DNA of 64,000 bases, taken from the NCBI GenBank assembly GCA_002840275.1, contig PHAB01000007.1:62001-126000 (forward strand), in the 5' to 3' direction. A program made the position numbers and the translations under genes. Below are positions 1 through 64,000 of the stretch, piece after piece (within the stretch, counting starts at the first letter, position 1; each line of letters starts with the position of its first letter). Under the pieces are notes generated by a model. That model had not been told where the DNA came from. It made no database searches and saw nothing but the letters and a program-made list of their open reading frames with translations. This DNA comes from Firmicutes bacterium HGW-Firmicutes-14. GTDB taxonomy: Bacteria; Bacillota; Thermincolia; Thermincolales; UBA2595.

Positions 1-1
1 G

Positions 2-223
2 GAAATATTTCTGCGAGGACGGGTGCCCTGGGAGGCGGGACCTAATTTAAAAGAAATGACTGACGAAGTCGGGATAGACATGGACCGGTTCGTGGAAGCA
101 ATCGGGGCAAATAAATCTGACATGGAGATGGCATCAGAATTTGGAGTCAGTGAAAAGACAATTGAATCTTTAAGAGAGCATTTTTTCCGTAAGGGGCTGG
201 GTACCACCGTCGGCCAGGATTAA
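2..223 (+). CDS. Small helix-turn-helix protein, 5' end outside window
   Basis: The reading frame is open from base 2, so the true start probably lies before the window; a GTG at 23 is the first in-window start. The visible 73 codons show a short helical region followed by a helix-turn-helix-like stretch (EFGVSEKTIESLREHF) and a C-terminal GQD tail. Small proteins of this shape are common in Clostridia and have no assigned role that I know of. A hairpin at 231-286 follows it. The helix-turn-helix reading is inference; DNA binding is not shown. Confidence 0.55.
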   Translation, partial: EIFLRGRVPWEAGPNLKEMTDEVGIDMDRFVEAIGANKSDMEMASEFGVSEKTIESLREHFFRKGLGTTVGQD

Positions 224-230
224 AAACATA

Positions 231-286
231 GGGGAATAGTTATTCCGGTAATGGTATTTTCACCATGGACCTGAATACTATTCCCC
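231..286. terminator. Hairpin between convergent genes
   Basis: GGGGAATAGT (231-240) pairs with ACTATTCCCC (277-286), and ATGGT (251-255) pairs with ACCAT (262-266) inside. It lies between two convergent genes. There is no clean T-run, so termination is inferred. The right arm is part of a 16-base near-perfect tandem duplication (271-286 and 287-302). Confidence 0.4.
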
Positions 287-304
287 TGAATACTATACCC
301 CTTC

Positions 305-496
305 TTAATCGGCATTGACCCAGCCCCAGCTTTCAACAGGCTCATCAGGGGCTTCTTTTTTTTCGTCAGTCCGGTTGTTTTTAGTCTCGTTTTCATCGTA
401 ACCGTAAAAAGCGTCAGATGAATAAATCGGGTCGGTATAGTAATTTACTGACACATTAGGTGGTGGATAAGGAGATTTTTTCCTGTTTTTTTTCAT
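305..496 (-). CDS. Hypothetical 63-residue hydrophilic protein
   Basis: I do not recognise this gene. The product is short and polar: a basic, proline-rich N-terminus, then a Tyr/Asp-rich middle and an acidic C-terminus ending in a Trp-Gly-Trp segment. No membrane segment or signal peptide is visible. A GGAGGTGAT site lies upstream but 17 bases from the ATG, which is long. A closer ATG is in another frame and opens only a 15-codon frame. It may therefore be weakly expressed or not a real gene. Confidence 0.4.
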   Translation of the reverse strand: MKKNRKKSPYPPPNVSVNYYTDPIYSSDAFYGYDENETKNNRTDEKKEAPDEPVESWGWVNAD

Positions 497-625
497 CTTT
501 CATGAAGAAAATCACCTCCAGTTACATAATATTATATTTCATTGAATAATCCAATATACAGAAACAGAGGATAAAAACAATCAGTGGAGAAATATAAAAA
601 CAATGAAGAAGAGGAGTTAAAGACT

Positions 626-1021
626 GTGTTTAGATGGATAGCGTTTTTTACGATTATACCGGTAACTGAAATAATTATTTATGTGCAGTTGGGCCAATAT
701 ATAGGAGTGTTACCTACCCTTGTGCTTATCCTGGGAACAGGAGCGGCTGGGGTCATCCTTACCAGGCAGCAGGGATTTTATATCTTGGCAAAGGTAAAGG
801 AAGAACTCCGGATGGGCTCAGTGCCGGGCAACCAACTGCTTGAGGGGCTGCTTGTGCTTATAGGGGCTGTGCTGCTTATTACCCCCGGACTTTTAACCGA
901 TATTACCGGTTTTATCGTTTTGTTTCCCTTTACCCGGGTATATATACGGGAAATCCTGAAACGAAAACTGAGGAAATGGGTCAATGAAGGTAAAATTGAC
1001 ATATATTTTCATACCCGTTAA
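626..1021 (+). CDS. fxsA: FxsA family membrane protein
   Basis: The protein has the FxsA pattern: an N-terminal membrane segment with a Pro-x-x-Glu turn (IIPVTEIIIYV), a Gly-rich second segment (LGTGAAGVILTRQQG), a loop, and a hydrophobic hairpin (LLITPGLLTDITGFIVLFP) before a basic C-terminus. FxsA is an inner-membrane protein best known for relieving phage T7 exclusion in E. coli; its normal role is unclear. I chose the GTG at 626 because GAGGAG (611-616) lies 9 bases upstream and the protein then begins directly with the first membrane segment. An in-frame GTG at 584 would add 14 acidic residues behind a poorer site. Confidence 0.8.
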   Translation: MFRWIAFFTIIPVTEIIIYVQLGQYIGVLPTLVLILGTGAAGVILTRQQGFYILAKVKEELRMGSVPGNQLLEGLLVLIGAVLLITPGLLTDITGFIVLFPFTRVYIREILKRKLRKWVNEGKIDIYFHTR

Positions 1022-1123
1022 CAGCGATAAATCGAGGATAAGTCGCGAATAAATCAATATATTAATATAGCGCATTAAACATTTTTTTGATATAATTATC
1101 AAAATAAAGCAGAGGCAGTATGA

Positions 1124-2599
<1,476 letters not shown>

Positions 2600-2712
2600 T
2601 GACAGGTAATTTTTATTTCCCAAATAAAACATATTAATAAAGGTATTGGAATTTGAATATGAATGGTGATATAATATTAATTACGGGATTTCAATTGGGG
2701 GTGGACCATCAA

Positions 2713-3009
2713 ATGATCGACAGGGATACCCTGCGTATGGTTCTTGACAGCTATTTGTCGGGTGAGGTTACCAGGGGCGAGATTTCCAACTGGGCTTATG
2801 ACATCATTACCAGGCAGGGTGAAAATGAAGACCCTTTGGTTAATGAGATACTATATAATCTGGTCAGTTTTCATGATGTGGGGATGATATTTGATAAGTA
2901 CCGTCCCAACAGGGAGAAACTGGAGTTTCTTGCTCACTGGCTGGATAACGAAGGGGACCATACCTGGGACCAATATAATGCCATGTTTGATTCAGGGAAG
3001 CTGATGTAG
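2713..3009 (+). CDS. Hypothetical acidic protein, 98 residues
   Basis: I do not recognise the family with confidence. The product is acidic, largely helical by appearance and soluble (IDRDTLRMVLDSYLSGEVTRGEIS near the start, a Trp-rich acidic end). The size and shape resemble small immunity-like or DUF proteins, but I cannot name one. I chose the ATG at 2713 because GGGGGTGG lies about 8 bases upstream; an in-frame TTG/ATG near 2653 has no clear ribosome site. A strong terminator follows at 3019-3053, so this is probably a single-gene unit or the end of the guaB transcript. Confidence 0.6.
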   Translation: MIDRDTLRMVLDSYLSGEVTRGEISNWAYDIITRQGENEDPLVNEILYNLVSFHDVGMIFDKYRPNREKLEFLAHWLDNEGDHTWDQYNAMFDSGKLM

Positions 3010-3018
3010 CAGGCTGGG

Positions 3019-3053
3019 TATCCCACTAACCATATGGTTAGTGGGATATTTTT
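3019..3053 (+). terminator. Rho-independent terminator
   Basis: A perfect 30-base palindrome (3019-3048) is followed by five T residues. It closes the small gene upstream and separates it from the MoxR/VWA pair. Confidence 0.85.
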
Positions 3054-3083
3054 GGCGGCGAAGCCGGGAAGAGGTGATACAGG

Positions 3084-3947
3084 TTGTTTGGTTCAATGGA
3101 GGAAATAAAAAGTAAACTTACCACACAGAACTACCTTGTTAATGACAGGGTTGCAATAGCAGTGTTTCTGGCAGTTAAACTTAGGAAGCCTCTCCTGATC
3201 GAGGGGCCGGCAGGGGTAGGGAAGACTGAACTGGCCAAGGCGCTGTCCGGGGCGATGAATACTGAACTTATCAGGCTTCAGTGTTATGAAGGCCTTGATG
3301 AATCCAAAGCGCTTTTTGAATGGAACTATCAGAAACAACTCTTAAGAATTCAGGCTAACCACCTGACTGATAAGAGCTGGGAAGAGACCAAGGCCAATAT
3401 TTTTTCCGAAGAATTCTTCCTGGCCAGGCCGCTTCTAAAAGCAATACAGGCTAAGGACCCCGTGGTCCTGCTGGTAGATGAGCTGGATAAGAGTGATGAG
3501 GAATTTGAAAGTTTTCTCCTGGAAGCCTTATCGGATTATCAGGTTTCTATTCCTGAACTGGGTACCGTTAAAGCCCGGTCTATACCTGTTGTTATCATGA
3601 CAAGCAACAATTACAGGGACTTTAGCGATGCCCTTAAAAGACGCTGTATTCACTTATATATAGACTATCCCTCTTTTGACAGGGAGCTGGCCATAGTAAG
3701 AATTAAAGTTCCGGGAATAAATGAGGTGTTAGCCCAAAAACTGGTCGGTTTTGTCCAATCTCTGAGGAAAATGGCCCTGAAAAAAGCACCCAGCATATCC
3801 GAGACCCTCGACTGGGCACGGACACTGGTAATTTTGGGTGTTGATACACTGGATGAGGAACTGGTTATGAACACACTGAACCTGCTTTTGAAATACCAGC
3901 AGGATATCAAAAAGGCAGAAGAAAGGATAGGGGGTTTGGTGCCATAA
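3084..3947 (+). CDS. MoxR-family AAA+ ATPase
   Basis: MoxR ATPases work with VWA-domain partners as chaperones that insert cofactors into or activate metalloenzymes. Walker A is GPAGVGKTE at about residues 41-49, Walker B is LLVDELDK at about 130-137, and sensor-1 MTSNN and an arginine-finger-like KRRC follow. The length of 287 residues fits the CoxD-like branch. The TTG start at 3084 is preferred because GAGGTGAT ends 6 bases upstream; an ATG five codons in is the alternative. The partner VWA gene starts 15 bases after the stop, so the two form an operon. No carbon-monoxide dehydrogenase gene is nearby, so the client is unknown. Confidence 0.85.
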   Translation: MFGSMEEIKSKLTTQNYLVNDRVAIAVFLAVKLRKPLLIEGPAGVGKTELAKALSGAMNTELIRLQCYEGLDESKALFEWNYQKQLLRIQANHLTDKSWEETKANIFSEEFFLARPLLKAIQAKDPVVLLVDELDKSDEEFESFLLEALSDYQVSIPELGTVKARSIPVVIMTSNNYRDFSDALKRRCIHLYIDYPSFDRELAIVRIKVPGINEVLAQKLVGFVQSLRKMALKKAPSISETLDWARTLVILGVDTLDEELVMNTLNLLLKYQQDIKKAEERIGGLVP

Positions 3948-3962
3948 TATTGGCAGTGTCTT

Positions 3963-5381
3963 ATGGACAGTAAAATTCTTGAATTTGCTGCTCTGCTAAG
4001 AAAAACGGGAATAACGGTATCCCATTCAGAGGTCGCCGAAGCCCTGGAAGGTCTGGCAGAGCTTGGCCTGGAAAGGGATATTTTCTATAATGTCCTTTCT
4101 TCAACACTGATAAAAGATCAGGCAGATTTCAGGGCCTTTGACAAGCTTTTTGAAATATACTTCAATCCCCGCTTCTTTGGCCACCGGCAGGCAGCTGCAT
4201 TACGGTGGCCTGAACTTATAGGAGTTGATGAAAACGGTGGGTGTACAGGTACTGACAGTGTACCGGGTGCCGAGCATGGGAGAACGACAGGATTTGGACA
4301 GGGTCAGGGACTGGCAACAGCTGCTGTTGACAGTTTTGTACAGGTTATAAAAGTCGGTGACCCTGGTTGGATGAGGGAAATGGTGAAACGGGGTGTTAAA
4401 AGCCTTGGCCGGATAAAAAAAGAGGACCTAAAGAACATCTCAGATACAGTGAGGCAGGTCAAGGTCTTCCTGGAATGGAACATGGGGACCTATGAATTGG
4501 AAAAAGAAGCCCCCCTGGTTAATGAAGAAATATGGCTGATTTGGCAGGAAAGGCTTATGGAACTTGAGGAAATACTTTACCGGGAACTGGAACAGGCCAT
4601 GGTAAGTGAACTTGGGTCAGAAGCATTGGAGACAGTTCTTATCAGGGAGAATGTTAACCAATTGGATTTTTACCGGCTTTCAGTCCCGCAGGTGGCCGAA
4701 ATCAGGAAAAAAATAAGTAAGCTTGCCCATAAACTGGCTTCAAGGCTGTCTTTTCGGCATAAAAAGGCTAAACACGGTAAAATTGACCTGTACAGGACCA
4801 TCAGAAAATCGATGGCTTACGGAGGTGTTCCAATCAGCCCGGCTTTCAGGGACAGGTACCCCACCAGGCCGCAGATTGTGGTCCTGTGTGACCTTTCCGG
4901 TTCCGTGAAGGTCTTCAGTGAGTTTATGCTGCAGCTGGTTTATTCAATCCAGAGCAGATTCGTCCATGTGCGGTCTTTTGTCTTTGTTGATACCCCTGAC
5001 GATGTGACCGGTTATTTTCAGAACAGGGAAATTGCAGACGGAATCCGGGATATTTATAACTGGGCCAGGTTTTCCAAGACGGCTTTTTCTGATTATGGCC
5101 TGGTTTTTATAGATTTTTGGGGAAAATACAGGGATGTGCTTGACAAAAAGACCACCCTGATTATTATCGGAGATGCGAGGAACAATTACAACAAAGAGCA
5201 TGCCGACTATTTCCAGAAGATATGCGGGGAAGTTAGAAAGACTGTCTGGCTGAACCCTGAACCTGCAGAAAACTGGGATATGGAAGACAGTATCATGTCT
5301 GTTTACGGCAGGCACTGCAGCCAGGTATTTGAGTGCAGGAACCTTGAACAACTGGACAGGGTTGTCAGAAGAATTATTTAG
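3963..5381 (+). CDS. CoxE-like VWA domain protein
   Basis: This is the usual partner of MoxR ATPases. The C-terminal third carries a von Willebrand A fold with the metal-binding DLSGS motif near residue 310, a later FSDYG segment with the MIDAS Thr region (SKTAFSDYG) and a conserved IIGDARNN strand. The N-terminal 300 residues are helical and typical of the VWA-containing CoxE family. In aerobes CoxE helps mature the Mo/Cu active site of CO dehydrogenase. Here the pair stands alone, so a general metalloenzyme-maturation role is inference. Confidence 0.8.
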   Translation: MDSKILEFAALLRKTGITVSHSEVAEALEGLAELGLERDIFYNVLSSTLIKDQADFRAFDKLFEIYFNPRFFGHRQAAALRWPELIGVDENGGCTGTDSVPGAEHGRTTGFGQGQGLATAAVDSFVQVIKVGDPGWMREMVKRGVKSLGRIKKEDLKNISDTVRQVKVFLEWNMGTYELEKEAPLVNEEIWLIWQERLMELEEILYRELEQAMVSELGSEALETVLIRENVNQLDFYRLSVPQVAEIRKKISKLAHKLASRLSFRHKKAKHGKIDLYRTIRKSMAYGGVPISPAFRDRYPTRPQIVVLCDLSGSVKVFSEFMLQLVYSIQSRFVHVRSFVFVDTPDDVTGYFQNREIADGIRDIYNWARFSKTAFSDYGLVFIDFWGKYRDVLDKKTTLIIIGDARNNYNKEHADYFQKICGEVRKTVWLNPEPAENWDMEDSIMSVYGRHCSQVFECRNLEQLDRVVRRII

Positions 5382-5537
5382 GGATCTATAATTAGCTTCG
5401 ACAAGGTCTGACATTATTATTAACTTTATTAAGGTATAAACTAAGTACCTGGGTTATAAAATTAAATATAAATGTTTGGGGTCATTTCGAAAACGGCAAT
5501 CAGCTCTATAACGTCGGGTTGTCGTGTATTTGACAGC

Positions 5538-5572
5538 AAAACCCGGTATCAGTAGAGAAACCGGGTTTTATT
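5538..5572 (+). terminator. Probable Rho-independent terminator
   Basis: AAAACCCGG and CCGGGTTTT pair across a short loop (about 5538-5570) and are followed by ATT. It lies about 150 bases after the VWA gene and just before the Spo0E-like gene. No gene is seen from 5382 to 5613. Confidence 0.6.
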
Positions 5573-5613
5573 ATCGGTTCTTAACAGCTGAATGCGTGGA
5601 AGGGGGCTGTATA

Positions 5614-5793
5614 ATGAAACTGATCAAGGAAATAGAGAAACTGCAACAGGAATTGAACACCCTTGCAGAGGAAAAAAACAATGTATTAAGTGACCCGGAA
5701 ATTTATAAGCATAGCTGTATCATCGATGAAATGATTGTGGAATTAATGAAATCGGCTGCTATCCAGATTCAATCGACCGGTGAAAAAAGCTAA
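5614..5793 (+). CDS. Spo0E-like aspartyl-phosphate phosphatase
   Basis: Spo0E-family proteins dephosphorylate Spo0A~P and so delay sporulation. This 59-residue protein has the expected two-helix shape: a first helix IKEIEKLQQELNTLAEE and a second helix holding the family signature Ser-x3-Asp (HSCIID). The ATG at 5614 has GGAAGGGGG upstream. Its last 51 bases overlap the 3' end of the convergent membrane-protein gene. The function is a family-level inference; Spo0A itself is not in the window. Confidence 0.75.
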   Translation: MKLIKEIEKLQQELNTLAEEKNNVLSDPEIYKHSCIIDEMIVELMKSAAIQIQSTGEKS

Positions 5794-6198
5794 GGCCAGG
5801 CCAAAGAAAAAATGAGCAACGATAGTAACAAGAATACCGGAAGGATCTTGCGGAAGCTTTTGCTGAACTGACTGTCCCAACAGTGTTCCAAACATACTGA
5901 CCCAAACGAAAAAACCGAAGCCGATTCCTTTAATCCATAGATATTTGGTACCAAGACAGTAAATAAAATAAACGAAAATAACACCTAGTGTGGCACTTAC
6001 TATAATATCTGCTATTCCGCCAATTAAATAAGCCGTTGGGTTAAACAGATCTTTTTTCTCAAGAAAACGAGTAGCGGTAATTTGCCAAAAAACAACGGGA
6101 GTGAAATTTAGAAGGTGGGCGATGTAGTTAAATAATAGTTTAACTAAGTCTGCCGCTATTCCTATTATGATTCCAGGAATGATATAATCCTTAATCAA
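5743..6198 (-). CDS. Integral membrane protein, YqhR-like
   Basis: The product has about four hydrophobic segments (IIPGIIIGIAADLVKLL, a second around FNPTAYLIGGIADIIVS, a third LWIKGIGFGFFVWVSMFG and a fourth VTIVAHFFFGLALAFFTG). The pattern resembles the small YqhR-type membrane proteins of spore-formers, of unknown function. The TTG at 6198 is chosen because AAAGGAGG lies 6 bases upstream. The frame extends further 5' but without a ribosome site. The 3' end overlaps the Spo0E-like gene tail to tail. Confidence 0.6.
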   Translation of the reverse strand: MIKDYIIPGIIIGIAADLVKLLFNYIAHLLNFTPVVFWQITATRFLEKKDLFNPTAYLIGGIADIIVSATLGVIFVYFIYCLGTKYLWIKGIGFGFFVWVSMFGTLLGQSVQQKLPQDPSGILVTIVAHFFFGLALAFFTGRLNLDSSRFH

Positions 6199-6272
6199 TT
6201 TAAAGCCTCCTTTTTGGTTGCCTGATGGGGCACTGGTTAATAGTATGCCGCAAAAACTTATTTTAAATGGGT

Positions 6273-6719
6273 CTAATATGTCTTTAAATGGTCTTCCAGC
6301 CATAATTGCATTAATTTTGCTTCGAGCATATTTGAAGCCAAGAATTCCGCAATGAATTGGGTTCTTTTCTCGTCATCCTGTTCCAGTTTATTTATGAACT
6401 TTGTGTACCCTATATGAGATTTTTCTTCTATAAAACTATATGTTTTGACTATTGTTTTAATATCCGTCAGATTGATTGTGATACCCAGCATGCGTCCAAT
6501 TATGTCTCCGCCCTCAATTAATAATGAAGGTTGGGCACCAAGGTTTCTTAAGACAATTTCGAGTTTATTGATGTGAGCCATTTCTATTTCCATGAAAGCC
6601 CTAAAGGTTCTTTTGATTTCTTTTTCCTGATAATCCAAATAATTTTTATACATTCCAAGATGACCGTGTTCAAGAGTTAAAATCTCATTTATTCCCTTAA
6701 TTAATTCAACTTCCTTCAT
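6273..6719 (-). CDS. Ferritin-like (four-helix di-iron) protein
   Basis: The protein is all-helical, 148 residues, with Glu/His placements typical of ferritin-like bundles: LEHGH in helix 1, FMEIEMAHINKLE in helix 2, FIEEKSHIGYTKF in helix 3 and FLASNMLEAKLM in helix 4. Such ExxH pairs usually bind two irons and act in oxygen or peroxide defence or iron handling. The ATG at 6719 follows GGGAGATATAAC. It is divergent from feoAB, and the shared intergenic region holds Fur-like boxes, which supports an iron-related role. A specific subfamily cannot be assigned by eye. Confidence 0.65.
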   Translation of the reverse strand: MKEVELIKGINEILTLEHGHLGMYKNYLDYQEKEIKRTFRAFMEIEMAHINKLEIVLRNLGAQPSLLIEGGDIIGRMLGITINLTDIKTIVKTYSFIEEKSHIGYTKFINKLEQDDEKRTQFIAEFLASNMLEAKLMQLWLEDHLKTY

Positions 6720-6780
6720 TGTTATATCTCCCAACGTTATTGTTTAATGTTATTATTTGCATAAGAGGAAAAATTATAGC

Positions 6781-6809
6781 TTGACTGCAATTTGATAATG
6801 TCTTATAAT
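6781..6809 (+). promoter_or_regulatory. feoAB promoter (sigma-A type)
   Basis: TTGACT (6781-6786), a 17-base spacer and TATAAT (6804-6809) form a near-consensus vegetative promoter. Transcription would begin near 6816, inside the first Fur-like box. Confidence 0.8.
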
Positions 6810-6815
6810 TGAAAA

Positions 6816-6830
6816 TGAGAATACTTCTCA
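6816..6830 (+). promoter_or_regulatory. Fur-like operator 1
   Basis: TGAGAATACTTCTCA is a nearly perfect inverted repeat in the 7-1-7 Fur arrangement, just after the -10 box. A repressor here would block initiation of feoAB under iron-replete conditions. The regulator is inferred; a Fur-family gene lies at 29888. Confidence 0.65.
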
Positions 6831-6853
6831 TGAAATTTTTTTTCAGATATAAT

Positions 6854-6868
6854 TGAGAATGAAAATCA
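6854..6868 (+). promoter_or_regulatory. Fur-like operator 2
   Basis: TGAGAATGAAAATCA shares its first half with operator 1 and has a degenerate second half. It lies 20 bases before the feoA start codon. It may be a second Fur site. Confidence 0.45.
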
Positions 6869-6887
6869 ATCGCGGGGAGGACTGTAT

Positions 6888-7109
6888 ATGAGCCTTGATA
6901 AATGCAGAAAAGGACAGACAGTAAAAATTATATTCATTGGAAATTCCGATGTAAAGGCACAGGCCATAAGGTTCGGCATTTCCGAAGGTGAAATTGTTAA
7001 TTGCATGGAGGTTATACCAACCGGTCCCGTGGTAGTGAGGAAAAACAACCAGGAGATTGCTATCGGCAGGAGGCTGGCATGCCAGATTGAGGTTGAGCTA
7101 ATAAGCTGA
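6888..7109 (+). CDS. feoA: Ferrous iron transport protein A
   Basis: FeoA is a small SH3-like cytosolic protein that assists the FeoB ferrous-iron channel. This 73-residue product has the typical layout: a start with G-Q-T-V-K, the IRFGISEGE turn, a central VIPTGPVVVRKNNQEIAIGRRLA segment and a final beta strand. GGGGAGG lies 9 bases before the ATG. feoB starts 60 bases downstream, so they form an operon under the promoter and Fur-like boxes at 6781-6868. Confidence 0.93.
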   Translation: MSLDKCRKGQTVKIIFIGNSDVKAQAIRFGISEGEIVNCMEVIPTGPVVVRKNNQEIAIGRRLACQIEVELIS

Positions 7110-7169
7110 AACGGTTGATAAACTGAACCGGTTGAAAACTGACAAGGTCAGAAAAAGGAGATGAATAAT

Positions 7170-9143
7170 ATGCATTGCCATGATACGGGAATAAGGATTG
7201 ATATCCCCAGGGATGCCAGGAAGATTGTTCTTGCAGGTAACCCGAATGTCGGAAAATCAGTGTTTTTCAATGCCCTGACGGGATTATATGTGGATGTTTC
7301 AAACTATCCGGGCACAACTTTGGAAATATCTCATGGCAAATACGGGAAAGATGTTGTAATTGATACCCCTGGAGTATACGGGATATCGTCTTTTAATGAT
7401 GAAGAACGGATTGCCAGGGACATAATACTTAACGCTGATGTGGTAATAAATATTGTCGATGCAGTTCACCTGGAAAGGGACCTGTTTCTGACCCAACAGA
7501 TAATTGATACAGGAGTACCTGTTGTAGTGGCCCTTAATATGCTGGATGAGGCTGAAAAACAGGGGATAAAGATTGATATTGACCTGCTGGGGGACCTGCT
7601 GGGCGTCCCTGTAATTCCCACTGTTGCCACCAGGCAGACCGGAATAGATGAATTAAAACAGAAAATAAACTGTGCCCGGTCAGGGCACATAGAGCCAAAA
7701 CTCCATGAAGAACTGCATATGCTTCATGACCGGGTTGCCAATCAGGGGGAAGCCCTTTTGATACTGGAAGGTGATGAAGTGGTTGCAGGACGCCACGGAC
7801 TTGAACCCGGAACTAAAAGGGAAGAAATTTATCTTCAGAGAAGGGCAAGGGTAAATGACGTTGTCGGACATGTTGTCAGTGAAACAAATGAAGGCAGCCG
7901 GTGGGGGACAGTGCTCGGGCGTTTGATGATCCGGCCTCTGACCGGTATCCCTATTCTGGCGGTTTTCCTTTATGGGATGTATAAATTCATAGGTGTGTTT
8001 ATCGCAGGAGATGTGGTGGGTTTCACAGAGGAAACAATTATGCAGGGAAAATATGAGCCCTTTATCAAAGACCTGGTAGGAGCCTATATATCTCAGGATT
8101 CGGCTTTTGGCACAATTCTTATAGGCGAATTCGGAATTCTGACCATGACAGCTACTTATATCCTGGGGCTCCTGCTTCCCCTGGTCTTTGGTTTTTACCT
8201 GGCTCTTTCGGCTTTTGAAGACTCTGGATACCTGCCGCGTATCGCTGCTTTGGCTGACCGGGCTCTGTCCGGAATCGGCCTCAACGGCAGGGCAGTTATC
8301 CCGCTTATCCTTGGTTTTGGGTGTGTCACCCTGGCCACTATCGTTACACGGGTCCTGGGTTCTGAGCGGGAACGAAGGATAGCCGTCTTCCTTCTGGGAC
8401 TGGCCATCCCGTGTTCTGCCCAGCTGGCGGTAATAGCCGGACTGCTGACCACTTTGGGCGGAATCTATGTTATCACATATGTAACTGTTATTTTCACGAT
8501 CCTGGTAGTGGTCGGAACTCTTTTAAACAGGTTTTTACCGGGTGAATCCACGGACCTTCTGATTGACCTCCCGCCTCTCAGGATTCCCAGGGTTGACAAT
8601 GTCTTGAAAAAAACGATTACCAAATCATATCGCTTTCTTTTAGAGGCTACCCCTCTGTTTGCCGGAGGTGCACTTCTAATAGGAATATTGCAGGTAACCG
8701 GTCTTATTCAATTGTTGCAGACAGGTCTGAAACCCTTAACAGTAGGATGGCTTGGCCTGCCCAAGGAAACTGCTGCCATATTTATCATGGGGTTTATCCG
8801 GCGTGATTTTGGGGCAGCAGGTCTGGCTAACCTGCCATTGACCAGCATGGAGACGGTTATTGGGTTGATTACTATCACCCTTTTTGTCCCCTGTATTGCC
8901 TCAACGCTGATAATTTTCAAGGAACGGGGAAGAAAGGAAGCTTTCATCATGTGGCCGGCGATTATGATTACGGCCTTCCTCATTGGAGGACTAACCTCCA
9001 AGATTCACGACCTGACAGGTTCAGCTCTCGGGGTAATAGGTGTGACGGCCGCTGTCCTGGCAGCCGCTGCCGTGATGACCGGAATTCCCAGGCCCGGAAA
9101 CGGGAAGTGGTGCCCGGGAGCAGGAAAAGGGATGGAGGGATGA
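7170..9143 (+). CDS. feoB: Ferrous iron transporter B
   Basis: FeoB imports Fe(II) across the cytoplasmic membrane under control of a G domain. The N-terminal G domain shows G1 GNPNVGKS, G3 DTPG and G4 NMLD. Then follow the GDI helical region and two Gate domains with many membrane segments, including the conserved LGFGCVTLATIVTR and IPCSAQLAVIAGL cores; FIRRDFGAAGL is the second Gate signature. The length of about 657 residues is normal. I start at the second ATG (7170) because GGAG touches the ATG at 7161 and is 9 bases from 7170. A Cys-bearing tail ends the protein. Confidence 0.96.
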   Translation: MHCHDTGIRIDIPRDARKIVLAGNPNVGKSVFFNALTGLYVDVSNYPGTTLEISHGKYGKDVVIDTPGVYGISSFNDEERIARDIILNADVVINIVDAVHLERDLFLTQQIIDTGVPVVVALNMLDEAEKQGIKIDIDLLGDLLGVPVIPTVATRQTGIDELKQKINCARSGHIEPKLHEELHMLHDRVANQGEALLILEGDEVVAGRHGLEPGTKREEIYLQRRARVNDVVGHVVSETNEGSRWGTVLGRLMIRPLTGIPILAVFLYGMYKFIGVFIAGDVVGFTEETIMQGKYEPFIKDLVGAYISQDSAFGTILIGEFGILTMTATYILGLLLPLVFGFYLALSAFEDSGYLPRIAALADRALSGIGLNGRAVIPLILGFGCVTLATIVTRVLGSERERRIAVFLLGLAIPCSAQLAVIAGLLTTLGGIYVITYVTVIFTILVVVGTLLNRFLPGESTDLLIDLPPLRIPRVDNVLKKTITKSYRFLLEATPLFAGGALLIGILQVTGLIQLLQTGLKPLTVGWLGLPKETAAIFIMGFIRRDFGAAGLANLPLTSMETVIGLITITLFVPCIASTLIIFKERGRKEAFIMWPAIMITAFLIGGLTSKIHDLTGSALGVIGVTAAVLAAAAVMTGIPRPGNGKWCPGAGKGMEG

Positions 9144-9146
9144 TAA

Positions 9147-9311
9147 GTGCTGAAAAAAGGTACAAATGCTGTAAAAGACAAGAAAACACAGGTCTGTCCC
9201 ACCTGTGGAAATGAAGTATCTAATCCTAAGAATCTGAGATGCCCGCGCTGTTTCACATCTCTTTTGGCAGGCTGTGGCAGTTGCAGGGGCAATTGTTCCA
9301 GGTGTTGTTAG
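9147..9311 (+). CDS. Small zinc-ribbon Cys-rich protein downstream of FeoB
   Basis: A GTG three bases after feoB opens a 54-codon frame. It holds two CxxC pairs in zinc-ribbon spacing (CPTCGNEVS and CPRCF) and a Cys-rich tail (GCGSCRGNCSRCC). Small Cys-rich proteins often follow feoB in Clostridia; most are membrane-anchored, but this one has no membrane segment. The GGAGG of the feoB end (9134-9139) serves as ribosome site. It ends inside the terminator. Iron- or zinc-binding is inference. Confidence 0.75.
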   Translation: MLKKGTNAVKDKKTQVCPTCGNEVSNPKNLRCPRCFTSLLAGCGSCRGNCSRCC

Positions 9312-9338
9312 GCTGTTGGATTTATCAACAGCCTTTTT
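9311..9338 (+). terminator. feo operon terminator
   Basis: GGCTGTTG (9311-9318) pairs with CAACAGCC (9326-9333), followed by TTTTT. It ends the feoA-feoB-zinc-ribbon unit. Confidence 0.88.
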
Positions 9339-9447
9339 CCTTTAATTATAGAAATTACCATAAGGGTGAAGAGATTTAATACTTGTTATTATTGCTATAT
9401 ATTATTACAATGTAAGAAATAATCAATTTATACAGGTGATATTAGTG

Positions 9448-10926
9448 ATGGATGGCCAAAAAAACAATTTTGGTATATTTAGCGAAAGTGATTGTGAAGG
9501 TAGTTATACAAAAGAGAGTTGCGGAGAAGATATTCTTATTACACCAAAAATAATTAACGCCTTTTTAAGAAATCATGGCCTGAATAAAGAACTGAGGGCT
9601 AAACACCTGTTTGCTTTTGGTATCGGAACAGTGATTACCGGCTTCTTTACTCAATGGAATATTGGTTTGGGGCCGGCCGGACCATATGGGTTATTTGCTG
9701 CGATGCTGATTGTGTCCTGGATTTATTTAACTTTTTTTTCGGTACTGGCCCGCTTTTCCGTTAACTATCCTTATGCCGGAGGTCCTTATGCATACACCAG
9801 ACTGGGGTTGGGTACATTCGGCGGCTACCTGGCCGGGGCTGCTACTACCTTGCAATTTGTCTCGGCATCGGCATTGGTTTTAATGATCGCAAGAAAATTC
9901 GTATCCTCAATTTACCCGCAGATGCCTGGGGATTATCTTGTTTTATCAATGTTTGTGTTTTTGCTTATCATTCACTTGTCGGGTATCTGGGTTTCAGGCA
10001 TAGTGCAAATATTCCTTACCGGCACAGCCTTAAGCGGTATAGGTTTGTTTTTCATCGGAGGTTATCATGCCCCTCATATAAATAATTTTGTGACAGACCC
10101 GGTTGTGTTTGGCGGCTGGCAGGGCATCTTGGCTGCTATGCCTGCTGTTATGTGGCTTTATCTTGGTATGGAAGGAATCACTATGTCGGCTGAAGAAACA
10201 AGGAAACCACAGCGTGACCTGCCCCTGAGCCTGATGACAGGTATGGGTTTTGCATTTTTGTTATCTCTGGGAGTCATATATGTGGGAGCATTTTATACAG
10301 ATTGGTCTTTGTTGAAAACTGTTAATTTCCCTTTGCTTTTTATCCTGTCAAAAGTTCAAAGTGAGGACAAAGTGTTGCTGGCTACCTTTGGTCTGATCAA
10401 TTTAGGGGTATTTTTTACCAGCCTCCACGGCTTAATTAACGGATACTCCAGGCAGGTCTATGCCCTCTCACGGGCCGGTTATCTGCCAAATTATTTAAGC
10501 CGGATGAGAACAAAGCATCAGACCCCGTTTCCGGCTGTTATAATCCCCGGGTTATTCAGTGTCATCATTTGCTTTGCCGCTTCTTTCCAAACAGTGACTG
10601 TGCTTACGCTTTTTAGCGCAATGTTGATGTATTTGCTGGTCATAATTTCGTACCTGAGAATTATAAAGTCAAAACCAAAAATTTTTAGTAAAAGCAGGGC
10701 ACTGCTTTGCCATCCGTTTGTCTTGCTGGTTAATTTAGGATTATTGGTTATGGGCCAGATTTCTCTAATGTATCAATATTTTACCTCTGTTTGGGTTATA
10801 TTGGCAGTTTATTCCGGGGTGTTTTTATACTATTATTTCCGGGCCGGTAAACATATCCGTGATGAAGCTCCGGAAGAGACTGCTGCGATATCAATGCAGA
10901 ACAAAGTACGGATAGAAGTTAAGTAA
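9448..10926 (+). CDS. APC-family permease, probable ethanolamine permease
   Basis: This is a 12-segment amino acid/polyamine/organocation permease of about 492 residues. The first segment, FGIGTVITGFFTQWNIGLG, and the following PYAGGPYAYTR motif match the pattern of ethanolamine permeases (Eat type), where a Trp-Asn pair lies in helix 1. The location directly upstream of a second permease and the eut genes supports ethanolamine or a related amine as substrate; this is inference. ATG 9448 is chosen because AGGTGAT lies about 7 bases upstream. An AT-rich stretch upstream gives no clear antiterminator hairpins. Confidence 0.75.
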   Translation: MDGQKNNFGIFSESDCEGSYTKESCGEDILITPKIINAFLRNHGLNKELRAKHLFAFGIGTVITGFFTQWNIGLGPAGPYGLFAAMLIVSWIYLTFFSVLARFSVNYPYAGGPYAYTRLGLGTFGGYLAGAATTLQFVSASALVLMIARKFVSSIYPQMPGDYLVLSMFVFLLIIHLSGIWVSGIVQIFLTGTALSGIGLFFIGGYHAPHINNFVTDPVVFGGWQGILAAMPAVMWLYLGMEGITMSAEETRKPQRDLPLSLMTGMGFAFLLSLGVIYVGAFYTDWSLLKTVNFPLLFILSKVQSEDKVLLATFGLINLGVFFTSLHGLINGYSRQVYALSRAGYLPNYLSRMRTKHQTPFPAVIIPGLFSVIICFAASFQTVTVLTLFSAMLMYLLVIISYLRIIKSKPKIFSKSRALLCHPFVLLVNLGLLVMGQISLMYQYFTSVWVILAVYSGVFLYYYFRAGKHIRDEAPEETAAISMQNKVRIEVK

Positions 10927-10959
10927 CTTTGGGTTTTAGTCCTGCCGGGAGGAGAAAAG

Positions 10960-12387
10960 GTGGATTTTGACAAGCGTTTAGAGAACCAAATTGAAAAAGA
11001 CATCCAGCACCTGCGAAGGTTAGGTTACGCCCAGGAACTCTATCGGACCATAGGGGGATTTTCCAACTTTGCCATTACTTTTTCCGTCATTTCTATCTTA
11101 AGCGGATTAATGACCCTGTATGGATACGGATTAAGCCTGGTAGGCCCTTTCAGCATTTGGACATGGGCAATTGTCGGACTCTTTCAGTTGATGGTAGCTC
11201 TGGCGCTGGGTGATATTGCCTCTATCTATCCTCTGGCAGGAGGGGTCTATAAATGGACAGGGAGGTTAGGCAATCCTCATGTGGGCTGGTTTTGCGGCTG
11301 TTTCTCCCTGCTGGGCTGGCTGGCTTGTACAGCGGGCATACAATTTGGGATGGGGATATTTTTGACCGCCTATTTAGGTTTTGAACTATCCCCGCTGAAC
11401 ATTCTATTAATTACTGCTGTCATCATAGCAGCCCACAGTATAATCAATGTCTACGGGATCAGGCTGGTGGCAAAGATTACCGATTTCAGTGTGGGAGTTC
11501 ATATAATCGGGGCTGCTGTTCTGGTTGGACTGCTGCTTATCTTTGGCCGCAATAACCCTCTCGAATACATACTGCATGTGGGCAATGTGCCTCAGGGTAT
11601 GATTATTTTTAATTTCATTCAGGCATTACTAATGTCAGCGTGGACATTAACTGCTTTTGATGCTTCCACCAATGTTTCCGAAGAGAGTATTAATCCCTCC
11701 AAAGTTGTTCCGTGGGGAATGGTAGTTGCAGTACTTTGTTCTTGGGTTTTAGGCAGTTTGCTGCTCCTCAGCCTGAATTTATCTTTGCCCGGTCTGGCGG
11801 AAACCCTTGATTCCGGTTTTCCTGCCGCACTTTATGTAATTCGTACCGCCCTTGGTACAACTATATATAAATTTATTACCATTTTTATTTTATTGGCCCA
11901 GTTTACAGCAGGTTTGTCATCACAAACAGTTTCTATCCGGATTATTTATTCTTTTTCCAGGGATAAAGGCCTTCCTTTTTCAAATCTCTGGAAAAACGTT
12001 TCCCCCAAATACAGCACTCCTGTTTACAGTGTGCTGTTAATCAGCGGGGCTACTTTATTGCTCTGTATTTTTGCTCCCTCACTGCAAATGATTACTTCAT
12101 TAAGCACAATCGGGTTATACTTTGCTTATGCAATTACCATGGCAGTTGCCATTTCTGAAAGAAGGAAAATACAGGTTAACCACGGGCCCTTTCATTTGGG
12201 GAGATTCAGGCTGCCTATTCAGGTAATCAGTTTTTTATGGACAATCTTTATCACCTTCATTATGGTTGTTCCCCCGATAGGTAAGGGGGGTAAGGTTTTC
12301 TTGCTGGCGACTGTATTTATAACTGTATATTATTTTGTGGCAATGCGAAAACAGTTAGGAGCGGAATTTAAATATACTTTAGAATAA
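10960..12387 (+). CDS. APC-family amino acid/amine permease
   Basis: This is a second 12-segment APC permease (475 residues) of the GABA/choline-permease-like branch: an N-terminal LGYAQELYRTIGGFSNFAI stretch, then SLVGPFSIWTWAIVGLFQL, and the helix-6 AFDASTNVSEES motif typical of that branch. The GTG start at 10960 follows GGGAGGAG. It sits 33 bases after the first permease and 42 bases before the sensor kinase, so all four genes to 14353 look co-transcribed. The substrate is not certain: ethanolamine, choline-like compounds or an amino acid are possible. Confidence 0.75.
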   Translation: MDFDKRLENQIEKDIQHLRRLGYAQELYRTIGGFSNFAITFSVISILSGLMTLYGYGLSLVGPFSIWTWAIVGLFQLMVALALGDIASIYPLAGGVYKWTGRLGNPHVGWFCGCFSLLGWLACTAGIQFGMGIFLTAYLGFELSPLNILLITAVIIAAHSIINVYGIRLVAKITDFSVGVHIIGAAVLVGLLLIFGRNNPLEYILHVGNVPQGMIIFNFIQALLMSAWTLTAFDASTNVSEESINPSKVVPWGMVVAVLCSWVLGSLLLLSLNLSLPGLAETLDSGFPAALYVIRTALGTTIYKFITIFILLAQFTAGLSSQTVSIRIIYSFSRDKGLPFSNLWKNVSPKYSTPVYSVLLISGATLLLCIFAPSLQMITSLSTIGLYFAYAITMAVAISERRKIQVNHGPFHLGRFRLPIQVISFLWTIFITFIMVVPPIGKGGKVFLLATVFITVYYFVAMRKQLGAEFKYTLE

Positions 12388-12429
12388 TTTGTGATTTGAC
12401 TGCAGTTAAAGATAAAGGTGGTAATATTA

Positions 12430-13773
12430 ATGAACATTCGGGAAATGCTTTTGTTGAATACCGGTCTTAAGTCTGAACAGATTCATACTCTGGAAAAGAT
12501 GCTGGAACACTTGTGTTTCCTCAAGCAGTTTTATGATGAGTTAAGGATAATTATCCCTGCCAGGGAAGAAAACCGGGCAGTGGAAATTTTAAATGATTCG
12601 GATTATAATGTGGTCTCACTGGAAGACCCGGAGCTGATCAAGCTGCTGGATAAAGACTTTTCTCATTTTCCGCTGCCGGCGGCATCTGAAATTAGGAGTT
12701 ATACTCCGGTAATTTCCGATAAAAATGAATTTTCGGCTTTGGTAGTATACCGGGAAAAGAAAAATCCCAGCCCGGATTTGGAGAATCTGATAGAATGGTG
12801 CCACCAGGATTTACACCAGGTATATCCCGTAAATTACCTGGTACCTGACGGAATCATTGTTATTGACTCTCTGGGGAAGGTGCTGTTCACCAATTATGTG
12901 GCCCGGGATATCTGCCGGCGGCTTAATATAAAGGGAGAGTCCTTTATGGCGATAGTTGAGGCGTTGGGCATAAAGCCCATGGTTTTTCAGGAGTTTTTAT
13001 CCAGGCCTGCTTTTGTAAGCAGTTATATCCAAATTGGACATTTCGATGTCAGTGTACTGGCGAATCCGCTGTTTGCCGGGGGAGCATTCACCGGGGCAAT
13101 TTTAGTTTTATCAGACCTTACACTGATTAAGAAAAAGGAAAGGGAACTAATTAAGAAATCAACGGTAATTAAAGAAATTCACCATAGGGTAAAAAACAAT
13201 CTGCAAACTATTACCAGCCTGTTAAGTCTGCAGATGAGGCGAACCAATTCGGAAAAAGTTGAAAAGGCATTCAATGAAAGTATTAACCGTATCCTTAGTA
13301 TTGCGATAATTCATGAAGTATTGTCTCAACAGGAACTGGAAATTATCAACCTTAAACAGACTGTTTACAAAATACTGGAAATGATACTTGCTAACATGGT
13401 TTCTCCCAATAAGGCCATAAATGGAGAAATCTGCGGTGAGGACGTATATCTTAATGCCCGCCAGGCCAGTAATCTTTCTCTTTGTATTACCGAGCTGATT
13501 CAGAACGCAGTGGAACATGCTTTCACAAACCAGACAGAAGGAGTTATCAGGATAACTGTAGAAAAAATTAAAGATGAAGTTCAGATCACTGTTAAAGATA
13601 ATGGCAGCGGAATTCCGTCAGGGGGACTGCAAAATGTACGGAGCCTGGGCATGCAGATAGTCGATACTATTACTCAAAATAATTTAAATGGCAGGTTTTT
13701 TATAGAAGGTTCGCGGGCCGGAACAGCTGCACATATTGTGTTTCCTGCAGGCAGTGAAGAGGGGGGCGATTGA
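12430..13773 (+). CDS. eutW: Ethanolamine-sensing histidine kinase
   Basis: EutW senses ethanolamine and phosphorylates EutV. The protein has no membrane segment. It has an N-terminal sensor region (about 1-140), a PAS-like domain (about 140-230, PDGIIVIDSLGKVLFTN), a HisKA_2 domain with EIHHRVKNNLQTI, where the first His of the pair is the expected phosphoacceptor, and a HATPase domain with the N box (ELIQNAVEHAF) and G box DNGSGIP. ATG 12430 follows AAGGTGG. The stop overlaps the region where EutV starts, indicating translational coupling. Confidence 0.88.
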   Translation: MNIREMLLLNTGLKSEQIHTLEKMLEHLCFLKQFYDELRIIIPAREENRAVEILNDSDYNVVSLEDPELIKLLDKDFSHFPLPAASEIRSYTPVISDKNEFSALVVYREKKNPSPDLENLIEWCHQDLHQVYPVNYLVPDGIIVIDSLGKVLFTNYVARDICRRLNIKGESFMAIVEALGIKPMVFQEFLSRPAFVSSYIQIGHFDVSVLANPLFAGGAFTGAILVLSDLTLIKKKERELIKKSTVIKEIHHRVKNNLQTITSLLSLQMRRTNSEKVEKAFNESINRILSIAIIHEVLSQQELEIINLKQTVYKILEMILANMVSPNKAINGEICGEDVYLNARQASNLSLCITELIQNAVEHAFTNQTEGVIRITVEKIKDEVQITVKDNGSGIPSGGLQNVRSLGMQIVDTITQNNLNGRFFIEGSRAGTAAHIVFPAGSEEGGD

Positions 13774-14353
13774 AATCAGTCAGTTACGAATACTAGTTGT
13801 CGAAGATGAGCCGGTAACCAGGCTCGATATAAAAGAAATGCTGCAGGAAGAGGGTTTTATAGTCGTTGGTGAATGCGGGGATGGATTAAGCGCCATTGAG
13901 CTGGCCAGGTCACTGAAGCCCGACTTGGTCCTGATAGATATTAAAATGCCGATAATGAACGGGCTTGAGGCTGCAGAAATTCTCGGTGCCGAGAGGATTT
14001 CCCCGGTATTATTACTTACCGCTTACAGCAGCAAAGAATTTATCGATGATGCCCAGAGGGTGGGAGTACTGGGGTATCTGTTAAAACCGGTTACCAAGAC
14101 TTCCCTGGTAGCCGCCTGCTATATTGCGGTAAGCCGTTACAAGGAGTTCGAAATTCTGCGGGATGAAAACAAAGACCTTGAAGAAGCACTTGAGGCCAGG
14201 AAATTAATAGAGCGGGCTAAAGGACTTTTACAGAAAAAGTATTTACTGAGTGAAGAAAAGGCTTTTAAGAAAATCCGGCAGATAAGTATGGATAAAAACA
14301 AATCAATGAAAGAGGTGGCCCAGGCTATAATTCTTAGCCTGGAAAATAAGTAG
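13754..14353 (+). CDS. eutV: ANTAR-domain response regulator / antiterminator
   Basis: EutV is a receiver-ANTAR protein that, when phosphorylated by EutW, binds dual-hairpin RNA and prevents termination ahead of eut genes. The receiver has the acidic pair (VVEDE), the phospho-Asp in LVLIDIKMP, Thr in LLLTAYS and Lys in YLLKPVTK. The C-terminal ANTAR helices run from LIERAKGLLQKKY to the end. The matching RNA target lies at 14492-14537. The start is uncertain: GTG 13754 lacks a strong ribosome site, while an ATT at 13769 overlaps the kinase stop (ATTGA) just behind a G-rich run. Confidence 0.9.
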   Translation: MKRGAIEISQLRILVVEDEPVTRLDIKEMLQEEGFIVVGECGDGLSAIELARSLKPDLVLIDIKMPIMNGLEAAEILGAERISPVLLLTAYSSKEFIDDAQRVGVLGYLLKPVTKTSLVAACYIAVSRYKEFEILRDENKDLEEALEARKLIERAKGLLQKKYLLSEEKAFKKIRQISMDKNKSMKEVAQAIILSLENK

Positions 14354-14368
14354 GGCAGATTTTTGACG

Positions 14369-14397
14369 TTGACATAAAATTAAAAGAGTGTTATATT
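14369..14397 (+). promoter_or_regulatory. eut operon promoter
   Basis: TTGACA (14369-14374), a 17-base spacer and TATATT (14392-14397) form a good sigma-A promoter just after eutV. It would produce a leader RNA of about 310 bases before eutH. Confidence 0.75.
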
Positions 14398-14412
14398 AAA
14401 TTAAAATAGCAT

Positions 14413-14459
14413 AAAGTCAGGTTTCCAAGCCGAGGGTTGGTTTTAATCATACTGACTTT
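14413..14459 (+). other. Leader RNA hairpin of unknown role
   Basis: AAAGTCAG (14413-14420) pairs with CTGACTTT (14452-14459), with a CCAA/TTGG pairing inside. It lies in the eut leader before the ANTAR target. It may insulate the leader or affect stability; no function can be assigned. Confidence 0.4.
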
Positions 14460-14491
14460 TCACATTGGTTTTTTTGGAAAACGGTATAGAT

Positions 14492-14537
14492 GTCAGGGAT
14501 AACGGAGTCCTTGACTGAAGGGTGCAGAAATCCTTCA
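14492..14537 (+). promoter_or_regulatory. Dual-hexaloop ANTAR (EutV) RNA target
   Basis: Two adjacent hairpins form. P1 (14492-14515) closes a six-base loop AACGGA (14501-14506), which has A at position 1 and G at position 4, the known ANTAR recognition pattern. P2 (14516-14537) closes the six-base loop GCAGAA (14524-14529), with G at position 4 but G instead of A at position 1. The 3' arm of P2 (from about 14529) is also the 5' arm of the following terminator, so P2 and the terminator exclude each other, as expected for EutV antitermination. Confidence 0.82.
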
Positions 14538-14583
14538 TTGTTCGATAAGAAATTTTAGTTTATCGAACATTGAGGGATTTTTT
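14529..14583 (+). terminator. Regulated terminator in eut leader
   Basis: A stem of about 20 base pairs (5' arm 14529-14548, 3' arm about 14561-14578), with one mismatch and one G-U pair, is followed by six T residues. Its 5' arm overlaps P2 of the ANTAR target. It should stop transcription before eutH unless EutV~P stabilises P2. Confidence 0.88.
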
Positions 14584-14715
14584 GTCTTTCTGGGAAGGGA
14601 GGTGTATTCCGGTAAGAAACCCAGTGCGTTGAACCAAATGGCAGTCTTTCGTTTCGGGATTCCTTGGGAAGTTGATTGCAGTATTAACCATCTTGACAAA
14701 AAGGGAGGATTAGTA

Positions 14716-15930
14716 ATGGAGAAAATCGGAACTTATATCCTGTATTTAATTATGCTTTGTGCTGTTATAGGTGCATTTGCGGCAATTCGCAATGATGAAG
14801 AAGGTTTGGGAAAAGAGTTTTTGGAAGGATTACATTCCATCGGCCCAATTTTTGTCCCTGTAGCGGGTATTATGGCAGCCGTGCCTTATCTCTCAAAACT
14901 TATTGAAGCAGTCTTCGGTCCGGCGTTTGGGGCTATCGGAGCTGACCCGGCTATTGCAGCCACGACTCTTATCGCGGTAGATATGGGCGGCTATCAGCTG
15001 GCTGAGGCCTTAGCGGCAACAAAAGAGAGCTGGATAATGGCAATGGTTACCGGCTATATGGCCGGCGCCACTATTGTATTCAGCATCCCGGTAGGTTTGA
15101 CCATGCTGGAAAAACGCGACCATAAATACATGGCCCTTGGTGTGATGTCAGGTATACTTACAATTCCGATAGGTGTATTTATTACCAGTTCAATTCTGGC
15201 TGTAACCAATACCAAGGTAAGAGGTTTGATTTCCACTGACGCAGAAGCGGCATACCAACTGGCCTTAAGTTTCGGAACTATTCTGACCAACCTGCTGCCC
15301 CTGATAGTCATTTGTGTGGCTATTGCTCTGGGTCTGCGGTTCGTTCCGGATAAAATGATTAAGGGCTTTATGTGGTTTGGCAAAGGTATGGATACGCTTA
15401 TTAAGCTGGTTTTGGTTTTCTCCATTGTAGAGTATTTTACCGGAGCATTTTCCACCGTGCTGGGCACCTGGGGATTTGCCCCGATTATTGCTGATACCGA
15501 AGACCAGTTCAGGGCCCTCGAAATAGCCGGATATATAGGAATTATGCTGGCCGGTGCCTTCCCCATGGTTTATCTCATAAATAAATACCTGCAAAAACCA
15601 TTGGCCAAGATTGGCGGTAAGTTTGGCCTGTCTGCTGTGGGCAGTGCGGGAATATTAGCCGGTGCCGCCAATATCCTCGCCTTGTTCCGTTTAATCAGGG
15701 AAATGCCTGCCAGGGATAAGGTAATCTGTATTGCATTTGGAGTGTGTGCCGCCTTCACCTTCGGAGACCATTTGGCATTTACCGCCAACTTCCAGCCAAC
15801 AATGATCCTGCCGATTATGATTGGTAAATTACTGGGCGGTTTTGCTGCTATTCTCCTGGCTTTAAAACTTTCAGTACCCAGGGCGCAGCAGTTGGAACTG
15901 GAAGAACAGATCTCCGGTGAGAGCGCATAA
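14716..15930 (+). CDS. eutH: Ethanolamine transporter EutH
   Basis: EutH is a membrane protein linked to ethanolamine uptake at low concentration. This 404-residue protein has about 10-11 hydrophobic segments, the conserved N-terminal region (LEGLHSIGPIFVPVAGIMAA), the GADPAIAATTLIAVDMGGYQLA segment and a late FGVCAAFTFGDHLAFTANF stretch. The ATG at 14716 follows GGGAGG; the frame extends 38 codons upstream without a family match. It is the first gene of the regulated shell operon. Confidence 0.93.
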   Translation: MEKIGTYILYLIMLCAVIGAFAAIRNDEEGLGKEFLEGLHSIGPIFVPVAGIMAAVPYLSKLIEAVFGPAFGAIGADPAIAATTLIAVDMGGYQLAEALAATKESWIMAMVTGYMAGATIVFSIPVGLTMLEKRDHKYMALGVMSGILTIPIGVFITSSILAVTNTKVRGLISTDAEAAYQLALSFGTILTNLLPLIVICVAIALGLRFVPDKMIKGFMWFGKGMDTLIKLVLVFSIVEYFTGAFSTVLGTWGFAPIIADTEDQFRALEIAGYIGIMLAGAFPMVYLINKYLQKPLAKIGGKFGLSAVGSAGILAGAANILALFRLIREMPARDKVICIAFGVCAAFTFGDHLAFTANFQPTMILPIMIGKLLGGFAAILLALKLSVPRAQQLELEEQISGESA

Positions 15931-15964
15931 TTCAAAATGAATCTTATGGAAGGAGGTAATCCTA

Positions 15965-17329
15965 TTGAACCTGAAGGCAAATATATCCAACAAGGTTTTT
16001 GCTTTTAACAGTGTAAAGGAAGTACTTGCTAAAGCCAATGAAGAAAAATCAGGTGACCTGCTGGCAGGAATCGGGGCGGCTTCTGCTTCGGAACGTGTGG
16101 CAGCAAAGTTAGTCCTAAGTAATCTTACTCTGGAGGATATCTACAACAATCCCGTTGTTCCATATGACGAAGATGAGGTAACCCGGGTCATTTATGACGG
16201 TCTTAATACCACAGTATATAACAGAATTAAAAACTGGACGGTTGGTGAACTCCGGGAATATATCCTGGACAGTGACACCGGTAATGAAGACCTGAAGCAG
16301 CTTGGCCGCGGCCTGACCAGTGAAATGATTGCCGCTGTGGCAAAACTGATGTCCAATATGGACCTGGTGTATGCAGCAAAGAAAATTATTATTCAGGCTC
16401 ACTGTAATACTACTATTGGAGTTCCGGGCACCCTGGCTTTCCGTAATCAGCCAAACCACCCGACAGACAGCATTGACGGAATCATGGCCTCCACCAAGGA
16501 AGGATTGTCTTTCGGCAGTGGGGACGCAGTTATCGGAATCAATCCGGTGGAAGATAATGTGGAAACAGTGGCCAGGATACTGACTACTGTCAAAGAGTTT
16601 ATGGAAAAATGGCAAATTCCCACCCAGAACTGTGTCCTGGCGCACATTACCACCCAGATGAAGGCAGTTGAAAAGGGAGCCCCTGCGGACATCCTGTTCC
16701 AGAGTGTAGCCGGCAGTCAGAGCGCCAATGATGCCTTTGGTGTCACAGCTGCTATGCTGGAAGAGGCATATGAGCTGGCTAAGGTTAAAGGCACCGGAAC
16801 CGGCCCGAACCTGCTTTATTTTGAAACCGGACAGGGCTCGGAGATTTCTCTCGACTGCCATCACGGGGCAGACGAATTGACTATGGAGGCCAGGACCTAT
16901 GGTTTCGCGCGTAAGTTCTCTCCCTTTATGGTTAACAATGTTTCCGGGTTTATCGGGCCGGAAACGATTTATGACGGGCGCGAGGTTATCCGTGCTGACC
17001 TGGAGGACCTTTTCATGGGCAAGCTTCACGGACTGCCCATGGGTATTGCTCCATGCTATACCAACCATATGAAAGCTGACCAGAATGACCAGGAAATTGG
17101 AACCATGCTTTGTGCCATGGCAGGATCAAATTACTTTATGGGAGTTCCCGGCGGGGATGATATTATGCTGAGTTACCAGGATACCAGTTATCATGATGAT
17201 GCCAGCGTAAGGGAAATTCTTGGTCTAAAGCCCCTTCCGGAGTTTGAAAAGTGGCTTGAAGAGATGGGTATTATGGAAAACGGGCGGCTTGGGAAGCGGG
17301 CAGGGGACCCATCCATATTTGATAAATAA
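15965..17329 (+). CDS. eutB: Ethanolamine ammonia-lyase large subunit
   Basis: EutB, with EutC, cleaves ethanolamine into acetaldehyde and ammonia using adenosylcobalamin. The 454-residue length and sequence are typical: the LLAGIGAASASERVAAK start region, HCNTTIGVPGTLAFRNQPNHP in the barrel, a GQGSEISLDCHHGADE segment bearing substrate and cobalamin contacts, and the MGVPGGDDIMLSYQDTSYHDD stretch near the end. The TTG start at 15965 follows AAGGAGG by 8 bases. eutC starts 16 bases after the stop. Confidence 0.97.
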   Translation: MNLKANISNKVFAFNSVKEVLAKANEEKSGDLLAGIGAASASERVAAKLVLSNLTLEDIYNNPVVPYDEDEVTRVIYDGLNTTVYNRIKNWTVGELREYILDSDTGNEDLKQLGRGLTSEMIAAVAKLMSNMDLVYAAKKIIIQAHCNTTIGVPGTLAFRNQPNHPTDSIDGIMASTKEGLSFGSGDAVIGINPVEDNVETVARILTTVKEFMEKWQIPTQNCVLAHITTQMKAVEKGAPADILFQSVAGSQSANDAFGVTAAMLEEAYELAKVKGTGTGPNLLYFETGQGSEISLDCHHGADELTMEARTYGFARKFSPFMVNNVSGFIGPETIYDGREVIRADLEDLFMGKLHGLPMGIAPCYTNHMKADQNDQEIGTMLCAMAGSNYFMGVPGGDDIMLSYQDTSYHDDASVREILGLKPLPEFEKWLEEMGIMENGRLGKRAGDPSIFDK

Positions 17330-17345
17330 TCGGGAGGTGAACTGG

Positions 17346-18257
17346 ATGGCAGCAGAAAGTCAAATGGAACAATTAATTGTGGAAAATGTAATGAAAGAAC
17401 TTGCCAAAAGAGGATTAATGGGGAATGGGAGTCCGAATCAGGTGGAAATGCCTGAAAAGGCCGCCGGAGCTCAACCTAAGACAGAACCCTACCGGGAAAG
17501 TGGCGATGACCCTTTAACCATTCCTGACATAACCGGCATATGGGTGCCCAATCCGGAAAATCTCGAGGCTATTAAGGTCATGAAACAGGCCACTCCGGCC
17601 AGGATCGGTCTTTATAGGGCCGGAACCCGGCCCAAGACCGGTGCGATGCTGAAGTTCATGGCTGATCATGCCCAGGCTATGGATGCTGTGTTTCTTGATG
17701 TATCAGAGGAGTTCCTGCAGAAGATGAACCTATTCTTAGTAGATACTATGGCCCAGGATAAAGAAGAGTTCCTCAAGCGGCCGGAGCTTGGACGGAAGCT
17801 ATCCCGGGAAGGGGAAAAAATGATTAAGGAAAAATGCGAGAAAAACCCCCAGGTCCAGATTCTCGTAGTAGATGGCCTGAGCTCTTCCTCAATTGAGGCA
17901 AATGTGCCTGATGTCCTGCCGGCATTGACCCAGGGTCTTACCGCAGCAGGTATTAAGGTGGGAACTCCGTTCTTCATAAAAAACGGCCGCGTGGGGGTAC
18001 AGGACCATGTGGGCAAGCTGCTGAATGCGGAAGTGGTTGTTTCTCTCATCGGTGAGCGTCCCGGGCTGGTAACAGCTGACAGTATGAGCGCTTATATAAT
18101 ATACAGTCCTGACGAAAATACAGTGGAAGCGGACAGAACTGTTTTTTCCAATATACATCAGGGAGGAACCCCTCCCGCGGAAGCGGGCGCTCATCTGGTA
18201 GATGTGATTAAGCGGATTCTTCAGGCCAAAGCCAGCGGGATGAAGCTTAATCAATAA
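17346..18257 (+). CDS. eutC: Ethanolamine ammonia-lyase small subunit
   Basis: EutC completes the ammonia-lyase and contributes to cobalamin binding. The body (RIGLYRAGTRPKTGAMLKFMADHAQAMDAV; VDGLSSSSIEANVPDVLPAL; GERPGLVTADSMSAYI) is characteristic. The first ~20 residues (QMEQLIVENVMKELAKRG) form an amphipathic helix followed by a loose linker, as in encapsulation peptides that route enzymes into microcompartments. ATG 17346 follows GGGAGGTG. The length of 303 residues is usual. Confidence 0.96.
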   Translation: MAAESQMEQLIVENVMKELAKRGLMGNGSPNQVEMPEKAAGAQPKTEPYRESGDDPLTIPDITGIWVPNPENLEAIKVMKQATPARIGLYRAGTRPKTGAMLKFMADHAQAMDAVFLDVSEEFLQKMNLFLVDTMAQDKEEFLKRPELGRKLSREGEKMIKEKCEKNPQVQILVVDGLSSSSIEANVPDVLPALTQGLTAAGIKVGTPFFIKNGRVGVQDHVGKLLNAEVVVSLIGERPGLVTADSMSAYIIYSPDENTVEADRTVFSNIHQGGTPPAEAGAHLVDVIKRILQAKASGMKLNQ

Positions 18258-18284
18258 TGAGCAGGAAAATAGGTGGTTCTTCAA

Positions 18285-19769
18285 GTGAGTAAAACAAACG
18301 ATACCAATTATCAGACTGTCATCAGTGTGGGGATTGATATCGGCACAACGACGACTCAGATTGTAGTCAGCCGGATAACAATTAGAAACACAGCACCCGG
18401 TTCATCTGTTCCCCGCATGGAGATTACGGACAAAGAGGTTGTGCACCGGAGTAAGATTTATTTTACACCTCTCAGGGATCACCAAATCATTGATGCCGAT
18501 GCTGTGGCCCAAATTGTCCTCAGGGAATACCGGGAAGCCGGCTTAACCCCGGAACAGGTGGATACCGGAGCAGTTATCGTTACAGGGGAAACAGCGAAAA
18601 AAGAGAATGCCAAAAATATTGTTGAATCCATGGCCGGGCTGGCCGGGGATTTCGTTGTGGCTACCGCAGGTGTGAACCTGGAATCTGTTCTGGCGGGTAA
18701 GGGGTCCGGCGCTGCAGCCCATTCCCGGGAGAAGCACAGTGTTACTCTGAATATTGATATAGGCGGCGGAACATCAAATATCGGAGTTTTTAAAAACGGA
18801 CAGGTAATTGAAACCGCATGTTTAAACATCGGCGGACACCTCATCGAAGTCGAGCGGCAGGGTGACAGGATTACCTATATTAGTGAACCGGCCAGAGCCA
18901 TACTCAGGGAATGCGGGCTGTCCTGGCAGACAGGGGACATGCCTGGCCTGGATGAACTCAAATCTGTGGCCCGGCTGATGGCAAAATGCATTATTGAAAC
19001 CATCACCACAGAGAATGTTTCATCAATCACCGGAGAACTTCTGATGACTCCGCCTCTTAGGCTGGATTACCGTGTGGACAGTATTATGTTTTCAGGCGGA
19101 GTTGCGGACTTCATTTATGGGGATTTCCGGCCGGTTTCCGTATCCCAGGTTTCGGAATATGGGGATATTGGACCACTCCTGGGCTGGGCTGTCAAGGAAG
19201 AGTTATCGGCAGCAGGTATTGTCCCGGAAAAACCCGGAGAAACCATCAGGGCTACGGTAATCGGAGCAGGAGCCCATTCAGTTGATATTAGCGGCAGCAC
19301 AATCACAGTCGATAAAGCGGTATTGCCAATAAGAAATGTTACCGTGGTGTCACCCTTTGTTAAAGGAGTTCCTGAATCACCAGGAGAAATCACTACCGCC
19401 GTGCATAGGGCAGCACAGCGAATAATCTCTGACGGTTCCGCCCAATTTGTGGCTTTCGCCATGGCTGGGCCTGCCGAGGTATCATTTGCAGCTGTTCAGG
19501 AACTGGCCCAGGGCATAGCCCAGGGAGCGGCGGATTTCATCAGCAGGGATAAACCCCTTATCGTGGTGGTAGAAAAGGATTGTGCCAAAATACTCGGTCA
19601 GTGCCTGAAAATTATTCTTGGCGATAAGGGTGAAGTTGTCTGTATTGATCAGATAGTGGTTGGCGAAGGTGACTATATTGATATCGGAAAACCGATCATG
19701 GGCGGCCGGGTGGTGCCTGTAGTGGTAAAAACCCTGGTCTTTGAAAATACCGGAGCAAGGAAAGATTAA
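18285..19769 (+). CDS. eutA: Ethanolamine ammonia-lyase reactivating factor
   Basis: EutA is an ATP-dependent chaperone that swaps damaged cobalamin out of EutBC. It belongs to the actin/Hsp70-like ATPase fold: the phosphate-1 loop GIDIGTTTTQIVVSR is near the start, and the second nucleotide motif LNIDIGGGTSNIGVF lies near residue 165. The length of 494 residues matches the family. The GTG at 18285 is chosen since AGGTGG lies 8 bases upstream. It sits between eutC and eutL. Confidence 0.94.
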   Translation: MSKTNDTNYQTVISVGIDIGTTTTQIVVSRITIRNTAPGSSVPRMEITDKEVVHRSKIYFTPLRDHQIIDADAVAQIVLREYREAGLTPEQVDTGAVIVTGETAKKENAKNIVESMAGLAGDFVVATAGVNLESVLAGKGSGAAAHSREKHSVTLNIDIGGGTSNIGVFKNGQVIETACLNIGGHLIEVERQGDRITYISEPARAILRECGLSWQTGDMPGLDELKSVARLMAKCIIETITTENVSSITGELLMTPPLRLDYRVDSIMFSGGVADFIYGDFRPVSVSQVSEYGDIGPLLGWAVKEELSAAGIVPEKPGETIRATVIGAGAHSVDISGSTITVDKAVLPIRNVTVVSPFVKGVPESPGEITTAVHRAAQRIISDGSAQFVAFAMAGPAEVSFAAVQELAQGIAQGAADFISRDKPLIVVVEKDCAKILGQCLKIILGDKGEVVCIDQIVVGEGDYIDIGKPIMGGRVVPVVVKTLVFENTGARKD

Positions 19770-19789
19770 ACACAAGGAGGTAGAGACTT

Positions 19790-20449
19790 ATGGGAGTTAT
19801 GGATCCCATCAGAGGGAGCATTCTGGCAGTAAAATTTATCCCCAATGTATCCAGGGACCTGGCTGAAAACCTTAAACTCGGACCGGACCAGAGAAGTATC
19901 GGCTTATTCACGTGCAATATTGATGACGTGGGCTATACCGCCCTGGATGAAGCCACAAAAAAGGCTGCCGTTGATGTTGTATATGCGAAGTCTTTTTACT
20001 GCGGAGCGGCCCATGCATCAGGACCACTGTCGGGGGAATTTATCGGCATCCTGGCAGGTCCAGATCCCGCAGAAGTTAAGGCCGGTGTGGCGGCTGCTTC
20101 CCAGTGTATCAGTGATGACGCATGTTTCTATTGGGCTGATGCGGAGGATTCAATTGCCTTTTATGCCCACACCATTTCCCGGACCGGGTCGTATCTTTCA
20201 AAAGAAGCAGGCATTCAGGAAGGTGAATCCCTGGCCTACCTTATCGCTCCTCCCCTGGAGGCTGTTTATGGGGTAGATGCTGCTCTGAAGGCGGCTGATG
20301 TAAGGATGGCGGTCTGGTACGGCCCGCCAAGTGAAACCAACTTTGGCGGCGGGCTGCTGACAGGCTCCCAGAGTGCTTGTAAAGCAGCGGCTGAAGCGTT
20401 CCGTGATACAGTAATTGCCGTAGCCCGCAATCCCAAAGATTTCGAGTAA
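19790..20449 (+). CDS. eutL: Microcompartment shell protein EutL
   Basis: EutL is a trimeric tandem-BMC shell protein with a gated central pore. The sequence has the two circularly permuted BMC repeats and EutL-specific stretches such as IGLFTCNIDDVGYTALDEAT, FYCGAAHASGPLSGEFIGI and VWYGPPSETNFGGGLLTG. The length of 219 residues is usual. AAGGAGG lies 9 bases before the ATG. Confidence 0.95.
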   Translation: MGVMDPIRGSILAVKFIPNVSRDLAENLKLGPDQRSIGLFTCNIDDVGYTALDEATKKAAVDVVYAKSFYCGAAHASGPLSGEFIGILAGPDPAEVKAGVAAASQCISDDACFYWADAEDSIAFYAHTISRTGSYLSKEAGIQEGESLAYLIAPPLEAVYGVDAALKAADVRMAVWYGPPSETNFGGGLLTGSQSACKAAAEAFRDTVIAVARNPKDFE

Positions 20450-20493
20450 CAGTCGCCGGCGGGCGGCATATCTACCGGGGAGGCTTTGCTTTT

Positions 20494-21270
20494 ATGAGAG
20501 TAATAACTGAAGCTGAATTAAGGGACCAGTATAAACAGGCGGAATTCACCTCTTACCGGCTGCCTGCGGGTACCGGATTAACACCGTCGGCACAGCAGTT
20601 CCTCAGTGAACGCAGGATAAAAGTATTAAACGGTGCAACTGACGGACTGGATATGGAACCCAAAACCCGACCTGATGCCAGGGAAAACGGGGAAGCTTAC
20701 TCGGTTCTGGAAACAGGCCAGAAACTGGACGAGAAACCGGAACATCTGACCCATATTCATGGCCGGATTCTGGTTGCCAAGAACCATCCCCGCATCAAAT
20801 TCAGGGGTAAACTGGACCACCTGCAAGCCCTTTTAATCAGTGCAATTATTGATATCGAGGGTTTTGGGTACAGGGAACTGACCCGGGATCTTGGTGAAAT
20901 GCTCGAATACTGCAGGCAGATAATGAGTGCTGAAGTAACAGGAGCGCCGTTGGCTCCTCTGACTTTCCGCGGGTTGTCAAATCTTGAAATCCGGGAGCAT
21001 TCCCATCATCCCCGCAGGCATTATGATGTATCACATATATTCATCCAGCCGGGTCATGGCCGGGTTATGGCCCAGTTAAATCTGCTGCGCACTGAGACGC
21101 GGGAGCTGGAATTAGCGGCAATGGATGCATTTCACGGTCAGCCTGAAGGCATCGAGCGGCCTGAAGGTATGGAGCGGCCTGATATCCTGCAGTCATTGAA
21201 TCGTTTGAGCAGTTTGGTTTATGTCTTCATGCTTCAACTGGTCTCCGGAAGTTATAAGGTTGGCAGCTAA
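20494..21270 (+). CDS. eutT: Cobalamin adenosyltransferase EutT, class without CCxxC
   Basis: EutT makes adenosylcobalamin for EutBC. The N-terminal ~45 residues (ITEAELRDQY, TPSAQQFLSERRIKV) and the C-terminal helices (LLRTETRELELAAMDAF; DILQSLNRLSSLVYVFML) fit the family. The metal-binding CCxxC motif of the Salmonella enzyme is absent. This agrees with the Listeria/Firmicutes class reported not to need a metal. A short internal duplication (EGIERPEGMERPD) lies near residue 220. The ATG at 20494 follows GGGGAGG by 10 bases. The eutJ start codon follows 19 bases after the stop. Confidence 0.88.
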   Translation: MRVITEAELRDQYKQAEFTSYRLPAGTGLTPSAQQFLSERRIKVLNGATDGLDMEPKTRPDARENGEAYSVLETGQKLDEKPEHLTHIHGRILVAKNHPRIKFRGKLDHLQALLISAIIDIEGFGYRELTRDLGEMLEYCRQIMSAEVTGAPLAPLTFRGLSNLEIREHSHHPRRHYDVSHIFIQPGHGRVMAQLNLLRTETRELELAAMDAFHGQPEGIERPEGMERPDILQSLNRLSSLVYVFMLQLVSGSYKVGS

Positions 21271-21289
21271 AGATAGGAGAGAAACAGTG

Positions 21290-22132
21290 ATGGGGAATTT
21301 GGATAAAGTTAATGCCTTCATATCTCTTTTCAATGAAAAGACGGGCTGTCCCAAGCCGGTGGCCAAAGGCAAAAAACTTTATACCGGGGTTGATTTGGGG
21401 ACAGCCTATATTGTCCTTGCGGTGGTAGATGAAGACGGCAATCCTGCAGGCGGCGCTATGAGGTTTGCCCAGGTGGTCAAAGACGGGCTGGTGGTGGATT
21501 ATCTTGGGGCGGTGAACATTGTCAGAGAGCTTAAAACCGCCCTGGAAGAAAGACTTGACCACTGTCTTGACCTTGCTGGTGTGGCCTATCCCCCCGGGAC
21601 TGCCGAGGGTGACCGGCGGGCCATCATTCATGTGGCAGAAGCAGCAGGTGTCGAAGTGAAGACTATAATAGATGAACCTACTGCGGCCAACGAAGTCCTG
21701 AATATCAAAAACGGAGCTGTTGTTGATATTGGGGGAGGGACCACCGGTATTGCTATATTGAAAGAAGGCCGGGTGGTATATGTGGCTGATGAAGCAACCG
21801 GAGGCACCCATTTTAACCTGGTGATTTCCGGGGCTTACAAAATCCCCTTTGAAGAAGCCGAAGAACTTAAGCAGGACCCGGGGAAACAGGGAGAGTTATT
21901 TCCAGTGGTTAAACCCGTAATGCAGAAGGTAGCTTCAATAATAAGCAGACATATTAGGGGATATGATGTGAACACTATTTATCTGGTTGGAGGAACGAGC
22001 TGTTTTAGTGGTATCGAACATGTCGTCCGGGATGAGACCGGAATTACCACCGTAAAACCGGAGAATCCCTTTTTAGTGACTCCGCTGGGTATTGCTTTAA
22101 GTGTTCTCCGAAACGAGGAGGGGATCAGGTGA
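21290..22132 (+). CDS. eutJ: EutJ, Hsp70-like chaperone of the microcompartment
   Basis: EutJ is an Hsp70/actin-fold protein found in ethanolamine loci; its exact role is unproven. The product shows the ATPase motifs YTGVDLGTAYIVLAVVDEDG near residue 25 and AVVDIGGGTTGIAI near residue 145, plus IIDEPTAANEVL and YLVGGTSCFSGIE. The length of 280 residues is usual. The start is ATG 21290 (AGGAGA upstream), with GTG 21287 as an alternative. Its stop overlaps the GTG of the next gene (GTGA). Confidence 0.92.
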   Translation: MGNLDKVNAFISLFNEKTGCPKPVAKGKKLYTGVDLGTAYIVLAVVDEDGNPAGGAMRFAQVVKDGLVVDYLGAVNIVRELKTALEERLDHCLDLAGVAYPPGTAEGDRRAIIHVAEAAGVEVKTIIDEPTAANEVLNIKNGAVVDIGGGTTGIAILKEGRVVYVADEATGGTHFNLVISGAYKIPFEEAEELKQDPGKQGELFPVVKPVMQKVASIISRHIRGYDVNTIYLVGGTSCFSGIEHVVRDETGITTVKPENPFLVTPLGIALSVLRNEEGIR

Positions 22133-22419
22133 AAATAGAGTTTATTAAATCCCCGTCTCCCGCAACCATGGCTATTCTGGCCAGACGCAGCACCAACAGG
22201 GAAATTACCGGCTCCCGTAAGACCGGGTCTGTTGGACTGGTACAGGGTTCCCTGGCAGAAATGATATCTGCTGCCGATGTAGCTGAGAAGGCGGCTACGG
22301 TTGAAGTGGAAGAGATTATGGGCATGTGTCCACAGCATATGGCTATGATTGCGATTTACGGTGATATTGCTGCTGTAGAGTGTTCTTTAAAGGCTATTTC
22401 AGAGAAATTTAATGACTGA
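22129..22419 (+). CDS. BMC-domain shell protein, EutS/PduU-like
   Basis: A single BMC domain of 96 residues (VGLVQGSLAEMISAADVAEKAATVEVEEI, then MIAIYGDIAAVECSLKAI) follows an N-terminal strand stretch (IEFIKSPSPATMAILARR). In EutS and PduU a similar N-terminal extension arises from circular permutation and forms a small beta barrel over the pore. I therefore place it with the permuted BMC-H shell proteins; the detailed subfamily is inference. It is translationally coupled to eutJ. Confidence 0.8.
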   Translation: MKIEFIKSPSPATMAILARRSTNREITGSRKTGSVGLVQGSLAEMISAADVAEKAATVEVEEIMGMCPQHMAMIAIYGDIAAVECSLKAISEKFND

Positions 22420-22463
22420 CCGCCATTACAGAGGAAAACGGTTATGAGTAGTGGGGTGATGAA

Positions 22464-22742
22464 ATGATTATCGGAAAAGTAATAAACAGCATATGGTCAA
22501 CCCGAAAAGTTGATGCCCTGACAGGAGTCAAACTGACAGTGGTCCAGACTATGGACAGACCCCAGGGACGGACAATCGTGGCTGCTGATTTTGTCGGGGC
22601 AGGAATCGGTGAGCGGGTACTGATTACCCAGGGCGGTTCCGCCAGGCGGATGAAGGGTATGGAAAACGCACCTGTTGATGCAGTAATTGTGGGAATTATA
22701 GATGAGTCCCAGGAGCACCTGGATGAAGAGGTGTCTGAATGA
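22464..22742 (+). CDS. eutN: Microcompartment vertex protein EutN
   Basis: EutN/CcmL-family proteins form pentamers that cap the vertices of the shell. The 92-residue product has the family signature: MIIGKVINSIWSTRKVDALTGVKL at the start, DFVGAGIGERVLITQGGSAR in the middle and VDAVIVGIIDE near the end. The stop overlaps the next start (ATGA), so pduS is coupled. Confidence 0.94.
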   Translation: MIIGKVINSIWSTRKVDALTGVKLTVVQTMDRPQGRTIVAADFVGAGIGERVLITQGGSARRMKGMENAPVDAVIVGIIDESQEHLDEEVSE

Positions 22743-24079
22743 ACTCTGAGACAGTGAATGCAGTCATGCAGGCAGGGGTTGTGGGAGCCGGGGGAGCCGG
22801 ATTTCCCACCCATGTGAAGATATCCGCAGAAGTTGATATAGTCATTGTAAACGGGGCTGAATGTGAGCCCCTGCTCAGGGTAGACCAGCAGCTGATGGTC
22901 ACAGAGGCCGAGAGGGTAATACAGGGCCTTGAAGCAGTAATGGAGGCCACAGGCGCCGTCACCGGCATTATAGCACTTAAGTCGAAATACATGGAAGCCT
23001 GTGACACCCTGGAACAGCTGACCAAAGGTAAGCCTGTCAGGCTGTTCAGGCTGGAAGACTTTTTTCCGGCCGGGGACGAACAGGTAATGGTATATGAAGT
23101 TGCGGGAAGAGTGGTTCCCGAGGGGGGGCTCCCCCTGATGGCCGGGTGTGTGGTGACAAATGTAGAGACCATGCTCAATGTGGCCAATGCCCTGGCCGGG
23201 ATTCCGGTGACTGATACCTATGTAACCATAACCGGTGAAGTCAAAAACCCGGTAACTGTGAAACTGCCCCTGGGGACACCGGTTATCGAGGCTCTTGCCC
23301 TGGCAGGGGTAACGAAAACCGGCGCTGTCAGGGTCATAGACGGCGGCCCCATGATGGGGCAGGTCTTAAAAGATCTCACAGTACCGGTCACCAAGGTGAC
23401 TAAAGGCCTGATAGTATTGCCCGAAGAACACCACCTGGTACAGAACAAAACCCTGACCATGGAATATATTATCAGGCGTTCCAAGTCGACCTGTATCCAG
23501 TGCCGGATGTGTTCAGACATGTGTCCGCGTAACCTCTTGGGCCACCGGATATCACCACACCTGATCATGAGAGGCCTGAACCATATGACCGGTGACAGTG
23601 ACATTATGAAAACAGCCCTCTTGTGCTGTGAATGCGGGGTGTGTGAACTGTATGCATGTCCCATGCTCCTGTCCCCGAAACAGGTTAACAGTGAAATAAA
23701 AAAAGAGTTAACAAAGAATGGTATTAAGTTCAGTTCCAGAGATCAGCAGCAGCCGGCAGCGGCGGAACGGGAGTACCGCAAGATACCGTCCAAACGCCTT
23801 ATAGCCAGGCTGGGGCTGACCCGGTATGATGTGCCTGCCGGAATTTCTGAAGAGGCCTATTGCCCGGACAGAGTATATATCCCTCTCAGGCAGCACATTG
23901 GCGCTCCGGCTGTCCCAACCGTAAAGGAAGGGCAGCAGGTAGAGAAAGGTGACCTTATTGCCGCCATCCCTAAAAACGCCCTGGGAGCCAATCTACATGC
24001 CAGTGTAAAGGGAACTGTAAAAAAAATAGGTCAATTTATAGAAATTGCAGCAGAAGGGGAAAGAGGTGGTCAATATTGA
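22739..24079 (+). CDS. pduS: PduS-like Fe-S flavoprotein (RnfC-like corrin reductase)
   Basis: PduS is an RnfC-like flavoprotein with two [4Fe-4S] clusters, reported to reduce cobalamin and proposed to pass electrons across the shell. Visible are the N-terminal GVVGAGGAGFPTHVK and VNGAECEPLL segments (FMN/NADH region), a SLBB-like stretch around residues 160-230, two cluster-binding motifs (CIQCRMCSDMCP and CCECGVCELYACP) and a C-terminal barrel-sandwich domain (LRQHIGAPAVPTVKEGQQVEKGD). The length of 446 residues is usual. It overlaps eutN and the next gene (TTGA), so the three are coupled. Confidence 0.92.
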   Translation: MNSETVNAVMQAGVVGAGGAGFPTHVKISAEVDIVIVNGAECEPLLRVDQQLMVTEAERVIQGLEAVMEATGAVTGIIALKSKYMEACDTLEQLTKGKPVRLFRLEDFFPAGDEQVMVYEVAGRVVPEGGLPLMAGCVVTNVETMLNVANALAGIPVTDTYVTITGEVKNPVTVKLPLGTPVIEALALAGVTKTGAVRVIDGGPMMGQVLKDLTVPVTKVTKGLIVLPEEHHLVQNKTLTMEYIIRRSKSTCIQCRMCSDMCPRNLLGHRISPHLIMRGLNHMTGDSDIMKTALLCCECGVCELYACPMLLSPKQVNSEIKKELTKNGIKFSSRDQQQPAAAEREYRKIPSKRLIARLGLTRYDVPAGISEEAYCPDRVYIPLRQHIGAPAVPTVKEGQQVEKGDLIAAIPKNALGANLHASVKGTVKKIGQFIEIAAEGERGGQY

Positions 24080-24624
24080 ACCGGGCCATTGGTGTAGTGG
24101 AGTTTAACAGTATAGCCAAAGGCATTGAAGCAGCTGATTACATGCTGAAAGCGGCCCGGGTAGAGGCCCTGTTCTGTCGCACAGTATGTCCCGGAAAATT
24201 TGTAACCATGGTCGGAGGAGATGTTGCTGCAGTGGAAAGCGCTGTCAGAACAGGAGTGGAACAGGGGTCTCAGGCAGTGGTGGACCGGTTTGTCCTGCCC
24301 AGTGTCCATGAATCAGTATTCAGGGCCATTACCGGGGTAACCCCGGTAACTGAGATGAAATCACTGGGCATCATTGAAACCTTTTCCCTGTCTTCGGTAA
24401 TAGTAGCAGCCGATATAGCAGTGAAGGCGGCAGAAGTGGAACTGCTGGAAATACGTCTGGGCCTGGCCATAGGCGGGAAGGCATTTGTAATGCTGAATGG
24501 AGATGTGGGTGCAGTAAAGGCTGCCGTGACGGCCGGCGCCGGCAGTGCCGCAGAAAAAGGGCTGCTGGTCAGCCAAGTTGTGATCCCGTCTCCCAGTAAA
24601 GATTTAATAACACAGTTGTTATAG
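24076..24624 (+). CDS. pduT: PduT-like tandem-BMC shell protein with Fe-S motif
   Basis: PduT forms a trimeric shell tile that holds a [4Fe-4S] cluster at its pore and binds PduS. The two BMC domains are clear (GVVEFNSIAKGIEAADYMLKA and LGIIETFSLSSVIVAADIAVKAA). The first contains CRTVCPGKF, matching the Cys-Pro-Gly-Lys-Phe context of the cluster ligand in PduT. The length of 182 residues is usual. The TTG start overlaps the pduS stop. Together with PduS it suggests an electron route through the shell. Confidence 0.93.
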   Translation: MNRAIGVVEFNSIAKGIEAADYMLKAARVEALFCRTVCPGKFVTMVGGDVAAVESAVRTGVEQGSQAVVDRFVLPSVHESVFRAITGVTPVTEMKSLGIIETFSLSSVIVAADIAVKAAEVELLEIRLGLAIGGKAFVMLNGDVGAVKAAVTAGAGSAAEKGLLVSQVVIPSPSKDLITQLL

Positions 24625-24658
24625 GGTTTTGAAATGAATTACAGGGGGAGGTGAAAAG

Positions 24659-25348
24659 GTGAAAAAACTGATAACCACTGCAGATGTCAGGAGTCTTTTA
24701 GGCTCAGGGCAGAAAACCATCCAGGTGGAACCGGGGACCATCATTACACCGGCGGCCAGGGATATGGCGTCAGAATTGGGAGTCAGTCTGCAGACAGGGC
24801 CTCCAAATGATATGAGTAAACAGGCCGGGGCTGCAGCAGGAACATCACCCGGGAATGCAGCCGGGGCAGCAAAACTTAATGAAATTTCCCCTGCACTGAT
24901 AGCACAGATTGTCAAAGAAGTAGTTGCTTCAATGACGGGACCGGCCCAGGCCCGGGAACCGGAGATTGTCAAGGAAGAGGACCCGAGCGGTGTTCGCCTG
25001 GTAAAAGGCCAAACGGTCAATTGTGACCCCTTTAACACCGGAAATCCCAGGGACAAAGTAGGGATAAGGGAAATCCTGACCCTAAAAGAGAGTCCCAGCA
25101 TGTGCCCTGGTTTTATGACGGTGGAAGACTCCGCTTTTTCCTGGGATTTAACCTATGATGAAGTTGATTATGTTGTCGAGGGAACCCTGGATATCATCGT
25201 GAATGGCAAGACTTATCGCGGTAAAGCCGGAGACGTATTCTACATCCCCCGTAACACCACAGTTACTTTCAGTTCACCTGATAAAGCCAAATTCTTTTTT
25301 GTAACCTATCCTGCTAACTGGGCAGAACTGTCCAATTACCAAAAATAA
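24659..25348 (+). CDS. eutQ: EutQ cupin protein
   Basis: EutQ carries a C-terminal cupin fold; a minor acetate-kinase activity has been reported in Salmonella. The cupin lies in residues ~120-225 (EVDYVVEGTLDIIVNGKTYRGKAGDVFYIPRNTTV). The first 45 residues (ITTADVRSLLGSG, TPAARDMASELGV) resemble the N-terminus of EutT in this operon, then comes an Ala/Gly-rich linker and an amphipathic helix (ISPALIAQIVKEVVASM) like an encapsulation peptide. The GTG at 24659 follows GGGGAGGTG. AckA downstream is a full acetate kinase. Confidence 0.92.
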   Translation: MKKLITTADVRSLLGSGQKTIQVEPGTIITPAARDMASELGVSLQTGPPNDMSKQAGAAAGTSPGNAAGAAKLNEISPALIAQIVKEVVASMTGPAQAREPEIVKEEDPSGVRLVKGQTVNCDPFNTGNPRDKVGIREILTLKESPSMCPGFMTVEDSAFSWDLTYDEVDYVVEGTLDIIVNGKTYRGKAGDVFYIPRNTTVTFSSPDKAKFFFVTYPANWAELSNYQK

Positions 25349-25391
25349 AAAAACAAAAAATATGAGCTTTTAAAATTAAGGAGGTATTCAT

Positions 25392-25664
25392 ATGAATAAC
25401 GCATTAGGTCTGATTGAAACCAAGGGTCTGGTTGGAGCTATTGAAGCAGCAGATGCTATGGTAAAGGCTGCCAATGTAACATTGGTAGGCAAGGAACATG
25501 TCGGCGGCGGGCTGGTTACCGTAATGGTCCGCGGCGATGTAGGAGCCGTTAAGGCCGCAACTGATGCCGGTGCCGCAGCAGCCCAGCGGGTCGGAGAACT
25601 CATTTCAGTTCATGTTATTCCGAGACCCCATGGTGATGTAGAACTTATCCTGCCCTCCAAGTAA
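25392..25664 (+). CDS. eutM: Major hexameric shell protein EutM/PduA-like
   Basis: This 90-residue BMC-H protein is the standard hexagonal tile: [25 protein letters not shown], then [25 protein letters not shown] and the end [13 protein letters not shown]. The pore loop includes Lys-Glu-His-Val-Gly-Gly-Gly. AAGGAGG lies 8 bases before the ATG. A second single-BMC gene follows 55 bases later. Confidence 0.96.
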
Positions 25665-25718
25665 TTTGCTGAATAAAAGCAGTTAGATTAACGGGAGTGG
25701 TTAATGGGAGTGGTTTAG

Positions 25719-26276
25719 ATGAAACAGCAGGCATTGGGATTAATTGAGACCCACGGTCTGGTTGCTGCCATTGAAGCGGCGGATGCTGCCCTTAAAACAG
25801 CGGCAGTGGAACTGATAAACTATCAAAAGGTGACAGGCGGGCTCCTGACCATAGCATTAACCGGTGAGGTAGCAGCCGTGCAGGCCGCAGTAGCGGCCGG
25901 CAGCGCGGCTGCTGCCAAAGTGGGAATCCTGGTCAGCCAGCATGTTATTCCCCGGCCCATGGCTGACATAGAACTCTTGATAAAGACCCGGAAGAAAAGT
26001 CCGGGTCCGGCAGACCCAAGTCCGGCAGGTCCGGGAGGGCCCGGACAGGCACCGGTGTCCCCCGGGAATGACGGGGAAACGGGAACAAAGGTGCCTTCTG
26101 GAACAGATGGGGAAAAAGTGAAGGACCTTCAGGAGCAGCTGGCCGGTCTGGGTGTTGAGGAACTGCGCCGGCTGGCGCGGAAAACCCCAGGGATTGCTAT
26201 CAAGGGCAGGCAGATATCCAGGGCAAACAAGGAAGTATTGATAAAAGAGATATTAAGAGCAAAAAGTTCACAGTAA
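25719..26276 (+). CDS. BMC-H shell protein with C-terminal Rho_N/SAP-like extension (EutK-like)
   Basis: Residues 1-88 are a BMC-H domain closely resembling the preceding gene (LGLIETHGLVAAIEAADAALKTAAVELI; IPRPMADIELLI). A Pro/Gly-rich linker of ~40 residues follows, then a helical module (LQEQLAGLGVEELRRLARKTPGI; NKEVLIKEILRAK) resembling Rho N-terminal/SAP-type domains. EutK of Salmonella also joins a BMC domain to a nucleic-acid-like helical domain but of another kind. The tail should face one side of the shell; a nucleic-acid or scaffold role is inference. Confidence 0.85.
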   Translation: MKQQALGLIETHGLVAAIEAADAALKTAAVELINYQKVTGGLLTIALTGEVAAVQAAVAAGSAAAAKVGILVSQHVIPRPMADIELLIKTRKKSPGPADPSPAGPGGPGQAPVSPGNDGETGTKVPSGTDGEKVKDLQEQLAGLGVEELRRLARKTPGIAIKGRQISRANKEVLIKEILRAKSSQ

Positions 26277-26330
26277 TAAGCAGCAATAACCGGTTAACCA
26301 GATTAATGCCCAAAAGGGGTGAAAAACTGA

Positions 26331-27773
26331 ATGGCTTTTGATTATGATCTGATTTCAATTCAGGAAGCAAGGGACACCGCCCGTAAAGCCAAAGAGGCAC
26401 AGCAGGTGTTGGCCGGGTTTTCCCAGAAAGAGGTTGATAATATTGTAGCAGCCATGGCTGAGGCAGGAAGGGTCAATGCGGAGTGGCTGGCAAAAATGGC
26501 TGTGGAAGAGACCAAATTCGGCGTCTTTGAGGATAAGGTAACCAAGAATAACTTTGCTTCCACCAATGTATACAATTATATTAAAGATATGAAGACGGTC
26601 GGAGTCTTAAAAGAGGACACCGCCAGGAAGATAGTTGAAGTAGGCACACCGGTGGGTGTGATAATGGGCATCATTCCATCCACAAACCCCACCTCCACAG
26701 TAATTTACAAGTCATTGATATCCCTAAAGGCAGGTAATGCCATTGTCTTTTCCCCACACCCCAGTGCCTCCAGGTGTACCTTTGCGGCGGCCCAGGTCAT
26801 GAATGAGGCGGCTGTCAGTGCGGGAGCCCCGGAAGGAATTATCGGCTGCCTGACCAAAACAACCTTAGCCGGGACAGAAGAACTGATGCATCATGATGAT
26901 ATTGCGGTAATTCTGGCGACAGGCGGTTCAGCCATGGTCAGGGCAGCATACAGTGCAGGCAGGCCTGCCTATGGAGTGGGACCGGGTAATGTACCGGTAT
27001 TTATTGAACGTACTGCAGATATCAGTCAGGCTGTCAGTGATATTATCACCAGCAAGACATTTGACAATGGGACCATCTGTGCTTCGGAACAGGCGGTAAT
27101 TGTTGATGAGCCGGTCAAGGACCGGGTGATTGCTGAACTGGAACGGCAGGGCGCCTATTTCCTGAACCCGGATGAGGTTGAAATGGTATCTCAGGCAGTG
27201 ATGCAGCCCAGGGGAGGGATGAATCCCGCCATGGTAGGCAGAAGTGCCCGGGTGGTAGCCGATAAAGCCGGGATTAGAGTACCTGAGGGGACCAGGGTTT
27301 TAATTGCCCCCCTGGAGGGCTATGGACCAAAGTATCCCCTGTCATATGAAAAGCTGACCACGGTTTTGGGCTTTTATACTGCAAAAGACTGGCATGAAGC
27401 ATGTCTGCTCAGTATTGAACTCCTGAAACTGGGCGGGATAGGTCACAGTTTTGTAATCCATACCCAGGATGAGCAGGTAGCCAGGGAATTCATCAAAAAA
27501 CCGGTCTTCCGTATTCTGGTCAATACCCCCTCATCTCAGGGCGCCATAGGTTACACTACCGGGCTGGCGCCTTCACTGACTCTTGGCTGTGGCACCTGGG
27601 GCAGAAACAGTACATCTGACAATGTAACTCCACTGCACCTGATTAACATTAAGAGACAGGCTTACGGAATCAGGCAGGTCAGCCAGAAGCAGGTACAGCG
27701 GCCTGGTACGGGTCAGCTTAGTACTGAAGAAATCGCTGAAGTAGTTCAAGCGGTCCTGGCCAGGATCTCCTGA
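26331..27773 (+). CDS. eutE: CoA-acylating acetaldehyde dehydrogenase
   Basis: EutE converts acetaldehyde, CoA and NAD+ to acetyl-CoA and NADH inside the shell. It is 480 residues, with the cofactor region GIIPSTNPTSTVIYKSL, the GGSAMVRAAYSAGRPAYGVGPGN stretch and the catalytic Cys in FDNGTICASEQ (about residue 250). The last ~20 residues (LSTEEIAEVVQAVLARI) form an amphipathic helix after a loose linker, typical of an encapsulation peptide, here at the C-terminus. GGGGTG precedes the ATG. pduL follows 31 bases later. Confidence 0.95.
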   Translation: MAFDYDLISIQEARDTARKAKEAQQVLAGFSQKEVDNIVAAMAEAGRVNAEWLAKMAVEETKFGVFEDKVTKNNFASTNVYNYIKDMKTVGVLKEDTARKIVEVGTPVGVIMGIIPSTNPTSTVIYKSLISLKAGNAIVFSPHPSASRCTFAAAQVMNEAAVSAGAPEGIIGCLTKTTLAGTEELMHHDDIAVILATGGSAMVRAAYSAGRPAYGVGPGNVPVFIERTADISQAVSDIITSKTFDNGTICASEQAVIVDEPVKDRVIAELERQGAYFLNPDEVEMVSQAVMQPRGGMNPAMVGRSARVVADKAGIRVPEGTRVLIAPLEGYGPKYPLSYEKLTTVLGFYTAKDWHEACLLSIELLKLGGIGHSFVIHTQDEQVAREFIKKPVFRILVNTPSSQGAIGYTTGLAPSLTLGCGTWGRNSTSDNVTPLHLINIKRQAYGIRQVSQKQVQRPGTGQLSTEEIAEVVQAVLARIS

Positions 27774-27804
27774 CGATGTACCGGTTAATAGGTAGGTGAA
27801 ACTG

Positions 27805-28461
27805 TTGGAAAAAGCGCAGCTTATAGAAAGAATAACAGAAGAGGTACTCCGGCAGCTGCAGCAGATATCTATAATACCCGGTATACAGGAGACGGGGAAG
27901 ATTCCCCTGGGTATCTCCAACCGGCATATCCACATCTCTTCCGGTGACTTGATTACCCTTTTCGGACAGGATGCCCGGCTTACCGGGGTGAGGGACCTGT
28001 CTCAGCCGGGGCAGTATGTGAGTGAACAGACCGTAACCCTCGTAGGTCCCAAAGGTGTTATTGAGAAGGTAAGGATTCTGGGCCCTCTCAGGGGCAGGAC
28101 CCAGGTGGAAATATCCATCTCAGACTGTTTCAGACTGGGCATCCGGGCCCCGATACGTGATTCCGGAGACTTGGAGGGCTCTGCACCGATAACAGTGGTA
28201 GGTCCGGTTGGTTCTGTTACTCTTTCAGAAGGGTGTATCATTGCTGCCAGACATATTCATATGCATCCCAATGATGCAAAAAGATTTGGTGTGCAGGACG
28301 GGGACCGGGTTAACGTTAAATCCTCGGGACCGCGGGCGATTGTCTTTACCGAGGTGCTGGTCCGGGTAAATGAGAATTACCGTCTTGAGATGCACCTTGA
28401 TATTGATGAGGCTAATGCAGCTTCTCTGGATAATGGTGACAGGCTGGAAATAATTTTATAG
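27805..28461 (+). CDS. pduL: Phosphate propanoyl/acetyltransferase PduL
   Basis: PduL makes acyl phosphate from acyl-CoA and recycles CoA inside microcompartments; it is unrelated to Pta/EutD. The two zinc-binding beta-barrel halves are visible, with the conserved GISNRHIHIS and AARHIHMHPNDA motifs holding metal-ligand His residues, and the LRGRTQVEISISDCFRLGI segment between. The first 20 residues (LEKAQLIERITEEVLRQL) look like an encapsulation helix. TTG 27805 is preferred because AGGTG ends 6 bases upstream; GTG 27796 is the alternative. Confidence 0.93.
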   Translation: MEKAQLIERITEEVLRQLQQISIIPGIQETGKIPLGISNRHIHISSGDLITLFGQDARLTGVRDLSQPGQYVSEQTVTLVGPKGVIEKVRILGPLRGRTQVEISISDCFRLGIRAPIRDSGDLEGSAPITVVGPVGSVTLSEGCIIAARHIHMHPNDAKRFGVQDGDRVNVKSSGPRAIVFTEVLVRVNENYRLEMHLDIDEANAASLDNGDRLEIIL

Positions 28462-28564
28462 TGCCGAAGGGGAAATAATTTACCTGCAGGCAAAATACCA
28501 AGGGCTGCCTCTTTACAAGAGACGGCCCTAAACATGTAAGAGACATCTAAAGGATTTGATGAGC

Positions 28565-29776
28565 ATGAAAGTGTTAGTGATAAATTCAGGCAGTTCCTCT
28601 ATCAAATACCGGTTATTTGATATGACGGATAAAACGTTAATGGCCAGAGGAATTATCGAACGCATCGGAATTTCCGGTTCAAAACTTACCCATTACCGGG
28701 AAGGTGGAGCGGAATACAGGAGTGGGGTGGAATACAGGAGTGAACAGGAAATCAGTGACCACGGGGCGGCCATAGGATTAATTTTTGCTGCCCTGACAGA
28801 TGCAGGGCACGGGGCGGTAAAGAGGGCGGGTGAGATTGATATCATCGGCCACAGGGTGGTCCATGGCGGAGAAATCTTCAGTCAGCCGGTGTTAGTTGAC
28901 AATATTGTGAAGGAAAATATCAGGCAGCTGGCCGGTCTGGCTCCCCTGCATAATCCGGCCAACCTGCTGGGAATAGAGGCCTGTGAGCGGCTTATACCGG
29001 GTATCAGGCAGGTAGCGGTGTTTGATACGGCATTCCACCATACAATCCCCCGCCGGGCTTATATGTATGGGATACCATACCGGTATTACGAAAAATACGG
29101 GATTCGCAAATACGGTTTTCACGGCACTTCCCACCGGTATGTGTCCCGCCGGGCGGCTGAGATGCTGGGACGGCCCCTTAAAGAACTAAAAATGATATCC
29201 TGTCACTTAGGCAGCGGGGCCAGTATAACTGCTGTACACGGCGGCTGTTCTGTGGATACAAGTATGGGTTTTACTCCCCTGGAGGGAGTTGTCATGGGTA
29301 CCCGCAGTGGTGATCTGGATCCTGCAATTGTTACATTTCTGATGGAAAAAGAAAATCTAAGCCCTGAGGAAATCAGCGGGATTCTAAACCACCGGAGCGG
29401 GGTATTTGGTCTGTCAGGAATAAGCAGTGATTTCCGTGACCTGGATAAAGCCGCGGCAGACGGAAATGACATGGCCCGGCTGGCTATGGAGGTCTTCGTA
29501 TACCGGGTCAGGAAATATATCGGAGCCTATGCAGCCCAGTTAAACGGGCTGGATGGCCTGATATTTACCGCCGGTCTGGGTGAGAACTCACCTGGGATAC
29601 GCTCAGAGATCTGCCATGGACTTGATTTTCTTGGCATTTCCATCGACCCGGAGAAAAATGCAATACGGGGCCGGGAAACCGATATATCTGCCCCGGATTC
29701 GCGGGTCCGGATTCTGGTTATTCCCACCAATGAGGAATTAATGATTGCAGATGAAACCCTGCGGGCGCTTAATTGA
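28565..29776 (+). CDS. ackA: Acetate kinase
   Basis: AckA converts acetyl phosphate and ADP to acetate and ATP, giving the energy yield of ethanolamine breakdown. The 404-residue sequence is typical: MKVLVINSGSSSIKYRLFD at the start, GHRVVHGGE, the VFDTAFHHTIP stretch with the catalytic Asp, YGFHGTSHRYV, and GLGENSP near the end. ATG 28565 has AAAGGA 10 bases upstream; ATG 28559 is closer than usual. About 100 bases separate it from pduL, with a GGGC/GCCC hairpin lacking a T-run, so co-transcription is likely but not certain. Confidence 0.95.
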   Translation: MKVLVINSGSSSIKYRLFDMTDKTLMARGIIERIGISGSKLTHYREGGAEYRSGVEYRSEQEISDHGAAIGLIFAALTDAGHGAVKRAGEIDIIGHRVVHGGEIFSQPVLVDNIVKENIRQLAGLAPLHNPANLLGIEACERLIPGIRQVAVFDTAFHHTIPRRAYMYGIPYRYYEKYGIRKYGFHGTSHRYVSRRAAEMLGRPLKELKMISCHLGSGASITAVHGGCSVDTSMGFTPLEGVVMGTRSGDLDPAIVTFLMEKENLSPEEISGILNHRSGVFGLSGISSDFRDLDKAAADGNDMARLAMEVFVYRVRKYIGAYAAQLNGLDGLIFTAGLGENSPGIRSEICHGLDFLGISIDPEKNAIRGRETDISAPDSRVRILVIPTNEELMIADETLRALN

Positions 29777-29784
29777 TTATTTAC

Positions 29785-29818
29785 CGGCGACACTATCAAA
29801 TTTGATATAGAATCGCCG
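29785..29818 (+). other. Hairpin after ackA
   Basis: CGGCGA (29785-29790) pairs with TCGCCG (29813-29818); a perfect palindrome TATCAAATTTGATA (29794-29807) lies in the loop. No T-run follows, so it is a weak terminator or a protein site. Confidence 0.35.
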
Positions 29819-29887
29819 ATAACAAAGACGTTAATTGCAAAAAAAGTATAATTGAAATATAATAGTTGTAGAACTGGAGGGGATGAC

Positions 29888-30319
29888 TTGGAACATACTC
29901 TTGAGGCCTTAAAACAAAAGCTGTATGACAAGGAATATAAATTAACTCCTCAGAGAAGAGTCATCCTCGGGATATTTGCGGAAAACCCGGAAAAACACTT
30001 AAGCGCTGAAGAGGTTTACGACATGGTTAAAAAAACCAATCCTGAGATTGGATTGGCCACGGTATACCGGACCCTGGACCTCTTTGCCGAACTGGATATC
30101 CTTCAGAAAATGGACTTTGGAGACGGGAGGGGCAGGTATGAATTCAGCGAGTCTGAAGTCCACCACCACCATCACCTGATTTGCCTTAAATGCGCATCTG
30201 TAACGGAGTTTACGGATGACCTTCTGGAATCTTTGGAGAATGCTATCAGGGAGAAGACCAGTTTTGAAATAGTGGACCATGAATTAAAGTTTTATGGGTA
30301 CTGCCATAAATGCAGATAA
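29888..30319 (+). CDS. Fur-family metalloregulator
   Basis: The 143-residue product is a Fur/PerR-type repressor. The N-terminal winged helix (LTPQRRVILGIF; LATVYRTLDLF) precedes the metal-binding core with a run of His residues (EVHHHHHLICLKCASVTEF) and the structural-zinc pairs CLKC and CHKC. Fur and PerR cannot be separated reliably by eye. The TTG at 29888 is chosen with GGAGGGG just upstream. The feoAB promoter at 6781 carries matching operators. A TATAATTGAAATATA element upstream could be its own operator. Confidence 0.85.
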   Translation: MEHTLEALKQKLYDKEYKLTPQRRVILGIFAENPEKHLSAEEVYDMVKKTNPEIGLATVYRTLDLFAELDILQKMDFGDGRGRYEFSESEVHHHHHLICLKCASVTEFTDDLLESLENAIREKTSFEIVDHELKFYGYCHKCR

Positions 30320-30329
30320 CACTGAATTT

Positions 30330-30371
30330 AATAAAGGCAGTTGAAATTAGTAAATTTCAACTGCCTTTATT
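30330..30371. terminator. Terminator after Fur-family gene
   Basis: A 19-base-pair perfect stem (30330-30348 with 30353-30371) with a four-base loop and A/T ends on both sides, so it could work in both directions. Confidence 0.85.
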
Positions 30372-30372
30372 C

Positions 30373-30401
30373 TTGCACTTTTAACATGCTTATGCTAAAA
30401 T
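30373..30401 (+). promoter_or_regulatory. Promoter of HesB-like selenoprotein gene
   Basis: TTGCAC (about 30373-30378), a 17-base spacer and TAAAAT (30396-30401) form a plausible sigma-A promoter. Its -10 end overlaps the palindromic operator at 30400-30416. Confidence 0.55.
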
Positions 30402-30416
30402 ACCCCTAAGGGGTAT
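30400..30416 (+). promoter_or_regulatory. CsoR/CstR-type palindromic operator
   Basis: ATACCCCT-A-AGGGGTAT is a perfect 8-1-8 inverted repeat. Runs of C and G flanked by TA are characteristic of operators of the CsoR family (copper sensor CsoR, persulfide sensor CstR). Placement directly after the -10 box suits repression. No csoR/cstR gene is in the window, so the regulator is inferred. Confidence 0.6.
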
Positions 30417-30458
30417 TGCGGTGAAGACTAACCACTTTTAAGCGGAGGTGATATTTTT

Positions 30459-30749
30459 ATGGTTACGGTTACACCTGAAGCCAGTGAAGAATTAAAGAAG
30501 GCCCTTGCAGAATATGATGCCAATATACTCAGGATCGCTTTTGCGGGTTTTGGTTGAGGCGGGGCAAGGTTTAAACTGGCTTTGGACAAGTCAGTTAATG
30601 AAAATGACAGGGTTTATGACCAGGATGATTTCCAGATTGTTATCAGCAGGGAATATGATGATTACTATAAGAGCCTCAAAATAGAATGGATAGACAATTA
30701 TATGGGCCGTGGGTTCAATATTACAGACACATACAACCCCGGATGCTGA
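30459..30749 (+). CDS. HesB-like selenoprotein (in-frame UGA = selenocysteine)
   Basis: A strong GCGGAGGTGAT site precedes ATG 30459. The frame runs 96 codons with one in-frame TGA at codon 33 (30555-30557), giving AFAGFG-U-GGARFKLALD. The HesB/IscA fold is recognisable on both sides of the TGA, with the downstream IDNYMGRGFNITD segment and a final Pro-Gly-Cys. HesB-like selenoproteins with U at this Gly-rich turn are a known bacterial family. A candidate SECIS hairpin lies at 30571-30598. Standard callers would split or miss the gene. The role is probably thiol/Fe-S or selenium chemistry; the exact function is unknown. Confidence 0.85.
30571..30598 (+). other. Candidate bacterial SECIS hairpin
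   Basis: TTAAACTG (30571-30578) pairs with CAGTTAA (30592-30598) with one bulged A. The loop starts with G at 30579, 22 bases after the TGA, within the 16-37 base window expected for bacterial SECIS elements. Confidence 0.5.
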
Positions 30750-30756
30750 TAAGTTT

Positions 30757-30828
30757 AAAGGGCGTGTCCCCTTTTATCACCCCGTTAATTTGTCAACAAG
30801 CCTTATTATGGGACATGCCCTTTTTTTC
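30757..30828. terminator. Long-loop terminator
   Basis: A 14-base-pair stem with one mismatch (30757-30770 with 30810-30823) and a long loop is followed by a run of T residues. It lies between the selenoprotein gene and the convergent diguanylate cyclase. Confidence 0.7.
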
Positions 30829-31749
30829 TCATAGGTCTGCCGCTGTCTTTACAGCATTTTTGCCATCCTTTTTTGCTCTATAGAGGGCCTGGTCGGCAAA
30901 TGCGAAAAGGTCCTCAGCGGTTTTTGCATGTTCAGGATAGGAAGCAATCCCGGCGCTGGCTGTAAACTTGATATTTGCTGCCAGTAAATTGTCGTTGTAA
31001 TTGAAAACAGCCTCTTCCAGGGTCGTTCTAATTCGTTCCATCAGTGAAGCGGCTTTTGCAGAATCTGTATTTGGGAGAAGAAGAACAAATTCATCACCGC
31101 CGAACCGGGCCAATATGTCGTTTTTCCGCAGCTGTTCCTTTATCAGGCGGACGAACTGGATAAGGGAATAATCTCCTGCATTGTGGCCCAGGCTGTCATT
31201 GGTTTCCTTAAAGCCGTCGATATCCAGAATCACTATGGAAAACGGGTCTCCTGTCCTCCTGGCACGGTAAATCTCTTCATCCAGCCGTTCATTAAAATAT
31301 CTTCTGTTAAAGGCATCGGTAAGGTCATCCCTTGTAGAAAGCCTGCTGAAAATTTCGGCCCTTTGAATAATTACCTCTATCCGGGCCAACAGTTCTTCAA
31401 TTTCAAAAGGTTTGGTGATATAGTCATCTGCACCGGTCCTAAATCCGGCTACTTTATCGGTGACAGAGTTTTTTACCGTAAGAAAAACAATGGGAACAAG
31501 CTTTAACCTCGGCTGTGATTTGACCCACCGGCAGAGCTGGTAACCATCCATTTCCGGCATAATGACATCCAGGATTATCAAATCCGGAATCAATACTTCG
31601 AGATGAGTGATAGCTTCCGAGGGGGTCCGGCAAGGGATAACCGAATAGGAATGGCTGGTTAGGTAATCATAAAGCTGGGACAGGGTCAGGCGGTTATCTT
31701 CTATTATTAAAATCTTTTTTAAATGATCGCCGGTAATATATTTATCCAA
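30829..31749 (-). CDS. Response regulator with GGDEF domain (diguanylate cyclase)
   Basis: An N-terminal receiver (ILIIEDNR; phospho-Asp in LIILDVIMPEMDGY; Lys in ITKPF) is joined to a C-terminal GGDEF domain with the intact active-site motif FGGDEFVLLLP and DIDGFKETNDSLGHNAGD. Phosphorylation should control c-di-GMP synthesis. The TTG at 31749 has GGGGTGAGGG upstream; the frame extends only six more codons. No kinase is adjacent. The window also has a second GGDEF protein (40906) and a PilZ protein (46941). Confidence 0.9.
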   Translation of the reverse strand: MDKYITGDHLKKILIIEDNRLTLSQLYDYLTSHSYSVIPCRTPSEAITHLEVLIPDLIILDVIMPEMDGYQLCRWVKSQPRLKLVPIVFLTVKNSVTDKVAGFRTGADDYITKPFEIEELLARIEVIIQRAEIFSRLSTRDDLTDAFNRRYFNERLDEEIYRARRTGDPFSIVILDIDGFKETNDSLGHNAGDYSLIQFVRLIKEQLRKNDILARFGGDEFVLLLPNTDSAKAASLMERIRTTLEEAVFNYNDNLLAANIKFTASAGIASYPEHAKTAEDLFAFADQALYRAKKDGKNAVKTAADL

Positions 31750-31850
31750 CGTACCCTCACCCCCCAATTCCTAAACATATTTAATTTCGATATTTATCCT
31801 TAATTTTCCTGCAAAGCTGATGGAGTTTGTGAAATAAACTACAAAAAATA

Positions 31851-32213
31851 TTATTTGGAGGGTGTTTTACTTTTACAGCAGAACTCATATACTCCCATGG
31901 TCATAAGAAAAACCCCAAATATTTTTCTTAAGACAGGTGCAGGAATATTAACAGCTGCCATGGATCCAATAACAGCTCCGGCAACAGTTCCAATGATCAG
32001 GTAACCGGCAAGCCGGGGTCTGACATTACCCTGACGGTAATGAGTGATGACTGCAACTAAGGCAGTGGGAATAAAAGACAGCAGGGAAACCCCCTGTGCT
32101 GTATGCTGGGTAATTCCAGTTAAAAAAACAAGGGCCGGTACGAGCAGGGTACCTCCACCGACTGCCAGGCCGCTTAAAATTCCTGCAATAAAACCTATAA
32201 GTGTTACCAGCAT
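31851..32213 (-). CDS. Half-size TauE/SafE (TSUP) family permease, second of pair
   Basis: The product is 120 residues with about four membrane segments and the TSUP repeat signature (LSGLAVGGGTLLVPALVFLTG, then AQGVSLLSFIPTALVA). TauE/SafE proteins export sulfite or other organic/inorganic anions and normally have two such repeats in one chain of about 250 residues. Here each repeat is its own gene. The ATG overlaps the stop of the upstream half (TGATG), so translation is coupled and a heterodimeric or tetrameric transporter is likely (inference). Confidence 0.85.
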   Translation of the reverse strand: MLVTLIGFIAGILSGLAVGGGTLLVPALVFLTGITQHTAQGVSLLSFIPTALVAVITHYRQGNVRPRLAGYLIIGTVAGAVIGSMAAVNIPAPVLRKIFGVFLMTMGVYEFCCKSKTPSK

Positions 32214-32572
32214 CAGAAAAACATCCTTATCCCGGCCAGGAACATAAAGACACCAAAAAACTGGCGCAGCCTGCCGGCAGATATCCTGTTCATCAATCTT
32301 GCTCCCAGATAGCCGCCGGCAATTCCACCGGTCACCACTTGAAGGGCAACTCTGAAATCCAGGTCTTTATTCAGCCCGTAAATAATACAGCTTGCTATTG
32401 TAGTAGGCATGATAACTGCCAGGGAAGTGCCGTGGGCCTGATGTTGGGCGACTCCTAACAGGAACACCATGGACGGAATCAGTATTGTCCCACCGCCAAT
32501 ACCAAGGAGACCGTTAATAAATCCGGTTATTATACCGATAATGATTAGAAATAACAGGTTAAAATGCTTCAT
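32213..32572 (-). CDS. Half-size TauE/SafE (TSUP) family permease, first of pair
   Basis: This 119-residue protein carries one TSUP repeat (FINGLLGIGGGTILIPSMVFLLG, then AHGTSLAVIMPTTIASCIIYG) and ends in a basic tail after a fourth hydrophobic segment. It is the upstream partner of the half-size gene at 31851-32213, with which it overlaps by one base. The two halves are related but distinct, so this is not a simple duplication error. Confidence 0.85.
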   Translation of the reverse strand: MKHFNLLFLIIIGIITGFINGLLGIGGGTILIPSMVFLLGVAQHQAHGTSLAVIMPTTIASCIIYGLNKDLDFRVALQVVTGGIAGGYLGARLMNRISAGRLRQFFGVFMFLAGIRMFF

Positions 32573-32693
32573 AAAAATATTATTTTACTTATACAGCCTT
32601 TTGACTCGGAAAAAATTGTGGTATATTATAACAAGAGTCTGAGGGGATAATATTCCCGGGAAAAAATATGACATATTCTGAGGAGGGAATAAG

Positions 32694-32813
32694 ATGGCTG
32701 TTTTTGTATGCGGAAAGTGCGGATTCAAAAAAGAAACCAGGTGTAAACCCAAGAAATGCCCCCAGTGCGGGGCCGCTGAAACATTTACCAAAGAGGAACA
32801 GGGGAAAAAGTAA
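32694..32813 (+). CDS. Small rubredoxin-like zinc-ribbon protein
   Basis: A 39-residue protein begins at ATG 32694 behind GAGGAGGG. It has two CxxC knuckles (CGKCGF and CPQCGA) separated by a basic KETRCKPKK stretch, the pattern of small rubredoxin-type zinc ribbons common in Clostridia. The glycosyltransferase gene starts 16 bases downstream, so they are probably co-transcribed. The function is unknown. Confidence 0.8.
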   Translation: MAVFVCGKCGFKKETRCKPKKCPQCGAAETFTKEEQGKK

Positions 32814-32829
32814 CAAGGGGAGCACTGCC

Positions 32830-33942
32830 ATGAGAAGAGTTCTTTTTTTCTCCGTTTCGATTGGAGCCGGACACGACCTGGCTGCCCAGGCCGTTGCCCA
32901 GGAGGTGGAGCGCCGTTTCCCGGAAGCCCGGATGAGGATAGTCGATACCTTCAGGTATATTAATCCTGTCCTGAATAAGGTTATTGCCGGCAGTTATATG
33001 GAAAGCCTCAGGTTCAACCCCAGGATATGGGGGTATCTGTATGATCAGGCTGAACAGGGGGACAAGTTCATAGATCTCAATCAGATACTTTCCAAACTTG
33101 TTTCCATTAAGACGGAAAAATTGATCAAAGAGTTTGACCCTGAAGTGATCGTCTGTACCCACGCTTTCCCTGCCGGTATATTGTCCATATTGAAAAACAG
33201 GGGCAAATTCACTATTCCATTAATCGCCGTTATAACGGATTACACTATCCATCCCTTTTGGATTCACGAAAATGTTGACAAATATATACTTCCATGTGAG
33301 GACCTTAGATACCAGGTTGCAGAATATGGGGTGCCTGACGAAAAAATAATGACCACAGGGATACCTATCAGAAGGCAGTTTGCCGGGAACTGGGACAGGG
33401 CCGCAGTAAGAAAAAATACCGGTCTTGATGATATTACTACAATCCTTGTCATGGGGGGAGGCCTGGGCCTCGGAGAAATTGAAGACATTATCAGGACCCT
33501 GGGCAACTGTGAGATTAACCTGCAGATTTTGTCGGTGACAGGTAAAAATGACCGCCTTCGGAAAGTACTGGAGATGGTTAATGCAAAAAACAGGATCAAA
33601 GTATTTGGTTTTGTGGAAAACATGGCTGAATTAATGGCAGCCAGTGATTTCATTGTTACCAAGCCGGGAGGCCTGACCACGGCTGAAGCATTGTCTCAGG
33701 GCTTACCCATGGTAATTGTCAGCCCTTTGCCCGGACAGGAGGCCCGGAATACAGAATTTCTGCTTAACAGCGGAGTCGCCGTAAAGGTCAGGAAACTTCA
33801 CCACCTGGTGCCCCAGCTTAAGAACCTGATTGCCAACACTACAAGGCTGAATCAGATAAAGGAGATGGCCTCTGCCATCGGGAAACCCGGTGCAGCGGCA
33901 GACTTGGTCAACTACATGGAAAAAGTGGTCGAAAGTAATTGA
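32830..33942 (+). CDS. MGDG synthase/UgtP-family glycosyltransferase
   Basis: The enzyme is a GT-B glycosyltransferase of the processive diacylglycerol type. The N-terminal VSIGAGHDLAAQAVAQE matches the glycolipid synthase signature; the C-terminal domain has VMGGGLGLGEIE, FVENMAELMAASDFIVTKPGGLTTAEAL and a PLPGQEARN nucleotide-sugar region. It likely moves a hexose from a UDP-sugar to diacylglycerol at the membrane. The ATG at 32830 is chosen over an in-frame extension that overlaps the zinc-ribbon gene. The length of 370 residues is usual. Confidence 0.85.
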   Translation: MRRVLFFSVSIGAGHDLAAQAVAQEVERRFPEARMRIVDTFRYINPVLNKVIAGSYMESLRFNPRIWGYLYDQAEQGDKFIDLNQILSKLVSIKTEKLIKEFDPEVIVCTHAFPAGILSILKNRGKFTIPLIAVITDYTIHPFWIHENVDKYILPCEDLRYQVAEYGVPDEKIMTTGIPIRRQFAGNWDRAAVRKNTGLDDITTILVMGGGLGLGEIEDIIRTLGNCEINLQILSVTGKNDRLRKVLEMVNAKNRIKVFGFVENMAELMAASDFIVTKPGGLTTAEALSQGLPMVIVSPLPGQEARNTEFLLNSGVAVKVRKLHHLVPQLKNLIANTTRLNQIKEMASAIGKPGAAADLVNYMEKVVESN

Positions 33943-34014
33943 ACATTATAGCAGGATTAATTGAAACAGGGTAGAAGGTTGAAATAATTAGAAAAATGAT
34001 AAGGGGGACTTACC

Positions 34015-34644
34015 TTGTCTAAGAGTTACATGAATCTGGATGTGACTTACAATTATGCTGCGGATAGGCTGGCAGCCAAAAACCCTGTGGAAATTGCCGG
34101 GAATGCCGGGGCTGAATATGACCCGGAAAAAGGGATATTTAGGTTGAAATACCTGGGGGATGACTATATCGTTTCTTATCCGGGAGGGGAAGTGAATTTC
34201 GCGGCCCAAAGGGATGAAGAACCATCCTTGACAGTAAAAATACTCATACTCCATTATCTTATTACTGCAAACGGGGTCCCAATGCAGAACAAACACATTT
34301 CCTTCAAGGAACTTCCGGACGGTGCCATCTATATTGAACCTTTTACCAGAAGAGCTGTCAAACCGATGCTTAAAATCTTCGGAGGAAACCCGGAAGAACT
34401 TGTCCGGGTGGCCAAAGAAATGGGTGGCCTGCCACAGGACCTGGGTGACATAAGTGTCACAATATTCCCTTTCCCCAGGGTGCCTATTACTTATGTTATC
34501 TGGGCCGGGGATGATGAGTTCCCTGCATCTGGCAATATCCTTTTTGATGCGTCCGCGCCTTATTATCTTCCCACAGAGGATTATGCCCTGCTGTCAGGGC
34601 TGCTTGTCTACCAGATGGGTGATATAAGCCAGAAGAAACAGTGA
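34015..34644 (+). CDS. DUF3786 protein, paralogue 1
   Basis: A 209-residue soluble protein of the DUF3786 type, found mainly in anaerobes, often near corrinoid or one-carbon genes. Conserved features include GAEYDPEKGIFRLKYLGDDY, a FKELPDGAIY segment and FPRVPITYVIWAGDDEFPASG with a FDASAPYYLPTEDY end. A clear paralogue lies at 47419-48030. TTG 34015 follows AAGGGGGAC. The function is unknown. A terminator follows at 34660-34706. Confidence 0.8.
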   Translation: MSKSYMNLDVTYNYAADRLAAKNPVEIAGNAGAEYDPEKGIFRLKYLGDDYIVSYPGGEVNFAAQRDEEPSLTVKILILHYLITANGVPMQNKHISFKELPDGAIYIEPFTRRAVKPMLKIFGGNPEELVRVAKEMGGLPQDLGDISVTIFPFPRVPITYVIWAGDDEFPASGNILFDASAPYYLPTEDYALLSGLLVYQMGDISQKKQ

Positions 34645-34659
34645 AACTGACATTATATA

Positions 34660-34706
34660 ACAGGCCGTCTCCTTATCCGTCAATTGGAGACTGCCTGTAT
34701 TTTTTT
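34660..34706 (+). terminator. Terminator after DUF3786 gene
   Basis: ACAGGC-GTCTCC (34660-34672) pairs with GGAGAC-GCCTGT (34686-34698), followed by seven T residues. Confidence 0.85.
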
Positions 34707-34802
34707 GAAGGTTTTTGTTGACCGACAGACTGGGTTTTTCAACATGTTTCTGCCGTACCCCGGTGTAAAATATTAGCATAAGCTGGAACTGGGGGTACAG
34801 AA

Positions 34803-35315
34803 ATGGCTGAACTGACCAAAAGGCAGAAGACAGGGATTTTCTTATTCGCAGTGCTAATGATATTTTTTGTGGCTGCAGATTCGGGGTCAACCAGGATAAG
34901 GGCGTTCCGGGATAATCTAACCCGGCATTTTGCAGTCCGCCAGATTGAGCTTTCCGGCCTTGCCGGAGAGGATGCCCTGAATCTGGGATGGACCTGTTTC
35001 AACTTGGGTGAATATGAAAAATGCCAGGAGCTGATGAGAAGGGTACAGGGAAAGGAAAATCATGTATCAGCAGAATATTGCCTGGGTTTAGTCGAACTGC
35101 AGCGGGGCCGGTACAGGGCCGGGGCAAACAGGCTGGAAACAGTGAGGGACAATTCGCCCCTCTATGTACCGGTGCTGATTAACCTGGGGAAGGCCTATAT
35201 CAGGCTTGAAGATTATGGGAAGGCTAAAGACCGGCTGGCAGAGGCATTAGTAATCGAACCGGGCAATCAAGAGGCTGTTGAACAGCTGGAAAAAATAAAG
35301 CGGAAGGAATTCTAA
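34803..35315 (+). CDS. Membrane-anchored TPR protein
   Basis: A short cytosolic basic start is followed by one membrane segment (FLFAVLMIFFVAADSG, residues ~10-26) and about three tetratricopeptide-like repeats (ALNLGWTCFNLGEYEKC; PVLINLGKAYIRLEDYGKAKDRL). The 170-residue protein likely faces outward as a scaffold. It directly precedes the RodA/FtsW gene, so a cell-wall role is possible but unproven. Confidence 0.75.
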   Translation: MAELTKRQKTGIFLFAVLMIFFVAADSGSTRIRAFRDNLTRHFAVRQIELSGLAGEDALNLGWTCFNLGEYEKCQELMRRVQGKENHVSAEYCLGLVELQRGRYRAGANRLETVRDNSPLYVPVLINLGKAYIRLEDYGKAKDRLAEALVIEPGNQEAVEQLEKIKRKEF

Positions 35316-35369
35316 GAGTTTTTGTGGAAATATATGCATAGGAATAGTGACGTTAAAGGGGAAATAGCT

Positions 35370-36497
35370 GTGAGGAAAAGGTCAATTGACTGGTATACCC
35401 TGATTCCGGTGCTTCTCATGCTATGTGTGGGCATTATAATGGTTTTGAGCGCCAGTTCCCCTACCTCGGTGACAGGCAAAAGCAAGGATGCTTTCCTGTT
35501 TTTCCGGAAACAGTTGATGTGGATTGGTATTGGACTGGTAATTATGATTATCACGGCTAATTATAATTACCGGAAGTTAAAGGGTTTTGTTGTACCGGCA
35601 GCGGCTTTGGCCCTTGTACTTTTGGTTGCGGTTTTTAGTTTTGAAGAAATAAATGGTGCTCGCAGCTGGATTATTATCGGAGGTAACCAGTTTCAACCCT
35701 CTGAATTTGTAAAACTGTGCCTTATTCTAATGCTTTCCCGTTTAATTAGCGTTAAAAAGTCAAAAATGGAAAATTTCGGCAAAGGCCTGCTTCCGGCCCT
35801 TTCAATGATCGGTGTTGTATGCGGGCTGATTGCCCTGGAACCTGACCTGGGCACTGCCATGGTCATTGCGTTAACTTCTTTGATCATGCTTTATGCGGGA
35901 GGGGCCAGCTGGAAGCACCTGACCGGACTTGTACTGCTGGGGACAGCGCTGTTGGCTGCTGCTATAGCTATAGAACCTTACAGGATAAACAGGGTAACCG
36001 GTTTCCTAGACCCTTTTGCAGATCCCAGATACACGGGTTACCAGATAATCCAGTCTCTCTATGCCATTGGTTCAGGAGGCCTTTTGGGTGTGGGACTGGG
36101 ACATTCGCTGCAGAAATTCGGACACATTCCGGAACAGCATACAGACTTTATTTTCAGCATTGTTTCTGAAGAACTTGGGTTTATTGGGGCGGTTTTTATA
36201 ATTTTCCTGTTCGTGTTTTTTGGGGCCCGGGGTTACCGCATAGCAAAAAATTCAAGGGATACATTCGGGAGTCTGATGGCCTGTGGAATCACGACCATGA
36301 TACTGGTCGAGGCTGTAATAAATATCGCCGTTGTGACCTCATCAATGCCGGTAACCGGCATTACCCTTCCCTTTATAAGTTATGGCGGTTCTTCACTGAT
36401 CTTCAAGATGGCCGCGGTGGGGATACTGCTCAATATTTCTGCATATGCCCAAACCGGTAACTCAACATCTCCTGGGGCAAACAATCATGAATTTTAA
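35370..36497 (+). CDS. RodA/FtsW-family peptidoglycan polymerase
   Basis: SEDS proteins polymerise lipid II with a partner penicillin-binding protein. About ten membrane segments are visible, with family motifs GARSWIIIGGNQFQPSEFVKL, LALEPDLGTAMVI, the PYRINRVTGFLDPFADP loop, QSLYAIGSGGLLGVGLG and the end VTGITLPFISYGGSSLI. It could be RodA, FtsW or the sporulation form SpoVE. The GTG 35370 is favoured because AAAGGGGA lies 7 bases upstream. The next gene starts inside its last 11 bases. Confidence 0.9.
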   Translation: MRKRSIDWYTLIPVLLMLCVGIIMVLSASSPTSVTGKSKDAFLFFRKQLMWIGIGLVIMIITANYNYRKLKGFVVPAAALALVLLVAVFSFEEINGARSWIIIGGNQFQPSEFVKLCLILMLSRLISVKKSKMENFGKGLLPALSMIGVVCGLIALEPDLGTAMVIALTSLIMLYAGGASWKHLTGLVLLGTALLAAAIAIEPYRINRVTGFLDPFADPRYTGYQIIQSLYAIGSGGLLGVGLGHSLQKFGHIPEQHTDFIFSIVSEELGFIGAVFIIFLFVFFGARGYRIAKNSRDTFGSLMACGITTMILVEAVINIAVVTSSMPVTGITLPFISYGGSSLIFKMAAVGILLNISAYAQTGNSTSPGANNHEF

Positions 36498-38490
36498 TCA
36501 GTTTATAAGGGAATTTGATTTATCAAAAGACAAAGCGGTGGAAGAGATGGTTTCCCTGGCTGTTGCTGACCGGGTAATTTATCCTGAAATGTATGCAGAC
36601 AGGCACAGGGAATGGAGCATTTCTGAGATGATTAAGAGGAATTCCCGGTTGTTGTGCTGTTTCTCAGACCGTTTGAGCAATATTGACGGAAACTGCCTGG
36701 GAAAACATGAGGAAACATTCAGAATGGTCAACAGATACCTTGATTGTTACTCCCTTAAGGATCTGCTTCATATCCCGGGACAGGTGCATGAGCTTGGCAT
36801 AGATGAAAAAAAACCCGGTGGATTGCAGGAATCTGACAGGAACAGCAAAGAATCCGCCAGGAAAAAACAGGGGTCTTATTATACTCCGCCATATATTGTC
36901 CGTTACATGGTCCGGAACTCCCTCGATTATTTGTTCCATGGGAAAATGCCAACGGATCAGCAGCCTGATATCAGGGTGGTTGACCCGGCTTGTGGAGGGG
37001 CCTCTTTTTTGATTGAGGTTTTTAACGGGCTGGTTGATAAAGGGTTTCCCGTATTCCAGGCTGTGGATTCAGTTTTTGGCATGGATATTGACAGGGAAGC
37101 AGTTAATCTGTGCATTTATATCCTTACTGTGGCTGTCATTGCCCGGAACAGGAGTATTAATGACCCGGAAGAAACCAGGCGGCAACTGGGGAAACAAATA
37201 AGAACCGGCAATGCACTTGACAATAAAGCTTTTCTGGAATCGAATGAATTTGACCTGGTTATCGGGAATCCCCCTTATATCTCAAATAAACTTATATCTC
37301 AGGGTGATAAAGATAATTACCGGGAAAACTATCTCAGCGCCGGCGGACAGTATGACCTCTCCGTATTGTTTATGGAAAGGGGACTCGGTCTGCTTCGCCG
37401 GGAAGGATTATTAAATTTTATCACTTCCAATAAATTTCTGGGCGCTGATTATGGCCGGATAATTAGAAAGGAACTGCTTGAGAATCACCGGCTGTTAAGC
37501 ATCGTGGATGTTTCAACTCTGCAGTGTTTTGCCGGAACTGCTGCATATCCGGTAATAATCACGGTTAAAAAGTGTGGGGGATGCGATTCTGTCGCATTTT
37601 CCGGGGCCAAAATGAATGGGCCGGTAAAAATCACCGGTGTGACCCGGTGGGCGGAAACAGAAACTAAAAGACCTGCTGAGGTTGAGCAGTCTTTTTTCCG
37701 GGAAAACAGTGATTTCCTGATAACAACCAGGCTGGATGACAGGGTTTTACCCCTGTTAAAGAAAATTAGCCGGGCAGGGGGGCGGATTCCCCGCAGTTCA
37801 ATACTGTGCGGCCTGGCACAGCCGGGGTTCAGCCGCTGGGTGAGGGGAAAAGGGACAGGGGATGAGATGGTAATAACAGATCCCCATGAAAGACCTTTTA
37901 TCAGGGCAGGACACATCAGACCATATAGTATTGCTGAACCGGAAGTGATTGATACCAGGTATCTGCAAAAGAAAAACACTGGGGTTTTCCAGGGGCCAAA
38001 GCTGGTCATCCCCGGTATATCAAAAAGCCTGACTGCTGCCTTGGACAATTCCGGAAGTATACTGGGAAGGGTGTATTTTATCAGGGAAAATGATACATCA
38101 TATGATTTACGGTATCTGGCCGTACTGCTAAACTCACATGTGATGAACTTCTATTATAAGGTTATGTATTGGCCGGTACACCTTGCCGGCGGATATCTGA
38201 GGTTTAACAGCGGATATATTGCGAACCTGCCTGTTTACCCTGTACAGGGAGAACTATGGTTAAATGATGGGGAAACGGTTCACGAAATAATAGCCCTGGG
38301 GGATAAACTCAGTAATGGGGAACAGGGGGGCAGGGAACGGGAAAGCATATTAGCCAGAGCTGAAGCGGCGGTTTATTCCCTGTATGGATTTGACCGGGAA
38401 GAAGCTTCAATGATCATGAATTTTTTGGAAATAGACGGTACGGTACAGGAAAAAATAAGAGATGCTCAGAATGAATACCGGAAGAAGTGA
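36487..38490 (+). CDS. N6-adenine DNA methyltransferase, Eco57I/TaqI-like, solitary
   Basis: The 667-residue protein has SAM-binding motif I VVDPACGGASFLIEVF (about residue 163) and catalytic motif IV NPPY (about residue 260) of N6-adenine methyltransferases, a YYTPPYIVRYMV segment, and a C-terminal region (residues ~440-600) like TaqI/type IIG target-recognition domains. No nuclease motif is evident in the short N-terminus, and no restriction gene is adjacent, so it may be an orphan methylase. It overlaps the RodA gene by 11 bases. It is different from the mobile-element enzyme at 55935. Confidence 0.82.
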   Translation: MNFNQFIREFDLSKDKAVEEMVSLAVADRVIYPEMYADRHREWSISEMIKRNSRLLCCFSDRLSNIDGNCLGKHEETFRMVNRYLDCYSLKDLLHIPGQVHELGIDEKKPGGLQESDRNSKESARKKQGSYYTPPYIVRYMVRNSLDYLFHGKMPTDQQPDIRVVDPACGGASFLIEVFNGLVDKGFPVFQAVDSVFGMDIDREAVNLCIYILTVAVIARNRSINDPEETRRQLGKQIRTGNALDNKAFLESNEFDLVIGNPPYISNKLISQGDKDNYRENYLSAGGQYDLSVLFMERGLGLLRREGLLNFITSNKFLGADYGRIIRKELLENHRLLSIVDVSTLQCFAGTAAYPVIITVKKCGGCDSVAFSGAKMNGPVKITGVTRWAETETKRPAEVEQSFFRENSDFLITTRLDDRVLPLLKKISRAGGRIPRSSILCGLAQPGFSRWVRGKGTGDEMVITDPHERPFIRAGHIRPYSIAEPEVIDTRYLQKKNTGVFQGPKLVIPGISKSLTAALDNSGSILGRVYFIRENDTSYDLRYLAVLLNSHVMNFYYKVMYWPVHLAGGYLRFNSGYIANLPVYPVQGELWLNDGETVHEIIALGDKLSNGEQGGRERESILARAEAAVYSLYGFDREEASMIMNFLEIDGTVQEKIRDAQNEYRKK

Positions 38491-38556
38491 AGAAATGAAG
38501 GGATGATGATGAGTTTATTGAGGTACATCCCGTGACGGTACATTCCTGAGTAATTA

Positions 38557-38594
38557 AAAGAGAGGAAAGGCTCCGGTATGCCTTTCCTCTCTTT
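38557..38594. terminator. Bidirectional terminator between convergent genes
   Basis: A perfect 15-base-pair stem (38557-38571 with 38580-38594), A-rich on one side and T-rich on the other, lies between the methyltransferase and the convergent selenoprotein gene. Confidence 0.85.
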
Positions 38595-38638
38595 CGTGGT
38601 TGAAGTGTTTTGTCAGACCGTCCCTTTGTTTACGGCAG

Positions 38639-38845
38639 CTATTGTGCCGGAGAAGGGTTGTCCAGTTCCTGGAGGTCTCCCAGCAGTGAATCGAGATTGA
38701 TTCCATGAACCCGGGCAGCCTGCCCGAGGCTTTCATAAGCTACGCCGCCTCAGCCCAGGCATTTCAGGCCGTATTTGGCAAAGACCTTAAGTGATTCGGG
38801 GTACTTCCGGAGAACTTCCAGGATAATGGTATTTTCCGTAATCAT
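38639..38845 (-). CDS. DUF1858-type redox protein with CxxU (selenoprotein)
   Basis: The start ATG (38845) is behind GGGGGT. The frame encodes 68 residues with one in-frame TGA at codon 32 (38750-38752). The sequence around it, YGLKCLG-U-GG, matches the hybrid-cluster-protein-associated disulfide domain (DUF1858), whose members have CxxC in this place after the helix VLRKYPESLKVFAKYGL. Here Cys29 and Sec32 form CxxU. Homology continues after the TGA (LGQAARVHGINLDSLL). A strong hairpin at 38710-38728 suits a SECIS. It is likely a small thiol/selenol redox protein; partners are unknown. Confidence 0.85.
38710..38728 (-). other. Candidate bacterial SECIS hairpin
   Basis: On the minus strand CTCGGGCA pairs with TGCCCGGG over eight pairs (one G-U), with loop GGC beginning in G. 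The loop lies about 29 bases after the TGA, within the expected window. Confidence 0.65.
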
Positions 38846-38956
38846 TCTGTTAAACCCCCATTACTAAGATGTTTGAATCATATGATTGATTATACTATAT
38901 TTTAAGTATTTTTGCCAGAAGGGTTAAAATCCTCCTGGCCGGTGCAAAAAACATGT

Positions 38957-39145
38957 TCAATTTTTAAAATCGGGAGACTGGGCCATGGCTGATTCCGCCT
39001 TTTCGATAGCAAGGCGAACCAGGTTTCCGCAGTTTCTGGAAGATACTTCTCCCCAGCCGGATTGCTTTACGGTATCCAGGACGCCAAGTTCTTTGGCCAG
39101 CTCATATTTAAGAGTGTCAGACATAACCCCTTTTCTTCCCGCCAC
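38957..39145 (-). CDS. Small acid-soluble spore protein, alpha/beta type
   Basis: Alpha/beta SASPs coat and protect spore DNA. The 62-residue sequence carries the family core: MSDTLKYELAKELGVLDTV, then GWGEVSSRNCGNLVRLAIEKAE. The GTG start at 39145 is used because AAGGAGG lies 6-7 bases upstream. The gene stands alone, as usual. It shows that the organism sporulates. Confidence 0.92.
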   Translation of the reverse strand: MAGRKGVMSDTLKYELAKELGVLDTVKQSGWGEVSSRNCGNLVRLAIEKAESAMAQSPDFKN

Positions 39146-39312
39146 CTGAACCCTCCTTTTAATTTTTGCACCTGTTTTATTTTTTGTGAAAATAATTAAT
39201 TTATGTTACAAAAAATTACCCAGTGAAGATAAAGTTTATTGCATACAAAGGCCAGCCGCAGGAGATAATAAAATGAAAATATTTTATATAACAATATAGG
39301 AGGGTTTATTTT

Positions 39313-39444
39313 ATGAACAAGCTGAATGAAATGGATATTGCCAACCTGTCTGAGAAGGAAATTGACACCCTTGAAAAGTATGAAAAAGAATTGAATTCCC
39401 TTCACAACGGGGAGGATATTTATCTGCTCGCATTAAAAAAATAA
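39313..39444 (+). CDS. Small hypothetical helical protein, 43 residues
   Basis: ATG 39313 follows TAGGAGGG at good spacing and the frame ends just before a terminator. The product is charged and helical (LSEKEIDTLEKYEKELN) and has no Cys. I do not recognise it. Signals on both sides support a real gene. Confidence 0.65.
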   Translation: MNKLNEMDIANLSEKEIDTLEKYEKELNSLHNGEDIYLLALKK

Positions 39445-39451
39445 ATCATTG

Positions 39452-39485
39452 AACCGGTCAGAACAAAACGTTTGACCGGTTTTTT
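39452..39485 (+). terminator. Terminator after small gene
   Basis: AACCGGTCA (39452-39460) pairs with TGACCGGTT (39473-39481) and a T-run follows. Confidence 0.85.
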
Positions 39486-39581
39486 CCTGAAAAAGACTTT
39501 TAACAAAGTAATTAATTTCTCAAACTATGAATAATATGTACTCAGGATAACTGTCAATTACCAAAATCTGGGGGTGCTGAG

Positions 39582-39761
39582 ATGGGACCAAAGGTGGATT
39601 CTCAAAAGTGCGAAGGATGTGAAACTTGTATCGATGTCTGTCCAGCCGATGTTTTTGAAATGGATGGTGATAAGGCAAAACCGGCCAGACCCGAGGATTG
39701 CCTTGATTGTGGAGCGTGTGTAGAGGAATGCCCGGCTGAAGCCATAACACACGAAGATTAA
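39582..39761 (+). CDS. 2[4Fe-4S] ferredoxin
   Basis: The 59-residue protein has two classic cluster motifs: CEGCETCIDVCP and CLDCGACVEECP. It is a soluble low-potential electron carrier. ATG 39582 follows GGGGGTG. It is a single-gene unit. Possible partners in the window include the PduS flavoprotein and the hydrogenase, but nothing links them directly. Confidence 0.93.
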   Translation: MGPKVDSQKCEGCETCIDVCPADVFEMDGDKAKPARPEDCLDCGACVEECPAEAITHED

Positions 39762-39780
39762 ACAAAAACCCCGGACACTG

Positions 39781-39812
39781 AACAGCATCCTGTATTTAAA
39801 CAGGATGCTGTT
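39781..39812. terminator. Hairpin between ferredoxin and minC
   Basis: A perfect 13-base-pair stem (39781-39793 with 39800-39812) lies between convergent genes. There is no T-run on the plus side, so termination strength is uncertain. Confidence 0.6.
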
Positions 39813-39816
39813 CGCA

Positions 39817-40554
39817 TTACCTTTTCAATCCGTGGGTCATATAAGGTTCAATATACATCTGTCCGTTCTGCAGGCGGGCAATTTCCGGGAAAGGGCTGAC
39901 CGGATTATTTTCGGGTGGACGGCTGATAGCAGGCCCAATCCTCAGCTGTACCGGGTTCAGGCGGTAAGCCATTATTGTCGATTCCTGGCTGCCGTCTGCA
40001 CCGGCATGTACGACACCCCTGAGGCTGCCCAGGACGACAATATCACCATTGGCCGTAATTTCGGAACCTGGGTTAACATCACCAAGTACTACAACGTTTC
40101 CGTTGAAATTGACCTTCTGACCTGAACGCAGGCTGCGGTTTACCAGGAGGCAGGGTCTTTTATCAGCCTCGGCGACACCGGCAGAAGGCAGGGATGGAGA
40201 AGCTTCCCGCATTAAGGGGCGTACATTGGCAGACATTGCCTTTTCCCGTTCTGATTCCGGGACCTTGATGGGACGGCCTGAAGGGAATGGAGTTTTATTG
40301 GCTGAGGGCCATTTAATCTCAGTATCAGGTACCAAGCCGTGTTCACAGCAAATTTCTTCCAGTTCTTTGGTCCTTTCAGCGGGCAGGCTGTCATGATCGA
40401 GGTGAAAAGTAAATTTTGCACCCCTGAAAAAACCCCGGGAAGATTCAATTTTTGTTTTGAGAGTCTTTTTCAATTCATCAAATTCATGAGTCGCACTAAG
40501 ACAGATGACCAATCCCTGTTTGGTCCCTTTAATATTGACAATATCTCTGTTCAT
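39817..40554 (-). CDS. minC: Septum site-determining protein MinC
   Basis: MinC inhibits FtsZ ring formation away from mid-cell. The N-terminal domain (VNIKGTKQGLVICLSATHEFDELKKTL; FHLDHDSLPAERTKELEEIC) and the C-terminal right-handed beta helix (VNRSLRSGQKVNFNGNVVVLGDVNPG; GDIVVLGSLRGVVHAGADG) are both present. The ATG at 40554 has GGAGG 7 bases upstream. The usual neighbour minD is absent from the window, so this is a stand-alone minC. Confidence 0.93.
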   Translation of the reverse strand: MNRDIVNIKGTKQGLVICLSATHEFDELKKTLKTKIESSRGFFRGAKFTFHLDHDSLPAERTKELEEICCEHGLVPDTEIKWPSANKTPFPSGRPIKVPESEREKAMSANVRPLMREASPSLPSAGVAEADKRPCLLVNRSLRSGQKVNFNGNVVVLGDVNPGSEITANGDIVVLGSLRGVVHAGADGSQESTIMAYRLNPVQLRIGPAISRPPENNPVSPFPEIARLQNGQMYIEPYMTHGLKR

Positions 40555-40757
40555 TCTGCTACCTCCGGTATGAGTACAATTTACCTTTAAAAATTCGACC
40601 AAGCATGGGCATTTCCTCCAAATGTCGAACGAAATACGGCAAAAATAATGAAAATACCCTAAAGTTTTTACTGTGTGCAGACGATAATACTAACAACCAT
40701 ATATCAAAGCGGGTCACGGAGGATCCGTAAACATTCCACGGAAGGAGGCCAGGGGAT

Positions 40758-40886
40758 ATGCTGAGTTCTAATTTGGCAACTCTTGGGAGTGAACCTGACC
40801 GCAGTTTTAGACAGGCCGCGAGATACAAGTTTATCGCTCCGATAATTGTGGTTGCCGGCATGCTTTTGGTAGTACTGCCAAAATAA
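40758..40886 (+). CDS. Small single-pass membrane protein, 42 residues
   Basis: ATG 40758 follows GGAAGGAGGCC. A polar start of ~24 residues is followed by one hydrophobic segment (FIAPIIVVAGMLLVVLP) at the C-terminus. A terminator begins at the stop codon. I do not recognise the family; expression signals make it credible. Confidence 0.6.
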   Translation: MLSSNLATLGSEPDRSFRQAARYKFIAPIIVVAGMLLVVLPK

Positions 40887-40915
40887 AACAGGCCTGAGGC
40901 CTGTTTTATTTTTTT
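40885..40915. terminator. Bidirectional terminator
   Basis: AAACAGGCCT (40886-40895) pairs with AGGCCTGTTT (40897-40906), followed by T residues. It serves the small plus-strand gene and the end of the minus-strand GGDEF gene. Confidence 0.8.
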
Positions 40916-42060
40916 GTAAATTTTTCATATTGGTCCTGCAGTTCGGGAGAATAAACGTGGGATCGGTTGCGGCCGTTATTTTTGGCCCAATACAGTGCAC
41001 AGTCCGACTGCCGGATAAATGCGGTTTTGTTTGTTGCCGGATTATATTCGGAAACCCCGATACTTACAGTTATCGGTTCCTTAAAAACATTTCGCCTGTC
41101 ATTAGAGGTGGTTTCCTCAATTTTTGTCCTTATACGTTCAGCAATTTTATATGTGACTTCTGCGTTACAGTGAGGCAAAATGATGGCGAATTCCTCTCCG
41201 CCATAGCGGCAGACGGAATCTTCGGACCTCACGTTGCGCTTGAGCAGGTTAGCCAGTTCTTTCAATACCGTATCCCCATATAAGTGGCCCCAGGTATCAT
41301 TGACATGTTTGAAGTGGTCGATATCCAGTATCATCAGGGACAGGGACTCACCGGTTTTGATGGTATTTTCGATTTCCTCATCTATTTTCTGCTGGAAATA
41401 ACGAAAGTTATATAATCCCGTACATTGATCAAGGATGGCCTGCTCCCGCATTGCCGCAAACATTTGGGCGTTACTGATGGCAATTGATGCCTGGCTTGCC
41501 AGGGCATTGACGAGGGAAATCTTTTCTCCGGTCAGGGGACGGTTTTTATACATGGAATGGATGTTCAGAAAACCTATTACCTTGTTCCTGGAAATGAGGG
41601 GAACTGAAAAAAGCAGGGGGATAAGGAGAGAATCGTCATTAAAAAACATTGGTTTCTTTTCTTCCATGATTTCCCTGAAGACACCTTCATCAATCCTGGC
41701 ACAATAAATATAAAAATTCTCGACTACTTCGGTAGACAGGCCGTAGCTTTCCGCTATCCTGAGAGTGTTGTCGGATTCCTGAACTAATAATATAGATACA
41801 CCCTGGGTATTCACAAGTGTGGTTAAAACCTGTAAAATAAGTGAAAGGATCTCAGGCAGTTCAAAGGTTGAAGTTATTGCTGTATTTATTTCCCTGAGCA
41901 GTTTGCTCTCGAATTCGGTCCTCTCCAGATGAGACGTGAGGTCATGGATTTTCCGCTCTGCCGCTGCCAGCCTGTTTATCAAGGTAGCGGCCTTGTCTGT
42001 AATAATTACTGAACTCCTGTTCCCGTTATCAGGGAAGTCATCGATGTTTTTTGAAGGCAA
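40906..42060 (-). CDS. GAF-GGDEF diguanylate cyclase
   Basis: The protein has a coiled-coil start (AAERKIHDLTSHLERTEFE), a GAF sensor domain (about residues 60-210) and a C-terminal GGDEF domain with intact YGGEEFAIILP and the DIDHFKHVNDTWGHLYGD metal region. It should make c-di-GMP in response to an unknown cytosolic ligand. The TTG start follows AAGGGGTG by 7 bases. No membrane segment is visible. Confidence 0.9.
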   Translation of the reverse strand: MPSKNIDDFPDNGNRSSVIITDKAATLINRLAAAERKIHDLTSHLERTEFESKLLREINTAITSTFELPEILSLILQVLTTLVNTQGVSILLVQESDNTLRIAESYGLSTEVVENFYIYCARIDEGVFREIMEEKKPMFFNDDSLLIPLLFSVPLISRNKVIGFLNIHSMYKNRPLTGEKISLVNALASQASIAISNAQMFAAMREQAILDQCTGLYNFRYFQQKIDEEIENTIKTGESLSLMILDIDHFKHVNDTWGHLYGDTVLKELANLLKRNVRSEDSVCRYGGEEFAIILPHCNAEVTYKIAERIRTKIEETTSNDRRNVFKEPITVSIGVSEYNPATNKTAFIRQSDCALYWAKNNGRNRSHVYSPELQDQYEKFTKK

Positions 42061-42192
42061 TGGAAAACACCCCTTTATTCGTACCGCCGGTAGTAAGTTG
42101 GTATTTCTACGCGAAAAGGGAAAATCCTCTCAACTACAGATAAAATACCTAAAAGTTGGTTAAATTTCGCAAAGGCAGGGAGATTTTCGACT

Positions 42193-42621
42193 ATGATTGA
42201 CAGCGATAGGGAATTTATAGTTAGGGCTGACTTTTTCGGAGATATTAAGTCCAATCAGAAGCAGTCTTTCTGGCTGCCGGTAAGCAGGGGTTCCCTGTTC
42301 TTTTCTGACAGCGGGGTCAATTACCGGGAAAGGGGATTTTCTGAAAATTCCCTGGAAATAAGATATAATAAGATCATTAAGGTCAAAATATTAAGCCTTA
42401 ATCCAAAGAAAAACTATTGGATAAGAAACAGCCTGGCTTCACCGTATTATCTTTTATTCTGGAACCCTTTCTGGAACAGGTTTTTAGTGAATATAACCCA
42501 CCTGGACAAAAGGGCACAGCCAAGGGAGGCTTTTTTCAAGTTGAAGACGAGAAAAATTACGGAAGATACCCTTACCATTTTGAAGGCTTTTCTTTCATCT
42601 CCCCAAAATGCCGGCAGTTAA
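42193..42621 (+). CDS. Hypothetical protein, 142 residues
   Basis: I do not recognise this protein. It is basic and rich in aromatics, with a beta-strand-like pattern (ADFFGDIKSNQKQSFWLPVSRGSLFFSDSGVN and EIRYNKIIKVKILS) that could suit a PH/GRAM-like fold, but no motif proves it. GGGAG lies about 11 bases before the ATG. The DUF3343 gene starts 16 bases after its stop. Confidence 0.6.
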   Translation: MIDSDREFIVRADFFGDIKSNQKQSFWLPVSRGSLFFSDSGVNYRERGFSENSLEIRYNKIIKVKILSLNPKKNYWIRNSLASPYYLLFWNPFWNRFLVNITHLDKRAQPREAFFKLKTRKITEDTLTILKAFLSSPQNAGS

Positions 42622-42637
42622 AAGGGGTATAAAGAAA

Positions 42638-42940
42638 ATGACAAAAAAACAACTGATGACCATTGATCGGTACTGTCTGGTAACCTTTCCGACCACTAAC
42701 GCCGCCATACAGGCAGAAAAATTACTGCAGGATGCTGCCATACCGTGCCTGCTGGTACCTGTTCCCAGGGAGATATCCCAGGGGTGTGGACTTGCCGCGC
42801 GGTTTTTTCGGGAGGATTATAAAAAGATTGCTGCCTTATTCGGGGATAAACAGATAAAGACCGGCGAATATTTCCGTGTGGAAAAAACGGCGGGTGTCAG
42901 TAAGATACATCCATATGTTAATACGGAGGAACAATCATGA
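42638..42940 (+). CDS. DUF3343 putative Se/S carrier-like protein
   Basis: DUF3343 proteins are described as putative selenium/sulfur carriers. This 100-residue protein shows the pattern: YCLVTFPTTNAAIQAEKLLQDA at the start, then LLVPVPREISQGCGLAARF with the conserved Cys. AAAGGGG lies 10 bases before the ATG at 42638. Its stop overlaps the response-regulator start (ATGA). A selenium link would fit the two selenoproteins in this window, but this is inference. Confidence 0.78.
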   Translation: MTKKQLMTIDRYCLVTFPTTNAAIQAEKLLQDAAIPCLLVPVPREISQGCGLAARFFREDYKKIAALFGDKQIKTGEYFRVEKTAGVSKIHPYVNTEEQS

Positions 42941-43623
42941 AAGATACAATCCTTGTAGTGGATGATGACGAGAATATATGTGAACTGATCAGGATATACC
43001 TGGAAGATGAATATGATGTTGAAACCACCCATGACGGCGGGACCGTAATCAAAATGATCGAAAGGACAGACCCGGCCCTAGTAATCCTGGACATAATGCT
43101 TCCGGTAAAAAACGGGTTTGAAGTCTGCAAAGAAATAAGGTCCGGGAAGGATATCCCGATCATCATGCTAACAGCCAAAGGAGAGGAAATTGACAAGATA
43201 CTGGGTCTTGAACTGGGGGCTGATGACTATATAACAAAACCTTTCAGCCCCAGAGAACTGGCAGCAAGAGTAAAGGCTGTTTTGAGAAGGGTACGGGGTC
43301 AGGAAGGCACCGGACAGGTAATCAGGGTTCCCGGACTGGTCCTGGATGCCGAGAGCTACCTGGTAAAAGTAAACGGCGAACCTGTGGAACTGACTCCGAA
43401 AGAATTTGAACTGCTCTGGGTGATGGCTTCCAACCCCGGGAAGGTTTTCACCCGGGAAAAACTGTTGGACCAGATATGGGGATATGACTTCTTTGGAGAT
43501 GCGAGGGCTGTTGATTCACAGATTAAAAGGCTGCGGAAAAAAATTGAAACCGGTGATGACTCATTGTCATATATACATACAGTTTGGGGGCTTGGGTACA
43601 AATTTGAGGTGCAGGAATGCTGA
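42937..43623 (+). CDS. OmpR/PhoB-family response regulator
   Basis: A receiver domain (LVVDDDENI; phospho-Asp in LVILDIMLP; ITKPF) is followed by a winged-helix DNA-binding domain (VELTPKEFELLWVMASNPGKVFTREKLLDQIWGYDFFGDARAVDSQIKRLRKKI; end TVWGLGYKF). The 228-residue length is standard. It overlaps the kinase gene by 7 bases, so the two form one two-component system. Target genes are unknown; the GerD-like gene lies just downstream. Confidence 0.95.
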   Translation: MKDTILVVDDDENICELIRIYLEDEYDVETTHDGGTVIKMIERTDPALVILDIMLPVKNGFEVCKEIRSGKDIPIIMLTAKGEEIDKILGLELGADDYITKPFSPRELAARVKAVLRRVRGQEGTGQVIRVPGLVLDAESYLVKVNGEPVELTPKEFELLWVMASNPGKVFTREKLLDQIWGYDFFGDARAVDSQIKRLRKKIETGDDSLSYIHTVWGLGYKFEVQEC

Positions 43624-45035
43624 AAATAAAGCTTTTTATAAAAATGGTAGTCACCTATTTTTGTATAATAATTTCCACTCTTCTTATGCTGGGAGTCTTG
43701 CTGTCCTTCCTTCTCAATAATTATCTTATATTTAACAAACAGATGGAAATGCTGGTCAAAGGCCGGGATATTGCCCAATTGATACAACCTTACCTGGTGC
43801 AAAAGAGAGACCCGGGGGAACTGATAAGGCTTCTTAACAGGGCTGACAAGAACCTGGGAACCGAAATATGGGTTATTGATTCCAGGGGTTACGTTATAGC
43901 GGCAGCGGCTGATCAGGAGGCTCACGAGGGTAACCTGGTCGATTTTGAAGATATTGCGGAAATGCAACAGAATAAAGTAGTGATAAGACAGGGGAAATCC
44001 AGGATTTATGACGAACCGGTATTGTGGGTTATTACCCCGGTTGAAGCATCAGATAGGATAATCGGGGGTGTAATCCTCTATTCCCCCATTATGGGGATAA
44101 CCCGGACTATGACAAAGGTCAGGAACCTCTTTATTTATTCAGCCCTGGTATCTATAATTTTTTCCACCCTGGTAGTCTATTACCTGTCAAAATATGTTAC
44201 CGGGCCCTTGCGGGAAATGAACAGGGTAGCCAAGAAACTGGCCTGCGGTCACCTTGCAGAAAGGGTAACAATACAACAGGGAGATGAAATTGGCGACCTG
44301 GCCAGCTCTTTTAATTTTATGGCAGCACAGATCGAAAAGCAGGAAAAGATGAGGCGCGATTTTGTAGCTGACGTTTCCCATGAATTGAGGAGTCCCCTGA
44401 CAAACATCCAGGGTTTTATAGAGGCCATGATCGATGGGAAGGACAAGACGACGGATGACCGCTCCAGGTACCTGGGTATACTGTACAAGGAGACCCTGAG
44501 ACTGACAGGGCTGGTCAACCAGCTCCTGGACCTTTCCAGGCTGGAATCAGGGGCCTTACAAATCGAGAAAAAACCCGTAGATATTATAGATGTTATTAAA
44601 AGCTCATTGGCCAACTCCAGGCCTGTATTAGAAGAGAAAGGACTGGCTGCAGTGATCAACGGTCCCGAAAGGGTCTTCGTAATGGGAAGCTGCGACAGGC
44701 TTGGACAGGTCATATCAAATCTGCTGGACAATTCGGCCAGGCATTCTCCGCAGGATGGGCAAATTACTGTAAATGTTGCAGAGAAACACGGTGTTGTGGA
44801 AGTCCTGGTAAAAGATGAGGGTGAGGGGATCCCTGCTGAAGAACTGACATTGATCTGGGAAAGGTTTTATAAGGCTGATAAGGCACGTACCAGGGATAAG
44901 GGAGGTACCGGCCTGGGACTGGCCATTGTGAAAAAGATTATTGAATCCCATAATGGACGGGTAAAGGCTGCCAGTGAGGAGGGAAAAGGGGCCGAAATAG
45001 GTTTTGAACTCCCTGTTTCTGCTCCTTTGGAATAA
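43617..45035 (+). CDS. Membrane sensor histidine kinase
   Basis: Two membrane segments (residues ~8-35 and ~165-190) border an extracellular sensor of about 130 residues. Then follow HAMP (VTGPLREMNRVAKKLACGHLAERV), HisKA with FVADVSHELRSPLTNIQGF and HATPase with LLDNSARHS, DEGEGIP and GTGLGLAIVKKI. It belongs to the PhoR/ResE-type class. It is translationally coupled to the response regulator. The signal is unknown. Confidence 0.94.
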   Translation: MLKIKLFIKMVVTYFCIIISTLLMLGVLLSFLLNNYLIFNKQMEMLVKGRDIAQLIQPYLVQKRDPGELIRLLNRADKNLGTEIWVIDSRGYVIAAAADQEAHEGNLVDFEDIAEMQQNKVVIRQGKSRIYDEPVLWVITPVEASDRIIGGVILYSPIMGITRTMTKVRNLFIYSALVSIIFSTLVVYYLSKYVTGPLREMNRVAKKLACGHLAERVTIQQGDEIGDLASSFNFMAAQIEKQEKMRRDFVADVSHELRSPLTNIQGFIEAMIDGKDKTTDDRSRYLGILYKETLRLTGLVNQLLDLSRLESGALQIEKKPVDIIDVIKSSLANSRPVLEEKGLAAVINGPERVFVMGSCDRLGQVISNLLDNSARHSPQDGQITVNVAEKHGVVEVLVKDEGEGIPAEELTLIWERFYKADKARTRDKGGTGLGLAIVKKIIESHNGRVKAASEEGKGAEIGFELPVSAPLE

Positions 45036-45125
45036 AAGATACGGGTTGGCGGAAACCTAATTTCAGATCAAAAATCCAACGAATCTCAGATGGGTTTTGA
45101 TACATCAGCAAAAGGAGTTTTTGCC

Positions 45126-45647
45126 ATGACAGGGTTTCCTCGGAGACCGGCAGTTATATTAATATTAATCCTGTTTTTGGCCGCGGGGTTTTCGGGATGC
45201 AGTTTTTCCATAGGGGGGAGTCCCCAGAAAAAACAGGAGATTGACCCCCTGGAAATACGGCGAAATGTGAAACAGGAGATGAAGAGTCCAGAGACGAGGA
45301 AACTCATTCTGGATGCGGCCAGAACCCAAAAACTGGAGGAACTCCTGAAAACACCGGAGGCAGATATGCTTATTCAGGAAGAGGTGTCAAAGAACCTCAG
45401 TACCTCTGAAATCAATGTTAAACTTCAGGAGATAATGAAAGAGGTTATGGCTATGCCCGCTGTGCAAAAACAGCTGCAACAGGATATCACCAAGTCATTT
45501 CAAGACCCCGATGTCAAAAAAGCCCTCAGTGAAGCGGTCCAGAAGGCCCTGACAGAGATAATACAGGGCGGGGGCGGTCAGGGAGCCGGGGGTGGTGCCG
45601 GAGGACAGGCCGGAGACCAAACACAGGGAGGAAGCGGCAGCATGTGA
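45126..45647 (+). CDS. gerD: GerD-like spore germination lipoprotein
   Basis: GerD is a lipoprotein needed to cluster germinant receptors in the spore inner membrane. The product has a lipoprotein signal (VILILILFLAAGFSGC, lipidated Cys ~25), then a helical heptad region (EIRRNVKQEMKSPETRKLILDAARTQKLEELLKTPE) and a Gly-rich tail, as in GerD. The ATG at 45126 follows AAAGGAG. It lies 91 bases after the kinase gene. Confidence 0.82.
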   Translation: MTGFPRRPAVILILILFLAAGFSGCSFSIGGSPQKKQEIDPLEIRRNVKQEMKSPETRKLILDAARTQKLEELLKTPEADMLIQEEVSKNLSTSEINVKLQEIMKEVMAMPAVQKQLQQDITKSFQDPDVKKALSEAVQKALTEIIQGGGGQGAGGGAGGQAGDQTQGGSGSM

Positions 45648-45657
45648 GGCGTATCGG

Positions 45658-46833
45658 TTAGCTTTCGAAGTAACCTAGTACCACCGCAGAGCCGTTATTG
45701 ACCATAAGACGGCCCCGGGCCAGGACCTTGTCAATATTCAGGTCACAATCCAGCAGAACAAGGTCGGCATCACTGCCGGCCTTAATTGTACCTTTTCGGG
45801 GTATAAAATCCAGCTTGCGGGCCACATTTAAAGTTATCAGGGAAACCGCCTGTTGCAGCGGAAGGATTCCCTTTGATACAACCTGCTTTAGATCATCCCA
45901 CAATATTCCGGCTGAACCTATCTGGATATCAGTAAGGTTTCCCAGGCTGTCAAAGACGGGCAGACTTCCATTTGCATCTGAACTCACTGTGACTTTCCCC
46001 AGGTCTGTACCTGTACTGACCAGATATTCAACCGCGCGGGAAACTTCCACTGCACCTGTTGACATACTGTCAGGGTAGATTCCCGCGGTCAGGTCAGCAT
46101 TTCCCCCCTGTCTGATAAAATAAGCGGCTTCCTCCAGAAGGCCCCAAAGCCTGTTGACATGAGTGGGCACAAACTGGGTGATAGGGATATCGGTATTACT
46201 TACAACATCAAAAACAGGATTTAAGCCTTGTTTCCCTTCACCAATGTGCAGGTGGACCAGGCCTGCTTTTTTACCCAGCAAACCGCCGGTCCTGGCTTCT
46301 GAAGCTAATTTTGCCAGCATTTCCCGGGTTGGCTGGGAAGAACGGTGGTCTGAAACGGCTATTTCCCCGACTCCGACCACTTTTTCGATAAGCACCATGT
46401 CTGACCTGATGTTTCCGGTAAGGGTTCGGGTGGGGATCTGGTAGGCGCCTGTGTAGATATAAGCAGTAAGACCTTCATCCTCCAGGGCACGGGCTTTGGC
46501 CAGGAGACCGGCCATGCTGCGGGTTATCCCGTCAGTTCCCAACAGGCCTACAACAGTGGTGATACCTGCCGTGGTAAGATTACTTAATTGTATTTCAGGC
46601 GTCCTGGTGGCAGGTCCTCCTTCACCTCCGCCCCCGGAAATATGTACATGCCAGTCAATGAAACCGGGGACCACAAGGTTGTCAGCGGCATCTATGATGT
46701 CAATCCCCGGCAGGCTGCTATAATGATCACAGTTATCCTGGAGAAAGGCTATTTTCTCCCCGGCGATTAAAATATCTTTACGGCCCAGGCACTCTGGCCC
46801 AAAAACCGTACCGTTTTTTATCAACTTAAACAC
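45658..46833 (-). CDS. iadA: Isoaspartyl dipeptidase
   Basis: IadA hydrolyses beta-aspartyl dipeptides from damaged proteins. It is an amidohydrolase of 391 residues with the metal motif FIDWHVHISGGGGEGG, a later VHLHIGEGKQG, PTHVNR and the catalytic-Asp region TVSSDANGSLP; the Tyr in IYTGAYQIP is also conserved. Zinc binding with a carbamylated Lys is known for the family. It is divergent from the PilZ gene. Confidence 0.93.
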   Translation of the reverse strand: MFKLIKNGTVFGPECLGRKDILIAGEKIAFLQDNCDHYSSLPGIDIIDAADNLVVPGFIDWHVHISGGGGEGGPATRTPEIQLSNLTTAGITTVVGLLGTDGITRSMAGLLAKARALEDEGLTAYIYTGAYQIPTRTLTGNIRSDMVLIEKVVGVGEIAVSDHRSSQPTREMLAKLASEARTGGLLGKKAGLVHLHIGEGKQGLNPVFDVVSNTDIPITQFVPTHVNRLWGLLEEAAYFIRQGGNADLTAGIYPDSMSTGAVEVSRAVEYLVSTGTDLGKVTVSSDANGSLPVFDSLGNLTDIQIGSAGILWDDLKQVVSKGILPLQQAVSLITLNVARKLDFIPRKGTIKAGSDADLVLLDCDLNIDKVLARGRLMVNNGSAVVLGYFES

Positions 46834-46940
46834 AGAATCACCTCACGGTTTATTTTTTCGAAATAAGGGAAAAAAAATGTAGCCATAAAAGTAAATTTCT
46901 AGTATATTAGAGTATATAGACAAGAGTGGGAGTGGCGGGT

Positions 46941-47336
46941 ATGAAAAGAAACAGGGGCACATTGTTTCCCAGGCGCTATTTCCGGATCCCATTTGAAAAA
47001 CCGGTGGAGTTCAGTATTCTAAAATATAACAGGAGATATATCGCCCACCTGAGTACTAAACGAGGTCCGGGTAAAGGCCATGATATCGGAGAAGACGGCC
47101 TGAGTTTTGTATCTCCGTACTCACTTCCCGTTGATATGGTCCTGAGGGTTGTATTTGAACTGCCTGATATTGGAGAACAGAGGATACTGGCCAGGGTTGT
47201 GCGCAGCGGGCCTGTTGATGCTGGGTTTCTTACTGCTGTACAGTTTTTAAACCTGCACGGCCAACGGAAGGAACGGCTTAGGGATTACATTGCCAGTGAG
47301 ACCAGGAAATCATACAGATTTTTGAAATTCCTTTGA
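46941..47336 (+). CDS. PilZ-domain (c-di-GMP binding) protein
   Basis: The 131-residue protein has the two PilZ signatures: an RxxxR-type start (PRRYFRIPF) and the Asp-x-Gly-x-x-Gly stretch DIGEDGLSF in place of the usual D/NxSxxG, about 40 residues later. The Ser-to-Gly change could alter affinity. It is a likely receiver for c-di-GMP made by the two GGDEF proteins in the window. The ATG 46941 follows GGGAG; a GTG 15 bases upstream is possible. Confidence 0.72.
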   Translation: MKRNRGTLFPRRYFRIPFEKPVEFSILKYNRRYIAHLSTKRGPGKGHDIGEDGLSFVSPYSLPVDMVLRVVFELPDIGEQRILARVVRSGPVDAGFLTAVQFLNLHGQRKERLRDYIASETRKSYRFLKFL

Positions 47337-47344
47337 TTATCTAA

Positions 47345-47365
47345 AGGGCCCCTGGCTCTTTTTTT
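47345..47365 (+). terminator. Terminator after PilZ gene
   Basis: AGGGCC (47345-47350) pairs with GGCTCT (47354-47359), including one G-U pair, followed by seven T residues. Confidence 0.75.
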
Positions 47366-47418
47366 ATATCATAAAAAAAAGCAGCATTAAAACCGGTTTT
47401 TTAGGGAGATGATAATTT

Positions 47419-48030
47419 ATGCCGGTTATCAGCGCCTATTCTGAGGCATTAAGGGTTTTCAGGGGGAGAAAGCCCGAAGAAATGGCTGTCAATTCAGGAG
47501 CGGAATTTGACGAAAAAGGAAACAGATTCCACCTCACGTATTTTGGCCATGATGTTGATGTGGATTATCCATCAGGTCAAATTCGATGTAATATCCTACC
47601 TGAATTAAATGTCAATGACAGGGTGCTGATACTGCAGTACCTGTTTTCATCATGCGGGACGCCACCCAGGGACAGCTGGCTGTCGTTCATCCAGCTTCCT
47701 GACGGACCTCATCACCATGCTCCCTTTGTTGTGGAGGCAATAACCCCCCTGGCAGCAGAATTTGGCGGCAGACCCGGCGAATTAATGGAGCAGGCAGCTG
47801 TTTTTGGGGCAGAGAAAATAATGATGGGGGATTATGGTGTGCGGGTCCCGGCCTTCAGCCATCTTCCCCTGGCAGTCTGTATCTGGGAGGGTGATGAGGA
47901 GTTTCCGGCCAATGCAAATATCCTCTTTGATGTCACCGCACCCCTTCATCTCACAACTGCTGCTCTCTGGGTGCTGGGTGTGGAATTATCCAGAAAACTA
48001 AGGGGCATAACCGGTCAGCAGTATAGTTAA
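47419..48030 (+). CDS. DUF3786 protein, paralogue 2
   Basis: This 203-residue protein aligns along its length with the product at 34015: AVNSGAEFDEKGNRFHLTYFGHDVDVDYPSG, FIQLPDGPHHHAPF, then LAVCIWEGDEEFPANANILFDVTAPLHL. Several His residues in the mid-section (HHHAPF) are not in paralogue 1. The role is unknown. GGGAGATGAT precedes the ATG. The DUF89 gene follows about 90 bases later. Confidence 0.8.
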   Translation: MPVISAYSEALRVFRGRKPEEMAVNSGAEFDEKGNRFHLTYFGHDVDVDYPSGQIRCNILPELNVNDRVLILQYLFSSCGTPPRDSWLSFIQLPDGPHHHAPFVVEAITPLAAEFGGRPGELMEQAAVFGAEKIMMGDYGVRVPAFSHLPLAVCIWEGDEEFPANANILFDVTAPLHLTTAALWVLGVELSRKLRGITGQQYS

Positions 48031-48122
48031 AACGGAGAATTGCAGGAAACAGGAGTGTATATTCAACACGAAGATGGGAGAAATTTTCTTAAAGAGAACA
48101 ACTAAAACCCGGAGGAGAGTTT

Positions 48123-49001
48123 ATGAAAGTTACCGCAGAGTGCATACCCTGCTATCTGAATCAATGCCTGAACGCCATGGAAAAAGGGGGAGTTCCGGGA
48201 GACCGGCGGGAGGAATTACTTATCGGGCTTCTGCCTGTCATCGCTGGACTGGACAGGACCCTGAGCCCTGCTGAGAATTCAACGATTATCCTGCATAAAC
48301 TTGTTGAAACAATAGGGGGTGACGACCCCTTCAGAAAAGCAAAGGAGGAGTCCAACCGGACTGCACTTCAATTTGTTCCTGGGTTAAGGAGACTTATCAA
48401 CGAAGCCGAAGACCCGGTCCGGCAGGCTGTAAAGTTTTCAGTAGCCGGAAATGTGGTCGACATGGGACTGTTTGACGATTATGACCTCAGAGGGGCTCTG
48501 GATGGGGTGCTTAAGACCGGATTCAGGAGGGATGATTATCCCCTGTTCATGAGCAAACTGAAAAATTCCAGGCGGGTTGTGATAATCGGGGACAACAGCG
48601 GCGAGATAGTTTTTGACAGGCTTCTGGCGGAAGTCCTTACACGAATGGGAATTGAAGTAATATATGGGGTTAAAGGGTCATTCATTCTGAATGATGCGAC
48701 AATAGAGGATGCTTATCAGGCGGGCCTGCAGGAAGTTTCCCGGGTCATCGACAGCGGAAACAACTGCCTGGGGACGATTGAGGGCAGGTGCAGTGAAGAC
48801 TTCCTGAAGGAAATACGTGAATGTGACCTTGTTATCAGCAAAGGACAGGCCAATTATGAATCATTGGAAGGGACTAACCTCGCTGGGGAAAAGACGTTTT
48901 TCCTGCTGAAGGCAAAATGTCCTGTTGTGGCCGCAAATTTGGGGGTTGACTATGGAGACATCGTATTTGTTCAGAATAGGTTTACCGGAGGATGTCGATG
49001 A
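48123..49001 (+). CDS. DUF89/ARMT1-like metal-dependent phosphatase
   Basis: DUF89 proteins are metal-dependent phosphatases proposed to remove damaged sugar-phosphate metabolites. The 292-residue sequence has an N-terminal CIPCYLNQC motif with three Cys residues, the core [17 protein letters not shown] (Asp and Asn metal ligands), [11 protein letters not shown] and [14 protein letters not shown]. The Cys-rich start is typical of the prokaryotic subgroup. GGAGGAG precedes the ATG. The last 20 bases overlap the convergent UPF0756 gene. Confidence 0.85.
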
Positions 49002-49434
49002 TCTTAATGAACAGGGCTGTCAGCCCGGCGGCCATAAGGGGGCCGACGGGAATCCCTTTAAAGAATACAATTCCGATAATTCCCCCCACTACAAGCCCTA
49101 CCATCAGTTCAGGCTCTATCTTGAGCATGTTCAGGCCCTGGCCGTTCATGTATGTTGCCAGGGTCCCGCCCAGAATAGCCATGATTCCCCCAAGGGAAGA
49201 AAAACTCCCTAACAGTTCCCGGGGAGATACCTTCCCGGTGGCAAAAGGCACCAGTACTGAAACCATAAGAAACAGGAGGCCGAGTTCCAAACCGCGGCGT
49301 TCCAGGATGGGAAAAAGGGAATAAAGCCTGGTGAGTTTTACCACCAGGAGGATACAGGCTGCTGTGGCGAGGATATTAGACCTGCCCACAATACCTATCA
49401 GTATCAGGGCAACAAGTATTGATTCGCCCCACAT
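48982..49434 (-). CDS. UPF0756 (DUF441) membrane protein
   Basis: The 150-residue protein has four or five hydrophobic segments and the family pattern: [29 protein letters not shown], then [27 protein letters not shown], and a Gly-rich [25 protein letters not shown] end. The function is unknown. The ATG follows GGGAGGG. It overlaps the DUF89 gene tail to tail. Confidence 0.88.
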
Positions 49435-49563
49435 AAAGGCGCCCTCCCGCGTAAATTACATAACTCATAATATAAACTATGATTCATATTAAGATTATGC
49501 CAGTTATATTTTAATAGTACCAAAACGGGAAGGTATACAGATATATGAAGCCGGAAGAACCGG

Positions 49564-50301
49564 TTATGTCAATTGCAGGCTCGGACTTAGCTTTATTGTA
49601 TTATGCCTGTATATGGGGACTATTTTGTACCTGTTTTTTTGCAGGCAGAAATCGATATCTTTCTGGTATCCAAGTTTCTGAAGCCTGATCCCGCTTCTGC
49701 AGGTTCGCAGCATCTGGTAAAGGTTATCTTTAAAATATTCGTACAGATAAAAAAAAGTCCTGGCCAATTCACTCAGTTTCATGTCAGGTTCGGCCTTCAC
49801 GAGTTCTCCGACATAGCAACCGGCACACATAATATCTTCCAGAGCAATGTTGCCGCGGGTTCCCGCACAGACCAAGACGGTATCACGGTGATATCCCAGC
49901 GCCCTGGAACATACCGAATTAAGGTTTAAGAAACTTCCAATGAATATGTTTTTTGCCGGTTTGCAGCTGCGGATGGCCCTGGTACCATTCGTAGTGGCAA
50001 GGATAACTGTTTTACCACCGATATTTTCTTCAGTGAATTCCAGGGGAGAATTACCCAAGTCAAATTTTTCAATTTTTATTCCAAGGAACTCTCCGGCACT
50101 CACTGTGGAACGGTCATCTTTCCTGGCCAGAATTGACAATGCCTCCTGGGGCGTGAATGCCGGGACCACTTCGGCAGCCCCGTTGGCCAAGGCTGTTATG
50201 ATAGTGCTGGTACAACGAAAGATATCAAGGACAATGACGGTCTTGCCGTAGATTTTCTGGGGGGTCAGGTCTTTTGGGGAAGGTATTACATCAACAAACA
50301 C
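49564..50301 (-). CDS. comB: 2-phosphosulfolactate phosphatase
   Basis: ComB removes phosphate from 2-phosphosulfolactate to give sulfolactate. The 245-residue protein has the family stretches VIVLDIFRCTSTI, LATTNGTRAI, GSFLNLNSV and VLVCAGTRGNIALEDIMCAG. It follows comA with an 11-base overlap, so both are made from one transcript. The GTG start at 50301 is tentative; ATG 50325 lies further inside comA. In Bacillus the same pair makes 3-sulfolactate for spores, while in methanogens it leads to coenzyme M. Confidence 0.88.
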   Translation of the reverse strand: MFVDVIPSPKDLTPQKIYGKTVIVLDIFRCTSTIITALANGAAEVVPAFTPQEALSILARKDDRSTVSAGEFLGIKIEKFDLGNSPLEFTEENIGGKTVILATTNGTRAIRSCKPAKNIFIGSFLNLNSVCSRALGYHRDTVLVCAGTRGNIALEDIMCAGCYVGELVKAEPDMKLSELARTFFYLYEYFKDNLYQMLRTCRSGIRLQKLGYQKDIDFCLQKNRYKIVPIYRHNTIKLSPSLQLT

Positions 50302-51121
50302 CGGTAATACCCCGGGCATTCTCAATCAGTAATTTTAACGTGTCCCCGCGCAGGCCGGTCCGCAGGGACTCCAGGGCCAGCACCTCACCTGGGGGAATAT
50401 TGCCCAGGTTAACATTTGGGCCCAAGGCAATGATTAGTGCCTGCTGCTGGTTTTTCAGGGGGGCTTCCCAAATGATCCGGTCCGGACAGGGAAGGGTGGC
50501 ATTCAGTTCTTTGAAAAAATCCTGCTTTATTTCACCCTGGTTGTTGTAAATACCTATCCCTTTGCCTGATTCCCTGGCTTCGAGAATAACCCTGCCGGCT
50601 CCGGCCTTCAGGTCAGATTGAACCTGGTTTATGAGTGTTTCGGTTTGAATATTTTCCATAGGGGATTTTTTACCGACCTCTGATAAAACTTCAAAACCCA
50701 TCTGTAATGCTTCTTGAATTACCTGCTTGCGTATCCGGGCCGGTACCGGGACTGTGCCGTCTGATACCTCTATTGCTGAGAATCCAATATCCCGGGCTCT
50801 GGTCAGAAAGGCTTGCACCCGGTTCTGTAGTACGGCTATCTCCAAAAAGGTGCCTCCAGGATAGATGTGGATGTCAGAGGCCTTTATCAGAGCGACTTTT
50901 TTTCTCAGGATATCTTCGTTATAAAGGGCAGGGGTTCCAAAGGCGAGTTTAATATAATCGATATAATTACCGGCTGTCTGCAGGAGATCCGATGTTTCAT
51001 TGAGTCCCAGACCTTTGTCCATGACCATGGTCAATCCTGTATCCCTGGGTTTCACAGACCGGCTGAAAGCAGGCATGTCAATGACACCGTCCCAGGCATT
51101 TTGCCACAGATTATAGGCCAA
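50291..51121 (-). CDS. comA: Phosphosulfolactate synthase
   Basis: ComA adds sulfite to phosphoenolpyruvate. The sequence has the barrel motifs GLTMVMDKGLGL, YIDYIKLAFGT, IYPGGTFLEIA, GFSAIEVSDGTVPVP, VLSEVGKKSP and IWEAPLKNQQQALI. I start at the TTG (51121) because AAAGGAG abuts an ATG at 51130 too closely but is 9 bases from the TTG. In a spore-former, sulfolactate as a spore-core component is the likely product; this is inference from Bacillus. Confidence 0.9.
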   Translation of the reverse strand: MAYNLWQNAWDGVIDMPAFSRSVKPRDTGLTMVMDKGLGLNETSDLLQTAGNYIDYIKLAFGTPALYNEDILRKKVALIKASDIHIYPGGTFLEIAVLQNRVQAFLTRARDIGFSAIEVSDGTVPVPARIRKQVIQEALQMGFEVLSEVGKKSPMENIQTETLINQVQSDLKAGAGRVILEARESGKGIGIYNNQGEIKQDFFKELNATLPCPDRIIWEAPLKNQQQALIIALGPNVNLGNIPPGEVLALESLRTGLRGDTLKLLIENARGITGVC

Positions 51122-51224
51122 GTTTGTCATCTCCTTTCAATGAATTACTGTTTTTACCTGTTTTATATTATTCAGGTATGATTTTGTTGGTTACGAAAGG
51201 AGATGTGGAATGAAATTTATAAAT

Positions 51225-52613
51225 TCACTTCTTTTCCCCGGATTTTTCCCTGTGCCCACCGTCTCTTTCCCGGTCTTTTCCCTGGACGCCTGTCTCTGTT
51301 TGAAACGGTTTCCTTGTCACCAGACGGCCAACGCTGTTTTTGAGGGTAATGGTTTCAAGAAACAGTTTTCCAAAGTATTTCACACCGGAACCGGCGTACC
51401 TGTCCTGTCCGGCTTTCTGTCCGCCCGGGGCCGCAGAGGGAAGCGCTATTACTGCCAGTATTCCCATGATCAGAGCGGCTCCGGCGCTGGACCAAAACAT
51501 GACATACCTGCCGAAGTTTTCAAGCAGGCCGAAAAGGGGAGGGCCGGCAGCGACTCCGAAAAACCGTACCCCGCCATACAGTGAGGTTATCATTCCCCTT
51601 TCCTGGATTGATGCTGAACCGGTTATCAGGGTATTCAGACAGGGGAGGATCATCCCGACTCCGACCCCTGCTGATGACATTACAGCAACATCCAGCCAGG
51701 GATTCCTGAGAAACGGGAGAAGCCCCAGGCTCAGAGTAATGACCCCAAGACCGGTGACGATGATTTTTTTCATCAGGGCGATTTTTTTCTTAATAACGAG
51801 GCCTGTGGTCAGGGATATACTGCTCATGGCCAGTACCGGTATGGCCAGGACAAAGCCTTTTTTTACCCCAAACAACTTTAAAGAGCTTTCCAGGTAATCG
51901 GAAAGAAAAAAAAGGATTCCGAACAATATCAAAAGGGCCAGGGCGCCGGTAAAAAAAGCGGTAATTAAGAAACCCGCCTTATTTTGAAAAATTTGCCCGA
52001 CAGACCCCAAATATGCCCTGATACCCTGCTGGCTGCCGCCCGCATTTGGTTCTTTCAGCAGGAACCAGACAGCTGCTGCGGCAGGTACCGTTAAGAGGGG
52101 AAACAAAAAAAACGTGGCATACCAAGCGATAATTGCTATTATTGAACCTAAAATAGGGCTGACAACTTTCCCCAGGCCGTTTGATGCCTCGATGTAACCC
52201 AGGGCCTTACTCCGTTCCTTTGTGGTGAAAATATCTCCCACCAAAGCCATAGCCACCGGGGCTGTTCCGGCCGCCCCAATACCCTGGACGATACGGCCTC
52301 CGATGATTATCCAATAACATTCTTTCATACAAAGGGCAGCTATGCCCGCAATAAGCCCTCCGATTCCGTACAATAAAAGGGCCGGCGCAATAATTACCTT
52401 GCGGCCGAGCCTGTCAGAGAGGAATCCTGCGAATGGGATGACTATTCCGGCAGGTATCGAAAACATTGTTATGACCAGACTTGCATGAAAATGAGTTATG
52501 CCCAGCTGTTTTTGCATTTCAGGCAGTACCGGAATCAGCATGCTGTTTCCCAGGACCATGATAAAAGGTACAGAACCCAAAACTGCCAATATAAGCAAAG
52601 TTTTTCCCTTCAA
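51225..52613 (-). CDS. MFS drug/proton antiporter-like transporter
   Basis: Twelve membrane segments are spread over the first ~395 residues. The signature between segments 2 and 3 is GFLSDRLGRKVII, and the motif-C-like GPVxG region appears as GLGKVVSPILGS, typical of DHA1 exporters. A polar tail of about 55 residues follows. TTG 52613 is chosen since AAAGGAG lies 9 bases upstream; a GTG at 52655 would add 14 polar residues. It probably exports a small lipophilic compound; the substrate is unknown. Confidence 0.85.
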   Translation of the reverse strand: MKGKTLLILAVLGSVPFIMVLGNSMLIPVLPEMQKQLGITHFHASLVITMFSIPAGIVIPFAGFLSDRLGRKVIIAPALLLYGIGGLIAGIAALCMKECYWIIIGGRIVQGIGAAGTAPVAMALVGDIFTTKERSKALGYIEASNGLGKVVSPILGSIIAIIAWYATFFLFPLLTVPAAAAVWFLLKEPNAGGSQQGIRAYLGSVGQIFQNKAGFLITAFFTGALALLILFGILFFLSDYLESSLKLFGVKKGFVLAIPVLAMSSISLTTGLVIKKKIALMKKIIVTGLGVITLSLGLLPFLRNPWLDVAVMSSAGVGVGMILPCLNTLITGSASIQERGMITSLYGGVRFFGVAAGPPLFGLLENFGRYVMFWSSAGAALIMGILAVIALPSAAPGGQKAGQDRYAGSGVKYFGKLFLETITLKNSVGRLVTRKPFQTETGVQGKDRERDGGHREKSGEKK

Positions 52614-52764
52614 TTGCTCATTCTCCTTTCTGCTGCTAAAATGTAATTTTTCCACAATAACAATATGGTATGCAGGGGTAAAATTCTATTTTGGGCTGTG
52701 GCTGCATAAACAATTCATATAGCTTCAGTTATCGGATAGTATGAAATAATTTGGAGGATACCGG

Positions 52765-53043
52765 ATGTTCTTCGTGAAAGACAAGATTGTATTTGGCATG
52801 GCCATGATGCGGTTCCTGTCATGTACTATTGAATTGACCGCTGCCCTGCTTTTTTTGAAATTTGATAATATCCAGACTGCGCTGAAAATAAATGCAGTCC
52901 TGGCCATGATCGGGCCTGCCATAATGGCCATAGTTATGGCAATGGGACTCGCCGGATTAAGCGGAAAAGTTTCTATAACCAGGTTCCTTATTATTTCAGC
53001 CGGTGTGATTCTTATCTTTATTGGTGTGACACGGAAAAACTAA
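52765..53043 (+). CDS. yqhV: YqhV-family (DUF2619) membrane protein
   Basis: A 92-residue protein with three hydrophobic segments: a start DKIVFGMAMMRFLSCTIELTAALLFL, then AVLAMIGPAIMAIVMAMGLAGL and a last FLIISAGVILIFIGV. This matches the small YqhV family of spore-formers, of unknown function. TTGGAGGAT precedes the ATG. Confidence 0.82.
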   Translation: MFFVKDKIVFGMAMMRFLSCTIELTAALLFLKFDNIQTALKINAVLAMIGPAIMAIVMAMGLAGLSGKVSITRFLIISAGVILIFIGVTRKN

Positions 53044-53129
53044 AGGTTTGATGAAGGAATCTGACTTATTTCCTCGAAATTAGTGAATAGCAAAAAATGC
53101 CAAATTAGTGCCAAAGGAGAGAAAAAATA

Positions 53130-54689
53130 GTGAAAAACCGGATATTCCGGCAGCCAGTATTTGCTGTAATCCTGACAGTGTTAATAAACCTCGTGTTTTT
53201 ATGCCAGCCCCTGTTGGCTGCTTCCGGCGGGACTACGGTTTACACAGCCCCTGACGGGTTTAAGGTAGTCAGCCACTCAAAGGCCTGGGCCGACACGGAA
53301 AAACTTATGTCTGTATATAAGGAACTGATGAACAATATCCATGGAGAGGAAATGAAATACCTGGGCAGTATCAACATATATCCCGGACCTGATCCCGAGG
53401 GGACAGGCTCAGCCGGAAGGTGGTACGGCGCCTGGAAATTTGTCCAGGGGGTGCCGGTTCTTTTAGATGGCCGGTATATTGATATTTTCAATGGGGACAG
53501 CCTGACTACTGTCGAGAGCATCGCCAGGACCATTGCCCATGAATATGGACACCATTTTACTTACTATCACTATTTTAAAAAGGAGAAAAAAACCTGGGAC
53601 CAGTGGAAAAGCAGCGGTCTGGCTGAGGCCAGGGGGCTGAAAAACAACCAAAAGGTAGGTACCTCGGGTGTACATCATGACTGGATGATCCACGAAATTG
53701 CTGCTGAAGACTATGTTCAGCTTTTTGGTTCTCCTACAGTCAAAATGAGCCAGGATTTCAGGGATATTGCAGACAGGCTGGCGGACGGCGGAGCCGGAAA
53801 TAATAAATGGTCTTATAATACAGATACCTTTAATTACCATCCCCAGGAAAACTACCGTTTACCTCTTGCTGCCAACGTTAAAGGCCTTAAGAAGTACTGG
53901 CTTAATGCAGCCGGGTTGGAGGATACTGCCGGCAGCCCGCCTGCCCAGGTGGTTCCTCAGCTGGTGAAGGTCAATAAATACTCCGGAATAGATACACCCC
54001 AATATGTTTTCACCTGGAACGCCAGCCAGGATGACAGGTCGGCAGTACTTGAATATACCCTGGTCTGGTTTGAGGATTCCCCGGGGGCGATAATGAGTTT
54101 CTATCCTGTGAGGACTGTCATAGACGGCGAACCTCTTACTGCGGTTATCGGCTCAGCAAAAGAAGAGAGGATCTATTTGTGGGAGAGGGTTCCCACCGGT
54201 GTGGCCTACTTTATAGTTTATGTTAAAGACAGTGATGGTCTTATAATTTCATCACCGGTACTTGCTGTTGATTTCTCAGACAGGCTGAATCCAACCACTG
54301 TACTGATTGATGACATATCATTATTGAGTGGACAATGGTTTTCTCCCAGGGTGAAAATCAACGATAAACAAATGAGTTTTGATGTGCCTCCGGTAATCAA
54401 AAACGGCAGAACACTGGTTCCTTTGAGGGCTATATTTGAGGAACTTGGAGCAGAGGTCCAATGGGACGAAAAGACCAGGACTGTAACTGCTCTGAAAGGG
54501 GATAAGGTGATTTCACTGAAGATTGACAGCTATGATGCTGAAGTAGACGGCAGCCGGGTTGTCCTTGATGTTCCTGCCCAGATAATGAACGGAAGGACCC
54601 TGGTCCCCCTTAGATTTGTCAGCGAAGCCCTCGGAGCAATCGTGACATGGAACCAGAGGCTCCAGCTGGTATCGATTAAACCCAGTTAA
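53130..54689 (+). CDS. Secreted HExxH metallopeptidase-like protein with copper-amine-oxidase-type C-terminal repeats
   Basis: A signal peptide (residues ~8-32) precedes a domain with IARTIAHEYGHHFTYY, a zinc-binding HExxH-like HEYGH motif, and downstream LAEARG and IHEIAAEDYVQLFG stretches that may supply a third ligand. Residues ~290-390 look like a fibronectin-type fold. The last ~110 residues hold two copies of the copper amine oxidase N-terminal-like domain (NGRTLVPLRAIFEELGAEVQW and NGRTLVPLRFVSEALGAIVTW), a cell-surface module common in Clostridia. The catalytic role is inference; the substrate is unknown. Confidence 0.8.
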   Translation: MKNRIFRQPVFAVILTVLINLVFLCQPLLAASGGTTVYTAPDGFKVVSHSKAWADTEKLMSVYKELMNNIHGEEMKYLGSINIYPGPDPEGTGSAGRWYGAWKFVQGVPVLLDGRYIDIFNGDSLTTVESIARTIAHEYGHHFTYYHYFKKEKKTWDQWKSSGLAEARGLKNNQKVGTSGVHHDWMIHEIAAEDYVQLFGSPTVKMSQDFRDIADRLADGGAGNNKWSYNTDTFNYHPQENYRLPLAANVKGLKKYWLNAAGLEDTAGSPPAQVVPQLVKVNKYSGIDTPQYVFTWNASQDDRSAVLEYTLVWFEDSPGAIMSFYPVRTVIDGEPLTAVIGSAKEERIYLWERVPTGVAYFIVYVKDSDGLIISSPVLAVDFSDRLNPTTVLIDDISLLSGQWFSPRVKINDKQMSFDVPPVIKNGRTLVPLRAIFEELGAEVQWDEKTRTVTALKGDKVISLKIDSYDAEVDGSRVVLDVPAQIMNGRTLVPLRFVSEALGAIVTWNQRLQLVSIKPS

Positions 54690-55627
54690 TTGACAACAAA
54701 GCCGCCACACAGGAATGGGTTATAATATTGATTGTCAACACCCTGGGGATGGGGGATGATGCTGCCGCCAGAAAAAACTCTGCACTTCCGTTTAAAGATG
54801 CCGATAAAGTTAACGAAGATGCTGCAGGCTATATCGCCATTGCCGTGGAAAACCACATTATTAACGGGTTTCCTGATGGGACATTCCAGCCCAACAAACC
54901 TGTGACAAGGGCACAGATGGCAGTTATGCTGGGATTGTCCACAGATGAACTGGGTATTCCGGGAGAACTCAAAAACAAGATAGCCGGCATTGTTCTCGAA
55001 GTAACAACAGAACCGGTGACAGTGGCTGATGATGTTTACGGCCAGGGGACAATCACCCTCGATTTCGGTGATGAAGATAAGGATGGGGTAAAATATCCGG
55101 TAGCTGAAGATGCCCTGATCTAAATAAATGATGAAGCTGCAGGACTTGGTGATATCGAACTGGGAACCAGGGCTGTAATTATTCTTGATGAAAACAGCCT
55201 TGTTGTCTACATTGAAATCGAGCCTGTGATAATCAAAGGGACAATCGACAGTGTGGATACAGTGAACAACAAGGTTTATGTTGTGGAGAGTACCCAGGAA
55301 TTTGAATGGGAAAGAAACAGGAACCGGTTAGTTGATCCGGAAGATGAGCAGGTCCCTGAAAATGAGCAAAACCGTAATGAGAATGATGAAGAAGCCCTGC
55401 CTGCCGAATATACTGTAGCTGCTGATGCAGAAATATTTCTTAACGGGGATGAGGCTGTACCGGCAGACCTTGAACAGGGTGACCATGTGAGAATGGTTTT
55501 AAACGATGAAGGTGAAGTGATTCTGATTAAGGCAGTTAACCTGATGAAAACATTCAGTGCCGGGAATATTGAAGATAAGGGAACCGGCACAGGGGACCAG
55601 GAGCGCCAGAATCGGAACCAGGGTTAA
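54690..55627 (+). pseudogene. Decayed SLH-domain surface protein
   Basis: One clear S-layer homology domain (LPFKDADKVNEDAAGYIAIA, then NGFPDGTFQPNKPVTRAQMA) is encoded at about 54780-54930, but no start or signal peptide precedes it. Homologous-looking residues run back to the stop of the upstream gene, indicating 5' truncation. A TAA at 55121-55123 interrupts the frame, which then continues open in the same frame to 55627 with the same acidic style. It is thus a remnant with at least two lesions. Its terminator appears split by the mobile element (55645-55657 and 60544-60557). Confidence 0.75.
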
Positions 55628-55666
55628 TCTGATTAATTTTATATAAAAGGGAGAGCCACATTCAGG

Positions 55667-55690
55667 CAACGGGTTCCGTTGTGAAGTTCA
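55667..55690 (+). repeat. Left terminal inverted repeat
   Basis: A 24-base repeat identical to the reverse complement of 60513-60536. Its first half is itself palindromic (AACGG-GTT-CCGTT), as in ends that bind a dimeric protein. Confidence 0.8.
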
Positions 55691-55743
55691 TTGTCATAAT
55701 CTGCGACTTCCTTTAGAGAAGCGGGAAAGCAGTTTATTGGGAG

Positions 55744-55773
55744 TAAAAAGCCTGGTTTGCGCCAGGCTTTTTA
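55744..55773. terminator. Bidirectional terminator inside left end of element
   Basis: TAAAAAGCCTGG (55744-55755) pairs with CCAGGCTTTTTA (55762-55773). It would shield the element from outside transcription, a common device near transposon ends. Confidence 0.8.
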
Positions 55774-55821
55774 CTTTGGCCGTGTTTAAAAAGTACTTGA
55801 TGATTTCGCATTGAAAATTCA

Positions 55822-55893
55822 GTGTGGAAATAAGGCTGAAGTTGCGTTTTTCATAAAACATGAATTGCAACTTTGGTGTGGAAATGGTAAAAT
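55822..55893 (+). promoter_or_regulatory. Promoter with nested operator-like repeats, restriction-methyltransferase gene
   Basis: TTGCAA (55865-55870), a 17-base spacer and TAAAAT (55888-55893) form a likely promoter. It overlaps nested symmetry: AAGTTGC (55839-55845) with GCAACTT (55867-55873), and TTCAT (55850-55854) with ATGAA (55860-55864). Direct repeats GTGTGGAAAT (55822-55831 and 55876-55885) flank it. This is the layout of a self-controlled restriction promoter; the binding protein is unknown. Confidence 0.55.
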
Positions 55894-55934
55894 AATACTG
55901 AAAACGAATCTGGCTTAGAAAGGGGGCATTTCCT

Positions 55935-58900
55935 GTGAACCAACAGTATGTTAACCTGTTTTGTGAGGAACTTCTTCAGGCTACAAAATCAGCCATTGAT
56001 GGTTCAGAAGAAGATTTGAGGATACGTTGTGAGCGTATCTTTTTAAACTTTCTCCCGCAGTGGGGAATTGAATATGACACTGCCAGGTATGAATTTCACA
56101 TGGGAAAGGCCGGTTTTACTGACAGCCTTTTTGGTCATGTTGTAATTGAGTACAAGAAATATGGTCTGCTAAAATCCGCTGCCACTTTTCTAAAGGCCGA
56201 AAAACAATTAAACAATTATCTTGAAGCAGAAGCAAAAAGAATTGGCAACAGTGTTGAGTCATATGTTGGCGTATTATTTGACGGCCAGCATATAGCCTTC
56301 GTCAGGTGGGCAGGCAACGAATGGCGACCTACCAAAAAATTGATATTTACTGAAGACACAGCAAAAATGCTGCTTCAATATATTCATTCTCTTTCATCTT
56401 ATCCCCTGGATCCCGCTGTTTTAACCCGATTACTGGGGCCAAACAGTAAGGTCGCAGCAGACTGTTTATCTTCACTATGGGATGCCTTTAAAATACGCAG
56501 ACAACGTACTGAAATGCTTTTTAAAGAATGGAGCCGCCTCTTTGGTCAGGTGACAGGTTTTGAACACGGACAAAATAAAGATCTCGTAGAATTTGCAAGA
56601 AACCATGGGGTTGACAACATCTGTGACCTGGATAAATTTATCTTTGTTATGCATACGTATTATGCTCTGCTAATCAAGTTACTGGCAGCAGAACTACTGA
56701 CTTATTTCCGTCATGGTCTCGGGTCATCCTATGTTGAACACCTTCTGACACTTAACCAAGATACACTTAAAGACGAACTGGAACACCTTGAAAATGGCGG
56801 AGTTTATAAGGATAACCTTATCAATAATTTCCTGGAAGGGGATTTTTTCTGTTGGTACCTGGGTGAATGGTCCGATCCTCTTGGTGACGCAATGAAGAAT
56901 CTGGCTGGGGAGATTGCCAAATTTGAACCGGCAACTTCAATTCTTGACCCAACAAGGATCGAAGATTTGCTGAAAAAACTGTACCAGAACCTTGTTCCTC
57001 CCTCCGTACGACACGATTTAGGGGAGTTTTATACTCCTGACTGGCTGGCGGAACACGTTTTAAATAAGGTTGGTTTCTCCGGCAAAGACAAACGCCGGAT
57101 ACTTGACCCTACCTGTGGTTCAGGCACATTTTTGGTTATGGCCTTAAAAATGCTGATTTCAGAAGTCCGCCAGAAAGAAGACGGGGCTGTTGTGCTGGAC
57201 CGTATATTAGATCAGGTTGTTGGTTTTGACCTAAACCCTCTGGCTGTAATAGCAGCCAGGACAAACTATTTACTGGCCCTCGGCGACTTAATTAATCAGA
57301 CCGACAAGCCTATTGAAATCCCCATTTATCTCACAGATTCCATTTTTGCTCCTCACCCTGTTCAAGAGGGTACGGAAGTTAACTATGTCTATAAGATAAA
57401 TACAATCCACAAAGATATTGATGTATCTATCCCTACGGAAATTATTGAAACAGGAAAACTGGGAATACTACTGGCTGCTGTAGAATACGCCGTCATGACC
57501 TATACAAAAGATAAAGAAAAGGCCACACTCTATTTGAAAAATTCCTTAAAACAAGAAGGACTTCCGGAAAAATATCTTTCACAACTGGTTATTATCTATG
57601 AACAGATTGCATACCTGCATACTAAAGAGTGGAACCGCATCTGGTGCAGAATAATCAAAAACCATTATGCTTCAGCATTTGTGGGTAAGTTTGATCTGAT
57701 CGTGGGAAATCCGCCATGGCTAAGATGGACCCGTCTACCGGAAGGATACCGTGAAACAGTTAAAGAATACTGCAAGCAATACGGCTTATTTTCAAAAGAT
57801 GTCTGGGTTGGTGGTATAGAAACAGATATTTCAACAGTGGTTCTGTATTCAGCGTGTGAACGCTGGCTGGCAGATAAAGGAACCCTTGCTTTCTTAATTA
57901 CCCGAACAGTTTTTAAATCAGAGTCTTCTGAGGGATTCAGGAACTTCAGACTTCTTGGTGAAGATAAGCCGCTTGGCGTCTATGAAGTTGAAGATATGAC
58001 TGATATTAAGCCCTTTGAAGGTGTGACTAATAAAACAAGCCTCATTTTGCTTAAAAAAGGCCGGAAGACAACCTATCCCCTCAAGTATGTGGTGTGGTCC
58101 AAAAAGAAACCCGGTAAGATTTCTGACAAAGCCTCCCTGCAGGAGGTTATGGCGAAAGTTAAACAAGAGCCTATTGTCGCCTATCCCTTGTACGAAAATG
58201 GCGGCCCGTGGCTGACCGTTCCTGCTGAAGAACTGGATACATGCAAAGCCATGATAGGGTCTTCTCCGTATCGCGGGAGGAAAGGTGTCTGCGCCGATTC
58301 CAACGGCATATACTGGCTTGACAATATGCAGCCGCAGGGCAAAAAAAGTATCAGGTTTACCAACAATCCTGGCCTGGGCAGAAATAGTCAGATTCCGAAG
58401 GTAAGTGATACGATCGAAAAGGAACTGGTTTATCCATTGGCCCGTGGCCGCGATATCAAACCATTCTGTTTTGATTATTCAGGGATGTGTATCATTCTGC
58501 CTCAGAAGGGCATGGACGGATTCCCGGAAGAGTATATGATGCAGAATTACCCGCATACACTGGAATATCTTATGCGGTTTGAAACAAATAAAGGATTGCT
58601 GTCAAAACGGAGTAGTTACCGCAGGTTCTCTGTAAGAAGAAACGCACCTGTTTATTCCATGTGGAACGTAGGCGATTATACGTTTGCTCCTTACAAGGTA
58701 GCGTGGAGCGAAATAAGCAGTGGATTGGTGTCTGCTGTATTGTCTGATATAGATCACCCTGTACTGGGGAAAAAACTGGTTATCCCTGATCATAAAATAT
58801 ATTTTGCCTATATGGAGGACGAAAACGAGGCCTATTATCTGTGTGCCTGTTTAAATTCTGACCCAGTCAGGGCTTTTGTTAAGGGTTACACGGAAGGAAC

Positions 58901-59090
58901 CCAGATTGCTGCGCATGTACTGGAGTATGTAAGAATTCCGAAGTTTGACGCCGGTAACAAAAATCATCTGGCTTTAGCCCAGATATCAAAGGATCTTCAC
59001 AACGAAGCATGTACAGACGATAAAATCCTCAAAAAAGCCACAAAGAGAATTAATGACCTGGTTACAATGATTATGGAGCAGGAAACCTGA
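55935..59090 (+). CDS. Type IIG-like restriction endonuclease/N6-adenine methyltransferase, transposon cargo
   Basis: The 1051-residue protein joins an N-terminal nuclease-like domain, with a PD-(D/E)xK arrangement (Asp63 and Glu72-Tyr-Lys74 in TDSLFGHVVIEYK), a long helical region, an N6-adenine methyltransferase domain and a C-terminal target-recognition region. In the methyltransferase, GEFYTPDWLAEHVL precedes motif I ILDPTCGSGTFLVMAL (about residue 388), NPLAVIAARTNYLLALGD follows, and the catalytic motif IV is NPPW (about residue 592). This is the layout of single-chain restriction-modification enzymes. TGATG joins its stop to the transposase start, so the two are translationally coupled. 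GAAAGGGGG precedes the GTG start. Confidence 0.85.
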   Translation: MNQQYVNLFCEELLQATKSAIDGSEEDLRIRCERIFLNFLPQWGIEYDTARYEFHMGKAGFTDSLFGHVVIEYKKYGLLKSAATFLKAEKQLNNYLEAEAKRIGNSVESYVGVLFDGQHIAFVRWAGNEWRPTKKLIFTEDTAKMLLQYIHSLSSYPLDPAVLTRLLGPNSKVAADCLSSLWDAFKIRRQRTEMLFKEWSRLFGQVTGFEHGQNKDLVEFARNHGVDNICDLDKFIFVMHTYYALLIKLLAAELLTYFRHGLGSSYVEHLLTLNQDTLKDELEHLENGGVYKDNLINNFLEGDFFCWYLGEWSDPLGDAMKNLAGEIAKFEPATSILDPTRIEDLLKKLYQNLVPPSVRHDLGEFYTPDWLAEHVLNKVGFSGKDKRRILDPTCGSGTFLVMALKMLISEVRQKEDGAVVLDRILDQVVGFDLNPLAVIAARTNYLLALGDLINQTDKPIEIPIYLTDSIFAPHPVQEGTEVNYVYKINTIHKDIDVSIPTEIIETGKLGILLAAVEYAVMTYTKDKEKATLYLKNSLKQEGLPEKYLSQLVIIYEQIAYLHTKEWNRIWCRIIKNHYASAFVGKFDLIVGNPPWLRWTRLPEGYRETVKEYCKQYGLFSKDVWVGGIETDISTVVLYSACERWLADKGTLAFLITRTVFKSESSEGFRNFRLLGEDKPLGVYEVEDMTDIKPFEGVTNKTSLILLKKGRKTTYPLKYVVWSKKKPGKISDKASLQEVMAKVKQEPIVAYPLYENGGPWLTVPAEELDTCKAMIGSSPYRGRKGVCADSNGIYWLDNMQPQGKKSIRFTNNPGLGRNSQIPKVSDTIEKELVYPLARGRDIKPFCFDYSGMCIILPQKGMDGFPEEYMMQNYPHTLEYLMRFETNKGLLSKRSSYRRFSVRRNAPVYSMWNVGDYTFAPYKVAWSEISSGLVSAVLSDIDHPVLGKKLVIPDHKIYFAYMEDENEAYYLCACLNSDPVRAFVKGYTEGTQIAAHVLEYVRIPKFDAGNKNHLALAQISKDLHNEACTDDKILKKATKRINDLVTMIMEQET

Positions 59091-60376
59091 TGGGTATTTT
59101 TAATTTGCCTGGATTCATTATTACAAACATTGAAGAAAATCCTCACGATTACCGTATTTCAGTATCTGCTGCAGAGAAACCTTCGTTTTGCCCTCGTTGT
59201 GGCAACCGTGGTATTATAGCACCACATGGGGGGAAGTTGCAGTTGGTTCGGGATATTGGAATCAATGGAACAAAGGTCAGTTTGCTTTATGACCGGAAAA
59301 GATACAAGTGTAAGAGTTGTGCCGCAACATTTTTGGAACTTAATGATAATATTGAGCCTAAAAGGCGTTTTACAAAACGCCTTGTTTCTTACATCGAGCA
59401 ACAATCCTTAAAGAAACCCTTTCTTCAGATTGCAGAAGAAATAGGAATCAGTCATACCATTGTTAGCAATATCTTTCGTGATTATGTAATAAAACAGGAA
59501 TCGAAGTACAAGATAGAGACTCCTCGTATCCTCGGGATAGATGAATTAACCGCGTCCAGGCCAAGAGCGGTGATATTGAATGTAGAAGAAAATACAATCA
59601 TAGAATTATTGCCCAGCCTTAATAAAGCAACCATTGTCGATTTTCTGAGGTCCCTGGATAACCCTTCGGGTGTGGAGGTTGCAGTTATAGACATGCGGCA
59701 GACCTACAGAGATGCTGTTAAAACTGTCTTGCGGAATGCAGACATTGTAATTGATAAGTTTTACGTATTAAGAGCGGCTAACAGCATTCTGAATAATATC
59801 AAAATTGACTTTAAAAACACTTTTACACCTGCCCAACAGAAACAACTGAAAAAAGATAAATATATGCTTTTTAAAAACAGTGATGCTCTCACTCTTCAGG
59901 AAAAACTCATTATGGAATCATGGTTCGGAATGTTTCCTCTACTTAAAAAAGCCTATGACCTTAAGGAAGACCTGGGGCTGGTATTTGAATCTGAAACGGC
60001 ATATGAGGGCAAACAGAAGTTGCAAGAATGGAGACAGAAAATAGGTAATGATACAGAGCCATTTATGAAACTGGCTGAAACAATGGAAAACTGGTGCCCT
60101 GAAATATTGAACTATTTCAAATATAAGGTGACAAATATTCATACAGAGAGCCTTAATAACATTATACGGCTGATTGACAGTATCGGCCGGGGGTATTCCT
60201 TTGAAGTCCTGAGAGCGAAGGTCTTGTTTGGAGTAATACATCGCATAGGTATTGCCGAATCAGAACCAAAATACGGCAATAGCAGCAAAGTTATTGATTA
60301 TGGTGTTGATATTCCGACGTTGGTGAAAACCTTAGGAGAAAATATATCAAAGGAACTACCACAAAAAAACAGATAG
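59090..60376 (+). CDS. ISL3-family transposase
   Basis: The 428-residue protein shows the ISL3 layout. An N-terminal zinc finger (CPRCGNRG and CKSCAATF) and a helix-turn-helix (QIAEEIGISHTIVSNIF) precede a DDE domain with ILGIDELTASRPRAVIL, VAVIDMRQTYRDAV, DIVIDKFYVLRAA and NIHTESLNNIIR. The usual Phe-His-Val after the second Asp is Phe-Tyr-Val here. It appears intact and full length. Its ATG lies in the stop of the restriction-methyltransferase gene, and no separate ribosome site is seen, so expression depends on coupling. A hairpin (60376-60402) starts at the stop. Confidence 0.92.
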   Translation: MGIFNLPGFIITNIEENPHDYRISVSAAEKPSFCPRCGNRGIIAPHGGKLQLVRDIGINGTKVSLLYDRKRYKCKSCAATFLELNDNIEPKRRFTKRLVSYIEQQSLKKPFLQIAEEIGISHTIVSNIFRDYVIKQESKYKIETPRILGIDELTASRPRAVILNVEENTIIELLPSLNKATIVDFLRSLDNPSGVEVAVIDMRQTYRDAVKTVLRNADIVIDKFYVLRAANSILNNIKIDFKNTFTPAQQKQLKKDKYMLFKNSDALTLQEKLIMESWFGMFPLLKKAYDLKEDLGLVFESETAYEGKQKLQEWRQKIGNDTEPFMKLAETMENWCPEILNYFKYKVTNIHTESLNNIIRLIDSIGRGYSFEVLRAKVLFGVIHRIGIAESEPKYGNSSKVIDYGVDIPTLVKTLGENISKELPQKNR

Positions 60377-60512
60377 GTCAGGGGTTTTCCCTAGCCCTGA
60401 CCGATAAAGCCGAACGCTCATGGATGACGAACATTGGAACCTCACGTACGGTTTGATGAGGAGAGGCTGAAATATTTTCAGCCTCTCACTCTAAAGTGTG
60501 AATTTTAAGTTC
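60376..60512 (+). other. Structured non-coding right end of element
   Basis: This region of about 137 bases holds no gene. A hairpin GGTCAGGG/CCCTGACC (60376-60402) follows the transposase stop. A second, GAGAGGCTGAAA/TTTCAGCCTCTC (60461-60472 with 60476-60487), lies before the right repeat. Between them AGCCGAACG (60408-60416) can pair with CGTACGGTT (60445-60453). The last part resembles domains V-VI at the 3' end of bacterial group II introns, though no reverse transcriptase is present. Its role is unknown. Confidence 0.4.
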
Positions 60513-60536
60513 TGAACTTCACAACGGAACCCGTTG
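60513..60536 (+). repeat. Right terminal inverted repeat
   Basis: Exact inverted copy of 55667-55690. Outside it lies ACCTGCAGG, the possible target duplication, then the arm GGGCCCTCCCTTTT of the interrupted SLH terminator. Confidence 0.8.
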
Positions 60537-60614
60537 ACCTGCAGGGCCCTCCCTTTTGTTGTCTGTTATTGCGAACGGCTAACCAGAAGTATAAATCTCA
60601 TTATGGGGTTCGTT

Positions 60615-60764
60615 TTAACCTTTAGGTTTAAAGGTTTCACATTTGGTCTGGTCAGAATTACCTGACTTGGGAACACCGTTGTGGTCAACCTGAATCATAG
60701 GTGCATCACATTTTATGTTACTGTTATACTCACATTCTGTAACTGAACACTTGATTTCCGCCAT
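60615..60764 (-). CDS. DUF1540 small Cys-rich protein
   Basis: The 49-residue protein has the DUF1540 pattern of four spaced Cys residues (IKCSVTECEYNSNIKCDAP, then TKCETFKPKG), likely binding a metal. DUF1540 proteins are common in spore-forming Clostridia and are of unknown role. AAGGAGGTGAC lies 5 bases before the ATG at 60764. It is a single gene just outside the mobile element. Confidence 0.82.
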   Translation of the reverse strand: MAEIKCSVTECEYNSNIKCDAPMIQVDHNGVPKSGNSDQTKCETFKPKG

Positions 60765-60856
60765 GCTGTCACCTCCTTATGGTATTCTAAGATTATTATT
60801 TACCACAATAAATTCATTCATGCAGGGATTGAAATGTCCGACTGTTTATAATAAAA

Positions 60857-60886
60857 AGAAGGCAAACCTGGTCAGGTTTGCCTTCT
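60857..60886. terminator. Hairpin upstream of cytochrome-b5-like gene
   Basis: A perfect 14-base-pair stem (60857-60870 with 60873-60886). T residues follow on the minus side. It lies between two divergent genes, so it may stop unwanted transcripts rather than end a visible gene. Confidence 0.55.
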
Positions 60887-60968
60887 ATTCGATTGCAGAT
60901 CAACTTTAGTCAAATCACTTAGATCCTTAATATATTGTTAGTAGTAATAAATTTAAGGAGAATCGAAA

Positions 60969-61403
60969 ATGAATGGTTTTGAATTGATTCGCGGGCAGAC
61001 GAATAACCTGTTAATTGAAATAAATGGTTATATTAACTGTTTGCACCTTACACCATGCCCATATACAAGAAACATGCTCCTCACCTTATTAAGACAAAAA
61101 ATCTCTTTTCTCAGCTTTTTAAATAACCTTCAATATAGTCTCGGAGTCCGCCAGCCGGATATATTACCACAACAAACATTTACTGTGGAACAATTATCAA
61201 AATATGATGGCAAAAACGGTCAGCCGGCTTATATCGCAGTAAACGGATTGGTATATGATGTGACCAATTCCGCAGCATGGGCGGCGGCAACCCATTTTGG
61301 GCTTAGCGCCGGGAGAGATTTAACCCGGGAATTTTTAAATTGTCACCAAGAACAACAGCAAATTCTCAATTCATTACCGGTAATTGGACGATTGGTCCAA
61401 TGA
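60969..61403 (+). CDS. Cytochrome-b5-like domain protein linked to hydrogenase
   Basis: The 144-residue protein has an N-terminal helical part (residues 1-60) and a C-terminal cytochrome-b5-like fold (FTVEQLSKYDGKNGQPAYIAVNGLVYDVTNSAAWAAATHFGLSAG). The HPGG heme loop is not conserved; His in THFG and a later His are the only candidates, so heme binding is uncertain. AAGGAG precedes the ATG. Its stop overlaps the hydrogenase small-subunit start (ATGA), so it is part of the hydrogenase operon and may carry electrons or aid assembly. Confidence 0.75.
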   Translation: MNGFELIRGQTNNLLIEINGYINCLHLTPCPYTRNMLLTLLRQKISFLSFLNNLQYSLGVRQPDILPQQTFTVEQLSKYDGKNGQPAYIAVNGLVYDVTNSAAWAAATHFGLSAGRDLTREFLNCHQEQQQILNSLPVIGRLVQ

Positions 61404-62281
61404 AAATAAGTGAATGTCCCGTCAATAAGCTGGGTGTTTCAGCAGCCCAAAAACTCATTGACCGGGTAGTGGCCGAAGCCAGGAAGGGCAGGTTAAAAAA
61501 AAGGAACCTGGTTTGGCTTGAAGCAACAGGTTGTTCCGGAAACATTATTTCTTTACTTAATGGCAGCAACCCTGATTTCAGATATTTTATAAGGGATATG
61601 GTTAACCTCGTTTATAATAACAGTCTGATGGCATCAGAGGGAGAAGCGGCTTTTGAACATTTGGTGAGGGTTTCGACGGCTGATTTTATTCTGGCTGTAG
61701 AGGGTGCAGTTGCGACAAAAGATAAAGGCCTCTACAACGTTATAGGTAATTGGAAGGGTAAACCGGTAACAGCAATAGATGCTGTGAGGTGGTTGGGAGA
61801 GAGGGCTGCCCATGTTATTGCCGTGGGAGCATGTGCAACCCACGGCGGGCCTTCAGCAGCAAAACCCAATCCATCGCAATCTGTAAGCGTCCAATCTGTG
61901 TTGAAAAGAAAAGTTATCAAACTCCCCGGCTGTCCATGTCACCCGGACTGGTTTCTCGGAACTCTGGCCCACCTTTTATTATATGGTCAGCCATTGCTTG
62001 ATGAATTTGACAGGCCGCTAATGTTCTACGGAACACTGATTCATGACCTGTGTCCAAGAAGGTCCTTTTTTGAAAAGGGAATTTTCGCGGAAAAACTTGG
62101 GGAGAAAACCTGTATGTTTAAATTGGGGTGCCGCGGGCCGGTGACCAGGGTTGACTGTCCTGTCAGGCAATGGAACGATTACGTAAACTGGCCGATAGGT
62201 GATGACACCCCGTGCATTGGGTGTGCACAATTTGGCTTTCCTGATGCTATGGAACCGTTTATTAGTTATGACATTACTTGA
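61400..62281 (+). CDS. [NiFe] hydrogenase small subunit, no Tat signal
   Basis: The subunit carries the Fe-S clusters that move electrons from the Ni-Fe site. Visible cluster ligands are EATGCSGN, GACATHGG and GCPCHPDW (proximal and medial region), then KLGCRGPVTRVDCPVRQWN and CIGCAQFGFPD. The 293-residue chain begins MKISECPVNKL and has no twin-arginine signal, so the enzyme should be cytosolic, unlike typical membrane uptake hydrogenases. The start at ATG 61400 overlaps the previous stop. The large subunit starts 13 bases later. Confidence 0.92.
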   Translation: MKISECPVNKLGVSAAQKLIDRVVAEARKGRLKKRNLVWLEATGCSGNIISLLNGSNPDFRYFIRDMVNLVYNNSLMASEGEAAFEHLVRVSTADFILAVEGAVATKDKGLYNVIGNWKGKPVTAIDAVRWLGERAAHVIAVGACATHGGPSAAKPNPSQSVSVQSVLKRKVIKLPGCPCHPDWFLGTLAHLLLYGQPLLDEFDRPLMFYGTLIHDLCPRRSFFEKGIFAEKLGEKTCMFKLGCRGPVTRVDCPVRQWNDYVNWPIGDDTPCIGCAQFGFPDAMEPFISYDIT

Positions 62282-62294
62282 AAGAGGTTTTTTC

Positions 62295-63701
62295 ATGGCA
62301 CGCAAACTGATTATAAATCCGCTCACCCGGATCAGCGGATTTGCCGAGATTGAGGTAACCATCGAAAACAACAAAATTGCCGAAGCAATGACAAAAGGTT
62401 TTCTGTTCAGGGGTTTTGAAAAGATATTAAAAGGAAGACCACCTCTTGATGCCATATATTTAACCCAGAGAATTTGCGGGATTTGTTCAGCTGCTCACTC
62501 TATGGGCTCGACCCTGGCGCTGGAAGACGCATTAAACATTATACCGCCCGAACAGGGAAGATATTTAAGAGATTTTTTACATGGATGTGAATTTCTCCAA
62601 AATCACATAAGGCATTTTTATCAATACACTGTGCCTGATTTTGTGAGACTGCCCGAAGTATCAACCATATATTCAAAAAAGAACGGTGATTACCGGCTGC
62701 CTGAAAAAGTCAATAAGAGGATTTCCGGGAACTACTTCGCATCCCTTGAATACAGCAGGCAGGCCCATGAGATGCTGGCTGTCCTGGGCGGAAAAGCCCC
62801 GCACAACCATGGAATATTTATTAATGGAATTACTACCCAGCCGGCCGCAGATAAGATTATTAAGATCAAATCAATCTTAAACAAAATCAAAGAGTTTATT
62901 GAAAACAAAATGATTCCGGATGTTTATTGTCTGGCGGAATACTACTCTGATTGTTTGGGCATGGGGGAGAGTTACGGTAATTTTTTAAGTTATGGATGTT
63001 TTGATAACTATTCTGATCTGGGCAGTCTTTATGTAGAACCTAATGTCTATTCTAATGGTCAAAAAGTAAAATTAAATCCGGATAAAATTACGGAAAATAT
63101 CGATTACTCTTGGTATGACAATGGCCCAAGTACTTATAAACCCTTTGAAACAGTGCCTGAGGCTGACCGGGAAAAAAGCCGGGCATATTCGTGGGTAAAG
63201 GCCCCAAGATATATGGGTTTGCCGTTCGAAGTGGGACCCCTGGCCAGGTTGTGGTTAACCGGAGAATACAGAAGAGGGATATCAGCTATGGACAGGACTA
63301 TTGCCAGGGTTTTGGAGGCCAGGAAAATTACAGCGATAATGGTGAAATTATTAGAAAACATTATGCCTGATATATCAGTTCAGCAAGAATATACTGTACC
63401 TCTTGCTGCCCAAGGCAGCGGACTGGTAGATACTACAAGAGGCGCTTTAGGCCACTGGCTGAAAATAGAAAACAAAGTTCTCTCTTTTTACCAGATCATC
63501 ACACCCACGGTATGGAATTTCTCTTCCCGGGACAGTGATTTCCGCGGAGTTGCTGAAAAGGCCTTAATAGGTACGCCAATTGAAAATAAGGATAACCCGG
63601 TTGAAATTGGCCGGATTCTCCGTTCCTTTGACCCGTGCATATCATGTGCCACCCACATTTATATTCCCGGACACGAAGTTAGGACCATCCAGATAGTATG
63701 A
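62295..63701 (+). CDS. [NiFe] hydrogenase large subunit
   Basis: This subunit holds the Ni-Fe(CN)2CO centre. The N-terminal RICGICSAAHS and C-terminal DPCISCATH motifs supply four Cys ligands; Sec does not replace any of them. Fourteen residues follow the final His and would be removed by a maturation protease. The 468-residue length is at the short end for the family. ATG 62295 follows AAGAGG. No hyp maturation genes are in the window. Together with the small subunit it probably oxidises or produces H2 in the cytosol. Confidence 0.93.
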   Translation: MARKLIINPLTRISGFAEIEVTIENNKIAEAMTKGFLFRGFEKILKGRPPLDAIYLTQRICGICSAAHSMGSTLALEDALNIIPPEQGRYLRDFLHGCEFLQNHIRHFYQYTVPDFVRLPEVSTIYSKKNGDYRLPEKVNKRISGNYFASLEYSRQAHEMLAVLGGKAPHNHGIFINGITTQPAADKIIKIKSILNKIKEFIENKMIPDVYCLAEYYSDCLGMGESYGNFLSYGCFDNYSDLGSLYVEPNVYSNGQKVKLNPDKITENIDYSWYDNGPSTYKPFETVPEADREKSRAYSWVKAPRYMGLPFEVGPLARLWLTGEYRRGISAMDRTIARVLEARKITAIMVKLLENIMPDISVQQEYTVPLAAQGSGLVDTTRGALGHWLKIENKVLSFYQIITPTVWNFSSRDSDFRGVAEKALIGTPIENKDNPVEIGRILRSFDPCISCATHIYIPGHEVRTIQIV

Positions 63702-63738
63702 TGAAACACAGCAGATTTTAAAATGTTTTAATTAATAG

Positions 63739-63999
63739 TCATGAACTGCGGGGAGCCCACAGGATAACAGAAACGCCAACCATACAAATCAAAGCCCCTG
63801 TCCAGTCATAAAAATCAGGAACTTTCCTGTCAACACCCCAACCCCAAAGAAGCGACATGATGATGAAAACCCCGCCATATGCAGCGTAAACCCTGCCAAA
63901 GGCAGGGAATTTCTGTAAGGTAGGGATGACACCATATGACATCAAAATTAATCCGCCAATAAGCCCGTACGATATAGGCCTGGCTTCCCGCAGCCAAAG
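63739..63999 (-). CDS. YnfA-family (UPF0060) membrane protein, 5' end beyond window
   Basis: The frame is open to the window edge, giving 86 visible residues with [50 protein letters not shown] and the end [20 protein letters not shown], the signature of UPF0060/YnfA. These four-segment proteins belong to the small multidrug resistance-like fold; the function is unclear. About 20 N-terminal residues are missing. It converges on the hydrogenase operon. Confidence 0.88.
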
Positions 64000-64000
64000 C

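Follow-up and report, generated by a model that had tools for sequence, protein, structure and literature searches.

The window (the 64,000-nucleotide stretch of assembly GCA_002840275.1, Firmicutes bacterium HGW-Firmicutes-14, that was analysed) contains a passenger-carrying ISL3 element, probably akin to ISPst2 and ISPpu12, in which exactly two intact co-directional genes, for a type IIG restriction-modification (R-M) enzyme and an ISL3-family transposase, lie inside the end repeats with no other substantial gene (Table 1). Terminal inverted repeats surround the transposase gene, as in the ISL3 family, and an extra gene with no part in transposition is present between the ends, as in passenger-carrying members of that family. 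The original prediction, that an R-M enzyme forms the cargo of an ISL3-type transposon, was supported by the enclosure of both genes and by a Sulfuricystis element of the same content. An ISPst2/ISPpu12-like transposon that has a type IIG R-M system encoded by one gene as its passenger, and which works by the mechanism set out below, is in our judgement a probable reading of the locus. Weighing against it are the single genomic copy, the lack of a near-identical element in the records searched, the missing target site duplication (TSD), a transposase on a long branch and a promoter match that does not clearly exceed chance.

Table 1. Coordinates of features in and around the window element (positions of the window).
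Feature	Position	Strand	Basis or detail
Left half of terminator-like host-locus hairpin split by the element	55644..55670	+	Joined-flank fold
Left terminal inverted repeat, limits of the original prediction	55667..55690	+	24/24 complementary to right arm
Transposon, 4862 bp, GGGTTCCG...to...CGGAACCC	55671..60532	+	Ends by comparison with 48 relatives
14-bp perfect hairpin just within left end, terminator-like	55742..55775	.	-25.2 kcal/mol for 55735-55785
22-nt direct repeat pair (55810-55831, 55864-55885)	55810..55885	+	82% identical
Promoter-like site TTGCAA-N17-TAAAAT, overlapping second 22-nt repeat	55865..55893	+	Promoter scan
Type IIG R-M enzyme gene, 1051 aa, GTG start	55935..59090	+	ORF, PADLOC, Pfam
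Nuclease motif D63-x8-E72-x-K74	56121..56156	+	Kept in 9 aligned homologues; invariant in alignment A4
Methyltransferase motif I, DPTCGSGTF	57105..57131	+	Homologue alignments
Methyltransferase motif IV, NPPW	57708..57719	+	Homologue alignments
TGATG stop/start overlap of enzyme and transposase genes	59088..59092	+	ORF calls
ISL3-family DDE transposase gene, 428 aa, ATG start	59090..60376	+	D151, D222, E353; zinc ribbon C34, C37, C74, C77
Hairpin immediately 3' of transposase stop, possible terminator	60377..60403	+	Fold of 60376-60500
Degraded group II intron 3' end (domains 5-6), within right end of element	60405..60494	+	RF00029, 21.6 bits
Right terminal inverted repeat	60513..60536	-	24/24
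Right half of split host hairpin	60533..60558	+	Joined-flank fold

The two arms of the inverted repeat are 24 nt long, complementary at 24 of 24 positions, as first reported, and 4822 nt apart; the chance of a perfect 24-mer inverted pair within 6.5 kb was about 1e-7 by our own estimate. The element limits drawn originally at the outer edges of these arms need adjustment, the true ends being more likely 55671 and 60532 than 55667 and 60536, because the ends of relatives read GGG...CCC (GGG...CCC or GG...CC in the 48 relatives compared). The outer CAAC/GTTG of the window arms is part of a palindrome that runs on into the flanks. The element is present as a single copy in its own genome (3.65 Mb), and when 199 related genomes were searched with the end-repeat pattern, exact matches were confined to the two window arms, while matches with two to three mismatches were scattered and somewhat more numerous than those to a reversed control. 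Searches of plasmid, phage, viral and genome records turned up no near-identical element; viral contigs yielded no close copies of the transposase or of the end sequence, and phage records did not contain the window element.

The enzyme had been described as a 1051-residue protein with a PD-(D/E)xK-like region and an NPPW motif, and both were recovered, the former as D63-x8-E72-x-K74. The PADLOC type IIG model PDLC03630 covered residues 2-1042 (E 3.5e-285), Pfam matches were to Eco57I and N6_Mtase, and the nuclease and methyltransferase motifs were conserved among aligned homologues, with minor variation in motif I. The full-length PDLC03630 match suggests that a C-terminal specificity region is also present, which would place nuclease, N6-adenine methyltransferase and specificity regions in a single chain, as in type IIG enzymes. 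Solved structures gave weak matches to the methyltransferase core only (RM.BsaXI, E 4e-4), and an AlphaFold model of the enzyme was discarded (mean pLDDT 40.7). The window enzyme is like the single-chain type IIG enzymes of PDLC03630 in its full-length match and in an identical order of nuclease and methyltransferase motifs, but the relatives examined were mostly plasmid or chromosomal genes without an ISL3 transposase. The original prediction had counted homologues widespread without the transposase as evidence against itself; they do occur widely, which, with the modular cargo described below, argues against a specific, obligatory pairing of enzyme and transposase but leaves the status of the enzyme as cargo intact.

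The transposase was assigned to the ISL3 family by sequence, on the protein and the element ends together. It matched DDE_Tnp_ISL3 (E 3.3e-50) as well as the ISL3 helix-turn-helix (HTH) and zinc ribbon (Pfam families PF01610, PF13542 and PF14690), and scored 241 bits with NCBIfam transpos_ISL3 (NF033550; cut-off 180), so that a DDE transposase with HTH and zinc ribbon, characteristic of the family, is present. The presumed catalytic residues D151, D222 and E353 and the zinc-ribbon residues were invariant in alignment A1 (six relatives, 37-41% identity), in keeping with the earlier description of the 428-aa frame as intact. In the transposase tree, from which ISPst2 itself is absent, the window protein stood on a long branch beside L074, being 37-41% identical to the group, and it reads IDKFYVLRAAN where the others read VDKFHVVRMAN, with substitutions at otherwise conserved positions. 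The contig of this nearest branch (L074:1-3078) was binned as a Methanomethylicia archaeon, possibly by mis-binning, and among its cargo is an ORF that by eye resembles phage antirepressors.

Searching 84,980 species genomes with the transposase alignment gave 80 relatives, to which plasmid records were added, and from these species genomes and plasmid records together 48 relatives were bounded by end repeats. In all 48, the order was left end, cargo and, last, transposase, with cargo and transposase in most cases sharing a strand and with the right end only a short way past the transposase; the gap between cargo and transposase was 20 nt or less in 18 of 47 relatives, and the two overlapped in 3. 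TSDs of 8 bp, mostly AT-rich and with 7 or all 8 positions in agreement, were present in 35 of the 48. The ends of the relatives (GGGTATCCGGATTT...) match the published ends of ISPst2 (PMC6305408) and CLJ-ISL3 (PMC7643977). The latter is an ISPst2 isoform with two passengers whose insertions carry 8-bp repeats; one Pseudomonas aeruginosa isolate had 6 copies of it and a subsequent isolate had 40 (PMC7643977). Because of these matching ends, and of the copy numbers of CLJ-ISL3, the passenger-carrying kind of ISL3 element is to be regarded as already known and capable of high mobility. That some ISL3-family members have passengers, as the original prediction stated, is documented for ISPst2/CLJ-ISL3 and ISPpu12 (PMC6305408, PMC7643977, PMC4447125), in which an ISL3 transposase and its passengers lie inside the ends as in the window; ends of about 24 nt of the GGGTATCCGG type occur in relatives of the window element, as in ISPst2/CLJ-ISL3 and ISPpu12. 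The passengers differ, being ArsR/permease or CzcD-type genes in the published elements and a type IIG R-M enzyme in the window, and the window element is further set apart from ISPst2/ISPpu12-type elements by its ends (GGGTTCCG) and by having no 8-bp duplication. In a Pseudomonas syringae plasmid element (L071:1846-6404), end-like sequences were seen internally at 2270 (+) and 2703 (-), a layout suggestive of an ISL3 element nested inside a second one, or of end repeats flanking individual blocks of cargo.

The search for the same gene order and ends elsewhere that had been proposed with the prediction was successful in plasmid pSTJ1 of Sulfuricystis multivorans (L061), where a type IIG gene and an ISL3 transposase gene, annotated merely as two genes, lie with nothing else between 25-nt ends (inverted repeat identity 96%) flanked on both sides by the perfect 8-bp TSD AAAACAGG. 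Its enzyme and transposase are 31% and 38-40% identical, respectively, to those of the window, and its two genes are separated by 23 nt, in contrast to the overlap in the window. The two captures were probably independent, because the window IIG enzyme groups not with that of L061 but with L185, a chromosomal enzyme without an ISL3 transposase within 18 kb. At the DNA level, the IIG gene of L061 shares 92-96% identity with genes on plasmids of Klebsiella, Raoultella, Aeromonas, Chitinibacter and another Sulfuricystis, the match barely exceeding the gene itself and no ISL3 transposase being annotated adjacent to it, and in the transposase tree the R-M elements were scattered rather than grouped. 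Judged by such sequence comparison, the cargo of this ISL3 group is modular and exchangeable. IIG genes near-identical to the L061 cargo on Enterobacteriaceae, Aeromonas and Chitinibacter plasmids (L062, L188, L190 and L191) were often found beside a small serine-type recombinase gene, which suggests several routes of transfer for this gene. That the window R-M gene merely adjoins an ordinary ISL3 insertion sequence, as the commonness of IIG genes without a transposase might suggest, is extremely improbable, given that both genes lie exactly within the end repeats, that the frames overlap and that the independent element L061 has the same content with a TSD.

Removal of near-duplicates left about 41 bounded elements, or about 44 with the window element and with L079 and L070, which were counted though not bounded by end repeats in the available DNA. 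R-M genes were found in 7 of these approximately 44 distinct elements and were of four kinds, namely IIG (window and L061), an N6-methyltransferase with a BsuBI/PstI endonuclease (L079 and L125), a D12 methyltransferase with a SacI endonuclease (L084 and L095) and type ISP (L070, broken by IS21). Toxin-antitoxin-type genes were present in about 10 elements, as HepT or HEPN with or without MNT (L065, L075, L107, L111, L109, L088, L121 and L106), AbiEii (L133) or Fic (L119), and the remaining cargo consisted of P-type ATPase, MerA-like reductase, MFS transporter or unknown genes. No relatives of HepT, HEPN, MNT, SacI, BsuBI, D12 or N6-methyltransferase were detected among 110 flanking ORFs used as control; HepT/HEPN genes made up 7 of the 93 ORFs in the cargo and none of the 110 in the flanks (Fisher p 0.004), a result that, the profiles having been built from the cargo itself, is a contrast with the flanks and not a genome-wide rate. 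Other defence-type genes do occur in the flanks of relatives. The composition of the cargo suggests repeated, independent uptake of restriction or toxin-antitoxin genes into the slot upstream of the transposase. In Alicyclobacillus montanus, a D12 methyltransferase is carried by each of two ISL3 elements that are nearly identical (L095 and L101), the SacI-like endonuclease having been checked in L095 only.

A broader proposal, that passenger-carrying ISL3 elements are general vehicles of R-M and toxin-antitoxin modules, which are kept against loss of the element and whose output would set that of the transposase through the gene overlap, is put forward tentatively. A rival to the favoured reading is addiction, in which undermethylated sites would be cut after loss of the element and the cells would die, hence the retention of such modules. 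The frequency of R-M and toxin-antitoxin-type cargo and the HepT/HEPN contrast favour this explanation, and R-M and toxin-antitoxin systems on mobile elements have been ascribed to stabilisation by postsegregational killing (reviewed in PMC3874152). We nevertheless consider it doubtful: dilution of a single-chain IIG enzyme lowers both activities together, so that killing is less expected than with separate restriction and modification genes, and single-chain enzymes have been argued to pass through a methylating, non-cutting state (reviewed in PMC12707154). Moreover, many relatives have metal resistance, efflux or unknown genes instead, and the control profiles were derived from the cargo. 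Addiction is accordingly plausible for the group but less so for a single-chain enzyme, which is not an obvious killer module.

Movement of R-M systems by insertion sequences or as composite transposons is already known (PMC3031569). The window element is similar in that R-M genes travel with transposase elements, but in those cases the genes lie between two insertion sequence copies or have been joined to one by rearrangement, whereas here they are within a single insertion sequence, directly before its transposase. No paper describing R-M genes as integral ISL3 passengers was found among openly accessible publications, and the coupling to a single R-M gene is one instance of a recurrent and apparently unnamed pattern. 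The pattern connects small insertion sequences with genes for defence or addiction, subjects that are generally considered separately; if it is a standing route for R-M and toxin-antitoxin modules between plasmids and chromosomes, it would help explain their spread. The window, L061, L084, L125 and L079 elements offer simple two-gene systems for asking if a transposon gains protection from a selfish module.

The TGATG overlap reported originally is real, the last base of the enzyme stop (TGA, 59088-59090) being also the first of the transposase ATG. In the mechanism that we favour for the passenger transposon, the two genes would probably form one operon, transcribed from a promoter near 55865-55893 between isolating hairpins, and ribosomes ending the enzyme frame would restart at the overlapping ATG; such translational coupling would tie the level of transposase to that of the methylase. 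The left hairpin may block read-through into the element, and, together with the hairpin near the right end, it could insulate the operon against transcripts that start beyond the element. Promoter-like matches in the region numbered 15 against a mean of 10.9, which is not clearly above chance. The 22-nt direct repeats upstream of the enzyme gene, spaced 54 nt apart and with the second overlapping the promoter-like site, are possible operators or transposase-binding sites. The transposase is predicted to bind the end repeats and move the entire 4.9-kb unit, and the enzyme to methylate host sites and cut unmethylated DNA, which would provide defence against phages and plasmids and could make loss of the element costly to the host. 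A single chain with both activities would be convenient cargo, as methylation before cutting would need no separate timing, and the exchangeable slot before the transposase has repeatedly received R-M and toxin-antitoxin modules.

Transposition of IS10 is controlled by Dam, and the methylation activity of the window enzyme might likewise regulate the movement of the element, for instance through marks placed at its ends or in the promoter. Co-expression of enzyme and transposase, together with the direct repeats at the putative promoter, would fit this possibility, which we nonetheless regard as very unlikely: relatives with TSDs have cargo without a methyltransferase, and the cargo is exchangeable.

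An 8-bp TSD, found in 35 of 48 relatives, was not present at the ends of the window element (CAGGCAAC / GTTGACCT), and no 8-mer match occurred nearby. Its absence is a property of the insertion rather than of the element's genes and does not affect the family assignment. The joined flanks form a hairpin with T's after it (-26.1 kcal/mol, z -4.1), a fold that none of the shuffled sequences equalled, and the flank duplex of -31.4 kcal/mol was equalled by 17 of 5000 random window pairs. The split hairpin lies just past the stop of the upstream gene at 55627, and the outer palindrome looks like the terminator of that gene. The simplest reading is that the element inserted in the loop of this terminator, either without duplication or with its later loss. 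The right neighbour, a hydrogenase small subunit gene, was found in the host family, where the left DNA was not conserved and no empty site was seen. A longer element, with the outer palindrome in its ends, was also considered and rejected, as it has no TSD either and the palindrome resembles the upstream terminator.

The single copy and the missing TSD would also be expected of a dead remnant or a recombination product, the duplication having disappeared by recombination between copies or by loss of a flank; CLJ-ISL3 hybrid elements with unmatched repeats are documented (PMC7643977), and the right end of the window element holds a group II intron remnant. Against this rather unlikely history stand end repeats matching at 24 of 24 positions, two intact frames and all catalytic residues, and the outer flanks pair as one hairpin, as expected of a single insertion site and not of two recombined ones. 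The intron match scored under the gathering score of RF00029. Intact relatives of this intron 3' end are present in the same genome (E 4e-9 and 8e-9; L002:707-781 and L003:26-99), the one in L002 shortly downstream of an IS200-type transposase gene, and in another genome of the same phylum (L198) an apparent reverse-transcriptase C-terminus lies upstream of the same intron motif.
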